From Pseudobacter ginsenosidimutans (lineage in GTDB: Bacteria; Bacteroidota; Bacteroidia; Chitinophagales; Chitinophagaceae), in assembly GCF_007970185.1 (NCBI RefSeq), contig NZ_CP042431.1, forward strand, positions 7,175,342-7,239,341: a stretch of DNA of 64,000 nucleotides, written 5' to 3'. Numbering within the stretch: position 1 is the first letter of the stretch; each line of letters begins with the position of its first letter. A program made the position numbers and the translations under genes. Positions 1 to 64,000 of the stretch are shown in pieces. The notes beneath the pieces are model-generated. The model ran no database searches, was not told the DNA's origin, and was given only the letters and a program-made list of their open reading frames with translations.

Positions 1-10
1 GGAACGAAAT

Positions 11-44
11 AAAAAAACGCCGTACTTATCCCTGTACGACGTTC
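11..44 (-). terminator. Intrinsic terminator, minus strand
   Basis: An 8-bp stem (18-25 with 34-41, one G-U pair on the minus-strand RNA) is followed on the minus strand by seven T. It lies about 105 nt beyond the stop of the small secreted protein at 150-335 and probably ends that transcript. Confidence 0.6.
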
Positions 45-149
45 ATAAAAACCCCTAATACAAACCTAGTTTATGCTATTGCTTAGTTTCTTAATGTTGC
101 TTCGAAGTAGATTGTTTATTTGTAACTGTTGAATATGATGTGATGCCGG

Positions 150-335
150 TTACTTTGAGGGCTTCGCTGCATGATGTTTTTTGGCATGATGAGCGTGTTT
201 GGCTGTGGAGCCTTTGGCAGGTGCGGATTTTTCTGTCTTCTCAGTTTTTGCCTGAGTTTTGGCAGGTGTGGTCTGCGCGGTGGCCAATCCTGTCATAGCT
301 AATACGAATCCCGCAACGATCAATAACTTTTTCAT
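150..335 (-). CDS. Small secreted Lys/His/Ala-rich protein
   Basis: This 61-residue product starts with a clear signal peptide (MKK, hydrophobic core to about residue 18, ATAQ cleavage region). The mature part is almost entirely Thr, Lys, Ala, Pro and His, with a His/Lys-rich tail, and should be highly basic and unstructured. The composition recalls acid-shock (Asr-like) or other small basic periplasmic peptides, but there is no motif that gives a function. It is monocistronic, transcribed away from the DUF1003 gene, and ends in an intrinsic terminator. The signal peptide and consistent composition argue that it is real; the function is unknown. Confidence 0.7.
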   Translation of the reverse strand: MKKLLIVAGFVLAMTGLATAQTTPAKTQAKTEKTEKSAPAKGSTAKHAHHAKKHHAAKPSK

Positions 336-509
336 CTTCTGTATGATTTTAAATGAGAGAATTGATTACGACATAAAGCTATCCATTATTATTTTCCATC
401 AGCTTTTTTGAAGTCTGCTTAACCGCGGTTTAACGAGTGTTAACGGTTGGCTAAGCGGGTTGTTCAGGTGTGCATCCGAAACAGTAACTTCATAGTAAAA
501 TGAATTGCT

Positions 510-1115
510 ATGAATCCCGAAAAGGCAAAATATATCCATAACCTGCTGGACACCGAGAATGATCATCTCAGGAAACTTCATGATATCGTTTGCCAGGCAG
601 TAGAGCAGGAAAAACTGATCTTACAGAAGATTGAAGAGCCTTCGTTAGAGAAGCTCAGTACCGGCCAACGCGTTGCAGACAGGGTAGCCAGGTTTGGAGG
701 CAGTTGGAAATTCATTCTTTCATTTATGGGCATCCTCATTATCTGGATCATTTTCAACCTGCAGTTACCACAGGAAAAAAGATTCGATCCCTATCCTTTC
801 ATCCTGCTGAACCTGGTGCTGAGCTGCCTGGCGGCAGTGCAGGCGCCGGTGATCATGATGAGCCAGAACAGACAGGAGGAAAAAGACCGGAAGCGTAATG
901 AAAATGATTATATCGTGAACCTGAAAGCAGAGATCGAGATCAGGACCCTGCATCAGAAAATGGACCTGCTCCTGGAAGAACAGTTCAAGAAACTGATGGA
1001 AGCACAGGCTGACCAGATCCGGTTGCTGCAATCACTGATCAAAGAAGAATACAGGAAGAGTACCGGAACGGACGATGCAAAAAAAACGCCGCCCACAAAG
1101 GACGGCGCAGCATAG
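510..1115 (+). CDS. DUF1003 family inner-membrane protein
   Basis: The 201-residue product has a cytoplasmic N-terminal part, a conserved RVADRVARFGGSW segment near residue 53, two membrane helices separated by the short loop QLPQEKRFDPYP (about residues 70-112), and a charged coiled-coil-like tail beginning with the SQNRQEEKDRKR stretch typical of DUF1003. The family is widespread and its biochemical role is not established. The 3' end of this gene contains the hairpin that terminates the convergent gene at 1134-1468, so terminator and coding sequence overlap. Confidence 0.88.
   Translation: MNPEKAKYIHNLLDTENDHLRKLHDIVCQAVEQEKLILQKIEEPSLEKLSTGQRVADRVARFGGSWKFILSFMGILIIWIIFNLQLPQEKRFDPYPFILLNLVLSCLAAVQAPVIMMSQNRQEEKDRKRNENDYIVNLKAEIEIRTLHQKMDLLLEEQFKKLMEAQADQIRLLQSLIKEEYRKSTGTDDAKKTPPTKDGAA
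1079..1107 (-). terminator. Intrinsic terminator inside the DUF1003 3' end
   Basis: The stem 1087-1094/1100-1107 (8 bp, one G-U) has a 5-nt loop and is followed on the minus strand by eight T (plus-strand A run 1079-1086). It terminates the minus-strand gene ending at 1134. The same bases encode the last residues of DUF1003. Confidence 0.8.
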
Positions 1116-1133
1116 ACGCAAATAAAACCAACC

Positions 1134-1468
1134 TTAGCTCTTTTTCTTATTTTTTTTGTAACGCTGATCGGGCGTCCCATCTTTTTTACGATGCACTACC
1201 ACAGTAGTGTCTTTGTTGGCCTTGTAAATTCTGTCTGGAGTGCCATCTTTCTTTGCCGGACCTGCTCCTTTGGAAGCATAAACCGGACGGGCCTTCCTGG
1301 CAGTATCGCTCACGGCTTTCCATTTCTTTACAACAGGGCGTGCTTTTTGGGTGGTGCCGGCTACAGCTTTTTCTTTTTTGACAACAGGAGGTTTTTCATA
1401 ACAGGGGATTTTGATTGAACAATTAACTTACCTAAATCTAAATCATTAAACTGACCATCGATATACAT
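1134..1468 (-). pseudogene. Lys-rich protein with KKDGTPD repeats, frameshifted by one base
   Basis: No single frame spans this gene. An ATG at 1468 opens a frame reading MYIDGQFNDLDLGKL; from about 1404 onward the coding frame is one base earlier and runs to a TAA at 1134. Restoring one base gives a 111-residue protein. The second part carries two copies of KKDGTPDxxYKxN and two copies of a PVVKKxKAV motif; the first PVVKK copy lies just after the run of four C (1404-1407 on the minus strand), so the native frame is already the downstream one there and the lost base is upstream of it, most simply in the C run. The KKDGTPD motif recurs in uncharacterised Bacteroidota proteins. A good terminator follows. 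It may be a sequencing error rather than a dead gene. Function unknown. Confidence 0.65.
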
Positions 1469-1542
1469 ACTAACGCTTTAACCGGCAGTTAACTTGTGTT
1501 AAGCAGATGTTGTTTGACCAGTAAAAAAAATTATTGTCCATA

Positions 1543-2847
1543 ATGAGAAGCAAATTTGCCATTGGTACTTATATAGACGGTATGCGTTCCAAAACCCTCA
1601 AATGGATTGTGCTCACAGCCACCCTGCTCATTATCGTAATTGTTGGGGTGCAGTTGTACTGGCTCAATAAGATATACTCCCTCGAGCAAAAGACCTTCAA
1701 CATGAACGTGGTGAAGAGTATCCGGGGACTTTATGAAGACGTGAAACTGGTGGACTCACCGGTGAATCATCTGCAGGATTATATTGAACATCCTTCACCT
1801 GATTATTTCCTGTTCAGAACAGGCTCTAATTACAACAAAGACTCCCTCATCTGGTATCTCAAAGATGAGCTCAACGATTTCGACGTTCTCACCGATGCAC
1901 ATATCAGTTTCTATAATTCAGGAAAACAAAAATACATTTCACGCGAATATATAACCGCAGCAGCAGCCCGTTATGATCCGGTGGTGTTCCCTTTTCCTGT
2001 TTATGAAAGGCAGCATGATTATGTACTCATCTATTTCCCTCACCGCAACAAATACGTGCTAAGCCAGATGAATTTCTGGTTCATCAGCAGCGCCGTCCTC
2101 TTTATTGTATTGATCGGCCTGGCCGTCAGTCTGTTTTATTTCTACCGGCAGAAATTCCTGGCCGAGATACAAAAAGACTTCGTGAACAATTTCACCCATG
2201 AATTCAAAACGCCGCTGGCTGTAATGAAGATCTCCTCCGATGTGCTGCTGCAGGAAAAGATCATACAGCAACCTGAACGCCTGCACCAGTATGCCATGAT
2301 CATCCAGAATCAAACCATGCACCTGCAAAAACAGGTGGAACGCCTGTTACAGGTGGCAGCCACGGAAAGAAAAGAATTACCGATCCAGAAAAACCATGTA
2401 TCCGTAAACGATCTGCTGGACGAAGCCATTACCAAGATCCAGCCTCTGGCCGTGGAGAAGAAAGCCAGTCTTGATTTACAATTACCTGAAACAGAAAATC
2501 TGGAATTGCAGGCAGACCGCGCGCATCTTGAACTCGCCATCGTGAACCTCCTGGAGAATGCCCTGAAATATGCGCCTGATCCCAAAATAATTGTAAGCGC
2601 CGGTAAAGAAAATGATCATATATTTATTTCGATAAAAGACAACGGGATAGGGATCGACAAGAAATACCACAAAAGATTGTTCGAGAAATTCTATCGCGTT
2701 CCTACCGGCGATGTCCACAATGTAAAAGGCTTCGGATTAGGGCTGAGCTTCGTCAAACGCATCATCGACGCTCATCATGGCGTGATCACCATCAACAGTA
2801 TTCCAGGCATCGGAACTGAATTCAAAATGCTATTGCCCGGCAATTAA
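1543..2847 (+). CDS. Two-component sensor histidine kinase
   Basis: A 434-residue membrane kinase: first membrane helix at about residues 18-40, a periplasmic sensor region of about 135 residues, second helix at about 177-200, then HisKA with the H-box NFTHEFKTPLA (phosphorylated His near 218) and a HATPase_c domain with N-box NLLENALKY, G1 DNGIGI and G2 GFGLGL. There is no recognisable HAMP or PAS domain. A TTG at 1534 is in frame, and ATG 1582 is another possible start; ATG 1543 was chosen because it keeps the full N-terminus. It is followed after 11 nt by its cognate response regulator. The signal is unknown. Confidence 0.93.
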   Translation: MRSKFAIGTYIDGMRSKTLKWIVLTATLLIIVIVGVQLYWLNKIYSLEQKTFNMNVVKSIRGLYEDVKLVDSPVNHLQDYIEHPSPDYFLFRTGSNYNKDSLIWYLKDELNDFDVLTDAHISFYNSGKQKYISREYITAAAARYDPVVFPFPVYERQHDYVLIYFPHRNKYVLSQMNFWFISSAVLFIVLIGLAVSLFYFYRQKFLAEIQKDFVNNFTHEFKTPLAVMKISSDVLLQEKIIQQPERLHQYAMIIQNQTMHLQKQVERLLQVAATERKELPIQKNHVSVNDLLDEAITKIQPLAVEKKASLDLQLPETENLELQADRAHLELAIVNLLENALKYAPDPKIIVSAGKENDHIFISIKDNGIGIDKKYHKRLFEKFYRVPTGDVHNVKGFGLGLSFVKRIIDAHHGVITINSIPGIGTEFKMLLPGN

Positions 2848-2858
2848 ACAACTGACCT

Positions 2859-3557
2859 ATGGCATCCAAAAAATTAAAAGTGCTGCTGGCCGAAGATGAT
2901 CTTTCACTTGGTTATGTGATAAAAGACAATCTCACGGAAGCGGGTTATGAAGTGAACCTGTATGCAGATGGACAGGCAGCCATCGATAATTTCGATAAAA
3001 CACAAACAGATATTTGTCTGCTTGACGTGATGATGCCTTTCAAGGATGGCTTCACTGTTGCCAAAAAGATCCGTCAGCAAAGTGATGTGGTGCCCATCCT
3101 GTTCATTACTGCCAAATCCATGGAAGAGGACCGCATCAAGGGCTTCCTCACCGGAGCAGACGACTATATTGTGAAACCATTCAGCATGCAGGAACTGCTG
3201 CTGCGCATGGATGTATTCATCCGCCGCACACGCAAGCTCCATGCAGACCAGGTACAGGAATACGCCATCGGCGAGTTGCGCTTTTCTTATACAGACCTCA
3301 GGCTTTATGCAAAAAGCGAAACGCATACACTCACGCAAAAAGAGGCCGACCTGCTCAAGTTCCTTTGCGAACATGCCAATCGCATCCTCAAACGCGAAGA
3401 GGTACTGCTCAATGTCTGGGGAAAAGACGATTATTTCCTCGGCCGTAGTATGGATGTATTCATGACCAAGCTCCGCAAATATTTCAAAGCTGATCCCTCA
3501 GTAGTGCTGGAAACCATCCACGGCGTTGGTTTCCGCTTCAATGCCAGCGTGAACTGA
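2859..3557 (+). CDS. OmpR/PhoB-type response regulator
   Basis: The 232-residue protein has an N-terminal receiver with acidic pocket EDD (12-14), phospho-acceptor Asp56 in DICLLDVMMP, and conserved Lys107 in DYIVKPF, followed by a C-terminal winged-helix Trans_reg_C domain ending in TIHGVGFRF. It forms an operon with the upstream kinase and would receive phosphate from it to control transcription. An intrinsic terminator follows 30 nt after the stop, so the operon is these two genes only. Confidence 0.95.
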   Translation: MASKKLKVLLAEDDLSLGYVIKDNLTEAGYEVNLYADGQAAIDNFDKTQTDICLLDVMMPFKDGFTVAKKIRQQSDVVPILFITAKSMEEDRIKGFLTGADDYIVKPFSMQELLLRMDVFIRRTRKLHADQVQEYAIGELRFSYTDLRLYAKSETHTLTQKEADLLKFLCEHANRILKREEVLLNVWGKDDYFLGRSMDVFMTKLRKYFKADPSVVLETIHGVGFRFNASVN

Positions 3558-3586
3558 GTGAACCATAATATTTCGTAACTTGAATC

Positions 3587-3611
3587 AGGCAGCTCACCAG
3601 GCTGCCTTTTT
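3587..3611 (+). terminator. Intrinsic terminator after the two-component operon
   Basis: A perfect 7-bp stem (3587-3593/3601-3607) with a 7-nt loop runs into five T. It ends 13 nt before the AlkD-like start codon, which is why the in-frame upstream ATG at 3580, lying before this hairpin, was not used as a start. Confidence 0.85.
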
Positions 3612-3624
3612 CAACTCAGCAATC

Positions 3625-4335
3625 ATGACCACTCAACAAATCCTCTCCCGCCTCGAAGAGCTGGGAACGCCGCAGATCAAAAAGATCCTCTTGAAGCATG
3701 GCGCCAAAGAACCGCTGTTTGGCGTGAAAGTGGAAGACATCAAAAAACTGCAAAAAGAAATAAAGGGAGATACGCAGTCCATCGCCATGGAGTTGTACAA
3801 TACCGGCAACGCAGACGCCATGTACCTCGCCGGCCTCATGGCCAATGGCGCCCAAATGAGCGAAAAGGAATTACAGCACTGGATGGACAATGCCAATTCT
3901 CCCGCCCTCAGCGAATACATCGTTCCCTGGGTCGCTTCTGAACATCCGAAAGCCTGGAACCTGGGCCTGAAATGGATCGCCTCCAAAAAAGAACTTATCG
4001 CAGCTGCAGGCTGGAACACCCTGGCAGGTATATTATCTCTTAAGCCTGATGCAGAACTTGATATTGCCGCTATCCGAGATCTGATGGAACAGGTAAAAGA
4101 GGAAATCCAGACAGCCCCTAATCGTGTACGTTATACCATGAACGGTTTCATCATCGCCGCAGGTAGTTTCGTTCCCGCATTAACGGCAGAAGCCATCCAG
4201 CTGGGCAGAAAGATCGGCGTGGTAAGTGTGGATATGAACGGGACAGCCTGCAAAGTGCCCTTTTCACCCGACTATATCCTGAAAGTAAAAGACAGGGGGA
4301 CTATCGGCAAAAAGAAGAAAACGATAAAGTGTTAG
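3625..4335 (+). CDS. DNA alkylation repair enzyme, AlkD-like
   Basis: This 236-residue, helix-repeat (HEAT/ARM-like) protein matches the DNA alkylation repair family: the N-terminal LLKHGAKEPLFGVKVEDIKKLQKEIK segment, the middle ALSEYIVPWVASEHPKAW region and the C-terminal NRVRYTMNGFIIAAGSF segment are characteristic. AlkD-type enzymes excise bulky or cationic N-alkylated purines without base flipping. Many Bacteroidota homologues are untested, so activity is by family only. It is monocistronic and converges on the Fe-S protein gene at 4342. Confidence 0.85.
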   Translation: MTTQQILSRLEELGTPQIKKILLKHGAKEPLFGVKVEDIKKLQKEIKGDTQSIAMELYNTGNADAMYLAGLMANGAQMSEKELQHWMDNANSPALSEYIVPWVASEHPKAWNLGLKWIASKKELIAAAGWNTLAGILSLKPDAELDIAAIRDLMEQVKEEIQTAPNRVRYTMNGFIIAAGSFVPALTAEAIQLGRKIGVVSVDMNGTACKVPFSPDYILKVKDRGTIGKKKKTIKC

Positions 4336-4341
4336 CGAGAC

Positions 4342-4686
4342 CTACACAGAAAAAGAAGTCCCGCATCCGCAGGTCTTGCTCGCATTTGGATTTTCAAACG
4401 TAAACCCTCTTGCATTCAATCCATTCTCATAATCGATCTGCATACCAGTCAGGTAGAGCCCGTGTGACGGGTTCATGATAAAGCTCAGCCCTTCGTATTC
4501 ATACACTGCATCGCTGTCCATTTTCTGATCGAAGCCCAGCAAATAGCTGAATCCTGAGCAACCGCCACCCTTCACGCCCACCCGGAGCATGAGGCTGGTA
4601 TCGAATCCCGGTTCACCCATCAGTCTTTTGATTTCTGCAATGGCGCCGGGCGTGAACAACAGAGGAGATGCATTTTTCGTTTCCAT
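4342..4686 (-). CDS. A-type iron-sulfur carrier (IscA/SufA/ErpA family)
   Basis: The 114-residue product has the three family cysteines: Cys43 in GGGCSGFSY, and Cys106 and Cys108 in TCGCGTSF at the C-terminus. A-type carriers bind a [2Fe-2S] or [4Fe-4S] cluster and hand it to apo-proteins in the cytoplasm. The start is set at ATG 4686, where family similarity begins. A -7-type promoter box (4692-4699) ends only 5 nt before this ATG, so the mRNA may be leaderless. It is divergent from the gene at 4749. Sequence cannot tell IscA from SufA or ErpA. Confidence 0.92.
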   Translation of the reverse strand: METKNASPLLFTPGAIAEIKRLMGEPGFDTSLMLRVGVKGGGCSGFSYLLGFDQKMDSDAVYEYEGLSFIMNPSHGLYLTGMQIDYENGLNARGFTFENPNASKTCGCGTSFSV

Positions 4687-4691
4687 AAATA

Positions 4692-4726
4692 CAAAAATAC
4701 GACTACCCGTTATTTTATTACATTTG
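4692..4726. promoter_or_regulatory. Overlapping divergent promoter boxes
   Basis: A minus-strand TATTTTTG (4692-4699) faces the A-type Fe-S gene and a plus-strand TACATTTG (4719-4726) faces the gene at 4749; both match the Bacteroidota -7 consensus TAnnTTTG. No convincing -33 TTTG was found for either at the usual distance. Confidence 0.45.
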
Positions 4727-4748
4727 TCCCACTTAAAAACGACCCTTA

Positions 4749-5294
4749 ATGACTTTAACGACCACGGAATTGGTGCTTTCCCTCGCCATCGCCCTGAGCC
4801 TTGGCGGAACCCTGGCATATATGTTCTGGAAGCAAAGAAAGGAAGTGAAAACCCTGATCGAGAAGAAAAAAGCCGGTATTGCGGAAAACGACAAACAGGC
4901 TGCCAATATCCAGGGCCTCCAGCTGGGAGCCTATGAGCGCCTGATCCTGCTCACAGACCGCATCGCTCTCCCCAACCTGATCAGCCGCGTGAACCAGCCT
5001 GGTCTCAGCGCAAGGGAAATGCAATCCCTGCTCACTATGAATATCAAACAGGAATTTGAACATAATGTTACCCAGCAGATCTATGTTTCAGCAGAATCAT
5101 GGGATGCAGTGCGTAACCTCAAAGACCAGAATATTCTCATCATCAACCAGGTGGCCAGCTTCCTTCCCGCAGAAGCTAGCGGGCAGGATCTCAATCATGC
5201 CCTCCTGGAAATGCTTGTGCAGAATCCCAAAGCAACACTGCACACTGTTGTATCAGATGTGCTGAGCTTTGAAGCGAAGAAACTGATGAAATAA
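4749..5294 (+). CDS. Conserved Bacteroidota membrane-anchored protein (possibly DUF7935)
   Basis: The 181-residue protein has one N-terminal membrane helix (about residues 8-26), a short Lys-rich coiled-coil stretch, then a soluble helical domain with the conserved-looking segments YERLILLTDRIALPNLISR and QEFEHNVTQQIYVS. I recall this architecture as an uncharacterised Bacteroidota family, possibly the one named DUF7935; that name is from memory. Its stop is 22 nt before the mutase ATG, so the two are probably co-transcribed. No function is assigned. Confidence 0.75.
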   Translation: MTLTTTELVLSLAIALSLGGTLAYMFWKQRKEVKTLIEKKKAGIAENDKQAANIQGLQLGAYERLILLTDRIALPNLISRVNQPGLSAREMQSLLTMNIKQEFEHNVTQQIYVSAESWDAVRNLKDQNILIINQVASFLPAEASGQDLNHALLEMLVQNPKATLHTVVSDVLSFEAKKLMK

Positions 5295-5316
5295 AGAGTG
5301 CTAAATTTTGCTTGCT

Positions 5317-6873
5317 ATGTCAGAAGAAAAGAAAGTATTTACCGATAGTGGAATCGAGATAAAACGATTGTATACCGATCCCGTGCCGATGAGCGAACAA
5401 CCCGGAGAATTCCCTTTCACCAGGGGCGTTCAGCCGGACATGTATCGCGGCAAACTCTGGACCATGCGCCAGTACGCCGGCTTCAGCACCGCGGAAGAAA
5501 GTAACAAACGATATCACTACCTCCTTTCACAGGGTGTGATGGGCCTCAGCGTTGCCTTCGATCTGCCTACACAGATCGGGTACGACAGCGACCATGCCCT
5601 TGCAGAAGGTGAAGTAGGAAAAGTAGGTGTGGCCATCGATAGCCTGGAGGATATGCAAACCCTCTTCAAAGGCATCAGGCTCGAAGATGTGTCAACCTCC
5701 ATGACCATTAACGCTACTGGTTTTATTTTGCTGGCCTTCTACACAGCACTCGCCAAACAACAGGGCGCCGATCTCAAAAAGATCTCAGGCACCATCCAGA
5801 ACGATATCCTCAAAGAATACGCAGCACGCGGCACCTACATCTATCCACCCAAACCGAGCATGCGCATCATCACAGATATATTTGAATGGTGCAGCATGGA
5901 AGTCCCAAAATGGAATACCATTTCCATTTCGGGTTACCATATCCGTGAGGCAGGCAGTACAGCGGTGCAGGAGATCGCTTTTACTTTGAGTAACGGTCGT
6001 GCTTATGTGAAAGCTGCGCTGGAAAAAGGACTGGATATTAATGTTTTTGGAAAGAGACTTTCTTTCTTCTTCAATGCGCATAACAATCTCTTTGAGGAAG
6101 TGGCCAAGTTCCGTGCTGCGCGTCGCATGTGGGCGCAGATGATGAAGGAGCTCGGCGCTACCGATCCGAAAGCGCAGATGCTTCGCTTCCATACACAAAC
6201 CGGCGGCAGCACCCTCACGGCGCAACAACCGCTCAACAATATTGCCCGCGTTACGGTTCAGACCATGTCGGCCGTACTGGGCGGCACGCAATCGCTTCAC
6301 ACCAATGGCTATGACGAAGCATTGAGCCTGCCTACAGAAGAGGCCGCACGTATCGCGCTTCGCACACAGCAGATCGTGGCTTACGAAAGCGGCCTGGCCG
6401 ATACCGTAGACCCGCTGGCCGGCTCCTACTATGTGGAAGCCCTCACCAATGAGGTGGAAGCACAGGCCTGGAAACTGATCCATAGCATCGATGCCATGGG
6501 CGGCAGTGTATCTGCCATTGAACAGGGATTCATCCAGGACGAGATCGCGCGCAGCGCTTACAATTACCAGCGCGAGATCGAAACCGGCGAAAAGATCATC
6601 GTTGGCGTGAACAAATTCCAGGTGAATGAAACTGATTCCATCCCCCTTTTCAAAATAGATGATTCCATCCGTCAGCTGCAATCCGAAAAGCTGGCTTCCC
6701 TGCGCAACCGGCGTGATCCCGCCCGTGTTGACCAGATGCTGCAATTGCTGAGCGACCGCGCCACCAATGGCGAGAACATCATGCCGGCAGTGCTGGAAGC
6801 AGTGGAGAACCTTTGCACGCTGGGAGAGATCGCAGATACGTTGCGCGAAGTGTTTGGAGAATACAAGGGATAA
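5317..6873 (+). CDS. Methylmalonyl-CoA mutase family protein, stand-alone catalytic domain
   Basis: This 518-residue protein is the (beta/alpha)8 catalytic domain of a B12-dependent acyl-CoA mutase and ends at [16 protein letters not shown], where full-length enzymes continue into the cobalamin-binding domain. By alignment from memory with the Propionibacterium enzyme, Tyr53 corresponds to Tyr89, Arg171 to Arg207, and Tyr207/His208 to Tyr243/His244. Tyr89 plus Arg207 mark methylmalonyl-CoA/succinyl-CoA specificity; isobutyryl-CoA mutases have Phe and Gln. It must use a B12 domain encoded elsewhere or have another role. The start is ATG 5317; an upstream TTG (5308) is less likely. Confidence 0.9.
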
Positions 6874-6974
6874 CAATAAAAGCCGCGTATGCCAGGCGGC
6901 TCGCGTTGCCGCGGTTAACTTCTGTTCGTTTGTCTCCGGCGAACATTCTACCCGCATTTTCTGTAATTTACCGT

Positions 6975-7529
6975 ATGGCTTACCATACCACCACCGTCAG
7001 TACAGACGCAGAACTGCAACAGATCCTGCAACTGCAGGCGGAAAATCTGCGCACCAACATTTCCGCTGAAACCCAGCAACAACAAGGCTTCGTCTCCCTT
7101 CAGCACACTCTTCCGGTGTTGAAACAAATGCACGATATAGCACCCAGCATCATTGCTGTAGACGGAGATCAACTGGCCGGTTATGCACTCACCATGCCCC
7201 GCGAATGCAGCCATATCGTTCCGGACCTGGCACCCATGTTCAGTTCCTTCGATCAAACACCCTGGAATGGACGTCTGTTGAGCGAATACAGATTTTATGT
7301 AATGGGACAGATCTGTGTAGCCGAAGCCTGGCGCGGACAAGGCGTTTTTGATGCGCTTTACCAACAACACAAAACCAGTTACAGCAAGGGTTTCGACTGC
7401 ATCGTTACCGAGATCGCTACCCGAAACCTCCGCTCCATACGGGCGCATGAGCGTGTTGGTTTCAAAACCATCCATGTCCACCAGGATGAACTGGACGAAT
7501 GGGCTGTTGTACTATGGGATTGGAGCTGA
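6975..7529 (+). CDS. GNAT family N-acetyltransferase
   Basis: The 184-residue protein has the acetyl-CoA-binding motif A region ICVAEAWRGQGVFDALYQ (R/Q-x-x-G-x-G/A type) and the terminal RNLRSIRAHERVGF segment, where Asn and Arg residues usually contact CoA. The substrate cannot be told. The start was taken at ATG 6975 (MAYHTTT); the frame is open further upstream but that part overlaps the mutase gene and has no family similarity. It follows the mutase by about 100 nt and precedes the M20 hydrolase by 38 nt. Confidence 0.85.
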   Translation: MAYHTTTVSTDAELQQILQLQAENLRTNISAETQQQQGFVSLQHTLPVLKQMHDIAPSIIAVDGDQLAGYALTMPRECSHIVPDLAPMFSSFDQTPWNGRLLSEYRFYVMGQICVAEAWRGQGVFDALYQQHKTSYSKGFDCIVTEIATRNLRSIRAHERVGFKTIHVHQDELDEWAVVLWDWS

Positions 7530-7567
7530 TACATTTTTTGATTATTTTCAGCGTACCAAAAATTGGA

Positions 7568-8890
7568 ATGCTCATGCAGAAACTCCTGGCAATCGCCTCT
7601 ACCCTCCTATTTCTCGTCACCAGTTTAACTAACGTTGTAGCGCAACCGAGCACTGCCGCCATACACGCAAAAGCGGAATCACTCAAACCCAAACTGATCG
7701 AATGGAGAAGACATATCCATCAGCATCCCGAACTTAGCAACCGTGAAGTGAATACTGCCGCTTATGTGGCCGAGCTGCTCCGCTCCTTCGGACTGGAAGT
7801 GCAGACAGGCATCGCCAAAACCGGCGTAGTGGCGATACTAAAAGGTGGCAAACCTGGTCCTGTTGTGGCTTTGCGTGCAGACATGGATGCGCTTCCTGTA
7901 AAAGAAAGAGTAGACCTCCCCTTCAAATCAACTGTCACAGCAGATTACCTGGGACAAACGGTTCCCGTAATGCATGCCTGCGGACATGACACCCATATTT
8001 CCATGTTACTCGGCACAGCACAGCTACTATCGTCGATAAAGAAAGATGTTCCCGGCACCGTTAAATTCATCTTCCAGCCCGCTGAGGAAGGCCCTCCAGG
8101 TGATGAAGAAGGCGGCGCGGCGCTGATGGTGAAAGAAGGAGTAATGGACAATCCGAAAGTGGACGCCATCTTTGGTATGCACATTCAATCCGAAATTGAA
8201 GTAGGAAAAATTCAATACAAATCCGGGGCCTTTATGGCCTCATCCGATTGGTTCACCATCCAGGTGAAAGGAAAGCAATCACATGGATCACAGCCCTGGA
8301 AAGGCGTAGATCCTATAGTGGCAGCTACCGCCATCATCAATGGTTTGCAAACCATCGTAAGCCGTCAATCAGAATTACCCAAAGCACCGGTGGTGATCAC
8401 TGTAGGGAAATTCAACAGCGGCGTTCGTCCGAATATCATGCCCGAGGAAGCGATGCTCGAAGGCACAATCCGGACCCTCGACAGCAAAATGCAACAGGAA
8501 ACGCATGAGCGGATCAAAAAAATGGCTACCGGCATCGCCAGCACTTATGGCGCCACCGCGGATGTGCATATCGATACAAAAACACTCGTCACCTACAATG
8601 ACCCCGCTTTGGTGAAACTGATGACGCCATCACTGGAAACAGCTGCAGGAAAAGAGAATGTCTCCGAACGTGCATGGGTAACCGGAGCAGAAGATTTTTC
8701 GTACTACGGTACGAAAGCACCTTCCTTCTTTTTTTACATTGGCGGCATGCCCAAAGGAACAGATAATTCCAAAGCGCCGGGACACCATACCCCTGATTTT
8801 TATGTGGATGACAGTCAGTTGGATATAGGCGTGAAAGCCTTTTGCCAGCTGGTATTTGATTATGCGAAACTCAAAGCGCAGGGGAAATAG
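7568..8890 (+). CDS. Secreted M20-family amidohydrolase (N-acyl amino acid / hippurate hydrolase type)
   Basis: A 440-residue M20D zinc hydrolase with an N-terminal signal peptide cleaved after NVVAQ, so probably periplasmic. Metal and catalytic motifs are RADMDALPV, HACGHDTH, QPAEEGPPGDEEGG and the dimerisation-domain KGKQSHGSQPWKGVDP. Enzymes of this group remove acyl groups from N-acyl amino acids or hydrolyse related amides. Two closely spaced starts (7568, 7574) both keep the signal peptide. The C-terminal APGHHTPDF region is typical. The substrate is not predictable. Confidence 0.9.
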   Translation: MLMQKLLAIASTLLFLVTSLTNVVAQPSTAAIHAKAESLKPKLIEWRRHIHQHPELSNREVNTAAYVAELLRSFGLEVQTGIAKTGVVAILKGGKPGPVVALRADMDALPVKERVDLPFKSTVTADYLGQTVPVMHACGHDTHISMLLGTAQLLSSIKKDVPGTVKFIFQPAEEGPPGDEEGGAALMVKEGVMDNPKVDAIFGMHIQSEIEVGKIQYKSGAFMASSDWFTIQVKGKQSHGSQPWKGVDPIVAATAIINGLQTIVSRQSELPKAPVVITVGKFNSGVRPNIMPEEAMLEGTIRTLDSKMQQETHERIKKMATGIASTYGATADVHIDTKTLVTYNDPALVKLMTPSLETAAGKENVSERAWVTGAEDFSYYGTKAPSFFFYIGGMPKGTDNSKAPGHHTPDFYVDDSQLDIGVKAFCQLVFDYAKLKAQGK

Positions 8891-8947
8891 ATCATCCGCT
8901 TAACATTGAGGTAATATTTGCGCTCTATTTTTGAAAAAGAGTTCTTT

Positions 8948-9688
8948 ATGCAATTCAATGAAAACCCTATCTGGAGAAAATTGGAAATATTTTCAATTGA
9001 TCCACCCGATGTGTCATTATCGTTTGAACAAAGACTGGCACGGGAAAACAGCTGGTCAGTTCAATTTGCTTCGCAGGTATTACTAGAGTACAAAAAATTC
9101 CTTTTTCTCTGCGCTTCACAAGATCATCCCTGCACTCCCTCCGACGCTGTTGATCAGGCCTGGCACCTTCACCTGGCTTACACAAAATCCTACTGGAACG
9201 ATCTCTGCGAAAACGTGCTCGGCAAAAAAATTCACCACAACCCCACGGAAGGCGGAACCACAGAACAGGAAAAATTCGAAGACTACTACGAACGCACACT
9301 CTCCCTCTACAGAAACACTTTCAACACAGAACCTCCCGAAGACATCTGGCCTTCTTCACAACAAAGATTCAGCGACATTCACTTTACCCGGGTCAACCGG
9401 CAACAATTCTGGGTAGTTCCCAAAAGGTCATGGATACAGGCAATCTTCATACTGAGCATTGCAGGTGTTGCAGCCTTCATCTCGCAGAACTTCGTGTTCC
9501 TGCTGATCGGAGGCTTGGTTGCACTGGTGATTGCAAGCCCATCATCAAAAAAAGGGAATACTGGTTCAGGATGCTCTTCCACAGGCTGTGGTGGCGGATG
9601 TTCAACTGATGGACATTCAGGATGCAGCGGAGACGGAGGATGCAGCAGCGGCTGCTCCGGTTGCGGTGGCGGATGCGGAGGAGATTAG
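8948..9688 (+). CDS. Glycine-rich-domain (GRDP-like) membrane protein with Cys/Gly tail
   Basis: The 246-residue protein has a GRDP-like module (about residues 25-125) with the signature VDQAWHLHLAYTKSYW followed by LGKKIHHNPTEGG, one or two membrane helices (about 160-198), and a low-complexity C-terminus in which Cys and Gly alternate (CSSTGCGGGCS type, more than ten Cys in the last 45 residues). Such tails occur in related bacterial and plant proteins and may bind metal or form disulfides; this is inference. ATG 8948 was preferred to the in-frame TTG at 8918. It converges on glnS across a shared hairpin. Confidence 0.82.
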   Translation: MQFNENPIWRKLEIFSIDPPDVSLSFEQRLARENSWSVQFASQVLLEYKKFLFLCASQDHPCTPSDAVDQAWHLHLAYTKSYWNDLCENVLGKKIHHNPTEGGTTEQEKFEDYYERTLSLYRNTFNTEPPEDIWPSSQQRFSDIHFTRVNRQQFWVVPKRSWIQAIFILSIAGVAAFISQNFVFLLIGGLVALVIASPSSKKGNTGSGCSSTGCGGGCSTDGHSGCSGDGGCSSGCSGCGGGCGGD

Positions 9689-9704
9689 ATCAGGGATTAT
9701 TCAA

Positions 9705-9740
9705 GAAAACAAAAAAAGCCGCTCCCTCAGGAAGCGGCCA
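9705..9740 (-). terminator. Terminator between convergent GRDP-like gene and glnS
   Basis: A stem of GCCGC(T) pairs around 9718-9738 is preceded by seven A at 9711-9717, giving a T run on the minus strand for glnS. T-rich sequence on the other side may let it work in both directions. Confidence 0.75.
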
Positions 9741-9764
9741 TTATATTTTTACACTATTCTATTT

Positions 9765-11444
9765 TTATCCTTTCTTCTGTTCTTTCGCCCAGCCGTCTTT
9801 CAACGTCACTGTTCTGTTGAAGATCATCTTGTCTTCGCTGGTGTCTTTATCCAGGCAGAAATATCCTTTACGAAGGAACTGGTAGCGGTCATTGAACTTT
9901 GAAGTTCTCAACGCAGGCTCTGCATAAGCGCTGGTGACAGTTACAAGCGATTCTGGATTGATGCATTCCGTATAAGGCCTGTCGTCATTCAGCATGTCTT
10001 CCACTTTGAATAAACGGTCGTACAAACGGAGCTCACAGCTGATAGCCGTTGGAACGCTTACCCAGTGCAGGGTTCCCTTCACGTTGATGCCGGAGGTATC
10101 GGAGCCACTCTTGCTCTCGGGAATATAGGAGCAACGGAGCTCAGTGATATTACCTGCATCGTCCTTGATCACCTCATCACATTTGATGATGTAGGCGCTT
10201 TTCAGACGAACCATTTGTCCTGGTGCGAGACGGAAGAATTTCTTCGGAGCCACTTCCATGAAGTCTTCCTTCTCGATATACACTTCCCTGCTAAAAGGAA
10301 TTTCGCGACTGCCGGCGTTCGGGTCTTCCGGATTGTCTTCACTGTGTACTATTTCTGATTGTCCTTCCGGATAATTGGTGATCACCACTTTCAGCGGATC
10401 GAACACCACCATGCGGCGAAGCGCGATCTTGTTGAGGTGCTCACGGATACAGAATTCCAGCAGGCTCATTTCGATCAGGCTATCACGTTTTACCACACCG
10501 ATCTTCTCGCAGAGCTCGCGGATAGACTCCGGCGTATAGCCCCTGCGGCGAAGGCCGGCGATTGTGATCATGCGGGGATCGTCCCAGCCTGTTACATATT
10601 TTTCAGCCACCAGTTGTTTGAGCTTACGTTTGCTCATCACATTGTAGGTGAGGTTGAGACGTGCGAACTCATACTGATGGGATGGGAAGATGCCAAGTTT
10701 CTCGATGAACCAGTCGTACAGCGGACGATGAGGAATGAACTCCAGCGTGCAGATCGAATGTGTGATCTTCTCGATGGAATCACTCTGACCATGCGCGAAA
10801 TCGTACATCGGGTAGATGCACCATTTATCACCGGTACGGTGGTGATGCGCATGTTTGATACGATACATGATCGGATCACGGAAATGCATATTCGAAGAGC
10901 CCATATCGATCTTTGCGCGCAATACCTTCTCTCCGTCCTTGTATTTTCCTGCTTTCATCTCTTCGAACAATTGCAGGTTATCTTCGATACTGCGTTCGGA
11001 GAATTTATTGCGAATGCCGGGCTCTGTGGGCGTACCTTTCTGCGCAGCGATCTCTTCTGCAGTGGAATCGTCTACATACGCCAGGCCAGCCTTGATCAGC
11101 TGAACGGCGAATTCGTAAAATTTATCGAAATAATCAGAGGCATACAATTCATTGGCCCATTGGAATCCCAGCCATTGCACGTCTTCCTTGATACTGTCTA
11201 CATACTCTGTATCCTCTGTAACAGGATTGGTATCATCGAAACGGAGATTGGTCTTACCGCCATATTTAAGGGCGAGACCGAAATTCAGGCAGATGCTCTT
11301 GGCATGCCCGATGTGCAGGTAGCCATTGGGTTCCGGCGGAAACCGGGTGGTGATGGAAGTGTATTTACCTGATTTCAGGTCTTCTTCAACGATCTCTTCC
11401 AGGAAATTACGGCTCTTTTCAGCTTCTTTTAATGGTTCTGTCAT
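9765..11444 (-). CDS. glnS: Glutaminyl-tRNA synthetase
   Basis: The 559-residue class I synthetase charges tRNA-Gln with glutamine in the cytoplasm. It has PPEPNGYLHIGHAKS with the HIGH signature at residues 44-47, the GlnRS/GluRS RFDDTNP segment, a KMSKS-like VMSKRKL near 275, and the C-terminal anticodon-binding beta-barrels (PHRPLYDW and NPGSREIPFSREVYIE-type region). Length matches bacterial GlnRS. Its presence implies direct Gln-tRNA charging, as known for Bacteroidota. It is monocistronic with its own terminator. Confidence 0.96.
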   Translation of the reverse strand: MTEPLKEAEKSRNFLEEIVEEDLKSGKYTSITTRFPPEPNGYLHIGHAKSICLNFGLALKYGGKTNLRFDDTNPVTEDTEYVDSIKEDVQWLGFQWANELYASDYFDKFYEFAVQLIKAGLAYVDDSTAEEIAAQKGTPTEPGIRNKFSERSIEDNLQLFEEMKAGKYKDGEKVLRAKIDMGSSNMHFRDPIMYRIKHAHHHRTGDKWCIYPMYDFAHGQSDSIEKITHSICTLEFIPHRPLYDWFIEKLGIFPSHQYEFARLNLTYNVMSKRKLKQLVAEKYVTGWDDPRMITIAGLRRRGYTPESIRELCEKIGVVKRDSLIEMSLLEFCIREHLNKIALRRMVVFDPLKVVITNYPEGQSEIVHSEDNPEDPNAGSREIPFSREVYIEKEDFMEVAPKKFFRLAPGQMVRLKSAYIIKCDEVIKDDAGNITELRCSYIPESKSGSDTSGINVKGTLHWVSVPTAISCELRLYDRLFKVEDMLNDDRPYTECINPESLVTVTSAYAEPALRTSKFNDRYQFLRKGYFCLDKDTSEDKMIFNRTVTLKDGWAKEQKKG

Positions 11445-11523
11445 TGTGCCTTTACTTTAAGTGCTATGCCGCGAATTTACTATTTCCCGGCGGGCTGACC
11501 AAAGCCGGAACTGGCTGATCCTC

Positions 11524-11552
11524 AAAAGCAAAAAGAGCTGTAGAAACAGCTC
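11524..11552 (-). terminator. Terminator after the YggS-type gene
   Basis: A 7-bp stem (11535-11541/11546-11552) is followed on the minus strand by an interrupted T run. It sits about 140 nt past the stop at 11690 in the 245-nt gap before glnS. Confidence 0.6.
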
Positions 11553-11689
11553 CTTACCATTAATCAATAACCTATGAAAAACACTATTTAATTACAGGAG
11601 TAAAAGTAATAACCGGCTATCAGGAGGCATAACTTATTCGACGTTTGAACCCAAAACGGGGTTGAATGGATTTTTTTGAACGATGATTA

Positions 11690-12355
11690 TCAGTTCCGTG
11701 CGCCGAAAAGCAGGCTGCCAATCCTCACCATATTAGAGCCTTCCTCTATGGCGATGGTATAATCGCCGCTCATGCCGAAGGAGAGTGTTTTCAATTGAAT
11801 GTTTTCTGTGATATGTGAAGCCCAGCGCTCGGCCAGGCCTTTCAATGTGTTGAATTCTGCGCGCACAGCGTCTGTATTGCTGGTGAAAGAAGCCATTCCC
11901 ATCAGTCCTTCTATTCGGATATTTCTGAAGCCGGCAGTTTCTTCAGCAGTCAGCAGCGCTTCCAGTTCAGCGGCATCCAAACCGAACTTGGATTCTTCCC
12001 GTGCGATATACACCTGCAGCAGTACGGGGATCACCCGGTCCAGCTTCACTGCCTGTTTGTTGATCTCCTTCAGTAATTTCTGGCTGTCTACCCCATGGAT
12101 CAAATGCACGAATGGCGCGATATATTTTACTTTGTTGGATTGAAGATGGCCGATGAAATGCCAACGCATATCGGAAGGCAGCTGCGGTTGTTTTTCCACC
12201 AGCTCCTGCACATAGTTCTCGCCAAAGTCGCGCTGACCAAGATCATAGAGTTTTTGAATATCCGATACAGGTTTGATCTTTGAAACGGCAACCAGGGTAA
12301 CGCCTTTCTGGTCCAGCTCTTCTTTCAGATTCTTATATGCTTCAGTATTCACCAT
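11690..12355 (-). CDS. YggS family PLP homeostasis protein
   Basis: The 221-residue protein is a single-domain alanine-racemase-fold PLP-binding protein of the YggS/PLPHP family. The PLP lysine is Lys26 in LVAVSKIKP; DFGENYVQEL, MRWHFIGHLQSNK, EGLMGMASF and LSFGMSGDY are family signatures. These proteins buffer pyridoxal phosphate and affect amino-acid and 2-oxo-acid metabolism. The frame is open upstream to 12475 but similarity begins at ATG 12355. It lies downstream of the acyl-CoA dehydrogenase, with a terminator between, so it is probably transcribed separately. Confidence 0.92.
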   Translation of the reverse strand: MVNTEAYKNLKEELDQKGVTLVAVSKIKPVSDIQKLYDLGQRDFGENYVQELVEKQPQLPSDMRWHFIGHLQSNKVKYIAPFVHLIHGVDSQKLLKEINKQAVKLDRVIPVLLQVYIAREESKFGLDAAELEALLTAEETAGFRNIRIEGLMGMASFTSNTDAVRAEFNTLKGLAERWASHITENIQLKTLSFGMSGDYTIAIEEGSNMVRIGSLLFGARN

Positions 12356-12424
12356 GTTTAGCAATTGAAGGGGCAAAGCTAGTGCAAAAATCGGGGAGCC
12401 GGGAGGCTGGTTAGGGCAAGCGCC

Positions 12425-12463
12425 AAAACAAAGGACTGCCCTCCGGTATGGAAGACAGCCCTT
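12425..12463 (-). terminator. Terminator after acyl-CoA dehydrogenase
   Basis: A 10-bp stem with two G-U pairs (arms about 12431-12440 and 12453-12462) leads into TTTGTTTT on the minus strand, 18 nt past the stop at 12481. Confidence 0.75.
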
Positions 12464-12480
12464 GTATCTTTTCAAAAAAC

Positions 12481-13635
12481 CTATTTGAGGATAGAACGTC
12501 CGATCACGATGCGTTGTACTTCGGAAGTACCTTCATAGATCTGTGTGATCTTGGCATCGCGCATAAGGCGCTCTACGTGGTATTCTTTCACATATCCGTA
12601 TCCGCCGTGGATCTGAACGGCTTCAACGGTAGTCCACATGGCGGTTTCGCTGGCAAATACTTTGGCCATCGAAGAGCTCAGAGCATAATCGTTGTGCTGG
12701 TCTTTATCCCATGCAGCGCGGAGACAGAGCAGGCGGGCTGCTTCGATGCGTGTAGCCATATCCGCGAGTTTGAACTGGATGGCCTGGTGATGCATGATCT
12801 CTTTGCCGAAAGCTTTTCTTTCTTTGGCATATTTCAGGCTCAGCTCATAAGCGCCGCTGGCGATACCGAGGGCCTGGGATGCAATACCGATGCGGCCTCC
12901 GGACAATGTCTTCATCGCAAAAGTGAAACCGAATCCATCTTCTCCGATACGGTTCTCTTTAGGCACTTTCACATCATTGAACATAATGGTATGTGTGTCG
13001 CTGCCGCGGATACCGAGTTTGTTCTCTTTGGCTGCCACAACAACGCCGGGCCAGTTCTTTTCAACAATGAAACAGTTGATGCCCTTGCTTCCTTTTGCAA
13101 CATCAGTCTGCGCCATTACCAGGTAAACCGATGCGGAAGAACCGTTGGTGATCCAGTTCTTGGTGCCGTTGAGAAGATAATGGTCTCCCATATCTTCGGC
13201 TGTAGTACGCTGTGAGGTGGCATCACTGCCGGCTTCGGGCTCACTCAGGAGGAAGGCGCCGATGTACAGTTTTCCATCTTTTCTTCCCTGCGCCAGTGGT
13301 GTTAAATATTTTTCTTTTTGCGCTTCATTACCATAAGCTTCAAGTCCCCAGCTTACCAGGCTATTGTTCACGCTCATGCACACACTCACGCTGGCATCGA
13401 TCTTACTGATCTCTTCCATTGCAAGTACATAGCTGACAGTGTCCAAACCGGAACCTCCATATTTGGGGTCAACCATCATTCCCATAAAACCGAGTTCTGC
13501 CAGTTTATACACCTGGTCATAGGGGAATTTCTGCTGTTCATCACGTTCGATAACGCCTGGTAAACATTCCTGCTGCGCAAAGTCGCGCGCAGCCTGACGG
13601 ATCATGAGTTGCTCTTCTGATAATTGAAACTGCAT
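12481..13635 (-). CDS. Acyl-CoA dehydrogenase
   Basis: This 384-residue flavoenzyme oxidises acyl-CoA to 2-enoyl-CoA. It shows the family patterns AFLLSEPEAGSDA, WITNGSSASVYLVMAQT, KLGIRGSDT, ERKAFGK, and AVQIHGGYGYVKEYHVERLMRDAKITQIYEGTSE, where the Glu of YEGTSE (about residue 369) is the likely catalytic base, as in short/medium-chain and butyryl-CoA types. Chain-length specificity is not determinable. The start is ATG 13635; an extra 18 upstream codons have no similarity. A TATATTTG box lies 27 nt upstream. Confidence 0.94.
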   Translation of the reverse strand: MQFQLSEEQLMIRQAARDFAQQECLPGVIERDEQQKFPYDQVYKLAELGFMGMMVDPKYGGSGLDTVSYVLAMEEISKIDASVSVCMSVNNSLVSWGLEAYGNEAQKEKYLTPLAQGRKDGKLYIGAFLLSEPEAGSDATSQRTTAEDMGDHYLLNGTKNWITNGSSASVYLVMAQTDVAKGSKGINCFIVEKNWPGVVVAAKENKLGIRGSDTHTIMFNDVKVPKENRIGEDGFGFTFAMKTLSGGRIGIASQALGIASGAYELSLKYAKERKAFGKEIMHHQAIQFKLADMATRIEAARLLCLRAAWDKDQHNDYALSSSMAKVFASETAMWTTVEAVQIHGGYGYVKEYHVERLMRDAKITQIYEGTSEVQRIVIGRSILK

Positions 13636-13662
13636 ATTCTCGCTTTGTTTTTTTACGGAGCA

Positions 13663-13670
13663 CAAATATA
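13663..13670 (-). promoter_or_regulatory. -7 promoter box for acyl-CoA dehydrogenase
   Basis: TATATTTG on the minus strand matches TAnnTTTG exactly; a TTG lies about 16 nt upstream, slightly short of the usual spacing. Confidence 0.5.
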
Positions 13671-13912
13671 ATAGAGATGCGCGATCCAACTAACAATTGT
13701 TCGTTTATTTTTGGTAAACTCTTACTATCTTTAGGCTCTATACGCTATTGTCATGTCAACCCGCACCAGGAAACCCCAGGTTATTCTTCCATTTGCCCAG
13801 CTTCTGCTGCCGGTTAACTATGCCCTTCCAGGTTATTAGCGTCACATCCTCTCAATTTACTGAATTCCTGATTTAGCCAGTCAACCCGATTGTGTAATAA
13901 ACGTTCGCTGTT

Positions 13913-14860
13913 ATGAAAAATATTAAGCTGATTGAAGTGCCATCTGAAATTGGAGCCGGAACAAGAGGGGCCAGTTTAGGAATTGACGCCATCAAGATCG
14001 CAGCCCTGGATTTCATGAGTAATTTTTTCATCCACTTCCCTTCCGAAAAAGTACCGCACGAAAATAAATTACTGCACGAGCCCATTGAATCGCCATACGC
14101 CAAAAGGATCAAAGGTATCGCCACCATGTATGATCGTGTGAGCAAGGCCGTGCATGATACCCTCAAGAATAATTTCTTTCCCGTAGTGATCAGCGGAGAC
14201 CATAGCATGGCTGGCGCCACCATCGCGGGTATCCGCATGGCCAAGCCAAAATCCAGGCTGGGTGTGATCTGGATCGATGCTCACGCGGACCTGCATACGC
14301 CATACACTACTCCTTCGGGTAATCTTCACGGTATGCCGCTGGCATTGAGCATCAATGAAGACAATGAGGATATGGCCGTACATGAGCTGGACGATGAAAC
14401 GAAAAAGCAATGGAACGGTCTCAAAACACTCGGTAAGATCGCACCGAAAGTATTGCCGGAAGATGTAGTGTTCATCTCGCTCCGCGATTTTGAAAAAGAA
14501 GAAAAATACCTGATCGATAAATACGGAATGAAAGTGATCTCCACCAACGAAGTCCGCCGCAAAGGCCCGGAGAACGTGGTGCGCAGCGTGATCCGTTATC
14601 TCTCCGACTGCACGGATATCTATATCAGTTTCGATGTAGACAGTCTGGATTCCTCCATTTCCAAAGGCACAGGAACCCCTGTAAGCAATGGCCTCCGCGA
14701 GCGCGAAGCGGAAGACCTGATCAGCAAATTCATGCAGAACCGCAAAATATGCTGCTTCGAGATCACGGAAGTGAACCCGACGCTCGATAAAGAGAACCTC
14801 ATGAGTGAGATCGCATTCAATATCCTTCAAAGGAGTGTGAATGTACTGATGATGAACTGA
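13913..14860 (+). CDS. Arginase
   Basis: The 315-residue ureohydrolase contains the binuclear manganese motifs GDHS (95-98), WIDAHADLHTP (DAHAD 122-126) and SFDVDSLD (about 239-246), plus GTGTPVSNGL and a terminal EVNP segment. The presence of the SGNLHGMPLA pattern favours arginase (arginine to ornithine and urea) over agmatinase or formimidoylglutamase. Its stop codon lies in a perfect inverted repeat shared with the stop of the convergent gene at 14862. Confidence 0.9.
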   Translation: MKNIKLIEVPSEIGAGTRGASLGIDAIKIAALDFMSNFFIHFPSEKVPHENKLLHEPIESPYAKRIKGIATMYDRVSKAVHDTLKNNFFPVVISGDHSMAGATIAGIRMAKPKSRLGVIWIDAHADLHTPYTTPSGNLHGMPLALSINEDNEDMAVHELDDETKKQWNGLKTLGKIAPKVLPEDVVFISLRDFEKEEKYLIDKYGMKVISTNEVRRKGPENVVRSVIRYLSDCTDIYISFDVDSLDSSISKGTGTPVSNGLREREAEDLISKFMQNRKICCFEITEVNPTLDKENLMSEIAFNILQRSVNVLMMN

Positions 14861-14879
14861 ATCACTTCTTGTGATTCAG
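14857..14879. repeat. Perfect 9-bp inverted repeat containing both convergent stop codons
   Basis: Arms 14857-14865 and 14871-14879 flank a 5-nt loop. The arginase TGA (14858-14860) and the minus-strand TGA of the next gene (14862-14864) both lie in the left arm. No T run follows, so if it ends transcription it does so as a bidirectional hairpin without a U tract. Confidence 0.75.
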
Positions 14880-15560
14880 CGCCGTTACCAGCATGATCAG
14901 ATCGTTCTCGTTTTTCATTTTTATTTTGGACTTCCCCATGATGCCGGCCACTGAATCGGCCTGGGATCCCAATGCTGCCGACATATCAGTGAAATTGTCG
15001 AGCCGCGTGATCTTCTTGTCTTCAGTATTGTAAAGATAGAGCTGGGTCTTGTCCTCAAATTTATTGTACTCATCTTTCCTTACATAATCCCCTTTCACTT
15101 TCACCAATGTTTTGTAACGATGGTTCAGTAACTGGTATTTTCCATCCGCCAGCACTTCGTAAAAACTTCGTTCCGTATTTTTTCCGATGGCTGGAAATCC
15201 ACTCCGGTAAAGGGCTGTAGCGGAATCATTTCCTTTCAGAAAACGGAACGTGAATTGGCGGACAGGATCTGTGAACTCACACATCTCCTTATCTCTTTTG
15301 AAGTATAGGATATCGTCGTAAAGATTGTATAAGAGCGATACACCGTAGAAATTCCTTCCATCGGCCATCATAACCGCGCCTTCGGCCCAATCGTTCTGCA
15401 ATAATGGCGATCCCTGAACGGAAGGGTGCATCCGTTCGTGAACAGGTCGATCTTCAAGTACAAAAGAAACAGTGCCCGGAGGCAGTGGAAGCTGGTTATT
15501 GATCTGCGCGGAAGCAGCCAATGAAATGCTGCAGAGCAGAATGGTGTAGATTTTTCTCAT
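14862..15560 (-). CDS. Secreted protein of unknown function
   Basis: The 232-residue product has a signal peptide (MRKIYTILLCSISLAASAQ) and a soluble, beta-rich mature part. The stretch GAVMMADGRNFYGVSLLYNLYDDILYFKR and the phrase FYEVLADGKYQLLNHRYKTLVKVKGDYVRKDEY resemble secreted Bacteroidota proteins that assemble a surface or envelope-associated beta structure, but I cannot name a family. A GMS-like acidic/basic C-terminus follows. It is monocistronic, converges on arginase, and has the palindromic repeat element on its 5' side. Confidence 0.75.
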   Translation of the reverse strand: MRKIYTILLCSISLAASAQINNQLPLPPGTVSFVLEDRPVHERMHPSVQGSPLLQNDWAEGAVMMADGRNFYGVSLLYNLYDDILYFKRDKEMCEFTDPVRQFTFRFLKGNDSATALYRSGFPAIGKNTERSFYEVLADGKYQLLNHRYKTLVKVKGDYVRKDEYNKFEDKTQLYLYNTEDKKITRLDNFTDMSAALGSQADSVAGIMGKSKIKMKNENDLIMLVTALNHKK

Positions 15561-15590
15561 AAGTGACAGGTTGTGACTAAGGGGAAGTTA

Positions 15591-15857
15591 CTCATTTTCC
15601 GGGGGAAAAACTTTGCTGGCTATTGCTGTGGTTTTCTGGGGTGATGGACGGTGTGGGATCGGGGGTGTATGCAATGGGGCTGACGAAACAAACCGACGCT
15701 TTTTATTAAGAAATGAGCTGGGGTTGGAGGGATGGGCGGTGGAGCTGGGGTGAGCTTCAGGGCTTTTGTTTCGAAGGCCCGTTTGCATACACCCGCCGAT
15801 CCCAGTGAGCATCTCGAAAGTACAGCAATGCAGGCACTGTTTTTCCCGGAAAATGAG
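15591..15857 (+). repeat. Palindromic element copy 1 (long-armed)
   Basis: An imperfect inverted repeat with arms of roughly 100 nt: the outermost 10 bases (15591-15600) are an exact complement of 15848-15857, and an inner block 15655-15673 pairs with 15784-15804 (TGTATGCAA/TTGCATACA at its heart). The loop side carries the family core AAACAAACC (15687-15693 region) and GCTTTTGTTTCGAAGGCCC (15762-15780). The same core occurs in two other copies at 59987 and 60518. It fills most of the 412-nt gap between the RmlD-like gene and the secreted protein; the rest (15858-15972) shows nothing recognisable. Confidence 0.85.
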
Positions 15858-15972
15858 TTGGGGATGGGGAATGGGGAAATGTGCATCAGCACAAGTAATG
15901 GCAGACGGGTAGATAGGCGGATGGTGGGTGAAACGCCGCGCCGATTGGTTGAGTATATGGCTACTTTGCGAA

Positions 15973-16875
15973 CTAGGCGATGCCAGTTTCCCCCATTTGC
16001 TGGAGGCCTTCTTCGAAGGTCATGGGTTTGTAGTCCAGGTCTTTTTCCGCTTTGGAGATGTCGAAGCCCGTACGGGGCGGACGTTTGGCGGGTTGAGTGA
16101 AGGTGTCGGCGGTTACTTCGGTGATGAGACTTTTGTCGAGACTGAAGTGATCTGCAGTTTTCAGCGCCATCTGATAGGGCGTCAGCTGCTCTTTGCCGGA
16201 GAGATGGTAAATGCCGGTGGACCTGCGTTTGATCATTTCAACAAGACCTTTGGCAAGATCGCCTACATAGGTGGGCGTGCGCATCTGGTCGGAAACCACT
16301 TTGATGGACTCCCCTTCCTGGAGGCTCTCGCGAACCCAGTTCACGATATTGCTGCGGGTTCCCTGCAATGGATTGCCGTACACCAGGCAGGTGCGGACAA
16401 TGGCCCAGGGGATCTCACTGGTATGCATAATGGCTTCAGCCTGCATTTTGGTGAAGCCGTAGAAATTGACCGGACGAAGATCATCGTCTTCACGATAAAG
16501 GCCGTTGAGACCATCGAAAACGAAATCTGTTGATACGTAGATGATGTATTTGCTGAAAGCTTCAGCATCCACCAGTAATTGCGTGGTGCCGTAGACGTTA
16601 ACTTTTTCACAGAGCTCGGTATTCTTCTCGCACTCATCCACCTGCGTCATGGAAGCAGCATGAACAATCACATCGGGACGCTCCTCTTCCATCACTTTTT
16701 CGAGATTCAGTTCGTCGGTGATGTCCAGGCTACGGTATCTGAATTGTTCGGATGGCTCAAAAGGCAGACGGTTCGGCCCTTTGCTGGTAGCCAACACAGT
16801 GAACTGCTGGTGCAGCAGCTCTTGTACAAGATGCTGTCCCAGCAGTCCATTTGCTCCGGTGATCAATATTTTCAT
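15973..16875 (-). CDS. RmlD-like NAD(P)-dependent sugar-nucleotide reductase (SDR)
   Basis: The 300-residue extended short-chain dehydrogenase has the nucleotide-binding GANGLLGQ at the N-terminus, VIVHAASMTQVDECE, a Ser-Thr-Asp active-site region VSTDFVFDG and the YGFTK (YxxxK) catalytic pair. It fits the RmlD substrate-binding (dTDP-4-dehydrorhamnose reductase) family, though no rhamnose genes are nearby, so the substrate is open. It is separated by 5 nt from the upstream TlpA gene and looks like the last gene of the long minus-strand cluster. Confidence 0.85.
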   Translation of the reverse strand: MKILITGANGLLGQHLVQELLHQQFTVLATSKGPNRLPFEPSEQFRYRSLDITDELNLEKVMEEERPDVIVHAASMTQVDECEKNTELCEKVNVYGTTQLLVDAEAFSKYIIYVSTDFVFDGLNGLYREDDDLRPVNFYGFTKMQAEAIMHTSEIPWAIVRTCLVYGNPLQGTRSNIVNWVRESLQEGESIKVVSDQMRTPTYVGDLAKGLVEMIKRRSTGIYHLSGKEQLTPYQMALKTADHFSLDKSLITEVTADTFTQPAKRPPRTGFDISKAEKDLDYKPMTFEEGLQQMGETGIA

Positions 16876-16880
16876 GCCAA

Positions 16881-17969
16881 TTAATTGCTTCCGAGTAATT
16901 CTCTGAGTTTTGCTTTAAGTCCTTCCCCACGCAGATTCCTTGCCACTACTTTTCCATTTGGATCGATCAGCAGATTGGCAGGGATCCCTTCTATGCCGTA
17001 CAAACGCGCTACGGCATTATTCCAGAACTGGAGATCGCTAACATGCGTCCAGTCGAGTTTGTCTTCTTTGATGGCAGCGAGCCAGGATTCTTTTTCACGA
17101 TCGAGCGAAACACCCAGTACTGTGAAATTTTTTCCTTTGAATTCATTGTAGTTTTCCACCACATTGGGATTTTCCATGCGGCATGGTTTGCACCAGCTTG
17201 CCCAGAAATCAACGAGAACATATTTGCCACGGAAAGAAGAAAGGGCTACATCTTTGCCATCAACATCCGCCTGCGTGAATTCGAGTGCCTGTGATCCGAT
17301 CTGTCCGATCTTGCTCTTATCGATGCGCTCTTTGATGATCTTTCCATAGAAACCTTCCTGTGCAGCGGGTTTCAGCTTGGCAAACCTCCTTTCAGTGCTG
17401 GCCATGTCCTGGTCCAGCTGCGCTGTAACCACCATCAGGAATGGCGCTACAGGTGAAGCATTATGAGCATCAACATAAGAATCTATCTTGCCGATGATAA
17501 GATCGATCAGGGCCTGGTGCTGCAGCAGCAGGCTGTCGCCGGGCTGAATATTAGGCGTTCCGTTGATCTTTTGCGTGAGCGCTCCAAGCTGCTCGAACAA
17601 AGGATTGAATTGTTTGGCGTAATTGCTGTAATCATCATGAATGGAAGAACCTTTCACCTGGAGGTTGGTCATCTCGGCCACATCACCACTCAGGGTCACA
17701 TTTTCATTGCCGATGAATACAAAGGATTTCTTCTGCGGTCCATGCAGGTTGAGGAAGAATACATTCGGTTCCTGTACGGTGCCTTTCAACACAAATTGAT
17801 TCTTTGTCACCACCGCTCTGGCAAGCGTATCCTGTACGTTATTGGCATCACTGAGCGTTACTTCAGATCCTTCTGGTAAGCCTTTAAGTGAGCCAGTAAC
17901 AACAAAACCTTTCTGCTGTGCAAAAAGGCCTGCCGGAATGATCAGCAACAGGGCGAAAAATCTTTTCAT
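16881..17969 (-). CDS. TlpA-type thiol-disulfide oxidoreductase with DUF4369-like N-terminus
   Basis: The 362-residue protein has a signal peptide (cut after GLFAQ), an N-terminal beta domain (GSLKGLPEGSEVTLSDAN onward) like DUF4369 of Bacteroidota, a helical linker, and a C-terminal thioredoxin-fold AhpC/TSA-Redoxin domain with active site WCKPC and cis-Pro GIPANLLID. Such proteins reduce periplasmic disulfides, for example in cytochrome c maturation. It sits 4 nt after hisIE and 5 nt before the RmlD-like gene, so it is probably co-transcribed with the his genes without a clear pathway link. Confidence 0.9.
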   Translation of the reverse strand: MKRFFALLLIIPAGLFAQQKGFVVTGSLKGLPEGSEVTLSDANNVQDTLARAVVTKNQFVLKGTVQEPNVFFLNLHGPQKKSFVFIGNENVTLSGDVAEMTNLQVKGSSIHDDYSNYAKQFNPLFEQLGALTQKINGTPNIQPGDSLLLQHQALIDLIIGKIDSYVDAHNASPVAPFLMVVTAQLDQDMASTERRFAKLKPAAQEGFYGKIIKERIDKSKIGQIGSQALEFTQADVDGKDVALSSFRGKYVLVDFWASWCKPCRMENPNVVENYNEFKGKNFTVLGVSLDREKESWLAAIKEDKLDWTHVSDLQFWNNAVARLYGIEGIPANLLIDPNGKVVARNLRGEGLKAKLRELLGSN

Positions 17970-17973
17970 AATC

Positions 17974-18570
17974 TTATTTTGAATGCCGCGATTTTAAGAT
18001 ATCCACGACATCCTGCAATTTATGCCCTTTTGCGTTAAGTAAAATCAAATAATGAAATATGAGATCGGCAGCCTCATTGAGGAAAAGATCATCGTTATTG
18101 TCCTTCGCTTCGATCACCAGTTCCACGGCTTCCTCCCCTACTTTCTGGGCTATCTTGTTGATTCCCCGTCCGAACAGGTCCCGTACATAGGATTTCGCAT
18201 CGGTACTCTGTTTGCGGAGATTGATAATATCTTCGAGATAATAGAGGAATTCATCGGAATGATTGCGTTCACTCCAGCAGGTGTCTGCGCCGGTATGACA
18301 GGTAGGCCCGAGCGGATGGGCCTTGATCAGGAGGGTATCATTATCGCAGTCGGATAACATTTCTTTCACCATCAGGTGATTGCCGCTCTCCTCGCCTTTG
18401 GTCCAGAGACGCTGTTTGCTGCGGCTGTAAAAAGTGACCTTGCCTTCCTCCATGGTTTTCTTCACAGCTTCTTCATTCATGAAGCCGAGCATGAGCACTT
18501 TGTGTGTGTTGAAATCCTGCACAATGGCGGGCACAAGACCATCTGCATATTTGGAGTAATCGATTTTCAT
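17974..18570 (-). CDS. hisIE: Bifunctional phosphoribosyl-AMP cyclohydrolase / phosphoribosyl-ATP pyrophosphatase
   Basis: The 198-residue fusion catalyses histidine steps 2 and 3. The N-terminal HisI domain (1-115) has the metal/zinc motifs SDCDNDTLL and GPTCHTGADTCW; the C-terminal HisE domain (from about 115) has GINKIAQKVGEEAVELVIEAK and DLFLNEAADLIFHYLILL. It is the last his gene of the cluster, downstream of hisF and a small membrane protein. Confidence 0.96.
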   Translation of the reverse strand: MKIDYSKYADGLVPAIVQDFNTHKVLMLGFMNEEAVKKTMEEGKVTFYSRSKQRLWTKGEESGNHLMVKEMLSDCDNDTLLIKAHPLGPTCHTGADTCWSERNHSDEFLYYLEDIINLRKQSTDAKSYVRDLFGRGINKIAQKVGEEAVELVIEAKDNNDDLFLNEAADLIFHYLILLNAKGHKLQDVVDILKSRHSK

Positions 18571-18580
18571 GGTGCTTTAT

Positions 18581-18766
18581 TTACTCTTGAACGTTCTCAC
18601 GCTCATTGTTTTTGTTTTTTCCTTTGCGAAGTAATTCTATCAGATTTTCTTGTTTATCCTTGTACCGCTCCCTGCGATGGCGACTTTTATCAGATTGTTT
18701 GTTCTTGAAATACACAAACAATGTGATGGCTATAGCAAGAAGTGGAATAGGAATATAAATATTCAT
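18581..18766 (-). CDS. Small membrane protein in the his operon
   Basis: A 61-residue product: one N-terminal membrane helix (about residues 5-20) and a very charged cytoplasmic tail ([19 protein letters not shown]). Its ATG overlaps the hisF stop as ATGA (18763-18766) and its stop is 10 nt before hisIE, so translational coupling is likely. I do not recognise a family. The tight spacing between two his genes argues that it is real, but there is no evidence for a role in histidine synthesis. Confidence 0.65.
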
Positions 18767-19524
18767 ACAGGTCTGATATGAATTTTCTTATCCTGCAAAT
18801 ATCCTTTTAATTCCGGTATACTGATCTCCTTGAAATGGAAAATACTGGCAGCCAGCGCCGCATCGGCTTTGGCCTTATTGAACACATCCACAAAATGCTC
18901 CATCGTTCCTCCGCCACCGCTCGCAATCACAGGAACAGGAAGGGTTGTAGCCAGCTCTTTGGTAATGTCCAATGCAAAGCCTGCCTTGGTTCCATCGTGG
19001 TTCATAGACGTCAGCAAGATCTCACCTGCACCGAGATCAACTGCCTGTTTCGCCCAATCCTTACACTTCACATCGGTTTTTACACGACCACCATTCAGGT
19101 ACACATACCATTCACCATCTTCTTCTTTCCTGGTATCGATGGCCAGTACCACACACTGACTGCCGAATTCCTTCGCCAGTTCATTCACCAGTGCAGGATT
19201 CCTGAATGCTGCCGTATTCACAGAGATCTTGTCAGCGCCGTTCTGCAACAATGCATATACATCTTCTACACTGCTGATACCACCACCAACGGTGAAGGGA
19301 ATATTGATATGATGCGAGATCCGGTTCACCAGCTCGCGTAGTGTTTTCCTTTTTTCAACGGTAGCGGTAATATCGAGGAATACCAGTTCATCCGCCCCTT
19401 CCCTGGCATATAGAGCGCCTAATTCAACAGGATCACCGGCATCGCGGAGGTCCACAAAATTGGTGCCCTTTACTGTGCGGCCATCTTTGATATCCAGACA
19501 GGGAACGATTCTTTTACAAAGCAT
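18763..19524 (-). CDS. hisF: Imidazole glycerol phosphate synthase, cyclase subunit
   Basis: The 253-residue (beta/alpha)8 protein combines PRFAR with ammonia from HisH to form imidazole glycerol phosphate and AICAR. Catalytic Asp11 is in [16 protein letters not shown]; the second catalytic Asp is in VVLAIDTRK; phosphate-binding loops are VGGGIS and VIASGGGG. It lies downstream of hisA (52-nt gap holding a hairpin) and overlaps the next small gene by 4 nt. Confidence 0.97.
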
Positions 19525-19540
19525 GACTGAAATTATTGAG

Positions 19541-19562
19541 ACCGGTACAACGCCGTACCGGT
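19541..19562. repeat. Perfect 8-bp hairpin between hisA and hisF
   Basis: Arms 19541-19548 and 19555-19562 with a 6-nt loop, in the only sizeable intercistronic gap of hisHAF. On the minus strand no T run follows it, so it is more likely an mRNA-processing or stability element than a terminator. Confidence 0.6.
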
Positions 19563-19576
19563 GTATGTTTTTACAT

Positions 19577-20302
19577 TTATTTTCCTTCGTTGAACCTTAC
19601 CAGTTCATCCAGAGAGATCCTTCCTTCATAAAAAGCTTTTCCCACAATTACGCCACTGCATCCAATCTCGCGAAGCGCATCCAGATCTGCCACAGAACTC
19701 ACGCCGCCACTGGCAATAAAATGCAATGATGAAAATTTGGAAAGGATATTCTTATACAATTCTGTTGAGGGCCCTTGCAACAATCCGTCCTTGCTCACAT
19801 CGGTACAGAACAATTGCGTTACGCCGTGTGCTGTATATTTTTCTATAAAATCATAGATCCAGATATCGGTGGTTTCCAGCCATCCGGCCACTGCGATCTT
19901 CTCATCCTTCACATCGGCGCCGAGCAGGAATTTATCTGCGCCGTATTCCCTGAGCCATTGTACAAAGAGATTTTCATCTTTCACGGCCAGGCTGCCAATG
20001 GTAGCCAGCGCTGCCCCAGAATTGAAAACGATATTCACGTCCTCTTTCTTCTTGATGCCCCCGCCAAAATCTACAACCAGACTGGTTTTACCGGCAATGC
20101 TTTCCAGCACTTTCCAGTTCTTCACCGTGCCTGCCTTCGCGCCGTCCAGGTCTACCAGGTGGAGACGCTGCAATCCTGCATCTTCAAATTGCTTTGCTAC
20201 TTCGAGCGGGTTTTCATTGTAGATCTTTTTTTGTTGGTAATCGCCCTGGGTAAGTCTTACGCATTTCCCATCGATAATATCTATTGCCGGAATGATCTGC
20301 AT
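19577..20302 (-). CDS. hisA: ProFAR isomerase (HisA)
   Basis: The 241-residue (beta/alpha)8 isomerase converts ProFAR to PRFAR. Catalytic Asp8 is in [15 protein letters not shown]; the half-barrel phosphate motifs are VDFGGGIK and FIASGGVSS, and the second catalytic Asp is in LLGADVKD. Positioned hisH-hisA-hisF as in most his operons, 8 nt after hisH. Confidence 0.97.
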
Positions 20303-20310
20303 GTATCTGA

Positions 20311-20910
20311 TTATATGTTCAGGAAATTCTTGAGAATGGATTCGCCGGTAGCAGCGCTCTTTTCAGGATGGAACTGCACGCCGTAGAAATTGTTCTTGTG
20401 CAATGCGGAACTGTAAGGCAGTCCGTATTCCGTAGTGGCGATGGTATGCTCTCCAAGGGCCGCATAGTAGCCATGTACAAAATAGCAGTAACTGTTCTCA
20501 GGCACGCCTTTGAACAGTTCCGATTTCAACGAATAGATATTGTTCCAGCCGATCTGCGGGATCTTGATCGGACCATCGGCAGTAGAGCCCGGAGAAAAAA
20601 GTTTTACATTTTCCTCGAAGATGCCCAGACAATCCGTATCATTCTCTTCGCTGTAAGCACACATTAGCTGCATGCCCAAACAGATGCCAAGTACTGGTTG
20701 CTGAAGCTCGCGCAATACCTTGTCCAGCCCACGCTCAGAAAGATAACGCATGGCGCTGCTGGCTTCGCCCACGCCGGGGAAGATCACTTTGTCTGCCTTA
20801 CGCAATTGTTCGTGATCATCGGTTACGGTTGCTGTGGCTCCGATCCTTTCCAGTGCGTAGAGTACCGACTGGATATTTCCTGCATTGTATTTTACGATGG
20901 CTAATTCCAC
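20311..20910 (-). CDS. hisH: Imidazole glycerol phosphate synthase, glutaminase subunit
   Basis: A 199-residue class I glutamine amidotransferase that hydrolyses glutamine and channels ammonia to HisF. The nucleophile Cys is in VLGICLGMQLM and the His/Glu pair is in YGVQFHPEKS. It follows trpA by 34 nt with no visible terminator, so read-through from the trp operon is likely. Confidence 0.96.
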   Translation of the reverse strand: MELAIVKYNAGNIQSVLYALERIGATATVTDDHEQLRKADKVIFPGVGEASSAMRYLSERGLDKVLRELQQPVLGICLGMQLMCAYSEENDTDCLGIFEENVKLFSPGSTADGPIKIPQIGWNNIYSLKSELFKGVPENSYCYFVHGYYAALGEHTIATTEYGLPYSSALHKNNFYGVQFHPEKSAATGESILKNFLNI

Positions 20911-20944
20911 TTTTGTTCTTTTTGCTAAAAACGCGAAAGATAAA

Positions 20945-21712
20945 TCATTTCACTGTTCTGATGAATTGTTCTGTTGCGGCAGCTACATCGGAAGCACCCT
21001 CCAGTGCTTTGATGAAAGCAGTGCCGATGATGGCGCCATTGGCAAATTCAGATGCCGCTTCAAAGCTGGCCTTGTCCTTGATGCCAAAGCCTACCAACAC
21101 CGGGTTTTTCAATTTCATCTCCTGTAACCTTTGCAGGTAAGCGCTTACACCACTCATATTCTGATCTTTTCCTGTAGTGGAGCTGCTGCTCACGGCATAG
21201 AGAAAGCCTGTGCTCAGAGCATCCAGTCTTTTGATGCGTTCCGTTGTTGTTTCCGGAGTTACTAAAAAGATGAAATCCAGTTTGTATTTTTTGATGATGG
21301 AGCCGTATTCGTTTTCGAACTCAAACTCAGGAAGATCAGGCAGGATCAATCCATCCACTCCCACTGCTGCCGCATCTGCACAGAACTTATCGAAGCCATA
21401 TTGAAGGATGGGGTTCATGTATCCCATGAGGATCACAGGCACCTGCACAGATGCGCGCATCTCTTTCAATTGTTCAAAGAGTTTTTTGATGGTCATGCCA
21501 TTCTGCAGCGCGATGGTACTGCTGGCCTGGATTACGGGACCGTCTGCCAATGGATCACTGTAGGGCATGCCCAGCTCAATGAGGTCGGCGCTACTTTTCT
21601 CCAGGGCCTGCATCACGGGTACTGTGCTGTTTAGTTGCGGATAACCGGCTGTCACGTACACGTTGAGGACCTGTTTATTTTTCTTTTTAAATAATTCCTG
21701 TATTCTGCTCAT
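20945..21712 (-). CDS. trpA: Tryptophan synthase alpha chain
   Basis: The 255-residue TIM-barrel subunit cleaves indole-3-glycerol phosphate to indole and glyceraldehyde 3-phosphate. Catalytic Glu is in LIELGMPYSDPLADGPVIQ, catalytic Asp in GLILPDLPEFE; phosphate contact in VLVGFGIKD. It is the last gene of trpEGDCFBA. Confidence 0.96.
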   Translation of the reverse strand: MSRIQELFKKKNKQVLNVYVTAGYPQLNSTVPVMQALEKSSADLIELGMPYSDPLADGPVIQASSTIALQNGMTIKKLFEQLKEMRASVQVPVILMGYMNPILQYGFDKFCADAAAVGVDGLILPDLPEFEFENEYGSIIKKYKLDFIFLVTPETTTERIKRLDALSTGFLYAVSSSSTTGKDQNMSGVSAYLQRLQEMKLKNPVLVGFGIKDKASFEAASEFANGAIIGTAFIKALEGASDVAAATEQFIRTVK

Positions 21713-21745
21713 GATTGTTGATTCAAAATAGTGTATTGATCCTCG

Positions 21746-22939
21746 TTATACGCCCATTGCCTGCATGTAGGTAGCCATATCCTTATCACCTCTTCCACTT
21801 AAGCAAAGCACTACCACATCATCTTTTTTAAAATCCACCTGGTGCAGTCCTGCCAGTGCGTGTGAGCTTTCCAATGCAGGAATGATGCCTTCCAGCTGCG
21901 TCAGATTGAAAGCTGCACGAACAGCTTCTTCATCTGTTGCACTGAGAAAAGTTCCGCGGCCGCTCGCGAACAGATTCGCATGCATGGGACCGATACCAGG
22001 ATAATCCAGTCCGGCTGAAATGCTGTGCGGTTCTACCACCTGTCCATCTTCGGTTTGCATCACCAGGCTCTTGCTGCCATGCAGTACACCTGGTTTACCA
22101 AGTCTGGTTGTGGCTGCGCTCAGCCCGCTTTCCACCCCATGACCTGCCGCTTCCACTGCTACCAGTTTCACTGTCTGCTCTTCGGTGAAATGATAGAAAG
22201 CACCTGCAGCATTGCTGCCGCCGCCTACGCAGGCGAATACATGCGTGGGTAATTCACTGCCGGTTTTTTCTTTGAGTTGCTTACGGATCTCTTCACTGAT
22301 CACACTCTGGAAAGTTGCAACCATATCGGGATATGGATGCGGGCCTACCACGGAGCCGATGATATAATGTGTGTCATTGGGATTGTTGATCCAGTCCCTG
22401 ATCGCTTCATTGGTAGCGTCTTTCAGGGTTTTGCTGCCACTGGTGGCGGGGATCACGGTAGCGCCGAGCATTTTCATGCGGGCCACATTGGGCGCCTGGC
22501 GCTGAATATCTTTCTCTCCCATGTACACGATGCACTCTATGCCTTTGAGTGCGCAAACAGTGGCTGTGGCCACGCCATGCTGACCGGCGCCTGTTTCCGC
22601 GATGATGCGCTTCTTGCCCAGGCGTTGCGCCAGCAGGATCTGTCCGAGTGCATTGTTGAGCTTATGAGAACCGGTATGACAAAGGTCTTCCCGCTTCAGG
22701 TAAATATTGGTATTGAACTGTGCGCTCAGCCTGGCAGCAGGATAGAGCGGCGTGGGCCTTCCTACATAATCGCGGAGCAGGCTCTGGTATTCATCACGGA
22801 AATCTTTGCTGGTGATGATGCTCCTGTACTGATTGCGCAGCTCTTCCACGTTGCGGTGCAGCATCTCGGGGATGTAAGCACCGCCGAACTGTCCGTAATA
22901 TCCCTGTGCATCTGGCTGCTGGTAAATGGTTGTTGACAT
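21746..22939 (-). CDS. trpB: Tryptophan synthase beta chain
   Basis: The 397-residue PLP enzyme condenses indole with serine. The PLP lysine is in LCHTGSHKLNNALGQ, the phosphate cup in CVGGGSNAAG, and the TrpB1 signature GRPTPLYPA and ETGAGQHGVATA are present. Length and context with trpA identify it as the canonical TrpB1. Confidence 0.97.
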   Translation of the reverse strand: MSTTIYQQPDAQGYYGQFGGAYIPEMLHRNVEELRNQYRSIITSKDFRDEYQSLLRDYVGRPTPLYPAARLSAQFNTNIYLKREDLCHTGSHKLNNALGQILLAQRLGKKRIIAETGAGQHGVATATVCALKGIECIVYMGEKDIQRQAPNVARMKMLGATVIPATSGSKTLKDATNEAIRDWINNPNDTHYIIGSVVGPHPYPDMVATFQSVISEEIRKQLKEKTGSELPTHVFACVGGGSNAAGAFYHFTEEQTVKLVAVEAAGHGVESGLSAATTRLGKPGVLHGSKSLVMQTEDGQVVEPHSISAGLDYPGIGPMHANLFASGRGTFLSATDEEAVRAAFNLTQLEGIIPALESSHALAGLHQVDFKKDDVVVLCLSGRGDKDMATYMQAMGV

Positions 22940-22967
22940 AAAACCAATATTTTGTCCGTTAGGTATC

Positions 22968-23597
22968 TTATTTCATATTGTTCACAAACCCGCGCACCTT
23001 CTCCATGTCTTTGTAACCCGGATTGGTTTCGAATTTGCTGTTGATATCGATGGCAAAGAGGGCTTTGGCAGCGGGCTCTTTCTCGAATTCCCGCAATTGC
23101 GCTTCATCGCCCGGCTCGATGCCACCACTGAGAAAAAATGGTTTACCGATGATGGTATCTTTTAATACGCTCCAGTCGAATTTTTTTCCTGTTCCTCCAT
23201 ATCCGGCGCCCATGGTGTCGAACATGAACATGTCGCAGCAATCCATATAGGGCCTGATCATCCACTCCACACTATCGTTGTCGCTCAGTCGAAATGCTTT
23301 TACCACCGATACATAGTCTGCGATCTTCTCACAGTATTTTGGATTTTCGTCGCCGTGCAGTTGCACCAGGTGCAGCCTGCATTCGTCCACCATATGGAGT
23401 ACTTCTTCAATAGGGGCATTTACAAACACGCCCACTTTGTTGATATTGTTCTCCTTCCTGATCTGTGTGGTGGTCATGTGTTTGAATACGTACCGGGGAC
23501 TTTTGGGATAGAAAATGAATCCTGCAAAAGATACACCCATGTCTGCCAGTTGTGCCACCTGTTCTGGCTGGGTCATGCCGCATACTTTTACTCGCAT
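22968..23597 (-). CDS. trpF: Phosphoribosylanthranilate isomerase
   Basis: The 209-residue TIM-barrel protein converts PRA to CdRP. The general base Cys is in VKVCGMTQPEQV and the general acid Asp in MFMFDTMGAGYGGTGKKFDWS; FLSGGIEPG contacts phosphate. It lies between trpC and trpB with short spacers. Confidence 0.95.
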   Translation of the reverse strand: MRVKVCGMTQPEQVAQLADMGVSFAGFIFYPKSPRYVFKHMTTTQIRKENNINKVGVFVNAPIEEVLHMVDECRLHLVQLHGDENPKYCEKIADYVSVVKAFRLSDNDSVEWMIRPYMDCCDMFMFDTMGAGYGGTGKKFDWSVLKDTIIGKPFFLSGGIEPGDEAQLREFEKEPAAKALFAIDINSKFETNPGYKDMEKVRGFVNNMK

Positions 23598-23646
23598 ATT
23601 GTTCAGATTTTAAGTGTTAAGGTTGTATCCGGCAAGCGATCTGTTT

Positions 23647-24438
23647 TCACGGGGCCTTTGCTGCTTTCAGCTCCTGTACAAAATCTTCAAAGGCTTTGGC
23701 AGGGTCGGCAGCTTTCATGAAATTCTCACCTATCAGAAAGCCTCTGAATCCATTGTTCCTGAACAACAGGATATTTTCCACGGCGCTGATCCCGCTCTCG
23801 GCAATTTTGATCCTGTTATCCGGGATGCGCCGGGCCATGGCCAGGCTCCTTTCGATATCCACTTTGAAAGTCTTCAGGTTGCGGTTATTGATCCCAACCA
23901 GGATGGTTTCATCGCAGATATGCGCCAGTTCTTCTTCGTCGTGCAGTTCCAGTAGCACTTCGAGGCCGAGCTGCGTTGCAAAGGTAGCCAACCGTTTCAC
24001 TTCTTCAGGGGTTAAACAGGCGGCAATGAGCAAAATCACATCGGCGCCCATGGCGCGGGCTTCCAGGATCTGGTACTCATCCACGATGAAATCCTTGCGC
24101 AGTATAGGAATCTGGTTCACGCGTGCCGCGATCAGATCAGCAGTACTGCCGCCAAAAAAATTTTCATCGGTGAGCACGCTGAGGCCGGATGCATGCTTCG
24201 CATAGGCAGATGTTACTTCCACCACGTCCGCTGTTCCATTGATCAGTCCTTTTGAAGGCGACTTCCTTTTGAATTCCGCGATGATGCCCGTACGTGCATC
24301 ATTGAGCAGGAATTCTTTCAGACTTAAAACCTTCCTGTTGAACCCGTCCTGTTTTTCCAGCGCTGAAGCAGGCGTCCCTGCTTTTCGCGCCGCCACTTCT
24401 GTTCTTTTGTGTGCGATGATGGTATCGAGAATATTCAT
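23647..24438 (-). CDS. trpC: Indole-3-glycerol phosphate synthase
   Basis: The 263-residue TIM-barrel enzyme closes the indole ring. Motifs: IIAEFKRKSPSKG (catalytic Lys), VLTDENFFGGS, ILRKDFIVDEYQI, GINNRNLKTF and AESGIS. It is a single-domain TrpC, not fused to TrpF. Confidence 0.96.
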   Translation of the reverse strand: MNILDTIIAHKRTEVAARKAGTPASALEKQDGFNRKVLSLKEFLLNDARTGIIAEFKRKSPSKGLINGTADVVEVTSAYAKHASGLSVLTDENFFGGSTADLIAARVNQIPILRKDFIVDEYQILEARAMGADVILLIAACLTPEEVKRLATFATQLGLEVLLELHDEEELAHICDETILVGINNRNLKTFKVDIERSLAMARRIPDNRIKIAESGISAVENILLFRNNGFRGFLIGENFMKAADPAKAFEDFVQELKAAKAP

Positions 24439-24447
24439 GACTATTGC

Positions 24448-25440
24448 TTATTGAAGAGCGATCAGTTTTTTGAAAGTATTGTATGCTTTTCCACTTTCCA
24501 GGCTGTCTACTGCGGACGCATAGGCCTGCTCGTAAGTGGCATGATTGCCGGTGCAATGCAACGCCATAGCGGCATTGGCCAGTACAACAGCATTCTGCGC
24601 CCAGCTGCCTTCGCCTTTCAGGATCTTTGTAAAGAGTTTGGCCGCTTCTTCCACGCTGCTGCCGCCATAGATATCGGCAGGCGTTACGGCGCGTTTGCCC
24701 AGTTGTTCCGGCGTCATGATCTGCTCACCTTTATTGGTGATCACTTTGGTATCGTTGGTGAGGGAGATCTCATCATAACCATCCAGGCCATGAATGATGG
24801 TGAAAGCGCTGCTGCCCTGTTGCAAAAGATAATTGTACACGCGCGCCATTTCCAGGCTGTAAACGCCCACCAGCTGGAATTTCGGAGAAGCAGGATTCAC
24901 CATCGGCCCCAGCATATTGAAGAATGTGCGCATGCCGAGGTTCTTGCGGATGGGCCCTACGGTCTTCAATGCAGGATGGAACATCGGCGCATGCAGGAAA
25001 CAGATATTGGTTTCCTCCACTTCCCTTTTCAGACTGTCTTTATCGTTCTTGAATTTGTAACCAAGTTGCTCCATCACGTTGCTGGCGCCACTGATGCTGC
25101 TGGCTCCGTAATTGCCATGCTTGGCCACTTTCTGTCCGGTGCCTGCAACAATAAAACAACTCAAAGTGGAAATATTGAAAGTGTTCTTTCCATCACCACC
25201 AGTACCTACGATATCGATGGTTTCATGGCCATTGAGATCAACAGGAACACAAAGCTCCAGCAGCGCATCGCGAAAGCCCTGTAACTCTTCGATGGTGATA
25301 CTGCGCATAAGGTAAACCGTCATGAAGGCAGTAACCTCATGCTCATTGTACATTCCCTTTCCGATGCCTACCAGCGCTTCTTTGGCAGCAGCACGAGTCA
25401 GGGATTTATGTGCGAATAATTGTTCTAAGATCTTTTTCAT
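24448..25440 (-). CDS. trpD: Anthranilate phosphoribosyltransferase
   Basis: The 330-residue enzyme joins anthranilate and PRPP. The glycine-rich DIVGTGGDGKNTFNIST loop binds PRPP, KHGNYGASS and GVRTFFNMLGP-type (here GMRTFFNMLGPMVNP) segments are family signatures, as is the H-x-x-DGxDE region (IIHGLDGYDEISLT). It is 10 nt from trpC. Confidence 0.97.
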   Translation of the reverse strand: MKKILEQLFAHKSLTRAAAKEALVGIGKGMYNEHEVTAFMTVYLMRSITIEELQGFRDALLELCVPVDLNGHETIDIVGTGGDGKNTFNISTLSCFIVAGTGQKVAKHGNYGASSISGASNVMEQLGYKFKNDKDSLKREVEETNICFLHAPMFHPALKTVGPIRKNLGMRTFFNMLGPMVNPASPKFQLVGVYSLEMARVYNYLLQQGSSAFTIIHGLDGYDEISLTNDTKVITNKGEQIMTPEQLGKRAVTPADIYGGSSVEEAAKLFTKILKGEGSWAQNAVVLANAAMALHCTGNHATYEQAYASAVDSLESGKAYNTFKKLIALQ

Positions 25441-25481
25441 AATTATCTTTTCACTGATTCAAAAATTGGTTGATGACGCTG

Positions 25482-26054
25482 TTATTGCTTCAACCAGTTT
25501 CTCAGGATGGTCTCGCCCAGCGGCGTGAGCACACTTTCCGGATGGAATTGTACTCCCTGTACATCGTACATGTTATGCTGCAGTCCCATGATATAATTGT
25601 TCTCATCACGCGCTGTGATAGTGATATCTTTTGGAAATCCTTCCTCACTGATCACCCAGCTATGGTAGCGGCCCACTTCAAAAGTATCCGGCAAACCTTC
25701 ATATAGATCCTTTTTACTTCTTTTCAGAATATTCACCGGCGTTGCCACTCCGTGATACACTGTACTTAAGTTCACCAGCTTCCCGCCGAAAGCCTCACCG
25801 ATGGCCTGATGCCCCAAACATACGCCCAGTATGGATTTGCTGGAAGCGTATTCTTTGATCAGCGGTAACAACATTCCTGCTTCTTCCGGAATACCAGGAC
25901 CAGGACTAAGAATGATCTTATCATATTCTTTCACGCGTTCCAGCGGCAGCTGATCGTTGCGCACCACGTCAACACGCTGGTGCAGGATCTTCTCTACCAG
26001 GTGGACCAGGTTATAAGTGAATGAGTCGTAATTATCGAAAACTAATATTTTCAC
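25482..26054 (-). CDS. trpG: Anthranilate synthase component II (glutaminase)
   Basis: The 190-residue class I amidotransferase supplies ammonia to TrpE. The catalytic Cys is in SILGVCLGHQAIGEAFGG, with His/Glu in VQFHPESVLTP. It resembles PabA too, but its place directly after trpE makes TrpG the natural call; dual use in folate synthesis is possible. Confidence 0.95.
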   Translation of the reverse strand: MKILVFDNYDSFTYNLVHLVEKILHQRVDVVRNDQLPLERVKEYDKIILSPGPGIPEEAGMLLPLIKEYASSKSILGVCLGHQAIGEAFGGKLVNLSTVYHGVATPVNILKRSKKDLYEGLPDTFEVGRYHSWVISEEGFPKDITITARDENNYIMGLQHNMYDVQGVQFHPESVLTPLGETILRNWLKQ

Positions 26055-26075
26055 AAGGAATGTTTTACTGGTTAA

Positions 26076-27494
26076 TTATTGAGCGATCTCTTCTGCAAAC
26101 AGGATGGCTTTTTTCAGCGCTCCCAGTTTGTTGTTCACTTCCTGCAATTCGCTTTCAGGTTTGCTGGCAGCAACAACGCCTGCTCCGGCCTGATAGTACA
26201 GCGTATTATTTCTGCTAAAGAATGTACGGATCATGATGGCGTGGATGCAGGTGCCGTCGAAGCCCATGAAACCGATGGCGCCGCCGTAATAGCTGCGGCT
26301 GGTGGGTTCCAGCCCATCGATCAGTTCGATGGCCTTGAACTTGGGCGCACCGCTGAGCGTGCCTGCCGGAAATGTTTTTGCCATCAGTTCGAAAGGATTG
26401 GCATCAGTTCTCGTTTTACCACTCACTTCACTCACAAGATGGATAACATGACTGTAGTATTGTACCTGACGGTAATGTACCACCGAAACATCATCACATA
26501 CCCTGCTGAGATCATTGCGCGCCAGGTCAACCAGCATTACATGTTCTGCATTTTCCTTGGCATCTTTGAGGAGTTCCTGTGCAGCACGCTGATCGGTTTC
26601 ATCATCGCCGGTGCGTTTGAAAGTGCCGGCAATGGGATGAACGATGGCTTTGCCGTTTTGAATAAGTATCTGTGATTCGGGACTAGAGCCGAGTAGTTTG
26701 TAATCGCCGTAGTCGAAGAAGAAGAGATAGGGAGATGGGTTGATGGAGCGAAGGGCGCGATATACATTGAATTCATCGCCGGTGAACTGTTGCTCGAAGC
26801 GGCGGCTGAGCACTATCTGGAACACATCGCCGCGGTAGCAGTGCTGAATGCCTTCCTTCACCATATTGCGGTAGGTTTCGTCTTCCATATTGCTGGTTTC
26901 CTCACCTACTGCCTTGAAAGGATACACGGGCACATCCTTGCTGCGGATCAATGATTCTACTGCATTGGTATCGCTCTCGAGTCCATCTATCAGGTTCTCA
27001 CAGAGAAAGAGCTCGTCTTTATAATGATTGATTACGATCACGTACTGGTACAAACGATAACGCATGAAAGGGATGGCAGGCATTTCTTTTGCTGATTTCA
27101 GCTGCAGTGTATCGAAGAACTGCACAGCATCGAAAGTGGTATAACCATACAAACCCTGGGCATATTTCGCTTCCTTCACTTCAGAAGGCGCCATGGTAAA
27201 ACGCTTCATGAAATCCCAGAGGATATTGGGCACATCCTGTACATTCTTGATTGCCTGCTTTTCAGGAGCCTGTCCGGGCCATTTCAATTCCAGCTGTTTG
27301 GTGGAACTGATCTCCATGCCTGCGATGGCGTTGATACAGATGAAGGAGTAGCTGTTCTCTGAGCTGTGGTGATCCGTGCTTTCCAGGAGCACGGTATCCC
27401 GGAACCTGTCTCTCAGCCTGAGGTAGATCCCTACTGGCGTGAACACGTCCGCCAGCATCTTCTTGCATTTCGTTTGAACTGTGATTTGTTTCAT
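26076..27494 (-). CDS. trpE: Anthranilate synthase component I
   Basis: The 472-residue chorismate-utilising enzyme makes anthranilate with TrpG. The N-terminal LLESTDHHSSENSYSFI segment carries the LLES element used for feedback inhibition by tryptophan; catalytic-core motifs include GDVFQIVLSRRF, ELLGSSPE-type KLLGSSPESQI, HPIAGTFKRTGD, VDLARNDL and FPAGTLSGAPKFKA. It is the first structural gene of the trp operon, behind leader peptide, attenuator and promoter at 27513-27682, giving both transcriptional and allosteric control. Confidence 0.97.
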   Translation of the reverse strand: MKQITVQTKCKKMLADVFTPVGIYLRLRDRFRDTVLLESTDHHSSENSYSFICINAIAGMEISSTKQLELKWPGQAPEKQAIKNVQDVPNILWDFMKRFTMAPSEVKEAKYAQGLYGYTTFDAVQFFDTLQLKSAKEMPAIPFMRYRLYQYVIVINHYKDELFLCENLIDGLESDTNAVESLIRSKDVPVYPFKAVGEETSNMEDETYRNMVKEGIQHCYRGDVFQIVLSRRFEQQFTGDEFNVYRALRSINPSPYLFFFDYGDYKLLGSSPESQILIQNGKAIVHPIAGTFKRTGDDETDQRAAQELLKDAKENAEHVMLVDLARNDLSRVCDDVSVVHYRQVQYYSHVIHLVSEVSGKTRTDANPFELMAKTFPAGTLSGAPKFKAIELIDGLEPTSRSYYGGAIGFMGFDGTCIHAIMIRTFFSRNNTLYYQAGAGVVAASKPESELQEVNNKLGALKKAILFAEEIAQ

Positions 27495-27512
27495 ATCGAG
27501 ATTCAGGTATTG

Positions 27513-27552
27513 AAAAAAAAGAAAAGGGCCCCGATTAAAAATCGAGGCCCTT
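27513..27552 (-). terminator. trp attenuator terminator
   Basis: On the minus strand a roughly 12-bp GC-rich stem (arms 27524-27536 and 27540-27552) is followed by TTTTC and then nine T, 19 nt before the trpE ATG. Its upstream arm can also pair with leader bases 27590-27598, which nearly duplicate the terminator's downstream arm, giving an antiterminator. Confidence 0.92.
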
Positions 27553-27582
27553 GAGTATTGTTATAAATATACAATAGTAGTG

Positions 27583-27645
27583 TTACAAGCCCCGATTAGA
27601 GTTTGTATGCCACCACCACTGAATATTTTGAATTTGTTTGATCAT
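27583..27645 (-). CDS. trpL: trp operon leader peptide with three Trp codons
   Basis: A 20-codon ORF starts at ATG 27645 and reads MIKQIQNIQWWWHTNSNRGL, stop TAA at 27583. Three consecutive TGG codons occupy positions 10-12, about 12 nt upstream of the antiterminator segment encoded by codons 16-18. A ribosome stalled at the Trp codons leaves that segment free to pair with the terminator's 5' arm (trpE on); a ribosome reaching the stop covers it, so the terminator forms. Its ATG lies 6 nt after the -7 box, so the mRNA is probably leaderless. It is the classic trpL logic, found here by reading the sequence. Confidence 0.92.
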   Translation of the reverse strand: MIKQIQNIQWWWHTNSNRGL

Positions 27646-27651
27646 GAGCTA

Positions 27652-27682
27652 CAAAAGTAATTATTGATTTGGAATGTGCAAA
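27652..27682 (-). promoter_or_regulatory. trp operon promoter
   Basis: On the minus strand TTTG (27679-27682) and TACTTTTG (27652-27659) are separated by 19 nt, an exact match to the Bacteroidota -33/-7 arrangement. Transcription would start within a few bases of the trpL ATG. Confidence 0.85.
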
Positions 27683-27723
27683 TTATTTTTGAATTTCCTC
27701 AATATTACACTATTTCAGCACTT

Positions 27724-28320
27724 TTACCGATTTATCCGGTTTTTAAAATTTGAAAATTTATCCTTGAAAGAATAACTGAAATCAAGTATTGCAATGGTAA
27801 ACTCAACAATATTTTTTGCATCCTCAGCGGTAAAGACACTATCAATGTTATGAGCCGCTTCATTGCCGGTCAGCCTCAGTTGATCTGCCCATTCATACAA
27901 CTGATCATTGATCTCTCCATTCTCTTTCAACTTTTGGAGCCCTTTTAATAAATTACTTTCATTTATATCTTTTTCCCTGCAAAAACCTTCTAAAGTCCTT
28001 CTACACATTACTGCAGTTCCCGTAAATGACTTTCCTCTATAGCATTTAAGGCTTTCCAATAAGGCATCCCTTAGCTTTTGAGGTATTGCAGGATTTACAT
28101 GGAACTCCTCCTGAGGGAATATTTGTGAACGCCTCCAATCATAATCACCGTCCCGCTGTAATTCTCCTTCTGATTTTACGATTGCCGGTCCAAAACATTG
28201 TGGGCATTTCAGAATAGTGTATTTAGTTTTTTCAAAAAAAATATCGTCCAGAGAATACGAATATTCTGCTACCAATTCTCCTTTTACGGTTAAATCGCAT
28301 TTTACACATTCAAAAACCAT
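27724..28320 (-). CDS. DUF4145-domain protein with N-terminal zinc ribbon
   Basis: The 198-residue protein begins with two CxxC pairs (CVKC near residue 4, CPQC near 40) expected to bind zinc, followed by a DUF4145 helical domain with the typical AVMCRRTLEGFCREKDI, LYEWADQLRLTGNEAAH and TAEDAKNIVEFT segments. DUF4145 is related to HEPN-type domains and is often linked to restriction or defence proteins, but no partner is present. It is visibly more A+T rich than its neighbours and sits between hisB and the trp promoter, suggesting later insertion. Start ATG 28320; an in-frame TTG precedes it. Function unknown. Confidence 0.82.
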   Translation of the reverse strand: MVFECVKCDLTVKGELVAEYSYSLDDIFFEKTKYTILKCPQCFGPAIVKSEGELQRDGDYDWRRSQIFPQEEFHVNPAIPQKLRDALLESLKCYRGKSFTGTAVMCRRTLEGFCREKDINESNLLKGLQKLKENGEINDQLYEWADQLRLTGNEAAHNIDSVFTAEDAKNIVEFTIAILDFSYSFKDKFSNFKNRINR

Positions 28321-28347
28321 GATCAAAAATTTGGAAACAAAACTTAT

Positions 28348-29487
28348 TTACAGTACTCCCTTCGTGCTCGGCAGATGATTGCTCATCGGATCGCGTTTCA
28401 CGGCCATCCGGATGGCTTTCGCAAATGCCTTGAAAATAGCTTCTATTTTGTGATGCTCATTGTCTCCATGACATTCGATCTGCAAATTACAGCGCGCCGC
28501 ATCGGAGAATGATTTGAAGAAATGGAAGAACATTTCCGTTGGCATTTCACCAATGCGCTCGCGTTTGAATTCTGCATTCCAAACTATCCAGGCGCGTCCT
28601 CCGAAATCGATCAGCACTTTAGCTTCGGCATCATCCATTGGCAAAGCAAATCCATAACGCTCCATGCCACGCTTGTCTGCCAGCGCCAGCGCAAAAGCCT
28701 CGCCCAGCGCAATGCCCGTATCCTCGATGGTATGATGCTCATCGATATGCAGATCACCATTGGCCCGCACAGTCAAATCCATTTTCCCATGTCGTGCGAT
28801 CTGGTCCAGCATATGATCGAAGAAACCAAGACCTGTAAAGATCTGCGCCTTGCCTCTTCCATCGAGGTTGAGCTCTATCTTGATCTGCGTTTCATTGGTA
28901 TTGCGTTCGTGCACTACCTGGCGCAGTCCGAGTTTGAGAAAAGAATAGATCTCCGCCCAATCAACAGACTCCAACGCGATCACTGGTTGCAACGCAGCCA
29001 CCTGGTCACTGATCTCGGCGGCGCCAAGACTGGCATCGCCATTCAGCCAGATGGCCCTGCAGCCAAGGTTCTTGGCCAGTTGCACATCGGTGATGCGGTC
29101 TCCGATCACGAAAGAATTTTCGATATCGTAATTGGGATTGTTTAGGTACTGCGTGAGCATACCGGTACCGGGCTTGCGGGTAGGCAGGTTATCTGCCGGA
29201 AATGATTTATCGATATGCACAGCGCTGAAGTGAATCCCCTCACCTTCCAGGCTTTTCATCACCAGGTTGTGCAGCGGCCAGAAAGTGTCTTCAGGAAAAC
29301 TGTCAGTACCCAGACCATCCTGGTTGGTTACCATTACCAGTTCATAATCCAGTTCCCTGGCGATCTTCCCCATGTACTCAAACATTTTGGGATAGAAAGT
29401 CAGCTTATCGAATGAGTCCAGTTGATAGGTGGGCGGCGCTTCATTGATGAGCGTGCCATCACGGTCTATAAATAAAATCCTTTTCAT
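28348..29487 (-). CDS. hisB: Bifunctional histidinol-phosphatase / imidazoleglycerol-phosphate dehydratase
   Basis: The 379-residue fusion performs histidine steps 6 and 8. The N-terminal HAD phosphatase (1-165) has FIDRDGTLI and the [17 protein letters not shown] motif; the C-terminal dehydratase (about 190-379) has the manganese-binding [18 protein letters not shown] and [21 protein letters not shown]. The same fusion is known from enterobacteria and Bacteroidota. It lies 17 nt downstream of the cytochrome c gene, so it is transcribed with the hisGDC group. Confidence 0.97.
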
Positions 29488-29504
29488 ATCGAATTCAAAA
29501 ATAC

Positions 29505-29969
29505 TTACTTCAGCTTACTCCGCACTGTTTTTACTTCTGCTGGAGTTACCGCGCTGGCCTTATTGGTAAAGCTGTTGCGGACATAGGTCAGCACATCGGC
29601 TACCTGCTGATCGGTAAGGAAATTGTGAGCCGACATATTATTGTCGTACACTTCCCCATCGATCTCGATCTCTTCATTCATTCCTTTCAACACAATTTCG
29701 ATCAGTCTTTTTTTATCACCCAGCACAAAACTGGTGCGTTGCAATGGCGGATTCAGTCTTGGTACGCCACCTCCGTCTGCCTGGTGGCAGGCAAGACAGT
29801 AAGTATCGTACACTTTCTTTCCATCGGTCATTGTCTTTTTTGCTATGGCGGCGGGCTTTGTCTGCCCGGGTATTGTCTGTGTTGGTTTGGTTTGCGCGGG
29901 CTTTGTCTGTGCGGCCATCAGTATTACCAGTCCGATCCCCGCGATTGCTGCGAATACTACTTTCTTCAT
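29505..29969 (-). CDS. Secreted class I c-type cytochrome
   Basis: The 154-residue protein has a signal peptide or membrane anchor (to about residue 20), a low-complexity linker of repeated [15 protein letters not shown] units, and a cytochrome c domain with haem motif CLACH (about 57-61) and distal Met in [25 protein letters not shown]. It is 10 nt downstream of a sugar dehydrogenase, which often passes electrons to such a cytochrome. Its place between hisC and hisB is unusual. Confidence 0.9.
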
Positions 29970-29979
29970 GGGAACGGTT

Positions 29980-31257
29980 TTAGTTGTTACTGTAAGTCAC
30001 TTTCCAGATCCTGCCTTTCTTGTCATCCGAAATAAAGAGCGAGCCATCGGGCCCCTGCGCCAGTCCGCAAGGACGGAAGCGCGCATTTTTCGGATCGATC
30101 TTTTCACCGGCAAATCCATCGGCAAAGATCTCGTAATCGCCACTGGGCATTCCATCTTTCATGGGAAGGAACACCACAAAGTAGCCTGTCTGCGGCCTCG
30201 GAGCCCTGTTCCATGAACCGTGGAAGGCTACGAATGCTCCATTTTTATATTTTTCCGGAAACTGGTTACCGGTGTAAAACAGTAATGCATTGGGCGCCCA
30301 GTGACCGGGAAATGCATAGATGGGTTTGTTCATGCCTGCACACCTGTCCTGTTTTTTCCCATCGCCGCCATATTCAGGGGCCAGTACTTTTTTCTGCTGG
30401 AACTGGTCGTAATAACAATAGGGCCAGCCATAATTATCGCCCTTGCTGATGCGCAGCAATTCTTCCGCAGGCAGCTCTGCGCTTTGCTCTTCGTTGTACA
30501 TGGATGGAAAGAGCGTGTTCAGCATATCGCGGCCATGCTGCATGGCGTAAAGCTGATTGGTGGTCTGATTCCAATCGAGGCCAACCACGTTGCGGATTCC
30601 GGTAGCATACTTCACGCCATTGTGATAGGACTGACCCGTCTGATCGGCTTTGAACTGCCAGATACCGCCGGTGGAATCCAACAAAGGACAAGGATCCATT
30701 GCAGGCGAACCAACTGTGCGGTCTGTGATCTGGCAGGCGTTGGATGGCGAACCGATATTCACATAGATATTTCCATCATTATCCAGCACGATGGATTTGG
30801 TATTGTGCGTTCTTCGGTTGATCAATGCCGTTATGATATTCTCGGCTTTGCCGGTATCGATCACATCACCTTTTTCATTGAGTTTGTAACGGTACACATC
30901 AGTGTTGGATGATGCATACAGGTATCCGTTCTTGATAGTAATTCCGGTACCGCTGTAATTGCCCCATCCGGAGATCTCATCAGCCACGCCATCTTTATTG
31001 GTGTCGCGGAGACGAAGGATACCTTTTCCATTTTTCACCCGGTCCAGCTTTGCATAGATATCGCCATTGGATTGCGCAACGATATGCCGCACAGTACCGA
31101 GATTATCGGCCACCACCAGGGCCTTGAAGCCTTTGGGCAGCGTGATGCCGCCATTCTCTTCTTTCGGTTTTCCTTTTTTCACACGAGTTGAATCACTGGC
31201 AAAAACCTGCGCGGAAAGCAGCATGGCAAACGGCAGTATTTTTAAGATCGCATTCAT
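29980..31257 (-). CDS. Secreted glucose/sorbosone dehydrogenase-like beta-propeller protein
   Basis: The 425-residue product has a signal peptide (cut after VFAS) and a six-bladed beta-propeller of the PQQ-dependent glucose/sorbosone dehydrogenase superfamily, with LPKGFKALVVADNLGTVRHI at the start and the NYGWPYCYYD, NALLFYTGNQFPEKYKNGAFVAFHGSWNR and GLAQGPDGSLFISDDKKGRIWKV signatures. These enzymes oxidise sugars or alcohols in the periplasm with PQQ and donate to cytochrome c, fitting the downstream gene. No terminator was seen between hisC and this gene. Substrate unknown. Confidence 0.85.
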   Translation of the reverse strand: MNAILKILPFAMLLSAQVFASDSTRVKKGKPKEENGGITLPKGFKALVVADNLGTVRHIVAQSNGDIYAKLDRVKNGKGILRLRDTNKDGVADEISGWGNYSGTGITIKNGYLYASSNTDVYRYKLNEKGDVIDTGKAENIITALINRRTHNTKSIVLDNDGNIYVNIGSPSNACQITDRTVGSPAMDPCPLLDSTGGIWQFKADQTGQSYHNGVKYATGIRNVVGLDWNQTTNQLYAMQHGRDMLNTLFPSMYNEEQSAELPAEELLRISKGDNYGWPYCYYDQFQQKKVLAPEYGGDGKKQDRCAGMNKPIYAFPGHWAPNALLFYTGNQFPEKYKNGAFVAFHGSWNRAPRPQTGYFVVFLPMKDGMPSGDYEIFADGFAGEKIDPKNARFRPCGLAQGPDGSLFISDDKKGRIWKVTYSNN

Positions 31258-31318
31258 TTTTTTACAGACTTTTTGATTGAATGTCTTAAAATTAAATGTT
31301 TTGGCCAGAATCCACTAT

Positions 31319-32371
31319 TTATGCCAAGTAGCTTTGCAAGTATGCCAATAGAGCTTTATTTTCTGCCTCTGTTCCTACCGTGATGCGCAGGCAACCTTCG
31401 CAAAGGGTAACGGAACTTCTGTCTCGCACCACCACTCCCTTATCGGCCAGGTATTTGTAAATCCCTTTCGCATCCGTTACGCGCACCAGCAGGAAATTGG
31501 CATCGGAAGGATAGATCTTTTGTACAACAGGCAGTTTGGCTAATTCAGTTTCCAATACGCCGCGCTGTGTTACGATCTCGCGGATCATATCGTTCACCAT
31601 TCCCACTTCTTCCAGCGCTTTGAGGGTCAGTTCCTGCGATGCCTGGTTGATATTGTAGGGAGGTTTCACCTTGTTCATCACGTTGATAATAGGCTCTGAA
31701 GCGAAAGCCAGTCCAACACGCAGCGCCGCCAGTCCCCAGGCTTTGCTCAACGTTTGCATCACCACCAGGTTGGGATAATCTTCCAGCTCCTGCGTGAAGC
31801 TCCGGAAACGTGAGAAATTTATATAGGCCTCATCCAGCGCTATGATGCCCCAGTAATTGTTGAGGATCACTTCCAGGTCTTCACGGTTGAGCGAATTCCC
31901 TGTAGGGTTATTGGGAGAGCAAAGAAAGATGATCTTGGTATTGTCGTCCACCGCTTCTTCGATAGCAGGAAGATCGAGCTGAAAATCAGCCGTGAGCGGC
32001 ACTTTCTTGATGTATACATCATTGATATTGGCGCTCACTTCGTACATTCCGTAGGTAGGTGGACAAATAATGATATTGTCTTTACCCGGTTCGCAGAATG
32101 CACGGATGAGGATATCGATACATTCGTCGCTGCCATTGCCGATGAAGATATTGCCGGCTGGTACACCTTTCACTTCGCTGAGTTTATCTTTCACTTTCAG
32201 TTGCAGCGGATCGGGATAGCGGTTATACCACTTCGTGAGTGGGCTGCCGTAAGCGTTTTCATTGGCATCGAGAAAGATGCTGGCTTCGCCTTTGAATTCA
32301 TCGCGGGCAGAAGAATATGGAACGAGATTCTTGATATTCGGTCTTAACAGATCATCGAGATTAAAGCTCAT
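31319..32371 (-). CDS. hisC: Histidinol-phosphate aminotransferase
   Basis: The 350-residue fold-type I PLP enzyme transaminates imidazole acetol phosphate with glutamate. The Schiff-base Lys is in MQTLSKAWGLAALRVG; FLCSPNNPTGNSL, IIALDEAYINFS and the terminal CEGCLRITVGTEAENK are typical of HisC. It follows hisD by 24 nt. Confidence 0.96.
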   Translation of the reverse strand: MSFNLDDLLRPNIKNLVPYSSARDEFKGEASIFLDANENAYGSPLTKWYNRYPDPLQLKVKDKLSEVKGVPAGNIFIGNGSDECIDILIRAFCEPGKDNIIICPPTYGMYEVSANINDVYIKKVPLTADFQLDLPAIEEAVDDNTKIIFLCSPNNPTGNSLNREDLEVILNNYWGIIALDEAYINFSRFRSFTQELEDYPNLVVMQTLSKAWGLAALRVGLAFASEPIINVMNKVKPPYNINQASQELTLKALEEVGMVNDMIREIVTQRGVLETELAKLPVVQKIYPSDANFLLVRVTDAKGIYKYLADKGVVVRDRSSVTLCEGCLRITVGTEAENKALLAYLQSYLA

Positions 32372-32395
32372 GATATGGGAATTGTGGATCAGAAA

Positions 32396-33669
32396 TTATT
32401 TTAATCGAACACGCACGGCGTTAGCATGGGCCTGTAAACCTTCGGCTTCCGCCATTTCAATAACGGTCTGGCCGATGCGCTGCAGTCCATCATTGCTCAA
32501 TTGCTGGAAAGTGATCTTGCGCACGAAACTGTCTACACTCACACCGCTGTACGCTCTTGCATATCCGTTAGTAGGGAGGGTATGATTGGTGCCACTGGCA
32601 TAATCCCCCACACTTTCAGGAGAATAATTACCGATGAAAACAGAACCGGCATTGATCACTTTTTCGGCCAGCGCTTCGGCATTGCTGCAACTCAGTATCA
32701 GGTGCTCGGCAGCGTAGGCGTTGAGGAGACCCATGGCCTCTTCTTCCGTTCGAACAACTATCAGCTTACTATTCTCTAAAGCCTTTGCAGCGATCTCTTT
32801 GCGCGGCAATGCGCTCAGTTGTTCATTCACTGCCTGTTCTACCTGCTTTACCAGTTTTTCGGAGCATGTCACCAGCAATACCTGGCTGTCTGCCCCGTGT
32901 TCAGCCTGGCTGAGCAGGTCTGCCGCAATATAGGCTGGTGGCGCCGTTTCATCAGCATACACAGCCACTTCACTCGGGCCGGCAGGCATATCGATGGCAA
33001 GTCCTTCCTGCTGCACCAGTTGTTTGGCGCAGGTCACGTATTGGTTACCTGGGCCAAATATTTTGTATACCTGCGGAACAGATCCTGTACCATAAGCCAT
33101 TGCGCCAATAGCCTGCACCCCGCCAATACGGAATACTTTTGTTACTCCAACAGTTTTTGCAGCAAACAAAATTGCAGGGTGCAGTTTTCCATTCTGATCA
33201 GGAGGAGAACAAAGAACGATCTCACGGCAACCTGCAATCGAAGCAGGAACGCCAAGCATCAGGATGGTGGAGAACAGCGGTGCAGATCCGCCGGGAATGT
33301 ACAGTCCCACGCGTTCTATGCCCACGCTTTTGCGCCAGCATTTAATGCCGGGCATGGTCTCGATGATCTCAGGAGCGGAAACCTGTTTGCTATGGAAAAT
33401 GGAGATATTGTCTTTCGCGGTGAGGATGGCCTGTTTCAGTTCAGCGGACAATAATTGTTCAGCCTCCTCAAAATCTGCAGCAGGAACCTGTAAAGAATCC
33501 AGCTGCGCTTTATCGAACTGAAAAGTGTAGTGCACCACGGCTGCATCGCCGTTCTTTTTACATCGTCCAGCACCCTGCGCACAGTAGCTTCCAGCGATGC
33601 GGCATCGGCCACGGGCCTTTGCAGTAGAGACGGGTATTGAGCCAGATCCGGGTATTGATAGATTTTCAT
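32396..33669 (-). pseudogene. hisD: Histidinol dehydrogenase, one-base frameshift near the N-terminus
   Basis: Histidinol dehydrogenase makes the last two NAD-dependent steps to histidine. The ATG at 33669 opens MKIYQYPDLAQYPSLLQRP...LDDVK, then the frame moves by -1 to KNGDAAVVHYTFQFD and continues to 32396. One base is missing from the A run at 33555-33559 (five A where six restore the frame). Repaired, the protein is 424 residues, normal for HisD, with IPGGSAPLFSTILMLGVPA, GPGNQYVTCAKQLVQ, the AEHGADSQVLLVT metal/substrate region and a catalytic EHLIL segment all intact. Every other his gene is intact, so an assembly error is more likely than a real auxotroph. Confidence 0.9.
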
Positions 33670-33681
33670 GATTACAGTTTT

Positions 33682-34545
33682 TTAATTCACCATTTTTTCG
33701 ATGGGAACTACCAAAATGCCTTCGGCTCCGGCGGCTTTCAGTTCTTCGATGATATCCCAGAACCTGTCTTCGCTCAGTACGCTGTGAACACTGCTCCATC
33801 CTTCTTCAGCAAGTGGAAGCACAGTTGGGCTGCGCATTCCCGGGAGCAGGCTGATGATCGCTTTCAGTTTATCATTCGGCGCATTCATCAATACGTATTT
33901 GTTGCGTTTTGCTTTTTTTACCGCGCGAATACGGAAAAGTAAACGCTCCAGCAATTGCTCCTGCTCTTTGCCCAGTCCATTATTTTTGATCAGTACAGAC
34001 TGCGATTGCAGAATGGATTCCACTTCTTTCAATCCGTTCATGAAAAGTGTTGATCCGCTGCTCACCAGATCGGCCACTACATCGGCCAGGCCAATACCGG
34101 GAGCTATCTCCACCGAACCACTGATCTCGTGGATCTCCGCCTGCACCAGGTTTTCATTAAGCCATTTGTTCACCAGGAAAGGATAGCTGGTAGCGATGCG
34201 TTTTCCCTGGAGAGAGGCCACGCCTTCGTATTCCATGGCGCGGGGAATGGCAACAGAAAGACGGCATTTACCAAATCCCAGTTTTTCCACCACGGCTGCC
34301 TGCTTGTTCTTTTCCAGGAGCACATTCTCGCCCACGATACCAATATCAGCCACACCATCTTCCACATATTGGGGAATATCATCATCACGAAGAAAGAACA
34401 CTTCAAGCGGAAAATTGTCTGATTCCGTCTTCAGCCTGTCTTTTACATTGCGCAGGTCGATACCGCATTCCTTCAGCAGCTGCACTGAGTCTTCATACAG
34501 CCTGCCTGATTTCTGAATTGCGATGCGGAGTTTAGTCTGATCCAT
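33682..34545 (-). CDS. hisG: ATP phosphoribosyltransferase, long form
   Basis: The 287-residue enzyme catalyses the committed step of histidine synthesis (ATP + PRPP). The two periplasmic-binding-like domains contain RIAIQKSGRL, DDIPQYVEDGVADIGIVGEN, and the PRPP loop EISGSVEIAPGIGLADVVADLVSSG; the extra C-terminal 70 residues (from about 215) form the ACT-like domain of long-form HisG, which binds histidine for feedback inhibition and needs no HisZ. It is the first structural gene of the his operon, controlled by the leader and attenuator upstream. Confidence 0.97.
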   Translation of the reverse strand: MDQTKLRIAIQKSGRLYEDSVQLLKECGIDLRNVKDRLKTESDNFPLEVFFLRDDDIPQYVEDGVADIGIVGENVLLEKNKQAAVVEKLGFGKCRLSVAIPRAMEYEGVASLQGKRIATSYPFLVNKWLNENLVQAEIHEISGSVEIAPGIGLADVVADLVSSGSTLFMNGLKEVESILQSQSVLIKNNGLGKEQEQLLERLLFRIRAVKKAKRNKYVLMNAPNDKLKAIISLLPGMRSPTVLPLAEEGWSSVHSVLSEDRFWDIIEELKAAGAEGILVVPIEKMVN

Positions 34546-34567
34546 TTTGATTGGTTTGGATAATGAG

Positions 34568-34600
34568 CAAAAAAATAGGGCTTACCAGTGGTAAGCCCTT
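34568..34600 (-). terminator. his attenuator terminator
   Basis: A perfect 9-bp stem (34578-34586/34590-34598) with a 3-nt loop is followed on the minus strand by TA and seven T, about 22 nt before hisG. Its 5' arm can instead pair with leader bases 34632-34639 (8 bp, one G-U), forming the antiterminator. Confidence 0.93.
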
Positions 34601-34635
34601 TGAATATTGTTTGGCATATGCACAACACCATCGGC

Positions 34636-34689
34636 CTACCTGCGCAGGTAAGTATGATGATGATGGATATGTGTAGTGCTGAATTTCAT
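34636..34689 (-). CDS. hisL: his operon leader peptide rich in His codons
   Basis: A 17-codon ORF from ATG 34689 reads MKFSTTHIHHHHTYLRR, stop TAG at 34636, with His codons at positions 7 and 9-12. Four RNA segments follow the classical scheme: 1 (34642-34652) pairs with 2 (34632-34643) through the palindrome 34638-34649; 2 pairs with 3 (terminator 5' arm); 3 pairs with 4. A ribosome stalled on His codons covers segment 1, freeing 2 to pair with 3 and prevent termination. The ATG is 10 nt downstream of the -7 box, so the 5' leader is only a few bases. Confidence 0.93.
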   Translation of the reverse strand: MKFSTTHIHHHHTYLRR

Positions 34690-34699
34690 AATTGCGAGG

Positions 34700-34730
34700 C
34701 AAAAATACAGGAATCATGTTAACCGCAAAA
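34700..34730 (-). promoter_or_regulatory. his operon promoter
   Basis: On the minus strand TTTTG (34726-34730) and TATTTTTG (34700-34707) are separated by 18 nt, matching the Bacteroidota -33/-7 consensus. It drives hisL and the hisGDC genes. Confidence 0.82.
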
Positions 34731-34819
34731 TATTTTTTTTGCGATGATTTTAACAACCGTTCATAAGCAGGCCCGATAGAATTTATTAATATTACTGACG
34801 TCAAGCGAAAAATATTATC

Positions 34820-35622
34820 ATGAACCCCAGGCAATTTTTCTTATCCCTGATGGCTGCAATAGCTATTTCCACGGTATCCAGCGCACAGACTGTTCCTACA
34901 GTACCCTCCGGTCCACAGCCCGTTTGGGCCGATGAATTCAATTATACCGGCCTGCCGGATTCCAGCAAATGGAGCTACGATGTAGGCGGCCATGGCTGGG
35001 GCAACGATGAATGGCAGTTCTATACCAAAGGCAGGAAAGAAAATGTATGGGTCGAAAATGGAAAACTCGTGATCGAAGCGCGCAAGGAAAATTTTGAAGG
35101 CAGGAATTTCACTTCCACACGACTTATATCGAAAGGAAAAGGCGACTGGCAATACGGAAGGATCGAAGTACGCGCAAAATTACCCAGGGGCAGGGGCACC
35201 TGGCCTGCCATCTGGATGCTTGCCAGTACGGATACCGCCAGGTGGCCTGATGATGGTGAGATCGATATCATGGAACATGTTGGCTATAACCAGGGCATTA
35301 TTCACGGTACCGTACATACGAAGAAATATTATCATAGTATCGGCACACAAAAAGGCGATACCATTCCCGTTCCCGATGCATCAGAGAAATTCCACGTGTA
35401 TGCAGTGGACTGGAATGCAGATTCAATTCGTATAAGTGTAGACAATAAAACCTATTTCACTTTCCATAATGAACATACGGGCAATGATGCCTGGCCCTTC
35501 GATAAGAAATTCCATTTGCTGCTCAATATCGCTGTGGGCGGCTCCTGGGCGGACAAAAAGGAGTGGATGAAACTGTATTCCCTGCCAGGATGGAAATTGA
35601 CTATGTAAGAGTGTACAAATAA
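34820..35622 (+). pseudogene. Secreted GH16 beta-glucanase (laminarinase-like), one-base frameshift near the C-terminus
   Basis: A signal peptide (cut after VSSAQ) precedes a GH16 catalytic domain with WADEFNYTGLPDSSKW, KLPRGRGTWPAIWML and the catalytic DGEIDIMEHVG (E-x-D-x-x-E, about residue 145). As read, the protein stops after 262 residues at KLYSLPGWKLTM. One base added in the AAAAAGG run (35555-35561) restores the standard GH16 ending, KGVDETVFPARMEIDYVRVYK, with a stop at 35622. The final beta-strand is part of the fold, so the truncated form may be unstable; an assembly error is likely. GH16 enzymes hydrolyse beta-1,3/1,4-glucans outside the cell. Confidence 0.88.
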
Positions 35623-35658
35623 AAAAAGGGCCTTCCAAAAAAGACGGATGGAAGACCC
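35621..35658 (-). terminator. Terminator after the GH20 gene
   Basis: Minus-strand stem of 9 bp (35628-35636/35650-35658, one G-U) followed by seven T. It lies immediately at the repaired GH16 stop, between the convergent GH16 and GH20 genes. Confidence 0.7.
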
Positions 35659-35794
35659 TGCGTAGACATAATTGGTAATAACCCCTAAGCAAAATACCAA
35701 TGAACGCTCTCCTTGCGTTCAGCAGTTTTGACACTGCATGAAAACACATCGTTGCATTTCCATTTTATATTTTTTTGCAAAAGGATCACTAGTA

Positions 35795-37705
35795 TTATTT
35801 TTTGGCGCCGCGTTTCTGCAGATCAGCAACAGGAATCACCATCATACGGCCGATTTCCTGCTTTCCGCGATAAGTAATTATTTTCAATGTTGAAGCATCT
35901 TTAGGTGCTACCAGCGTTTGTGTATACCTGGGATAATAACGGTCCGGGAAAGAATTGTCCCAGCTGTAATAAATATCCAGTCCTTCCACTTCTGTACTCA
36001 GATCAACCTTCAGCACTTTGGAAGTTGTATCGTATACTGGTTTCACAATGGCATCGTACATGCTCGGAGCATATTTGATCTGCGCTTCATCGAAACGATC
36101 AAAATGTGATTCAGTACGGGATACGAAATTATTCCAGTTCCTTTTTTCTTTCGGGCTCCACAAACATTCAGCAATGGCAAATGCGCGGGGCCAAACCATG
36201 TATTGCATATGGCGGGTGTTGTACACCTGTTCTGTCCATAGATTTGCCTGTCCGCCTTTCACCAGCTTTGGATCAGCGCCGGGTGGAACCGGTTCCATTT
36301 CGTAAGCAGTCTTCAGTCTGAGCGAACTGTATACCGGAGGCTCAATGCTGGCATCGCCCTGCATGAAATCGATATACGCATTGGTATTGGGGCTCATCAC
36401 CACTTCATGACCAAGCTTGATGGCTTCCAGTCCGCCTTTCACACCACGCCAGCTCATCACAGCTGCATTCGGCGCCAGGCCGCCTTCCAGGATCTCATCC
36501 CAACCGATCATCTTCTTACCCTTAGCACTGATGATCTTCGATACACGTTTTACAAAATAGCTTTGTACTTCATGCATGTCTTTCAGATTCTCTTTCTGCA
36601 TGAGTTGTTTCACTGCATCGCTCTGCTCCCAGAAATTTTTCGCGCACTCGTCTCCTCCCATATGTATGTATTCGAAGGGAAAGAGCGCCGCTACTTCAGT
36701 GAACACTTTGTCCAGGAATTCGTAAGTGAACTCTCCTGCCGGGTTCAGACTGTTATCATAGATGGCAGTGAATTTTCCGCCACCGAGCCAGTTCATCAGT
36801 TTCTCACCAGAGTTCACGCGTGTGTTCTCAGGGAAGTTGGCAAGCTGAGGATAACTCTCGATAGCAGCGCTGCTGTGACCAGGTACATCCACTTCGGGAA
36901 GGATATTCACGAAACGGTCGGCGGCATACTGCACGATCTCTTTGATATCTTCCTGCGTATAGAAACCGCCATAAGTTTTGGGCTCATTCGGTTCGGGCCT
37001 GCTGAAAGTGCCCCATGTACCGGTCTTGTCTACACGCCATGCGCCTACGGTAGTAAGTTTGGGCAATGATTTTATTTCGATCCTCCAGCCCTGGTCGTCT
37101 GTGAGATGCCAGTGCAGAAGATTGTATTTGTACTTCACCATATTGTCGATGAATTCCTTCACTTCAGCCTTGGTGAAAAAGTGACGGCTCACATCCAGCA
37201 TCAGTCCGCGCCAGCCGAATCTTGGTTTGTCGGAAATGCTGAGGGCCGGCAGGCTCCAGCTGGCTTTTTTGACGAGGCTCTTACCAGCGATCTCTTTAGG
37301 GAATAATTGCAGGAGCGTTTGCACGCCATAAAAAAGACCGGCAGGCTGATTGGCCTTGATGAATACGCCTTTGTTGTTCACCTGTAATGAATAGCCTTCC
37401 TTACCCAATGCAGCATCTTCTTTTGAATTGAGCTCAAGAGCAATGAGATTTGTTTTGATGGTTTTGGTAAGGCCATTGGCGAGCGGCAGTCCATACCCCG
37501 TAACAGGGCGCAGTTGTGCTGCCAGCAGTTCAGCCACGCGGAAAGCTTCTTTACCGGTAGCTTCGATACGACTCTGTGCATTCAGTTCCCAGGAACCCGT
37601 TTGAAGGGTATACGTTTCAGGCTGCGGAATGATCGCAGGCATCGTCTGGGCTATAGCTGCAAATGAGCAGACAAACAACGCAAACGCAATAGTGATTTTT
37701 TTCAT
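35795..37705 (-). CDS. Secreted GH20 beta-N-acetylhexosaminidase
   Basis: The 636-residue enzyme has a signal peptide (cut after AIAQ), an N-terminal GH20b domain (to about 150) and a GH20 TIM barrel with GLMLDVSRHFF, HWHLTDDQGWRIEIK, PEVDVPGHSSAAI and the catalytic Asp-Glu pair in YIHMGGDECAKNFWEQ, then a C-terminal beta extension. It removes terminal GlcNAc/GalNAc from chitooligosaccharides, peptidoglycan fragments or glycans, with the substrate 2-acetamido group assisting catalysis. Monocistronic. Confidence 0.95.
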   Translation of the reverse strand: MKKITIAFALFVCSFAAIAQTMPAIIPQPETYTLQTGSWELNAQSRIEATGKEAFRVAELLAAQLRPVTGYGLPLANGLTKTIKTNLIALELNSKEDAALGKEGYSLQVNNKGVFIKANQPAGLFYGVQTLLQLFPKEIAGKSLVKKASWSLPALSISDKPRFGWRGLMLDVSRHFFTKAEVKEFIDNMVKYKYNLLHWHLTDDQGWRIEIKSLPKLTTVGAWRVDKTGTWGTFSRPEPNEPKTYGGFYTQEDIKEIVQYAADRFVNILPEVDVPGHSSAAIESYPQLANFPENTRVNSGEKLMNWLGGGKFTAIYDNSLNPAGEFTYEFLDKVFTEVAALFPFEYIHMGGDECAKNFWEQSDAVKQLMQKENLKDMHEVQSYFVKRVSKIISAKGKKMIGWDEILEGGLAPNAAVMSWRGVKGGLEAIKLGHEVVMSPNTNAYIDFMQGDASIEPPVYSSLRLKTAYEMEPVPPGADPKLVKGGQANLWTEQVYNTRHMQYMVWPRAFAIAECLWSPKEKRNWNNFVSRTESHFDRFDEAQIKYAPSMYDAIVKPVYDTTSKVLKVDLSTEVEGLDIYYSWDNSFPDRYYPRYTQTLVAPKDASTLKIITYRGKQEIGRMMVIPVADLQKRGAKK

Positions 37706-37855
37706 ATAACTTATTTGGATCGGAGTTTGGTGCGACTAAAATTAGGCATTTTATTTATTGGCATTCATTGAATACTGCAAATCATCGTATTCATTTAAAA
37801 TGGGGCTGGTTTTTTATTCGTGTTTATGTATCTTTCAAAAAAAACCAACTGAACA

Positions 37856-38686
37856 ATGAAAAAATTCCTCGTACCAACGGATTTTTCTGACACCTCTAAA
37901 AACGCTGCCAGGTTTGCCGTTCAGGCCGTAGCCAATGATCAGGACGCCACGATTATTCTGTACAATCTGCATGACTTAGTTGCTGCGGGCTCAGATGGTT
38001 CTTTGCTGACTGAAACAGAGAATGACCGGATGATTGTGCTGACCGAAGCACTTAACAACCTGAAAGCCGAACTCATTGCGCTGGCTCCTCAGGCAAAAAT
38101 CGAAATCGTAGCTGAAGCAGGTTCATCCCTGGTGGATAACCTTGACCGATATGTGAGACATCATGGTATCGACCTGGTGGTGATGGGCATCACCGGCGCT
38201 ACCCGTCTCGAACAGATCTTCATGGGAAGCAATACCCTCAACCTGGTTGATAAAGGTATCTGCCCGGTAATGATCATCCCTCCCGATGCCACTTACCACC
38301 CCATCAAGAACATCGCACTGGCTTCCGACCTCAAGGAAGTGGAAACCACAACGCCTGTAGCACCTATCAAGGCCGTGCTGAAACTCTTCAATGCCTCCCT
38401 GCACGTGGTGAATGTAGACAGTGAGCATTATGTGGACATCACCGATGAATACAAGGCAGAAAGGGTAAAACTGGAAAAAATGTTTAGCGGATACAACCCT
38501 GAGTTCTATTTTATCCGTCAATATGATTTTCAGGAAGCGATCAGCCAGTTCTCTATCGACAGGGCAATCGACGCCATTGTGATCGTTCCGAAACGCAACA
38601 GCTTCCTCAGCGGACTGTTCAAAACCAGTCATACGAAGAGACTGGCTTATCATAGCCATATTCCCATTGTGGCTATTCACGAATAA
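37856..38686 (+). CDS. Tandem-domain universal stress protein
   Basis: The 276-residue protein has two Usp domains (about 1-142 and 148-276). The first has FLVPTDFSDTSKNAARFAV and the ATP-binding-type GITGATRLEQIFMGSNTLNLV...CPVMIIPP; the second is degenerate (IDAIVIVPKRNSFLSGLFKTSHTKRLAYHSHIPIVAIHE) but keeps the overall pattern. Tandem Usp proteins are common in Bacteroidota. Role under stress is by family only. A terminator follows. Confidence 0.92.
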   Translation: MKKFLVPTDFSDTSKNAARFAVQAVANDQDATIILYNLHDLVAAGSDGSLLTETENDRMIVLTEALNNLKAELIALAPQAKIEIVAEAGSSLVDNLDRYVRHHGIDLVVMGITGATRLEQIFMGSNTLNLVDKGICPVMIIPPDATYHPIKNIALASDLKEVETTTPVAPIKAVLKLFNASLHVVNVDSEHYVDITDEYKAERVKLEKMFSGYNPEFYFIRQYDFQEAISQFSIDRAIDAIVIVPKRNSFLSGLFKTSHTKRLAYHSHIPIVAIHE

Positions 38687-38708
38687 TTCAGCGCTAATTG
38701 CTTATACG

Positions 38709-38741
38709 AGGTTGTACCTTTGCGGTGCAACCTTCTTTTTT
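38709..38741 (+). terminator. Terminator after the universal stress protein
   Basis: A 10-bp stem (38709-38718/38723-38732, one G-U) with a 4-nt loop runs into TTC and seven T, ending 12 nt before the next gene. Confidence 0.85.
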
Positions 38742-38753
38742 ATCTGAGAATTT

Positions 38754-39149
38754 ATGATGATCCTGAAAAAAGTGGCTTACGCATTCGCTCTCTGCGCAGG
38801 CCTCACCTATATCGGACTGAAGTTCACCTGGCCGGATACCGGTTGGTATACCATTTTTATGGCCCTTCAGTTTGCAGCTTTTGTTGTTTTGCTTCTGTTT
38901 CTGCTCTTGTTCAGTAAACTGATCAAAATGCAGCCCCTGAAGGCTTACCTGCTGGCTACTATTTGCGCTTATATCGGCTACCTGTTTGCGTTGAAGGCTA
39001 TCAATAATCCGGGAGACAGTATCGGGGTTGCCCTGACGAAACTCCATACCGGTAAGGATTTTGTACCTACCCTGCTCAGCTTCCTGCTGGCGAATACAGC
39101 GATACTGATTTACACTTTTTTTGAAGAGCGGGCTAAGAAAACGGCTTAG
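38754..39149 (+). CDS. Hypothetical four-helix membrane protein
   Basis: The 131-residue product is almost entirely hydrophobic with about four membrane helices (near 5-20, 30-52, 60-80, 98-118) and a positively charged end EERAKKTA. Two adjacent ATG codons (38754, 38757) could start it. I do not recognise a family. It is followed after 59 nt by the LysR gene in the same direction. Confidence 0.7.
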   Translation: MMILKKVAYAFALCAGLTYIGLKFTWPDTGWYTIFMALQFAAFVVLLLFLLLFSKLIKMQPLKAYLLATICAYIGYLFALKAINNPGDSIGVALTKLHTGKDFVPTLLSFLLANTAILIYTFFEERAKKTA

Positions 39150-39208
39150 CTGTCTGAATACCCGGGCGGGTGGCTGAATTTTCTCTAACTTCATACAAAC
39201 GCCGGGCT

Positions 39209-40114
39209 ATGATCAGTTTCAGTCATGAAGTGTTTTTTGAAGTGGCCTCCCAACTCAGCTTTTCCCGTGCAGCGGAGGCTATGTTCATCTCTCAGCCTGC
39301 AATTACCCGGCATATTCAAACCCTTGAAAAGAATTACGGCGCCAGTTTGTTTGAAAGAAAAGGGAATGCCATCTCTCTCACTACTGAAGGGAAATTGCTG
39401 TTGGATTATGTAACCAAAGCAAGAGAACTGCAGCGGCAATTATCGTTCGATATGAGCCGGCAGGAAGATATCCATCAGGCCAAAGGCTCGCTCACATTGG
39501 GCACCAGCACTACCATCACACTGTACGTGATCCCTCCCGTATTCTCTGCATTCCATCAGCAATATCCGAACATCGATCTTACACTCGTTAACCGCAACTC
39601 GGAAAATATTCTTAAAGCACTGCTGGATCACGAGATCGATCTTGGCGTTACCGAAGGAAAGAAACAACTTACTTCCGTGAAGTACCAGTTCTTTATCTCC
39701 GATGAAGTAGTGCCCATCTGCAGTGCAAGAAGTCCACTCACAAAGAAGAAAAGTATACAACCTGAAGAGCTCAAACAGATCCCTGTGGCACTGCGCGAAA
39801 GGGGATCCGGCACTCTGCAGGCCGTTACAGAAGCCCTGCAAAAAAACAAAATGAGTATTGCAGACATCCGTCATAAGATTGTGCTGGGTGGTACGGAAGC
39901 CCTCAAAAATTTCCTCCTGGATGACACTTGCGTTGGCTTCCTTCCGCTCCGTTCAGTAGTGAAGCAACTCAAAAACGGAGAGCTGGTCCGGCTCAATATC
40001 CCTGGAATGAGTATCCAGCGCGACTTCTACTTTGTACAAAGGCGTGACTCCGAAGCAGACAGGATCAACCAGTTATTCATCAAACTGGCCCTTCGTTATA
40101 ACAAAAAGTTATAG
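39209..40114 (+). CDS. LysR family transcriptional regulator
   Basis: The 301-residue protein has an N-terminal winged helix-turn-helix (VASQLSFSRAAEAMFISQPAITRHIQTLEKNYGASLFER, residues about 8-47) and a LysR substrate-binding domain with GTSTTITLYVIPPVF and the DHEIDLGVTEGKK region. ATG 39209 gives the standard LysR start; the frame extends to 39170 without similarity. The next gene encodes threonine synthase, a possible target; CysB/Cbl-type regulators often sit near sulfur or amino-acid genes, but the effector cannot be read from sequence. Confidence 0.93.
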   Translation: MISFSHEVFFEVASQLSFSRAAEAMFISQPAITRHIQTLEKNYGASLFERKGNAISLTTEGKLLLDYVTKARELQRQLSFDMSRQEDIHQAKGSLTLGTSTTITLYVIPPVFSAFHQQYPNIDLTLVNRNSENILKALLDHEIDLGVTEGKKQLTSVKYQFFISDEVVPICSARSPLTKKKSIQPEELKQIPVALRERGSGTLQAVTEALQKNKMSIADIRHKIVLGGTEALKNFLLDDTCVGFLPLRSVVKQLKNGELVRLNIPGMSIQRDFYFVQRRDSEADRINQLFIKLALRYNKKL

Positions 40115-40191
40115 CGTATAATTAAACGGCATTAGCGGCTGTGCAGCGTCTTCCTACATTTACAGGGTCATTAGCGAGTAATAGTGAGTTT

Positions 40192-41361
40192 ATGAAAGTA
40201 GCACAACAACACAGCACATTAGCCCGGCTGGTATGCTCATCCTGCGGAAATGCGTTCTCCATCTTTGAGCCACAAACATTTTCCTCCTGCTGCCAGCAGC
40301 CGCTGATCGCGGAATACGATCTTCCCCGGATTTCTCCATCAGTATTGCAACAACGTCCATCAACAATGTGGCGGTATGCTGAAATGCTGCCGGTACTGGA
40401 CCCGGAAAATATCGTGAGCCTGGGAGAAGGCATGACGCCCGTGATCTATCCCAAACGTCTAACCGAAAAATTCGATCTTCCTTTTTTCCATATCAAAGAT
40501 GAATCCGGCAATCCGACAGGTTCATTCAAGGCGCGTGGAATCAGTGCCGCCGTGAGCAAGGCCAAGGAGTTTGGGTTTGAAGGTTGCATTGTTCCCACTG
40601 CCGGTAATGCAGGCGGCGCTTTGGCCGCATATTGCGCTGCAGCAGGAATGAAGGCCGTAGTAGTGATGCCATCGCATACACCGGATGTGTTCAAGGAAGA
40701 ATGCAGGCTGTTCGGTGCAGACCTGGTGCTGGTGGATGGATTGATCAGCGACTGCGCCAGACGGGTTGCCACACTGAAACAGAGCCTTCCCTTTTTCGAT
40801 ATTTCCACAATGAAGGAACCTTACCGCCTGGAAGGAAAGAAAACTATGGGATACGAAATTGCAGAGCAATTCAATTTCGATCTTCCCGATGTGATCCTCT
40901 ACCCCACCGGCGGCGGTACAGGATTGCTCGGTATGTGGAAGGCATTTGATGAAATGGAAACAATGGGCTGGATCGGTTCCAAACGCCCGCGTATGATCGC
41001 TGTACAGGCAGCCAATTGCCAGCCAATTGCAGAAAGATTTGCAGGAAATATTAATTCTGTGAAAGAGTATGTGGGACGGGCATCGCTCGCCTATGGCCTT
41101 GCAGTTCCGCATCCCTTTGCAGAGAACATGATCATGCGCGTGCTGCATGGATCCGGAGGACTTCCCATTGCCATCAGTGATGAAGCCATGATAGACGCAG
41201 TAAAGCTGATCGCAAGGGAAGAAGGAATGCTGATAGCTCCAGAAGGCGCAGCACTATGGGTGGCATTGCAGCAATTGATCAAAGAAGGCTTGATCCGTAA
41301 TGATGAAAATATTCTCATGTTGAATACCGGCAGCGGATACAAGTATTTGCAAAACCTGTGA
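40192..41361 (+). CDS. thrC: Threonine synthase
   Basis: The 389-residue PLP enzyme converts phosphohomoserine to threonine. The N-terminal part has a zinc-ribbon-like CSSCGNAF...CCQQ segment, then SLGEGMTPV, the PLP lysine in NPTGSFKARG, PTAGNAGGALAAYCAAAG, YPTGGGTGLLGMWKAF and a terminal NTGSGYKY. This is the threonine synthase/threonine dehydratase fold; length and the Zn-ribbon favour threonine synthase. Start ATG 40192; a GTG at 40141 is in frame but lacks similarity. Confidence 0.85.
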   Translation: MKVAQQHSTLARLVCSSCGNAFSIFEPQTFSSCCQQPLIAEYDLPRISPSVLQQRPSTMWRYAEMLPVLDPENIVSLGEGMTPVIYPKRLTEKFDLPFFHIKDESGNPTGSFKARGISAAVSKAKEFGFEGCIVPTAGNAGGALAAYCAAAGMKAVVVMPSHTPDVFKEECRLFGADLVLVDGLISDCARRVATLKQSLPFFDISTMKEPYRLEGKKTMGYEIAEQFNFDLPDVILYPTGGGTGLLGMWKAFDEMETMGWIGSKRPRMIAVQAANCQPIAERFAGNINSVKEYVGRASLAYGLAVPHPFAENMIMRVLHGSGGLPIAISDEAMIDAVKLIAREEGMLIAPEGAALWVALQQLIKEGLIRNDENILMLNTGSGYKYLQNL

Positions 41362-41398
41362 GCAAAGCTGTATCTTGTAATGAGAAATCATTCATCTC

Positions 41399-41794
41399 AT
41401 GACAAGCAGCGCTAAAACTCCGGGCAGATCCAACAGATCGTCTTCCAAAGAGAACAGGCCCATCCGCGTCTATGCAGCCATCCTTATGCTGGCAATATTG
41501 ATCGCCGGTATCCTGTATTTCACCCGCGATCAACCTATCCCCAAAGAGATCAGAGAAGCCGTCTCTTCCGGCGGTAAACGAGACTCTGTGTGGACTTACA
41601 GTTCTTCATCTCCCGATATCATCGCATTGAAAATGCCCAACGGCAATAAGTTCGAGTTGGAGAAGAATAGTTCTGGCATTGCTTCGTTCAAAGTCAATGG
41701 CAGAACCCTGACCAATCCTGAAGAAATGGAACAATACCAACGGGAACTGGCCGCCATGCTCAACGAATTGAACAATAGAAAGCAGTCGCAATAA
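41399..41794 (+). CDS. Hypothetical single-pass membrane protein
   Basis: The 131-residue product has a Ser/Lys/Arg-rich N-terminus, one membrane helix (about 24-42) and an extracytoplasmic domain with SPDIIALKMPNGNKFELEKNSSGIASFKVNGRTL, reading like a small all-beta module, then a Gln/Glu-rich helical end. Positive-inside charge places the N-terminus in the cytoplasm. No family recognised. The methyltransferase starts 10 nt later, so they may be co-transcribed. Confidence 0.7.
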   Translation: MTSSAKTPGRSNRSSSKENRPIRVYAAILMLAILIAGILYFTRDQPIPKEIREAVSSGGKRDSVWTYSSSSPDIIALKMPNGNKFELEKNSSGIASFKVNGRTLTNPEEMEQYQRELAAMLNELNNRKQSQ

Positions 41795-41804
41795 TTTTCA
41801 CATT

Positions 41805-42398
41805 ATGCAGGAAAACATGTTCGATGCGGCTTACTGGGACGATCAGTACCTCCATTACAAACCAGGCTGGGATATCGGTTCCCCATCAACGCCACTGAAA
41901 GAATATATCGATCAACTAACTGATAAGAATACCCGTATCCTCATTCCCGGCTGCGGCAATGGCTACGAAGCTGAATACCTGTTACAGCAAGGGTTTCAGC
42001 ATGTTACTGTAATAGATCTGTCCCCGGTACTCACTAAAAGCTTCACAGAGAAATTACAGTCGTACGCTGGCAAACAACTAACAGTGATCACCGGAGATTT
42101 CTTTGATCATACCGGCCAATACGATCTCATACTCGAGCAGACTTTCTTTTGTGTGTTTCCGCCGCAATACAGGGAGAAATATGTGCAGCATGTACAGGAA
42201 TTGCTGGCTCCAGGCGGTATCATCGCAGGAGTTCTGTTCAACAGGGAATTCGATAGCGCCCCTCCTTTCGGTGGAAAAATGGAATCCTACATTCCTGTTT
42301 TCCAGAAATACCTTGATCTGATGAAGATGGAGCCCTGCTACAATTCCATCAAACCAAGGCAGGGAGCGGAAGTATTTTTTATAGCGCGGAAAAACTAA
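41805..42398 (+). CDS. TPMT-family SAM-dependent methyltransferase
   Basis: The 197-residue protein matches the thiopurine-methyltransferase-like class I fold: WDDQYLHYKPGWDIGSPSTPL at the N-terminus, SAM-binding RILIPGCGNGYEAEYL, acidic VIDLSP, and QTFFCVFPPQYREKYVQHV...LAPGG. Bacteroidota members methylate unknown small molecules, possibly thiols, halides or metalloids. Final strand FIARKN is intact. Confidence 0.88.
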   Translation: MQENMFDAAYWDDQYLHYKPGWDIGSPSTPLKEYIDQLTDKNTRILIPGCGNGYEAEYLLQQGFQHVTVIDLSPVLTKSFTEKLQSYAGKQLTVITGDFFDHTGQYDLILEQTFFCVFPPQYREKYVQHVQELLAPGGIIAGVLFNREFDSAPPFGGKMESYIPVFQKYLDLMKMEPCYNSIKPRQGAEVFFIARKN

Positions 42399-42457
42399 GA
42401 GAAACAGGCATATTACCTTCAATTTGTTATTAGTAGCGAATTGCTTAAATTTACAAT

Positions 42458-42823
42458 ATGCAGCTTTCAATACAAGATCGATTATTACTCCAACAATTCT
42501 TTGCAGGTATCCCTGTTAAAAGAGCCTATTTGTTTGGATCGATGGCTCGCGGCGAAGCTGATTCCAAAAGCGATATCGATATTCTGGTAGAGCTTGATCA
42601 TTCCCAACCTATTGGTATGAAATTCTTCATTTACCAATCCGATCTTGAAGAATTGTTACATAAAAAAGTAGACCTTGTTACAACCGAAGGACTTTCTCAC
42701 CTGGTAAAACCTTATATCGACAAGGACAAGATACTTATCTATGAAAGGACAGCTCACCGGGATTCAGAAATATATCTATTCATGAATATTTCTCAGTCAA
42801 TCCCCACCTGGTATGGGAAATAG
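42458..42823 (+). CDS. MntA-type nucleotidyltransferase (orphaned antitoxin)
   Basis: The minimal nucleotidyltransferase domain covers residues 1-95: FGSMARGEADSKSDIDILVEL carries the GSxARG and DxD motifs, and the HKKVDLVTTEGLS segment the third acidic strand. MntA-type proteins adenylylate (AMPylate) and neutralise the HEPN RNase HepT. The natural protein probably ends near ILIYER; the last 25 residues (TAHRDSEIYLFMNISQ...) are read across the remains of the HepT gene, so the C-terminus is likely abnormal. Confidence 0.87.
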   Translation: MQLSIQDRLLLQQFFAGIPVKRAYLFGSMARGEADSKSDIDILVELDHSQPIGMKFFIYQSDLEELLHKKVDLVTTEGLSHLVKPYIDKDKILIYERTAHRDSEIYLFMNISQSIPTWYGK

Positions 42824-42888
42824 CTCAAAAAGATCTTCCAGTCTTGAAACAACAATTTCAGGAAACATTATCAGATCTCCCCGAATAA
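42741..42888 (+). pseudogene. HepT (DUF86 HEPN) remnant with internal deletion
   Basis: An ATG at 42741 overlapping mntA gives MKGQLTGIQKYIYS and then a stop. From 42781 another frame reads HEYFSVNPHLVWEIAQKDLPVLKQQF... to TAA 42888, which is the C-terminal part of DUF86 HEPN proteins, starting within the conserved R-x-x-x-H-x-Y region. The 60-70 residues between, including the catalytic Arg of the RNase site, are gone and the two ends are out of frame. The toxin is therefore dead. Confidence 0.8.
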
Positions 42889-42892
42889 TAGC

Positions 42893-43939
42893 CTACACCG
42901 CAGGCTCCTGCTGGCTCAAACAATGGAAGCTTCCTAATCCCCAGATGATCTCCGTACTATCGATCCCCACCACTTTCCTATCCGGGAAACTTTGCTGGAT
43001 GATCTGCAGTGCCATATCATCAGCCGCACAACGATAAGTAGGAACGATCACTGATTTATTGGCGATGTAAAAATTGGCGTAAGAAGCCGGCAGGCGCTGC
43101 TCGTCAAAATCAACAGCCTCAGGCATGGGCAGTTCGATAATATTGAGTTGTTTACCATTGATCAGTCGCATCTGTTTCAATTGTCGCAGGTTATGCTGCA
43201 GGAGCTCGTAGTTCTCGTCCTGCTTATTGGTTTCAACAACAGTGAGCACAGTATCTTCATTCACGAAACGGATGGTGTCATCGATATGTCCATCGGTATC
43301 ATCTCCCACAATTCCTTCATCCACCCAGAGGATCTGCTCTACTCCGTAATAATTGCGGAGGTAGTTTTCAATCTGGCCCTGGTTCAGGTGAGGGTTACGG
43401 TTAGGATTGAGCAGGCAGGCTGTAGAAGTAAGCAATGTTCCTTTTCCGTTGAACTCAACAGAGCCGCCTTCCATTACGATACCCGGATTGTAAACAGGAA
43501 GATTAAAATGTTTGGCGATCAAAGTTGGGATCACATCATCCAGATCAAATGGAGGATATTTTCCACCCCAGGCATTGTAGCCCCAGTCCACCACCACTTT
43601 CTTTTGCTCAGCAGCAGGATTGATGAGGAAGGCCGGACCGTGATCGCGGCACCAGGCATCATTGGTGGGATGGAGGAAGAATTCCACCTGGCCCATATCT
43701 ACCTGTGCATCCTGCAGATGCTTTGTTGCAAAGGCTTTCATGGCTTCATCCACTACATTGATCCGTACTTTTTCACTGAGTGCAAGTTCTCTTACAAACT
43801 GGCTGTAGAAAGGATAGATGGTGTGGATCTTTCCGGGCCAGCTTGCTTCTTTATGCGGCCAGCTGAGCCAGGTTGCGGTATGTGGCGCAAATTCAGCCGG
43901 GAACACATAGCCGAGCTGTCCGGGAGTGGTTGATTCCAT
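42893..43939 (-). CDS. aguA: Agmatine deiminase
   Basis: The 348-residue guanidine-group hydrolase turns agmatine into N-carbamoylputrescine and ammonia. Signatures: TWLSWPHKEASWPG, NDAWCRDHGPAFL, VMEGGSVEFNGKGTLL, DDTDGHIDDTIRF, and the catalytic Cys in GLGSFHCLSQQEP near the C-terminus. It shares the fold of bacterial peptidylarginine deiminases but lacks a signal peptide. It is 30 nt downstream of aguB, which performs the next step. Confidence 0.94.
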   Translation of the reverse strand: MESTTPGQLGYVFPAEFAPHTATWLSWPHKEASWPGKIHTIYPFYSQFVRELALSEKVRINVVDEAMKAFATKHLQDAQVDMGQVEFFLHPTNDAWCRDHGPAFLINPAAEQKKVVVDWGYNAWGGKYPPFDLDDVIPTLIAKHFNLPVYNPGIVMEGGSVEFNGKGTLLTSTACLLNPNRNPHLNQGQIENYLRNYYGVEQILWVDEGIVGDDTDGHIDDTIRFVNEDTVLTVVETNKQDENYELLQHNLRQLKQMRLINGKQLNIIELPMPEAVDFDEQRLPASYANFYIANKSVIVPTYRCAADDMALQIIQQSFPDRKVVGIDSTEIIWGLGSFHCLSQQEPAV

Positions 43940-43969
43940 GAAGGTTGATTTTATACTGCGATGAACAGG

Positions 43970-44845
43970 TTAATCTTCGTCGATAAATCTTTTGGTGATC
44001 GGTTGGTAAGAGTCGATGCGTCTGTCGCGCAGGAAAGGCCAGTGCGTACGGTAGCGATCGCTCAGCGCAATGTCCAGTTCCTGTACATGGATCTCTTCTT
44101 TATCGTGGGAAGCCAGGTACAGCAGGTTGCCGAATGGATTGGCCACAAAAGAACCGCCCCAGAACTTCATGGCGCCGTTCTGTTCCAGTCCAACCCTGTT
44201 CACGCTCACCACATGTACACCGTTGGCAACAGCATGACTGCGCTGGATGGTCTGCCATGCATTGTATTGCTCGCTGTTGGTGGCTTCGTCCTGTGAAGTG
44301 GCCCAGCCGATGGCGGTGGGATAGAACAGGATCTCTGCGCCCATAAGCGCAGTGATGCGTGATGCTTCAGGATACCATTGATCCCAGCAGATCAGCACAC
44401 CGATGGTGGCGAATTTTGTTTTGAACACTTTATACCCGAGGTCGCCGGGAGTGAAGTAGAATTTTTCGTAATAAGCCGGATCATCCGGGATATGCATTTT
44501 GCGGTACTTGCCGAGGTAAGCGCCATCTGCATCGATCACGGCTGTGGTATTGTGATAGATACCCTGCGTTCTCTTTTCAAACAGGGAAGCAATGATCACC
44601 ACGCCTTTTTCCCTGGCTACGGACTGCAGCGTTTCGGTGGAAGGTCCGGGGATAGGCTCTGCCAGTTTGAAGTTTTCATAATCCTCCACATCGCAGAAGT
44701 ACAGTGAAGTGAAAAGCTCCTGAAGGCATACGATCTGTGCGCCCTTATCAGCAGCCTCTTTGACTTTGGCCACCGCTTTCTGAAGATTCTCTTCTTTACT
44801 GGCTGTGCAGGTCATTTGCACCAGCCCAACTTTTACTTTAGACAT
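43970..44845 (-). CDS. aguB: N-carbamoylputrescine amidase
   Basis: The 291-residue nitrilase-superfamily enzyme hydrolyses N-carbamoylputrescine to putrescine, CO2 and ammonia. The Glu-Lys-Cys triad is in VCLQELFTS, GKYRKMHIPDDP and GVLICWDQWYPEASR. Length, the WDQWYPEAAR-type motif and pairing with aguA support AguB. ATG 44845 is chosen over the longer frame. With aguA this gives a two-gene putrescine operon; arginine decarboxylase would be elsewhere. Confidence 0.94.
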   Translation of the reverse strand: MSKVKVGLVQMTCTASKEENLQKAVAKVKEAADKGAQIVCLQELFTSLYFCDVEDYENFKLAEPIPGPSTETLQSVAREKGVVIIASLFEKRTQGIYHNTTAVIDADGAYLGKYRKMHIPDDPAYYEKFYFTPGDLGYKVFKTKFATIGVLICWDQWYPEASRITALMGAEILFYPTAIGWATSQDEATNSEQYNAWQTIQRSHAVANGVHVVSVNRVGLEQNGAMKFWGGSFVANPFGNLLYLASHDKEEIHVQELDIALSDRYRTHWPFLRDRRIDSYQPITKRFIDED

Positions 44846-44875
44846 AGACGATTTTATCTTTGACTTTTGAGGGTG

Positions 44876-44883
44876 CAAAGTTA
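44876..44883 (-). promoter_or_regulatory. -7 promoter box for aguBA
   Basis: TAACTTTG on the minus strand, 30 nt before the aguB ATG, matches TAnnTTTG; no good -33 TTTG is seen. Confidence 0.45.
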
Positions 44884-44920
44884 TAAAAATGGAAGGATTT
44901 CCGTTGTTAAAATGCTGTGA

Positions 44921-45991
44921 CTACGCGGCAGATCCCATCTGCTTCAGGAAAGCTACGTGAGAGGCCACCGCATAACGCACACGGGGATACTCGATGTAGT
45001 TGATACCATACTCCTGGCAGGTTTTCCGGATGATCTTGCTGATAGCCGGATAATGCACGTGAGAGATCTTGGGGAAAAGATGGTGCTCGATCTGGAAATT
45101 CAGTCCACCTACCAGCCAGCTCACCAATTTGTTGTTGGTAGCGAAATTGGCAGTGGTCTTGATCTGGTGAACAGCCCATTCATCTTCCAGTTTACCGGTA
45201 TTCTCGTCGGGCACAGGGAAAGCTGTATGCTCAACCGTGTGCGCCAGTTGGAACACGAGGCTCAGCACCAGGCCGGCCACCAGGGTGAAGATGAGGAAAC
45301 TGATAGCCCAGCTGGAGAATCCAACCATCATGATGGGCAATACCACAAACATGAAAAGGTGCAGTACTTTGAAGCCCCAGAACACGAGATGATCGGAAAG
45401 CTTCATTCTCTTCAGTGGCATGTTGCCGATCTTGCTCTTGAAGTATTTTTGATAATCCAGCACGAAGATCCAGAAGATGTACAGCAATGAGTACAGGAAC
45501 CAGAAATAGATATGCTGGTATTTGTGGAGTTTGTATTTTTTCTGAGTGGTGCTCATGCGCATCCAGGGCTGGATATCGATATCGTCATCCACGCCATCCA
45601 CATTGGTGTACGCATGATGGATAACGTTATGCTTCACATTCCACATGAAGCTGTTGCCACCGAGGATATTGAGTGAGAAAGAGGCGAAGGTATTCAGCCA
45701 TTTGTATTTGCTGAAGCTTCCGTGAGCGCCGTCGTGCATCACGTTGAAGCCGATAGCGGCAACCAGTCCCCCAAGGATGATGCTTTCAAGGATCTGAAAG
45801 AAAAGATTGGGAGTGAAGAAAACGAGGTGAATATACACAGCCAGGAAACTAACGCCGAGGATCACTGCTTTAGTGAACAGGCTGGAGTTCCCGGTCTGAG
45901 ATTTACCTACTTCGAGGAAGTACTCACTGATCCTGCGCTTCAATTCAGAGTGAAAAGAGTGAGGAACATTCGCAAATTTAGGTGTCGCCAT
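44921..45991 (-). CDS. Membrane fatty acid desaturase
   Basis: The 356-residue integral membrane diiron enzyme has three histidine boxes, HDGAHG (HxxxH), HNVIHHAYTN (HxxHH) and QIEHHLFP (QxxHH), between four or more membrane helices. The Gln-type third box is typical of front-end acyl-lipid desaturases and related sphingolipid enzymes, here without a fused cytochrome b5 domain. It introduces a double bond in a membrane lipid acyl chain; position is unknown. A TAACTTTG box lies about 40 nt upstream. Confidence 0.93.
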   Translation of the reverse strand: MATPKFANVPHSFHSELKRRISEYFLEVGKSQTGNSSLFTKAVILGVSFLAVYIHLVFFTPNLFFQILESIILGGLVAAIGFNVMHDGAHGSFSKYKWLNTFASFSLNILGGNSFMWNVKHNVIHHAYTNVDGVDDDIDIQPWMRMSTTQKKYKLHKYQHIYFWFLYSLLYIFWIFVLDYQKYFKSKIGNMPLKRMKLSDHLVFWGFKVLHLFMFVVLPIMMVGFSSWAISFLIFTLVAGLVLSLVFQLAHTVEHTAFPVPDENTGKLEDEWAVHQIKTTANFATNNKLVSWLVGGLNFQIEHHLFPKISHVHYPAISKIIRKTCQEYGINYIEYPRVRYAVASHVAFLKQMGSAA

Positions 45992-46031
45992 TTTAAAATT
46001 ATACAGGGACTAAGAACATTAATTAAAGGCG

Positions 46032-46039
46032 CAAAGTTA
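46032..46039 (-). promoter_or_regulatory. -7 promoter box for the desaturase
   Basis: TAACTTTG on the minus strand between the desaturase start and the end of bshB1 matches TAnnTTTG; the -33 partner is not clear. Confidence 0.45.
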
Positions 46040-46070
46040 CGGTTCAAAACCCATAAAACCTTGCTAATTA

Positions 46071-46808
46071 TCAGGTTTCTACTGTCACCAGCGCGTCAAG
46101 ATTACGTATACCGATCTTTTTCTCGCTGGTAAACCCTTCTGCATATTTCACGCCAATTCTTTTGCCGAGCATCCGGGCACGGGCGATCACGCTGTCCAGG
46201 AAATCGGGGGTGGAAATATAGGTTTGAGGACCTTCCTCTCCACTGGCATTGGTATGGAATTGGGTTGAATAAGCTGCTATTGCATTCATTCTCTGCTCAA
46301 ATACATCGCTTATATCAATCAGGAGCATCGGTTCATGGTACCAGTCCTGCATATAGTGCAACACGTATTTCGGGCGCCATTTGGGTTGGATATTACCTTT
46401 TTCGTCCCTGGTCTCGATCTTTACCAGCCCGCTGAGAAAGCAGGCATCGGAAATAAGGTGACCTGCCCTTCCATGGTCCGGATGGCGGTCGTCCAGTGCA
46501 TTGGCCAGGATAATATCGGGTTGGTATTTGCGGATGGCGGAGATGAGCTGTAGTTTGTGCTCTTCATCATTCCGGAAGAAACCGTCGCGCATTTTGAGGT
46601 TTTCCCTCACATGAACACCCATGATGGCAGCGGCTTTTGCAGCTTCTGCATAACGGGTTTCAACGGTTCCTCTTGTTCCCAGTTCACCTTGCGTGAGGTC
46701 CAGGATGCCTGCCTTTTTACCAAGTTTGATTTCGTTGATGAGTGTACCGGAACATCCGAGTTCCACATCATCGGGGTGAACGCCGATGGCGAGTATATCT
46801 AATTTCAT
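46071..46808 (-). CDS. bshB1: Bacillithiol biosynthesis deacetylase
   Basis: The 245-residue LmbE-family zinc enzyme deacetylates GlcNAc-malate in bacillithiol synthesis. Metal ligands are in AIGVHPDDVELGCSGT and DRHPDHGRAGHL; LTQGELGTRGTVETRYAEA and the C-terminal YAEGFTSEKKIGI are BshB1 signatures. Bacillithiol is the usual low-molecular thiol of many Bacteroidota. ATG 46808 is the start; the frame is open further upstream into the neighbour. Confidence 0.94.
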   Translation of the reverse strand: MKLDILAIGVHPDDVELGCSGTLINEIKLGKKAGILDLTQGELGTRGTVETRYAEAAKAAAIMGVHVRENLKMRDGFFRNDEEHKLQLISAIRKYQPDIILANALDDRHPDHGRAGHLISDACFLSGLVKIETRDEKGNIQPKWRPKYVLHYMQDWYHEPMLLIDISDVFEQRMNAIAAYSTQFHTNASGEEGPQTYISTPDFLDSVIARARMLGKRIGVKYAEGFTSEKKIGIRNLDALVTVET

Positions 46809-46849
46809 AATCGTTGATGATGCAACAACAAAGGTAATCAGGGATTTGT

Positions 46850-47989
46850 TCACAATTTCATGCCCCAGCGGACCAGTCCGGCCACTTCCTCAAGACTGTG
46901 CGTGGCAGGTTCCCTCTCTCCCCTTTTCTTGCCCAGCCTCACCAGTACAAGGTCTTTCGAAGGAATAACGATAATGTACTGTCCCAGGATACCCCGGGCA
47001 TAAAATATTTTTTCCTGTCCCGGATAGATCCACCACTGATAACCGTAATAATCGCAGGGTTTGCCCGAATCATCCGGGATCATACAGGGTTCGACGGATT
47101 TGGCATAGTAATCCGGATTGATGATCTCCTGCCCTTTCCAGCGGCCACTGTCCAGCATCAACTGTCCGATCCTCGCAAAATCACGTGCATTTGTATTGAA
47201 GCAGCAATAGGCTTTGATATGTCCGCCTGTATGATCGGTACTCCAGAGCGCGGGATGCTCAGCACCGATGGGATGCCAGAGTTTTTCAGCAGCGTAGGCG
47301 CTGAGTGATTTTTTGGTGGCCTTCTCGATCAGCAGTCCCAGCAGTTGGGTATCGCCGGATTTGTAACGATGTAGTGTACCGGGCTGATTGGACATATTCA
47401 CTCCAGTAGCAGTTTTATATGCGTCGGAACCATAATATAATTCAGTTGTGATCGATAAAGGATCTGCATATGCTTCATTGAAATCTGTTCCGCTGCTCAT
47501 GGTGAGGAGATCGATGATCTTCACTTTTGCTTTTTCTCCCTGGCTGAATTCTGGCAGGTATTTACCTACAGGGTCCTGCAAAGATGCAACGGAGCTATCT
47601 TTCAGTGCAGCGCCCATCAGCAGGCTGGTGATACTCTTGGCAACAGAGAAAGAACCTGACCAGGATGAATCGGAATAACCATCCCAATATTCTTCATACA
47701 ACAAGGAATCATGCTTGATAGCCACCACCGCAACGGACTGGATCTTTTCCAGCAACTGATGAAGATCGGCAGGCATCACAACTTTATTGTACGATGCAGA
47801 CAATGGCCAGGGCTGATGCTCACCGGTAGTGATGGTGTTATTGGCGAACACTTCATAATCGTCTATGTCTGCAAAATTGTGGTACACTGCTTTGAACAGG
47901 TAGGTCTTCCCACTCACCAGCGCATAGCCGGAAAAAACAATCAGCACCAACAGGATGAGATAGAGTAAATAACGAAGGATTCTTTTCAT
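46850..47989 (-). CDS. Serine hydrolase of the class C beta-lactamase / esterase family
   Basis: The 379-residue protein has an N-terminal membrane anchor (about 5-27) and a periplasmic beta-lactamase-fold domain. The nucleophile Ser and Lys are in SFSVAKSITSLL (SxxK); the YxN-equivalent is in HRYKSGDTQLLG (Tyr-Lys-Ser); GYQWWIYPG and ARGILGQYIIVIPSKDLVLVRLG form the end, with the third motif near FYARGILGQ. Likely an esterase, peptidase or carboxypeptidase rather than a resistance enzyme. Confidence 0.9.
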   Translation of the reverse strand: MKRILRYLLYLILLVLIVFSGYALVSGKTYLFKAVYHNFADIDDYEVFANNTITTGEHQPWPLSASYNKVVMPADLHQLLEKIQSVAVVAIKHDSLLYEEYWDGYSDSSWSGSFSVAKSITSLLMGAALKDSSVASLQDPVGKYLPEFSQGEKAKVKIIDLLTMSSGTDFNEAYADPLSITTELYYGSDAYKTATGVNMSNQPGTLHRYKSGDTQLLGLLIEKATKKSLSAYAAEKLWHPIGAEHPALWSTDHTGGHIKAYCCFNTNARDFARIGQLMLDSGRWKGQEIINPDYYAKSVEPCMIPDDSGKPCDYYGYQWWIYPGQEKIFYARGILGQYIIVIPSKDLVLVRLGKKRGEREPATHSLEEVAGLVRWGMKL

Positions 47990-47995
47990 ATTACC

Positions 47996-48017
47996 TTAAC
48001 TTGATTGAACAAGTTAA
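47996..48017. promoter_or_regulatory. Operator-like palindrome upstream of the serine hydrolase
   Basis: Perfect 8-bp arms TTAACTTG/CAAGTTAA separated by 6 nt, 6 nt upstream of the minus-strand start at 47989. It could be a binding site for a dimeric regulator or a 5'-UTR hairpin. The rest of the 281-nt gap to lpdA shows no gene. Confidence 0.4.
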
Positions 48018-48270
48018 CAAATAACAATGACAAGATTATCCTGGTATGGTTCAGTATGAATCCGGCAGTTGAGCAGGGTCGGCATTCTGAACAGAATTAT
48101 ATTGATTTTTTTTGTGCAGATCGAAACAAATCGGGGCTATCCTTCGTTTTTTGGGTTTTTTGGCTTTTTGGACTAGTTTCGCGGGTCGTAAGAAAACCTT
48201 GCTGCCCAATGAGGAACAGGTGCTTATCGAACAGAACTGAAATCATCATTATAAAAATCTCGAACCGAAT

Positions 48271-49674
48271 ATGGCATACGACGTAATAGTTATCGGTAGC
48301 GGCCCTGGTGGATATGTGGCGGCTATCCGTGCATCTCAGCTTGGATTAAAGACCGCTATCATTGAAAGGGAAAGCCTGGGTGGCATCTGCCTCAACTGGG
48401 GTTGTATCCCAACCAAGGCCCTCCTGAAGAGCGCATCGGTAATGGAATATATCAATCATGCAAAGGATTTTGGTATTGAAGCTTCCGGTAAGCACGATTT
48501 CGCTGCTGTTATCAAGCGTAGCCGCGGTGTGGCTGATAAGATGAGCAAGGGCGTTCAGTTCCTCATGAAGAAGAACAAGATCGATGTGATCCCGGGCAAT
48601 GGCGTACTGAAAGCAAAAGGCCAGGTGGAAGTTACTGCTGCCGATGGTAAGAAACAGATCGTTGAAGGAAAACATGTAATCATAGCAACCGGCGGCCGCA
48701 GCCGCGAACTGCCTGCCCTGAAACAGGATGGCAAAAAGATCATCGGCTATCGTGAAGCCATGACATTGCCCACACAACCAAAGAGCATCATCGTGGTTGG
48801 ATCAGGCGCTATCGGTGTTGAGTTCGGTTATTTTTACAATGCCCTCGGAACAAAAGTTACCATCGTGGAATTCCTCCCGCGCATCGTTCCTGTTGAAGAC
48901 GAAGACGTATCGAAAGAACTGGAAAAGAATTTCAAGAAACAAGGCATCGAAGTAATGACCAATGCTGAAGTAACTTCTGTAGATACTTCAGGCAATGGCG
49001 TGAAAGCGAAAGTGAAAACTGCCAATGGTGAAGTGGTGCTCGAAGCAGACGTACTGCTCAGCGCAGTTGGTGTTGCCGCCAATATCGAAGGCATCGGACT
49101 GGAAACTCTCGGCATCAAAACCGATAAAGGCCGCGTTGCTGTAGATAAATATTATCAAACCAATGTTCCCGGTTTCTATGCGATCGGCGACTGCGCCCCC
49201 GGCCAGGCTCTCGCACATGTTGCCAGCAAAGAAGGCATCATCTGTGTGGAGAACATTGCCTACAACGAGAAAAAATACAACCACCAGCCTGAAGCGCTCG
49301 ACTATGGTAACGTACCAGGATGTACTTATTGCACACCTGAGATCGCTTCTGTTGGCTTCACAGAGAAACAGGCGAAAGAAGCCGGCTACGAGATCAAAGT
49401 GGGCAAATTCCCGCTCAGCGCATCCGGTAAAGCTTCTGCAGCAGGCCATACCGAAGGTTTCGTAAAAGTGATCTTCGACGCCAAATACGGCGAATGGCTC
49501 GGTACTCATATGATCGGTTACAATGTAACGGAGATGATCATCGAAACAGTGGTAGGCCGCAAACTGGAAACCACCTACCATGAAGTGCTGAACAGCATCC
49601 ACCCACACCCCACCATCAGCGAAAGTGTGAAAGACGCTATCGAAGTGGCGTATGGCGAAGCTATCCACCTCTAA
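48271..49674 (+). CDS. lpdA: Dihydrolipoyl dehydrogenase
   Basis: The 467-residue flavoprotein (E3) reoxidises dihydrolipoyl groups of 2-oxoacid dehydrogenase and glycine-cleavage complexes with NAD. It has the FAD loop IGSGPGGYVAAIRASQ, redox disulfide GGICLNWGCIPTKALL, NAD loop VVGSGAIGVEFG, second FAD motif YAIGDCAPGQALAHVA, and the C-terminal His-Glu HPHPTISE at the dimer interface. It stands alone with a terminator after it; partner subunits are elsewhere. Confidence 0.97.
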   Translation: MAYDVIVIGSGPGGYVAAIRASQLGLKTAIIERESLGGICLNWGCIPTKALLKSASVMEYINHAKDFGIEASGKHDFAAVIKRSRGVADKMSKGVQFLMKKNKIDVIPGNGVLKAKGQVEVTAADGKKQIVEGKHVIIATGGRSRELPALKQDGKKIIGYREAMTLPTQPKSIIVVGSGAIGVEFGYFYNALGTKVTIVEFLPRIVPVEDEDVSKELEKNFKKQGIEVMTNAEVTSVDTSGNGVKAKVKTANGEVVLEADVLLSAVGVAANIEGIGLETLGIKTDKGRVAVDKYYQTNVPGFYAIGDCAPGQALAHVASKEGIICVENIAYNEKKYNHQPEALDYGNVPGCTYCTPEIASVGFTEKQAKEAGYEIKVGKFPLSASGKASAAGHTEGFVKVIFDAKYGEWLGTHMIGYNVTEMIIETVVGRKLETTYHEVLNSIHPHPTISESVKDAIEVAYGEAIHL

Positions 49675-49695
49675 TCGTTTTATACAGCATATTGA

Positions 49696-49725
49696 AGCCG
49701 TTCCCGATGGGAGCGGCTTTTTTTT
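49696..49725 (+). terminator. Terminator after lpdA
   Basis: A roughly 10-bp stem (49696-49705 region with 49708-49718, one G-U) is followed by eight T. Confidence 0.88.
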
Positions 49726-49890
49726 GCGTACAGGCCGGCCAACTGTTAAATCTGTCTGAAAGGCTGGTTTATGATTCTTTCACGCATACTGATCACGCTA
49801 TCCTGCCGTTATTCGAAAAGCAGGTACGGAGCGGCACTTGCGTGTCTGCCCGATATTTCATATTTTAAAACCGAAAGCAACCTTCAGCAA

Positions 49891-50370
49891 ATGAGCATCT
49901 TAAAAGCATTGGGGGCTAGCTTTATCCTTGCACTGACAACTCCGGTTGGAATGGCGCAATCGTCCCCCAACCCAACAGCAGACAGCATCAGATATTTTCT
50001 GGTGAACGCAGTGGAAAGACCAGCAATTGTAAACCCTAACGGATGTCGTGAACCGAAAATGATCGGGATCGGTTTGCAATCGCAGTCGGCAAATGTGTAC
50101 TGCCCCGGTAAGGCAACAGTGATCACCACTTTCGAGATAGAAGGAACATATGCCGTAATGTTTAAAACCGACTCCACCACTTTTTGGGTAGTGAGCGATC
50201 TGAAAGATGTACAATTGAAAAAAGGAGAAACAGTTGAAAGAGGCGCTTTCATAGGTGAAGCCGCATGGAATGAAGACACTCAAAACTACGAATGTGATCT
50301 CTTACTGAACCTTAAAAAAACAAATGCGAATCGTGAAAAGATGGAAGAATACCTGAACAGGATGAAATAG
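49891..50370 (+). CDS. Small secreted protein resembling a degenerate M23/LytM module
   Basis: The 159-residue product has a signal peptide (cut after GMAQ). Its C-terminal half reads KATVITTFEIEGTYAVMFKTDSTTFWVVSDLKDVQLKKGETVERGAFIGEA, which follows the strand order and the terminal VxxGxxVxxGxxIG turn of LytM/M23 peptidases, but the zinc-binding His residues are absent. It is probably a non-catalytic relative. The in-frame upstream ATG at 49771 gives no signal peptide, so ATG 49891 is used. The call is by pattern and tentative. A lipoprotein gene follows. Confidence 0.65.
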   Translation: MSILKALGASFILALTTPVGMAQSSPNPTADSIRYFLVNAVERPAIVNPNGCREPKMIGIGLQSQSANVYCPGKATVITTFEIEGTYAVMFKTDSTTFWVVSDLKDVQLKKGETVERGAFIGEAAWNEDTQNYECDLLLNLKKTNANREKMEEYLNRMK

Positions 50371-50414
50371 CATGATCAAATCCAAACAGACCGAACCCTG
50401 ATAAGCCTATAACC

Positions 50415-50852
50415 ATGATCAACAAGCGCTTTTCCATTATTGCAGCAATGGCTATCATCTGCCTGATTGCCTGCAACAAGATCAAATCCGGCAAAGAGAT
50501 GCCTGGCCAGGAAACAAGCTATATTAAGAAACTTGGTCTGCTGGATAAGAATGAACAGATCATAAAATTCTACTCCAATTACAAGTTTAAGAATGCAGGG
50601 AATTTCTTCACGGAGAAACGGATCGCGAAGTATTGGATAGACGAACATGATAGCAGCAAAACTCAGATCGAGTATGCCTTTTATGAAGATATCAAATCGA
50701 TAGACAGTATCACGAATGTACCTTCCACCTATTGCCCGTATTTACTTGTAACCAGGAAAAATGGAAGCACTTTCAAAGTGTTTGTCAATGGAAAGAAGCG
50801 GGATGTGATCGTTTTCTTTGAAGATGCAATGAGAATGATTGCAAAGAGATAG
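50415..50852 (+). CDS. Hypothetical lipoprotein
   Basis: The 145-residue product has a lipoprotein signal with lipobox LIAC (Cys at about 20). The mature part is charged, with segments KFYSNYKFKNAGNFFTEKRIAKYWID and YLLVTRKNGSTFKVFVNGKKRDVIVFFEDAMRMIAKR, reading as a small alpha/beta domain. No family recognised. It lies 44 nt after the M23-like gene and may share its transcript. Confidence 0.72.
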   Translation: MINKRFSIIAAMAIICLIACNKIKSGKEMPGQETSYIKKLGLLDKNEQIIKFYSNYKFKNAGNFFTEKRIAKYWIDEHDSSKTQIEYAFYEDIKSIDSITNVPSTYCPYLLVTRKNGSTFKVFVNGKKRDVIVFFEDAMRMIAKR

Positions 50853-51007
50853 AAAGATCAGGGGCCCCATGCCGAGCAGGTCTCATTGCAAAAGACACTG
50901 TGAGGACTCGAAAGCGACAAACAATTTCACTCCAACCATTTTTCCTGAACAGTTATTCCTTGAATATGACCATTCAAATATCTTTTCGGCAATCATTACC
51001 CTACTTT

Positions 51008-51039
51008 TTTGGTGGACTAACAATTGCATTTTATATTTG
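51008..51039 (+). promoter_or_regulatory. Promoter for the SAM riboswitch-SusCD operon
   Basis: TTTG (51008-51011) and TATATTTG (51032-51039) are separated by 20 nt, matching the Bacteroidota consensus. Transcription would begin about 25 nt before the riboswitch. The 150 nt upstream of it (50853-51007) shows nothing recognisable. Confidence 0.75.
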
Positions 51040-51069
51040 CACCCTCAAACATCAGTTCTTTCACAACAA

Positions 51070-51172
51070 CTTATCCAGAATAGACCGAGGGAAGGGCCCT
51101 GAGACGTCTTGGCAACCTGTACCAACCAGGTATAAGGTGCTAATTCCTGCTCCTGATCAGGAGAAAGATGAG
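51070..51172 (+). ncRNA. SAM-I (S-box) riboswitch
   Basis: The P1 stem is CTTATC (51070-51075) with GATGAG (51167-51172). Inside are the S-box hallmarks in order: GAGGGA, GGCCC, TGGCAACC, AAGGTGCTAATTCCTGC, and the last hairpin with GAAAGATGAG. These match the SAM-I consensus, which binds S-adenosylmethionine and lowers expression when SAM is plentiful. No U-tract terminator was found between here and susC, so the output may be through a long-range structure, translation, or the leader ORF at 51258. Confidence 0.93.
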
Positions 51173-51257
51173 GTAGTTGAAAACTTCCTGCAAATCTGTT
51201 TTACTTCCGTTGCATCACTTTCTGGTAGATTGTTGTCTAAATAAAAGTCACATTGAA

Positions 51258-51344
51258 ATGAAAACTGTATTGTCCACTCTGCCACTTTTATGCACTTCAC
51301 ATAACCGCATGCAACTTAGTTGTTGTTGCTGCTGTATGCGGTAG
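51258..51344 (+). CDS. Candidate leader peptide with five consecutive Cys codons
   Basis: A 28-codon ORF (MKTVLSTLPLLCTSHNRMQL, then SCCCCCMR, stop TAG 51342-51344) lies between the SAM riboswitch and susC. Codons 22-26 are TGT TGT TGC TGC TGT. The Cys codons lie in a loop closed by a perfect 7-bp stem (51304-51310/51336-51342) that competes with a second hairpin (GGTAG 51340-51344/CTACC 51348-51352). This fits a Cys-sensing leader, like the poly-Cys leader ORFs known in mycobacteria. The remaining 51345-51483 holds short GGAC/GTCC and CCGG/CCGG hairpins only, none with a U run. Confidence 0.65.
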   Translation: MKTVLSTLPLLCTSHNRMQLSCCCCCMR

Positions 51345-51483
51345 ATACTACCACCCATCACAACTTGAACACAAAGTAAGAAACTGAAACGGGACTAACT
51401 GTCCTGTACAACCGATGTTTTGCCATAAACCGGACATTGCACCGGAACGGGAATTTCATGTCTACTATTAATATAAATAAGTT

Positions 51484-54400
51484 ATGCTTAAGAAAAATGT
51501 AACCCTTCTGCTGACATTGCTCATCAGCATCGGGCTATACGCACAAAAAAGAACCCTGCAGGGTGTTGTGCTGACTGCCGAAAGCAAGCAACCCCTCGAA
51601 GGGGCCACTATCACAGTGAACAGATCATCCCTTATCACCACTACAGATCAACAGGGAAAATTCAAATTGGAACTGCCCGACGGAAAAGCAGTGCTTTCCA
51701 TCTCCTTTGTAGGAAGGGAAACCATTGAAGTGGATGCGAAATCAGATAACAATATCACCATCCTGCTGAAGGCATCCAATTCCACACTCGAAGAAGTGGT
51801 AGCCGTTGCCTACACAACTGTAAAACGCTCCGGCTATCCCGGCGCAGTAAGTGTTATCGGATCAGACAAGATCAATAACCGCCTTACGCCCAACCTCACC
51901 AATGCATTGCAGGGACTGGCGCCGGGCATTCAAACCACTTCCGCAAATGGTCAACCAGGAAATAACTCTGCTATCCGCATCCGCGGTGTGGGCTCTATCA
52001 ATGCCAGCAGCGCTCCCCTCTTCGTGATCGATGGCGCTCCGTATGATGGAGACATCAATGCAATTGATCCGGCGGATATTGCATCGGTCAATATCCTGAA
52101 AGATGCCGCTGCAGCCAACCTCTACGGATCCCGCGCCGCCAATGGCGTGATCATCATCACCACCAAACAGGGAAAGAAAGGTGAGGACATTGCCGTGAAC
52201 GCCACCCTCAACCAGGGATGGAGCAGCCGCGCCGTTAAGGACTACGACAAGATCGGCACCAATCAGTACTTTGAATATTTCTGGGAAGCGCTGCGCAATA
52301 AAGCCATCACCAACGGACAAAGCGCAGAACAGGCTGCTCAAACAGCAACCAACAATCTTGTATCAGAACTCGCTATCAATCCTTATGGCGCAAACTATCC
52401 AACTCCTGTTGGATTGAACGGCAAGATCGTGGCAGGCGCAACGCCACTCTGGAACGACGATTGGGAAGACGCCATGCTTCAACCAGCCAAATACACACAG
52501 GCACAGGTGAATGTAAGCGGGGGATCGGACAAGACCACTTACTATATCGGTACCGGATATACGAATAATGAAGGCGCCTTTCTCGGCTCCGGTTTCAAAC
52601 GCTATAATTTCAGAAGCAATCTCACCATCCAGGCTAAGAAATGGCTGAAGGTTGGATTGAACCTGAATGGTAGCTCCACTTCGCAGGACTATCCGGTTTC
52701 TGCAGACAGCCGTCAGGCCAACGTGGTATTGTTTGGCAGGACCATCCCCAGCTTCTACCCCATCTACCAGCGCAATCCTGATGGCAGCTACAAGCTGGAT
52801 GCAAAAGGTCAGCAACAATTCGATTACGGCACTTACAGGCCCAATGGCGCATTGCCACGTTACAACCTGATCGGATCACAACCATTGAATAAATCAAGGT
52901 ACACGCGCGAGAACATTTCTGCCAGGACCTTCCTGGAAGCAGCCATCCTCGCCAACCTGAAAGTAAAGACCAGCTTCAACCTGGATTATATCAACGCCAA
53001 TTCGCATTTCTATACCAATCCCCTGGTGGGTGAGGATGCAGGCATCGGAGGCTCTGTGAGCAAAAGCAATAGCCGCTTCCTCAGCTATACGTTCAACAAT
53101 ATCATTACTTATGATCTGGACTTCCAGTCGGGCCACCACCTCAACCTGCTGGCCGGCCAGGAATTCTACCAGCTCAATACCGGCGACCTCAGCGGCAGCC
53201 GTCAGAAATTCACGCTGGCCGACCTCTATGAACCAAACGCTGCTTCACAGCTGAATGATTTCACTGGTAACTCTGATGAATATGCGAAACTCAGTTTCTT
53301 CGGGCAGGGCCAATACAATTATCTCGGAAAATATTTTGCTACCGCATCGATCCGCCGCGATGGCAGCAGCCGCTTTTCTCCCGATTCCCGCTGGGGTACT
53401 TTCTGGTCTGCCGGTGCAAGCTGGAGATTGTCTGAAGAAGAATTCCTCAAATCCGTGAACTGGCTCAGCTCGCTCACGCTCAAAGCCAGCTATGGCGCTT
53501 CCGGTAACGACGCGCTCACAGGTTATTACAACTACCTGGCACTTTACGCCATCAAGAACAATCTCGGTAATGGCGGTATCATCACATCGAGGCTCCCCAC
53601 ACCCGACCTTCGCTGGGAAAGCAACCTGGTACTCAACCTGGGGACCGATTTCGGATTCTTTAAGAATCGCTTGTACGGGACCGTTAACTATTATATCAGA
53701 ACCAGCAAGGACCTGCTATACGGAAGGCCCATGGCAGGTTCCACGGGGTTTACTTCCATCAGCGCCAATATCGGCAAGCTGCGCAACAGCGGTGTTGAAG
53801 TGGAGCTGAATGCTGTTCCTGTCAGCAATAAGGACTGGAGATGGCAGGTGGGCGTCAACTTCGCTCACAACAAAAATGAAATACTGGAACTTCCCCAGAA
53901 AGAGATCATCAGTGGCACCAAAAGGCTGGCCGTGGGTGGTTCTATCTACGATTTCTTTATCCGCGAATGGGCCGGCGTAGATCCAAACACCGGAAACCCG
54001 CTCTGGTACAAAACTACAGCGGACGGCAAAAAAGAAACAACCGGCACCTACAGCTCAGGAACACTCTACAATGTGGGCACGGCCCTTCCTGATCTCACCG
54101 GTGGCTTTACCAGCTCACTCAGCTATAAGGATTTTGAGCTCAGCTTCGTACTCGCCTACAGCCTCGGAGGTAAAGTGCTTGACCTTGATTATGTACAGCT
54201 GATGTCAGGCGGATTGAATCCCGGCCGCAACTGGAGCACAGAACTGCTTAACCGCTGGACGCCCGATAATAAGGCAACCAATGTGCCCCGCGCCACCACA
54301 GACGATCTCAGCTTTACACAAACTTCCAGCCGCTGGCTTTATGACGCCACTTATGCAAGGCTGAAGACCGCACAGCTCGGTTATAACCTGCCTGACAATC

Positions 54401-54570
54401 TTGTTCGCAGGGCCGGATTGAAAAATGTAAAAGTGTATGCACTTGCGGAGAACCTGCTCACCTTCTATGGGCATAAGGGAATGGATCCTGAACAGTCCAT
54501 CGAAGGAACTACCTATTACCAGTATCCGCAGATGAAAACCATTTCTGTTGGCTTGCAGGTAGGATTATAA
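51484..54570 (+). CDS. SusC/RagA-type TonB-dependent outer membrane transporter
   Basis: The 1028-residue receptor has a signal peptide (cut after GLYAQ), a carboxypeptidase-regulatory-like domain (about 22-105), a plug with [29 protein letters not shown] and [50 protein letters not shown], then a 22-strand barrel ending with [12 protein letters not shown]. No N-terminal STN domain is present, so it is not an anti-sigma-linked transducer. It works with the SusD-like protein downstream. Control by a SAM riboswitch points to a sulfur-containing or methionine-related ligand rather than a glycan; that is inference. Confidence 0.95.
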   Translation: [1028 protein letters not shown]

Positions 54571-54592
54571 TGTAAACAGTAAAAATTGAATC

Positions 54593-56095
54593 ATGAAAAA
54601 GAATAATCACTTTCTATATATCGCAGCACTGGTAATCGGGCTGGCCAGTTGCAACAAGCAGCTGGAAACCGCTCCTTCCAATGCTGTGGAAGAAGAAATA
54701 GCATTGAAGAATGTAACCAATCTCACCGCCATCTATGAAGGCGCATGGGCATCCAAGATGGATGATTTCTACGGAGGTATATTCGGTAATCCCGGATTCA
54801 AAACCATCGCACTGGTGAGCGATGCAATGGCCAATGACGTGAACCTCATCGTTACCAAATACAGTTACGCTCCTATTTACCGGTTCACACAGATCAATGA
54901 TAAAACACAGAGCCGTGTAAGCGCCATCTGGAACCAGTTGTACAAGCTGATCAACAACCAGAATGTGATCCTCGCCAATGTTGACAGGGCGGAAGGGGAC
55001 GCCACTGCAAAGAAAGTATTGAAAGGACAGGCCCTGGCGTTGCGTGCGCATCTATATACCACCATCGCTTCTTTCTACCAGTATTCGTATCAGAAAGATT
55101 CGCTCACCAAAACAGCGCCAATCTACCTGGAGCCCAGCAACAATTCCACTGTCGGAAACCCAAAGTCCACACTGAAAGAGATCTATACACAGATCTACAA
55201 GGATCTCAATGAAGCGTTGCCCCTGTTGGAAGGTTATCAACGCAACGCCAAATACAAGATCAACACCAATGTAGTGTATGGCCTGCTGGCACGTGCCTAT
55301 CTTTATTCAGGCCGCTGGCAACTCGCTGCCGATGCAGCCACGGAAGCAGTGAAAGGCTTTCCTTTCATGGCTCCTGCCGATTACACTACCGGTTTCAATA
55401 ACGTGAACAATTCCGAATGGATCTGGGGTCATCCTGAAATTCCCAGCCAGAGCGATGGCAGCTACAGCTTCCACTTCCTGGATGTAACATCGGCCTCTTC
55501 CTATTATTATAGTTTCATGGCCGATCCTTTCTTCAGGGAATTGTTCAACGATGGCGATATCCGTAAGACATTGTTCAACTGGGATGGCACAGCAGGCCGT
55601 GAAGGTTATCTTCAATACAAGAAGTTCAGGTTCAGGGATGATCAAACCGGGGATCTTGTATTGCTCCGCTCAGCAGAAGCACAACTGATCAAAGCGGAAG
55701 GACTGGCAAGGGCCGACAAATTCGGAGAAGCTGCCGATGCGCTCAATGAACTGCGTACTGCCCGTGGCGCAACACCTTTCCTGGGATCCGATAAAGAAGA
55801 GCTGATCAAAGAGATCCTCATCGAAAGAAGAAAAGAATTATGGGGCGAAGGATTCGGACTGTCAGATATCATCCGCACACAACAGGCTGTAGTTCGTAAA
55901 CCTTATGTGGATGGTTCGGGCAATGCCATCAAAGTAACCGTTACACTTTCAGATGGCAGCACTAAATTGGTGCCTGCAAAATATCACTCCGCACTTAAAT
56001 TTTCTGATGGCAGTAGCTTCGTACCCAATAGCCCTAATTACATTTTTGTAGTTCCGCAATCTGAAGAACAGAACAATCCGAATTTGAACAAATAG
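54593..56095 (+). CDS. SusD/RagB-type surface lipoprotein
   Basis: The 500-residue lipoprotein (lipobox LASCNKQLETAP) is the lid partner of the SusC-type receptor 22 nt upstream. It has the N-terminal SusD-like region with YKLINNQNVILANVDRAEG and TPR helices (ALALRAHLYTTIASFYQYSYQ), and the C-terminal RagB/SusD domain with LLRSAEAQLIKAEGLARADKFGEAADALNELRTARGA and EILIERRKELWGEGFGLSDIIR. No further transport or enzyme gene follows; a strong terminator closes the two-gene operon. Confidence 0.95.
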   Translation: MKKNNHFLYIAALVIGLASCNKQLETAPSNAVEEEIALKNVTNLTAIYEGAWASKMDDFYGGIFGNPGFKTIALVSDAMANDVNLIVTKYSYAPIYRFTQINDKTQSRVSAIWNQLYKLINNQNVILANVDRAEGDATAKKVLKGQALALRAHLYTTIASFYQYSYQKDSLTKTAPIYLEPSNNSTVGNPKSTLKEIYTQIYKDLNEALPLLEGYQRNAKYKINTNVVYGLLARAYLYSGRWQLAADAATEAVKGFPFMAPADYTTGFNNVNNSEWIWGHPEIPSQSDGSYSFHFLDVTSASSYYYSFMADPFFRELFNDGDIRKTLFNWDGTAGREGYLQYKKFRFRDDQTGDLVLLRSAEAQLIKAEGLARADKFGEAADALNELRTARGATPFLGSDKEELIKEILIERRKELWGEGFGLSDIIRTQQAVVRKPYVDGSGNAIKVTVTLSDGSTKLVPAKYHSALKFSDGSSFVPNSPNYIFVVPQSEEQNNPNLNK

Positions 56096-56120
56096 AATTG
56101 TGAAGGTTCAATAAAACCCA

Positions 56121-56152
56121 GGGCGTTCCGGTATTATGGAGCGCCCTTTTTT
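56121..56152 (+). terminator. Terminator after SusCD
   Basis: A 9-bp stem (56121-56129/56138-56146, one G-U) and six T. Confidence 0.9.
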
Positions 56153-56489
56153 ATTGATAAAAATCACCCTCTTTTGTTGACTAAATTCAAACTATTTGTA
56201 TTTCCATTTCGTAAATTTGAATTGGATACCGAACCATCTACCTCCTCTATTTACACGTATCGCCGACTCAAGGCGAATCATGCCGTTCCACACCTTTCCG
56301 CTCCAAATCATCCTTTGTAAAGCTTCTCAGGCAATTCACAAATATCCTTACTGACAAACTTGTATTCCGGTTGTAAGTACCGGTACAGGCAAGCTTTTGA
56401 ATCAACGGGAATATCCCTACGCATATTCATTGGTGTTATAACCGATGCGGGAACTCTTTTCTCCATTCTGTCACCACAAAGCAACAATT
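56153..56489. other. Intergenic region upstream of a T9SS cargo gene
   Basis: About 340 nt without a gene. A plus-strand TAAATTTG (56212-56219) matches the -7 consensus, which would give a 5' UTR of about 265 nt; no riboswitch motif or leader ORF with repeated codons was found in it. Confidence 0.4.
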
Positions 56490-57920
56490 ATGAAAGCAAC
56501 TCTACCCCTGTATATTGCTGTACTCAGCATTATACTCTTCGCAAATCAGAAAGCCCATGCGCAAGCCTGCAGCGTATCCAACATCACCATCAAACTCAAC
56601 AGTTCCAACAGCAGCGGCGGCAATTGCCAGGTAAATGTGGATATCAGCTGGGACCAGTCGAATAATAACGGAAATAAGTACACGAATGTGCATGTATGGA
56701 CATCGGCCAATTACCCCAATCCGGCAATCACCTATGCTGCACCTCCAACCCTGGCGCAGTTATCCGGTGCACTGGGCACCATCGTTGTTACCAATCCTAC
56801 ACTCGCATCTCCCACACTGGGCGCCAATTATCCGCCGGCAACTGGTGCAACCATTCTTCCTGCAACAGCTATTGTCAAAACATATGTCAGTGGCACTGGC
56901 ATAAATACTATCAACCGGTTCACTATCCAGGGTATCAACCTCACCATACCCGGCGCCTGTACCAATGCCACACAGATCATTGCTGATATCTGGAGCAGCA
57001 ATTCCAACAGCGACAATGGTGTTCAATGTTCCAAACCCACCAATTCATTTTACGTGAATGATCCGCTTGTTAGTGGAAATATAGTTTGCAACCCGCGTAC
57101 ATTCTCTGTCACTATCAGTTCGCAGTCTGTAGCCAAAACGGCTACCTATGAAGTGTATGCAGATGAACCTGTCAACGGTGTGCTGGAAGCCAGTGACCCG
57201 CTGGTATTCGCCTCAGGCAGTATCAATATTCCTGCTGCCGGCAATGGCTCGTATACATCTGCCCCTATGGCATTTCCCAATTACGAGAATAAGAACCTGT
57301 GGGTTAAAGTGCAGGTGACCGGAGCAACATTTTCCACATCCGCACTGATCGTGAATACTTGCCCGATCCTGCCGGTAACCCTTGCCGGATTTGAAGGAGA
57401 GAGACTTTCCGCTAACAAAGTGCTGCTGAAATGGAAGACAGCTACCGAACTGAACAATAAAGGTTTCCATATTCAACGGAAAGCAGCTGGCAATAATTTC
57501 GAGACCATTGGATTTATTGCTTCGGCTGCCAAAGACGGTAATAGCAATAACTTACTACAATACCAGTTCACAGACAATAGTCCTTCATCCGCATCCGTAC
57601 AATACAGATTGATGCAGGAAGATATCGATGGAAGGCAAAGTTTCAGTAAACTGATCATAATCAATGGCAGCAATAGCTCCGGGTTATCTGTTGTGATCTA
57701 TCCCAATCCCTCAACCGATGGCAATCTCCATATCACATTCAGTGATGCAAGTCCCAAAGACCTGCTTTTGACAGATAATAGTGGCAAAGCAATCAGGTCG
57801 GTGAGAAGTCTGACCGGCAGCCAGTACAGTCTGCAAAATCTTAGAACGGGTCTTTATTTTCTCTCTATCAAACACCCATCGTCAGGTGAAACCATCACCC
57901 GGAAAATTGTAGTGAAATAG
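56490..57920 (+). CDS. Secreted repeat-poor beta protein with type IX sorting domain
   Basis: The 476-residue protein has a signal peptide (cut after AHAQA), a Ser/Asn/Thr-rich beta region (to about 310) with several Cys, a segment PVTLAGFEGERLSANKVLLKWKTATELNNKGFHIQRK typical of the region before T9SS tails, and a C-terminal sorting domain (about 400-476) ending with YPNPSTDGNLHITF, LLLTDNSGKAIRS, LRTGLYFLSIKHPSSGETITRKIVVK. It should be exported by T9SS to the cell surface. The N-terminal module is not assigned. Start ATG 56490 gives the signal peptide. Confidence 0.85.
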   Translation: MKATLPLYIAVLSIILFANQKAHAQACSVSNITIKLNSSNSSGGNCQVNVDISWDQSNNNGNKYTNVHVWTSANYPNPAITYAAPPTLAQLSGALGTIVVTNPTLASPTLGANYPPATGATILPATAIVKTYVSGTGINTINRFTIQGINLTIPGACTNATQIIADIWSSNSNSDNGVQCSKPTNSFYVNDPLVSGNIVCNPRTFSVTISSQSVAKTATYEVYADEPVNGVLEASDPLVFASGSINIPAAGNGSYTSAPMAFPNYENKNLWVKVQVTGATFSTSALIVNTCPILPVTLAGFEGERLSANKVLLKWKTATELNNKGFHIQRKAAGNNFETIGFIASAAKDGNSNNLLQYQFTDNSPSSASVQYRLMQEDIDGRQSFSKLIIINGSNSSGLSVVIYPNPSTDGNLHITFSDASPKDLLLTDNSGKAIRSVRSLTGSQYSLQNLRTGLYFLSIKHPSSGETITRKIVVK

Positions 57921-57945
57921 TGGTGTATCAGAAAAGGTGATGGTC

Positions 57946-57979
57946 AAAAAAATGCCGCATCTGCAAGGATGCGGCATTT
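57946..57979 (-). terminator. Terminator between convergent T9SS cargo and DUF4197 genes
   Basis: A perfect stem of about 10 bp (57951-57960/57969-57978) with A run 57946-57952 on the left, giving a T run on the minus strand. It ends the DUF4197 transcript and may also act on the plus strand. Confidence 0.85.
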
Positions 57980-58000
57980 CTCAATGAATAATATTGTGGA

Positions 58001-58741
58001 TCAACTGTTCTTGCCAAACACTTTTTTCAGAATATCTGTAGTGCGGGCAACAGGATCTTTACGGATAGCTTTTTCTTCCTGACCAACCTGGTAGAAGATA
58101 CCGCTCAGCGCTCTTTCAGTCACAAACGCGGAAAGATCGGTATTCACCTTGTTTGTTGCGAATTTATTGTACGTAGTGAACAGATCGCCCCAGTATTTGG
58201 TGGCATTCACTTTTGCGAGTGATTTTTCGATCACTGGTTTGAAGGCATTGGTAAGAGCAACAGTGGTTTTGCTTTTGAGATAGGAAGTGGCTGCAGTATC
58301 GCTGCCTTTCAGGATGCCGAGTGCGTCGTTGATGGTCATGCTTTTTACAGCATTCACAAAAATTGGCGCAGCGGATTTGGCGGCATCTTCTGCTGCACGG
58401 TTAACGCTGAGCACCGCTTTATCCACGAGGCTGCCCATGCCGAGATCGCGCAGTGTTTTTTCCACTTTCTGCGCTTCCTGGGGAAGAAGGATCTTGACGG
58501 CTGCATCCTTGAAGAATCCATCCATTGCGGAAAGCTTGGAGGAAGAACGTTCTGCACCCAGGGCCAGCGCTTCCTTCAATCCTGCAATGATGTCGTTGGT
58601 AGAGAGCCCGCCAGTGGTACTGCCCGTACTGGTGCCGGTTCCTGTACCGGTCTGGCCCAGGTCTTTCAGGATCTGCTGGGTAGACTCACAGCCTGAAAAC
58701 AACAGTAAACAGAGAGGTAACACGTAAACATACTTTTTCAT
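58001..58741 (-). CDS. DUF4197 lipoprotein
   Basis: The 246-residue product has a lipobox (LLLFSGC, Cys near 18), a Gly/Thr/Ser linker (GQTGTGTGTSTGSTTGG), and a helical DUF4197 domain beginning STNDIIAGLKEALALGAERSSSKL, with KILLPQEAQKVEKTLRDLGMGSLVDKAVLSVNRAAEDAAKSAAPIFVNAVKSMTINDA and the terminal ALSGIFYQVGQEEKAIRKDPVARTTDILKKVFG. The family is common in Bacteroidota and Proteobacteria and of unknown function. It is anchored in a periplasm-facing membrane. Confidence 0.92.
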   Translation of the reverse strand: MKKYVYVLPLCLLLFSGCESTQQILKDLGQTGTGTGTSTGSTTGGLSTNDIIAGLKEALALGAERSSSKLSAMDGFFKDAAVKILLPQEAQKVEKTLRDLGMGSLVDKAVLSVNRAAEDAAKSAAPIFVNAVKSMTINDALGILKGSDTAATSYLKSKTTVALTNAFKPVIEKSLAKVNATKYWGDLFTTYNKFATNKVNTDLSAFVTERALSGIFYQVGQEEKAIRKDPVARTTDILKKVFGKNS

Positions 58742-58818
58742 CTGGTAGTGATTTGAGTTATCGATTGGACGCCAAAGTTCTACTTTTCCGGCTGCATAAT
58801 ATCAAATAACTTTATTTC

Positions 58819-59973
58819 ATGCAAATATCCGTCTGGGAAAAGGAAAGCTTTTTTGCACCCACCGATGTGACTATCATCGGAAGTGGGCTCGTTGGGCTCT
58901 GGTGCGCATGGCATCTCAAGAAAAAAAGACCTGAAAGCCGGATCACCGTGCTGGACCGTGGCGTCATTCCAACGGGAGCCAGTACCCGCAATGCCGGCTT
59001 CGCCTGCTTCGGGAGCGTAACAGAACTGATGGCCGATAAAGAAAAAGCCGGTGAAGACGCCATGCTGCAACTGGTTGATATGCGTTTTCGCGGTCTGCAA
59101 CGAACCAGGAAAATACTCGGAGAAAAAGCCATCGGCTTCCAGTGGAGCAAAGGATATGAACTGATCGCAACTCACAAAGATCCGGGCAAAGCCCTGCTAC
59201 AGGATCAGATCGATTGGCTCAATGAAAAGATCTCCCCCATCGTCCGCTCCTCTCCCACTTATAAATTCGCCAACCGTAAGATCAAACAATTCGGATTCGG
59301 CGCCACCGCACATCTCATCGAAAACAAATTTGAAGGCACCCTGCATACCGGACAACTCTGCCAGCAACTGCTACAGCGCGTTCAGGCATTGGGTGTCACT
59401 GTACTTAATTCCATCTCTGTAGATCATTTTGAGAAAGGTCCTGAAGGCGTCAGGATCCATGCATCCTGGCCCGTCGGAAATACAACACAGGATTATACAT
59501 TCCATTCCAAACAACTCCTCCTCTGCACCAACGCCTTTGCCAGGCAATTACTGCCACAACTCGATGTTCAGCCCGCACGCGGACAGATCCTCGTTACTGC
59601 CCCTCTCGAAAATCTCCGCTTCAAAGGCAGCTTCCATTACGATGAAGGCTTCTATTATTTCCGCGACCTCGGCGATCGTATCCTCCTTGGAGGCGCACGC
59701 AACAAAGCCTTCCAAGAAGAGACCACCAGTGAAATGGACATCACAGACACCATCCAAAAAGAACTGGAACATTTCCTCACCAACTACCTGCTGCCAGGGC
59801 AGACCGTTACCATCGAAGATCGCTGGAGCGGTATCATGGGAATGGGAAGCGAGAAAATGCCAATCATCAGAGAAGTAGAGCCGGGGGTGTGGTGCGCAGT
59901 GCGCATGAGCGGCATGGGTGTTGCACTCTCTGCGGTGGTAGGAGAAGATATCTCATCCAAATTATTGAGTTGA
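58819..59973 (+). CDS. FAD-dependent oxidoreductase of the DAO family
   Basis: The 384-residue enzyme has the Rossmann motif VTIIGSGLVGLWCAWHL with acidic end VLDRG, the flavin-contacting TGASTRNAGFACFGS, LLCTNAFARQLLPQ, ARGQILVTAP and the C-terminal RWSGIMGMGSEKMPIIREV...VRMSGMGVALSAVVGE. It resembles glycine/D-amino-acid oxidases and N-methyl amino acid oxidases; the substrate is not known. Promoter unclear. Two palindromic repeats follow its stop. Confidence 0.9.
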   Translation: MQISVWEKESFFAPTDVTIIGSGLVGLWCAWHLKKKRPESRITVLDRGVIPTGASTRNAGFACFGSVTELMADKEKAGEDAMLQLVDMRFRGLQRTRKILGEKAIGFQWSKGYELIATHKDPGKALLQDQIDWLNEKISPIVRSSPTYKFANRKIKQFGFGATAHLIENKFEGTLHTGQLCQQLLQRVQALGVTVLNSISVDHFEKGPEGVRIHASWPVGNTTQDYTFHSKQLLLCTNAFARQLLPQLDVQPARGQILVTAPLENLRFKGSFHYDEGFYYFRDLGDRILLGGARNKAFQEETTSEMDITDTIQKELEHFLTNYLLPGQTVTIEDRWSGIMGMGSEKMPIIREVEPGVWCAVRMSGMGVALSAVVGEDISSKLLS

Positions 59974-59986
59974 TTTTTTTGTGAGG

Positions 59987-60138
59987 GCAAATATTGGGGG
60001 TAGGTGAACCGGGCTGTAAAACAAACCAACGCAGTTGGGTTTTCATTGGGCTTTTGTGGTGAGGACGAGCAATGGGAATGCTATGAGGCTTTAACGCTTT
60101 TGTTTTGAAGGCCCCGCTCACCTACCCCCAACATTTGC
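59987..60138 (+). repeat. Palindromic element copy 2
   Basis: Arms 59987-60025 and 60098-60138 form an imperfect hairpin; the outer arm (GGGGGTAGGTGA, 59996-60007) is fully matched by 60118-60129. The conserved core is GGGCTGTAAAACAAACC at 60011-60027 and GCTTTTGTTTTGAAGGCCC at 60096-60114. It starts 14 nt after the FAD oxidoreductase stop. Confidence 0.88.
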
Positions 60139-60517
60139 TAAGCCCTATGAATGTGCAACAATAATTTACTATGATGAGTGGAGCTTCTCCTATTTATAGC
60201 AGGAAATAGTGCAGCAGACCTGCATGTCTTCATGCGAGCTGCGCACTGAGTGAAAAAGAAGGGGAAAGAGTGCGTCACGCTGAGTAATTGAAACAGGGAT
60301 GCCTAGGGAAATTTATGAAAATGATAATGATGATGCATTCTACCGAAAAAAGAAATGGTAAAATGCAAAAAGTGAACAATTGCCAATTCAGAAAATAGTA
60401 GATAAGAAAAGTCGAAAACGAAAGAGAAAAGACGGATCTAAAGAATAAAGAAATAGAAAGATGCATGCAAACAATAAAATATGCTGAAACCAGCTCTACC
60501 ACAGCTCCGGGGCCATA
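60139..60517. other. Non-coding spacer between two palindromic elements
   Basis: About 380 nt, A-rich in its second half, with no credible ORF, promoter pair, terminator or RNA signature on either strand. It separates element copies 2 and 3, which point towards each other. Confidence 0.5.
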
Positions 60518-60666
60518 GCCCTGAAAGTGATATGAAAAACGGGCCTTGCAAACAAAAGCGATAAAGTTCCATAGCATTACAATCGCCCAATCTTTCCAAT
60601 CCAAAGCCGATAAGATATCCTCCCGCGGTGGTTTGTTTCACAGCCCGGTTTCATATCCTTTCACGG
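60518..60666 (-). repeat. Palindromic element copy 3 (inverted orientation)
   Basis: Arms 60518-60560 and 60628-60666. Read on the minus strand it has GGGCTGTGAAACAAACC and GCTTTTGTTTGCAAGGCCC, the same core as copy 2, and a loop alignable with copy 2 (shared AATGCTATG and GCTTTA-like blocks). The outer arms (GATATGAAA/TTTCATATC) are unlike those of copies 1 and 2 but complementary to each other. Confidence 0.87.
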
Positions 60667-60689
60667 CGGGAAAATACTTTAAGAATCGG

Positions 60690-61919
60690 TTACTGAGCGC
60701 TGTTAGATACAAATAGTTTCGTCACTTTCGATTTTCCAACTGTGAGGAAATACATTCCGCTTTTCAGTCCGTTCAGCATGATCTTCCCGCCCCTGCTCAC
60801 TGAGGTTTGCATCACCAGCTGACCGGCATAGTTGCGGATCACAACAGCTTGCCCGTCCAGTTGATGCCCGGTATCGATCTGAACAAAACCATAAGCCGGA
60901 TTCGGGAACAAGCGCAAACCTGAAGGCAAAGGCAGATGTTCCTCCGGTAAAGCCGGGTACATGGGTGCTGATAATCCTCCTGATTGCAGGAGGGAATGCC
61001 TGCTTCCGCTTTCATCAAACAGACTGCGCATCACCGCTGACTGACCTGCCGTGAACATGCTGATACAGGCATCATCCGTGAAATCCATGAAGTTCATATA
61101 CATATTACCGTTAGGTCCATTGTTGCAGGTGGAAACAATCCCGGATGGACATCCATTGGTACTGCCGCTTTGCGGAGGTGTATCTTCTATGTAGTCGTTC
61201 CCACAATCGGCATCGCCCCAGATATGACGAAGGCCCAGCCAGTGCCCGATCTCATGTGTGGCCGTGCGTCCCTTGTTGCAGGGCGGTTGTGCAGTACCGG
61301 TAGTACCGAATGCATTGAACGCGATCACCACCCCATCCAGATCTTTACGGATACCGGGGGGACTGCTATATCCTACCAGCCCGCGGGACAGCGGCGCCAC
61401 CCAGATATTCAGGTAACTGGCAGCATCCCAGGGATCACTGCCGCCACTGGCGGTTGACATGATGCCAGGATCGATGCTGAAAGCACGAACGCCTGTGGCA
61501 CAACGTACAATGCCCTTTGTAGCCCGGCCCGCAGGATCGGAGCTGGCCAGTTGGAATTCGATCCGGCAATCGGTCGACAATGAACGGAAAGCAGGTGGAA
61601 TAAAAGATGTGTCGGCATTGAGTTTGCGAAAGTCTTTATTGAGCACTTCAATCTGCGAACGTATTTGCGCTTCGGAAATATTTTGCTGCTCATTATTGAA
61701 GAGTACATGCACCACAACAGGAATGCGGATCAGAGGAACTTCGCCGGGCACATCGGAATCGGTCTTCAATGCAGACTGGCGCGGTATGATGGGATTGACA
61801 AGTGAAGGATTGGCCCTGCTTGCTTCAAGCAGCAAATCATGGGCGCCACAGGCACGTTGGGCGTGGCCTTGAGGCAACAGCAATAGCAAGCAACAGGAAG
61901 CAAGTAAAAAATGTTTCAT
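60690..61919 (-). CDS. Secreted M43-family zinc metalloprotease with type IX sorting domain
   Basis: The 409-residue protease has a signal peptide (cut after GHAQ), a propeptide-like region (20-70), and a pappalysin/cytophagalysin catalytic domain with HEIGHWLGLRHIWGDADCG (zinc motif HExxHxxGxxH, about 223-233) and the Met-turn NMYMNFMDFTDDACISMFT. A C-terminal sorting domain (LRLFPNPAYGFVQID...LKSGMYFLTVGKSKVTKLFV) targets it to T9SS. It cleaves extracellular proteins; specificity unknown. Confidence 0.95.
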   Translation of the reverse strand: MKHFLLASCCLLLLLPQGHAQRACGAHDLLLEASRANPSLVNPIIPRQSALKTDSDVPGEVPLIRIPVVVHVLFNNEQQNISEAQIRSQIEVLNKDFRKLNADTSFIPPAFRSLSTDCRIEFQLASSDPAGRATKGIVRCATGVRAFSIDPGIMSTASGGSDPWDAASYLNIWVAPLSRGLVGYSSPPGIRKDLDGVVIAFNAFGTTGTAQPPCNKGRTATHEIGHWLGLRHIWGDADCGNDYIEDTPPQSGSTNGCPSGIVSTCNNGPNGNMYMNFMDFTDDACISMFTAGQSAVMRSLFDESGSRHSLLQSGGLSAPMYPALPEEHLPLPSGLRLFPNPAYGFVQIDTGHQLDGQAVVIRNYAGQLVMQTSVSRGGKIMLNGLKSGMYFLTVGKSKVTKLFVSNSAQ

Positions 61920-62240
61920 GGCATCAGCTTTCTTGTGAGGCGGCTGATCCTGTCAACAGGTAAGGAAAAAGCACATTTGAACTTTGGTACGAACCTGCCG
62001 GCAGGAAAAACTACCAGGTAAGGATTACAGATGCTGCTCAGCAAATTACCGGCCCGCATCTGCCTGGTTCATACACAGGAGTGAATTTTAGGGGAGATAT
62101 GCTGATGTAAAGCAAATAAAAGTTTCCGGATAATGCAAGTACCACAATGTGGGTACGGCTTCCCACCCTTCACTGCCTCTGATTTTTCACTTTTTACTTG
62201 ATCCCAAAACACTATTTTTGACAATACAGATCAGAATCAT
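61920..62240. other. Divergent intergenic region
   Basis: About 320 nt between the divergent M43 protease and cyclotransferase genes. A plus-strand TATTTTTG at 62213-62220, 20 nt before the cyclotransferase start, matches the -7 consensus without a clear -33 partner. Nothing else was recognised. Confidence 0.45.
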
Positions 62241-63059
62241 ATGATGAAAAAAATTGTTTATAGCTCACTGTTGATCACAGCAATTGCCAGCAGCTGCAAT
62301 AATAACGATACCCAATCGGGATCAGAAGGCACCAACGTGGAAGCAGGAACTCCCCGTTTGCAGTACACAGTAGTGAACGCATATCCGCATGATACCAATA
62401 GTTTCACACAGGGATTGACCATTTACAATGGACAACTTTATGAGTCCACCGGTAGCCCGGACCCCGCTATTCCCAATAACGGCTCCTGGATCGGCACAGT
62501 TGATATCACTACCGGCAAAGCAGATCATAAAGCAACACTTGCCAGGGAACATTTCGGCGAAGGCATGACCATCCTGAACGATAAAGCTTATTATATCACC
62601 TGGCAATCCAAAACTGGTTTCGTTTACCAGTTGCCCGACTTCAAAAAGATCAGGGAATTCAGTTACAACAGCGATGGATGGGGACTCACCAACAACGGCA
62701 CCAGCCTGATCATGAGCGATGGCACCAACAGGATCTACTTCTACAGTCCTGATTCCATGAAACTGCAGAACATCATCAGTGTAAACGACCACAACGGCCC
62801 TGTGCCCAATATCAATGAGCTGGAATTCATCAACGGCTTCATATATGCGAACCAGTGGGAAACACCGTATATACTGAAGATCGATCCGGCAAGTGGCAAA
62901 GTGGTTGGGCAACTCGACTTCACCAACCTCGTGAACGAAGCACGGGCGGCTTATCCCAATGCAGACGTATTGAATGGCATTGCATTCGACAGTACCAATG
63001 GTAAGATCTTCATCACCGGTAAAAAATGGCCGAAGCTGTACGAGATCAAACTACAATAA
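62241..63059 (+). CDS. Glutaminyl-peptide cyclotransferase, lipoprotein (copy A)
   Basis: The 272-residue lipoprotein (lipobox AIASSC) is a beta-propeller glutamine cyclotransferase of the plant/bacterial type, which converts N-terminal Gln to pyroglutamate. Family signatures: VVNAYPHDTNSFTQGLTIYNGQLYESTG, WGLTNNGTSLIMSDGTNRIYFYSP, INELEFINGFIYANQWETPYILKIDPASGKVVGQLD and VLNGIAFDSTNGKIFITGKKWPKLYEIK. In Bacteroidota such enzymes may cap T9SS-exported proteins whose signal peptide ends before Gln. Two ATG codons (62241, 62244) are adjacent. A homologue follows 6 nt later. Confidence 0.92.
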   Translation: MMKKIVYSSLLITAIASSCNNNDTQSGSEGTNVEAGTPRLQYTVVNAYPHDTNSFTQGLTIYNGQLYESTGSPDPAIPNNGSWIGTVDITTGKADHKATLAREHFGEGMTILNDKAYYITWQSKTGFVYQLPDFKKIREFSYNSDGWGLTNNGTSLIMSDGTNRIYFYSPDSMKLQNIISVNDHNGPVPNINELEFINGFIYANQWETPYILKIDPASGKVVGQLDFTNLVNEARAAYPNADVLNGIAFDSTNGKIFITGKKWPKLYEIKLQ

Positions 63060-63065
63060 CTGTCA

Positions 63066-63914
63066 ATGAAACACCTTATCCCTGTAATGATTCCCGTACT
63101 GTTTATTATCGCAGGTTGTTTCAATCCGGAATCAGCCGGGCATCAGGGCAAGAAGGATAGTAGCAGTCCGGCAGAGCCCGTAAAAATCACTTATACTATA
63201 ACGGTCACCCTTCCACACGATACCAGCTATTTCACGGAAGGACTGGAATATTACGATGGTAAGCTCTGGGAATCTTCAGGCGGCAATATGACGGAAAGCC
63301 CCTACCCGTCTGTAATTGGAGTAGTAAATACCAAAACAGGGAAAAACGATCCGCATGCAGTGCTGGATCGTAGAAAATATTTCGCAGAAGGTATTACCTT
63401 CTTCAATAATAAAATGTACTGGCTCACGCTGGACAATGGCCTCGGTTTCGTGTACGATGCCACTACTTTCAAACAACTCAAAAGTTTCAAACTTCCCTCT
63501 CTGGAAAAAAAAGGCTGGGGACTGACGCACGATGCACATCACCTCATCATGAGCGACGGCACAGACCGGCTGTACTTCCTCCATCCCGATTCACTGAACC
63601 TGGTGAAATATATCAAAGTGTCCGATCATAACGGCCCCATCAACAACCTGAATGAACTGGAATTCATCAACGGTTATGTCTACGCCAATCAATGGCTCAC
63701 TACCTGGATACTCGTTATCGATCCGGCAACAGGTATTGTAAAAGCGAAGATCGATCTGGAGGAATTGCAAAAAGAGGCCGATCAAAAAACGGCGGAGAGA
63801 CGGGAACTCAATGGTATTGCCTACAACCCGGCTACAGATCGTTTGATGATCACCGGTAAGAAATGGCCCATGATGTATGAGATCACATTGAACAGCTGGT
63901 TCAGGGAACCCTGA
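63066..63914 (+). CDS. Glutaminyl-peptide cyclotransferase, lipoprotein (copy B)
   Basis: The 282-residue lipoprotein (lipobox IIAGC) is a paralogue of the preceding gene: LPHDTSYFTEGLEYYDGKLWESSGG, WGLTHDAHHLIMSDGTDRLYFLHP, NNLNELEFINGYVYANQWLTTWILVIDPATGIVKAKIDL and LNGIAYNPATDRLMITGKKWPMMYEI align directly with it, so the pair arose by tandem duplication with considerable divergence. Both keep the Glu, Asp and Trp-rich positions of the family, so both are likely active. They form an operon. Confidence 0.92.
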   Translation: MKHLIPVMIPVLFIIAGCFNPESAGHQGKKDSSSPAEPVKITYTITVTLPHDTSYFTEGLEYYDGKLWESSGGNMTESPYPSVIGVVNTKTGKNDPHAVLDRRKYFAEGITFFNNKMYWLTLDNGLGFVYDATTFKQLKSFKLPSLEKKGWGLTHDAHHLIMSDGTDRLYFLHPDSLNLVKYIKVSDHNGPINNLNELEFINGYVYANQWLTTWILVIDPATGIVKAKIDLEELQKEADQKTAERRELNGIAYNPATDRLMITGKKWPMMYEITLNSWFREP

Positions 63915-63917
63915 TCA

Positions 63918-64000
63918 TCAGGGTCTGATCACATAGATCAGGGAACTGCAACGGGAATGATTGCCCTTTCCGGCCTTGAGGTTGGAGCGCAGCCCATTGA
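63918..64000 (-). CDS. C-terminal fragment of a protein running off the window
   Basis: On the minus strand an open frame enters from beyond 64000 and ends at a TGA (63918-63920) reading NGLRSNLKAGKGNHSRCSSLIYVIRP. The residue mix looks coding and the placement, converging on the cyclotransferase stop with a 3-nt gap, is plausible. Too short to assign a function. Confidence 0.4.
   Translation of the reverse strand, partial: NGLRSNLKAGKGNHSRCSSLIYVIRP

Follow-up and report, generated by a model that had tools for sequence, protein, structure and literature searches.

The window, the whole 64,000-nucleotide stretch of Pseudobacter ginsenosidimutans DNA analysed here, contains three copies of a long hairpin element, two in the forward (+) and one in the reverse (-) orientation. 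Copies 2 and 3 form a facing + - pair beyond a gene at 58819-59973 (+), and copy 1 is found singly. The core of copy 2 (60011-60113, +) reads GGGCTG-nn-AAACAAACC, followed by the loop and by GCTTTTGTTT-nn-AAGGCC. Its left, or head, arm (59987-60010) is complementary to its right arm (60114-60138), and a tail that follows the family consensus occupies 60139-60160, with limits set by eye. Copy 3 has its core at 60542-60646 (-), with the head arm at 60647-60667 complementary to the right arm at 60520-60541. The core of copy 1 is at 15678-15779 (+), and its arms, at 15656-15677 (head) and 15780-15802 (right), are again complementary. A covariance model of the core (R1), from which the arms were excluded, recognizes copies 2, 3 and 1 at E values of 2.9e-23, 8.3e-23 and 1.7e-21, and thus confirms the three palindromic copies with a shared core that the initial annotation had described.

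Every copy is laid out as head arm, core and tail arm, with a tail added on just one side. The core is 100-106 nt long in this genome and consists of a short stem, a TG/AAG internal loop and a loop of ∼60 nt. Only seven core pairs are predicted; the loop displays no consensus helix, and autocorrelation gave no clear peak for a ∼21-nt loop repeat. The tail consensus, ∼CACNCTGAATGTGCAGCAG, is confined to the tail side among 113 copies.

Host DNA next to the window copies is repeated in inverted form across the hairpin. The coding end of the upstream gene (59892-59967, +; ORF overlap 76 nt) aligns with a decayed inverted copy at 60159-60246 (-) in the spacer between copies 2 and 3; the mirrored match lies 43-119 nt from the core and shows 84% identity over 74 columns. 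The head-side flank of copy 1 (15590-15629, +) recurs inverted past the tail at 15822-15858 (-), at 48-88 versus 42-79 nt from the core, with 89% identity over 37 columns. Another + - pair, with cores spanning G000:C1:7174629-7175278, ends 63 bases upstream of the window start.

The hairpin family is real. Two exact core patterns, with seven matches each, together give ten distinct copies, each of which folds into a long hairpin. The covariance model, built from the core alone, without arms, to avoid circularity, finds at least 113 copies at E up to 1 in the genome of the window (G000; 7.8 Mb, one contig), a lower bound set by scoring 150 of 4198 first-look candidates. A re-scan of 66 G000 loci and the window gives 116 matches, which are the same 113 with the three window copies counted twice. 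Three copies in 64 kb had been taken to suggest hundreds per genome; the element is indeed multi-copy, and the extrapolated density does not hold, as 113 copies in 7.8 Mb amount to ∼0.9 per 64 kb. The initial annotation had also staked its idea of a maintained fold on copies beyond these three and on arms that keep their pairing as they vary; the genome has both.

A second model was built from 124 matches in loci of G000, G001, G002 and G004, which include repeat hits on one copy where loci overlap. It finds 111 copies in G004, a relative ∼91% identical to G000, 110 in G002 and 52 in G001, and no match in G003 or G005, both of the same genus. Among 394 genomes of the family, G179 has two copies and G287 a single weak match (E 0.006), and among 395 genomes of the phylum G000 is the sole match; this distribution beyond the genus is a lower bound, with ten candidates scored per genome and stricter filters used in searches of more than 40 genomes. 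One of the G179 copies (L217), from another genus of the family, has a near-perfect outer stem of >20 bp. A pattern scan of genome contigs returned 40 stretches, of which 32 come from P. rhizosphaerae or from one Chitinophagaceae MAG; the remaining eight, from unrelated organisms, are presumably chance matches. There are no Rfam matches at E up to 1 across seven loci (L001-L007), in keeping with the earlier statement that no named family is known with this layout, and searches of open-licence papers turned up neither the hairpin family nor repeats with host-derived mirrored spacers.

Arms are complementary to their own partners. Own-arm stem scores average 30.5, versus 11.9 for mismatched partners (113 copies), and 82 of the 113 copies exceed the 99th percentile of mismatched-partner scores, as do 17 of 25 copies from other genomes. 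The arms had been called unrelated between copies yet self-complementary; the complementarity stands, whereas wholly unrelated they are not: a loose consensus, ∼GC-AAAGGG-TATG-AA-GC, runs through them and is rich in G on its left side. At 103 copies orthologous between G000 and G004 (mean flank identity 90.8%), 40 of 1587 Watson-Crick arm pairs have changed on both sides and are still Watson-Crick, against a permutation mean of 2.5 and a maximum of 13 in 2000 permutations. Compensatory change in the arms, as proposed from the window copies, is therefore real. Within the core, double changes occur at all seven predicted pairs (columns 12-107: CG 94, UA 25; columns 13-106: AU 87, GC 31).

Copies are strictly ordered with respect to one another. 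The 75 clusters of G000 comprise 38 '+ -' pairs, 18 single '+' and 19 single '-' copies, and the 72 clusters of G004 comprise 39 '+ -' pairs, 16 single '+' and 17 single '-' copies. All close pairs thus face '+ -' (38/38 and 39/39, 77/77 together), and no '- +', '+ +' or '- -' arrangement is found within 2.5 kb in G000. The G000 pairs are 147-920 bp apart; paired cores are separated by 112-1931 bp. The two outer flanks of a pair show no mutual similarity, inverted or direct.

As in the window, head-side host sequence reappears in inverted form past the arms on the tail side; between a fifth and a third of copies show this detectably. With flanks of 28-165 nt, 64 of 224 copies score above the 99th percentile of cross-locus scores (160/224 are thus without an individually significant outer palindrome). 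With flanks of up to 600 nt the number is 43 of 224 (181/224 without), and 41 of these 43 matches lie at the mirrored distance. The signal is local: 19, 18, 18 and 12% of copies exceed the percentile in windows starting 20, 40, 60 and 80 nt from the core, 7 and 8% at 100 and 130 nt, and 1, 3, 0 and 0% at 160, 200, 250 and 300 nt, where 1% is expected throughout. The longest mirrored match (G000_3446096+) extends over 158 columns at 80%. Own scores >22 occur in 33.1% of the paired copies (n = 154) and 18.6% of the single ones (n = 70). For centres in element-free gaps the figures are 2.4% in divergent (n = 42) and 0.6% in tandem gaps (n = 162), and none of the 30 convergent centres scores as high. 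In G001, G002 and G179, 4 of 24 testable copies exceed the 99th percentile for inverted flanks.

An ORF on the head side is overlapped by at least 15 nt in 24 of the 41 mirrored matches, with its 3′ end included in 22 of the 24, and none of the 24 overlaps an ORF on the other side (15 are from G000 and 9 from G004, partly the same loci). Because the overlap is confined to the head side, copying probably ran from gene into spacer. In 132 pair halves the inverted-flank signal drops to background at about half of the spacer, and its reach rises with spacer length, to ∼146, 206 and 266 nt in three length classes; it is weak in spacers <320 bp, and a small excess at 400-600 nt (4.1% versus 1.0%, 98 tiles) fits the half-spacer pattern poorly. 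Since the signal ends near mid-spacer, a spacer looks like the inverted left flank followed by the inverted right flank, as if both neighbouring gene ends had been copied into it in inverted form.

The hairpins appear to be old residents of their present sites. Sixty-seven of the 75 G000 clusters are orthologous to G004 clusters, as judged from flanks of up to 1.5 kb, and the hairpin therefore appears to be mostly inherited by descent now; the elements seem inactive at present. Flanks are orthologous to a G000 or G004 element locus at 8 of 10 distinct G002 loci, 6 of 11 G001 loci and neither of the two G179 loci. The G001 orthologue of the window pair, L285, is likewise a pair, and its stem differs in sequence. 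Several mirrored matches are common to the same locus in both G000 and G004, which makes the matches of the two genomes partly non-independent. Mirrored copies of ∼80% identity have diverged further than the 91% identical flanks of G000 and G004, and the duplications that gave rise to them would on this comparison predate the split of the two genomes. Positional stability, strict '+ -' pairing and inverted flank copies are features that the initial annotation had overlooked.

Sites without the element are less clear. Eight G000 clusters have no counterpart among the G004 element loci, and BLAST comparison of these eight, three of them examined in detail, yielded no clean empty site or exact filled-empty junctions. 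At 927113, G002 lacks the hairpin and retains a tail-like sequence (by eye), and G004 has other palindromes; at 5454398, a deletion in G004 spans one core to the other. For one G000 pair, the orthologous unaligned interval measures ∼56 bp in G003, 72 bp in G005 and 250 bp in G001, with no model match. Where G000 has a single copy, G004 locus L297 (G004:C39:367500-369300) carries different palindromes formed from GTCGCTCGC, perhaps another repeat family.

We propose that the hairpins are DNA elements around which neighbouring DNA has been duplicated in fold-back (inverted) fashion, with the hairpin at the apex, a reading to which a probability of about one half is assigned. At a break, an element strand would have become attached to a DNA 3′ end, the joined strand would have folded back on its own stem, and a polymerase would have copied the flank. 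With the same strand on both break ends, rejoining would produce the order '+ spacer -', and a single copy would represent the one-ended outcome. The outer palindrome would decay later, as is assumed for the copies without a significant match, with selection and/or template-switch correction keeping the inner ∼20 bp paired. One strand on each side of a break, with fold-back, copying and rejoining, would yield both the strict '+ -' order and the two-sided mirrored spacers. That the hairpin is a new kind of genetic element which spreads in this manner, by capping broken DNA ends with the same hairpin strand on both sides, is a tentative suggestion; if true, the two gene ends, copied in inverted form between facing hairpins, would constitute an inverted target duplication and not the usual direct one. 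Perhaps the arms are part of the element and not of the copied flank, given that the palindrome is broken by the tail and that a consensus is common to the arms.

Fold-back inverted duplications have reportedly been described for large duplications in humans. The bacterial loci resemble these in having an inverted flank copy around a fold-back centre, but are short, numerous and arranged around one conserved element. Long complementary arms that are specific to each locus would ordinarily be taken to prove a folded RNA; in this family they show no RNA-like wobble and are accompanied by inverted copies of adjacent genes. Should the fold-back reading hold, there exists a repeat family tied to fold-back DNA copying, which would be a route to new bacterial intergenic DNA, and dozens of datable natural palindromes would be available for separating template-switch correction from selection.

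A less probable explanation is that a REPIN- or MITE-like transposon inserted as a hairpin-ended pair, and that template switching afterwards copied the flanks and corrected the arms. Inverted intergenic pairs resemble REP dimers; REP elements are 20-40 bp palindromes with GTAG/CGTC families and form dimers termed BIMEs (PMC3733652). The hairpins share with REP/BIME sequences their high copy number, intergenic location, frequent opposite-orientation pairs and preference for tandem and convergent gaps. They are not classical REPs, as had been noted, since a core of 100-106 nt plus arms, with its ∼60-nt loop, is well outside the 20-40 bp range. They also differ in having arms that change from locus to locus, a single pairing orientation and spacers that mirror flanking host DNA. 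Neither a GTAG nor a CGTC tag is present in the head or tail consensus; some spacers hold GTGCGTCA, which contains CGTC, away from the hairpin end. Two inverted hairpins and possible past mobility recall the REPIN/RAYT system, although the Y1 transposase gene of these genomes (see below) has no hairpin in the loci fetched around it and does not track the hairpins' presence. MITEs differ in that the hairpin pairs have no shared interior and their spacers resemble their own flanks: spacers of the 38 pairs share mostly short matches, and the longest among those listed joins two loci over 145 columns at 76%.

Several observations favour the transposon with template switching. The 40 compensatory changes are concentrated in 21 of the 103 copies, and in a G002 pair (C499) the arms of both hairpins resemble by eye those of the site A pair of G000, which is at a different locus. 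Quasipalindrome (template-switch) mutation makes and extends inverted repeats, gives compensatory double changes and, according to published work, can correct as well as lengthen stems (PMC8794818). This is a mutational process and not a repeat family, and as such it does not provide numerous loci with a conserved core. With a hairpin pair already in place, template switching accounts for the mirrored spacers, though not for the '+ -' order, and a transposon pair with template switching by itself leaves the half-by-half filling of the spacer from each flank unexplained. Furthermore, no target duplication is seen among loci that include no clean empty site, no transposase tracks the family in the places examined, and the loci of G000 and G004 are shared, not moved.

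A search for an enzyme or an autonomous element gave the following. The initial annotation had reported no transposase nearby, and in the places examined none tracks the hairpin family. A Y1 transposase (PF01797) was rejected as the driver, as it is present in all six genomes of the genus that were searched, including two without element matches, and nine fetched loci of ∼3 kb around the Y1 gene contain no hairpin copy. This Y1-transposase-like gene of ∼140-170 aa (L192, G000:C1:7347186-7347515, and L187-L191 in the set of six) lies between aromatic-pathway genes in what we take from the ORFs to be an aromatic-amino-acid operon; it is apparently domesticated and unrelated to the hairpins. Reverse transcriptase (PF00078) was rejected as well, being found in three of the six genus genomes and in neither G000 nor G001. 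An autonomous version with internal genes was discounted, since two wide + ... - intervals hold ordinary genes. No transposase was recognized among the ORFs in four of the larger spacers, which we take to encode GNAT, ASCH, flavoprotein and RibD-like reductase proteins and one unassigned product. One G004 pair spacer (L255, G004:C12:75273-80409) has two extra ORFs, presumably GNAT-like and ASCH-like, and the orthologous G000 spacer is only 493 bp long.

The hairpins may instead be host DNA-architecture sites comparable to BIMEs, acted on between gene ends by gyrase, a nucleoid protein or a structure-specific protein and retained for that reason; this too is regarded as rather unlikely. Placement in the genome is in its favour. 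Of 63 gap-assignable G000 clusters, 29 are in convergent gaps, versus 9 of 109 background gaps (p 1.9e-8, with simple ORF calls; a looser earlier count was 34/75). Hairpins are often situated just past a terminator-like sequence, which precedes the head arm in 36 of 113 G000 copies, against 9 on the mirrored side, and in 31 of 111 G004 copies, against 5. Stems and arms are also better conserved than loops and spacers at orthologous loci: on average the two sides of the core are 93.1 and 94.2% identical and the arms 92.4% (head) and 89.3% (tail), compared with 77.2% in the loop. Spacers of 34 pairs show 86.2% identity over the alignable 74%, and loops, by the same measure, 83.0% over 93.5%. The greater constraint on arms than on alignable spacer (92 and 89% versus 86%) suggests a present function, one that the fold-back account does not need. 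Avoidance of promoters could by itself produce the convergent placement, however, and two genomes of the genus do without any match.

The integron attC site is a folded DNA site found in cassette arrays beside the integron integrase. The hairpins are similar to attC in being folded DNA sites with variable complementary arms and unpaired marks of polarity; they differ from it in that they are scattered as single copies or facing pairs rather than lined up in cassette arrays, and in the stability of their loci.

Template switching alone, with palindromes that correct themselves and no selection, is improbable. Symmetric mismatches and the double changes are what such a process would leave, and it could also be invoked for the tandem duplication of the head (left) arm, which is seen in 17 of 224 copies versus 0 of 224 on the tail (right) side and which fits slippage at a DNA hairpin. 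Arms nevertheless diverge less than spacers, the core sequence is conserved, and the outer palindrome has decayed uncorrected, to ∼80% in the longest case. As for the loops, 54 of 103 match a G000 paralogue better than their own orthologue. General shuffling of loops between loci is not claimed, because loops diverge about as much as spacers do (83% versus 86%), and homogenization within pairs is clear in few cases, within-pair identity exceeding that of the orthologue in 9 and 10 of 36 pairs.

RNA folding, one of the two forms in which the initial annotation saw the hairpin as being kept, is not supported by the arm mismatches. Selection on an RNA would be expected to favour G-U, yet G-T is no commoner than A-C in the arms (37 versus 50 in G000, 50 versus 48 in G004), and one-sided changes from Watson-Crick pairs lead to G-T in 26 cases, to A-C in 31 and to other mismatches in 63; this wobble comparison stands without an in-genome RNA positive control, since a tRNA control gave too few tRNAs. 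Within RNA genes, 78.5% of two-step compensations affect G-U or U-G pairs, according to the same study (PMC8794818). Lacking an RNA-like G-U tolerance, the arms look to be maintained at the DNA rather than the RNA level, although equal G-T and A-C would also be expected if both strands were transcribed and selected. A structured RNA family or a set of 3′ UTR hairpins is accordingly the least probable of the explanations: the polar conserved core, its asymmetric internal loop and its covariation, with 24 U-G versus 2 C-A or A-C at columns 7-113, would suit an RNA, whereas the arms show no G-U tolerance, the loop is without a consensus helix, many copies lie beyond a terminator-like sequence and the seven loci have no Rfam counterpart.

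Smaller sequence features were also observed. A hammerhead-like CTGATGA string in some copies was set aside, as those bases vary. A two-tier G-quadruplex-like pattern is present on the element strand in 146 of 220 aligned cores and its C-rich equivalent in 0 of 220, counts that are uncontrolled for composition. A second short motif, GGGGAAAGAGTGCGTCA, which resembles the tail end (GTGCAGCAG), is found in either orientation at window positions 60258-60279 and in several other spacers.
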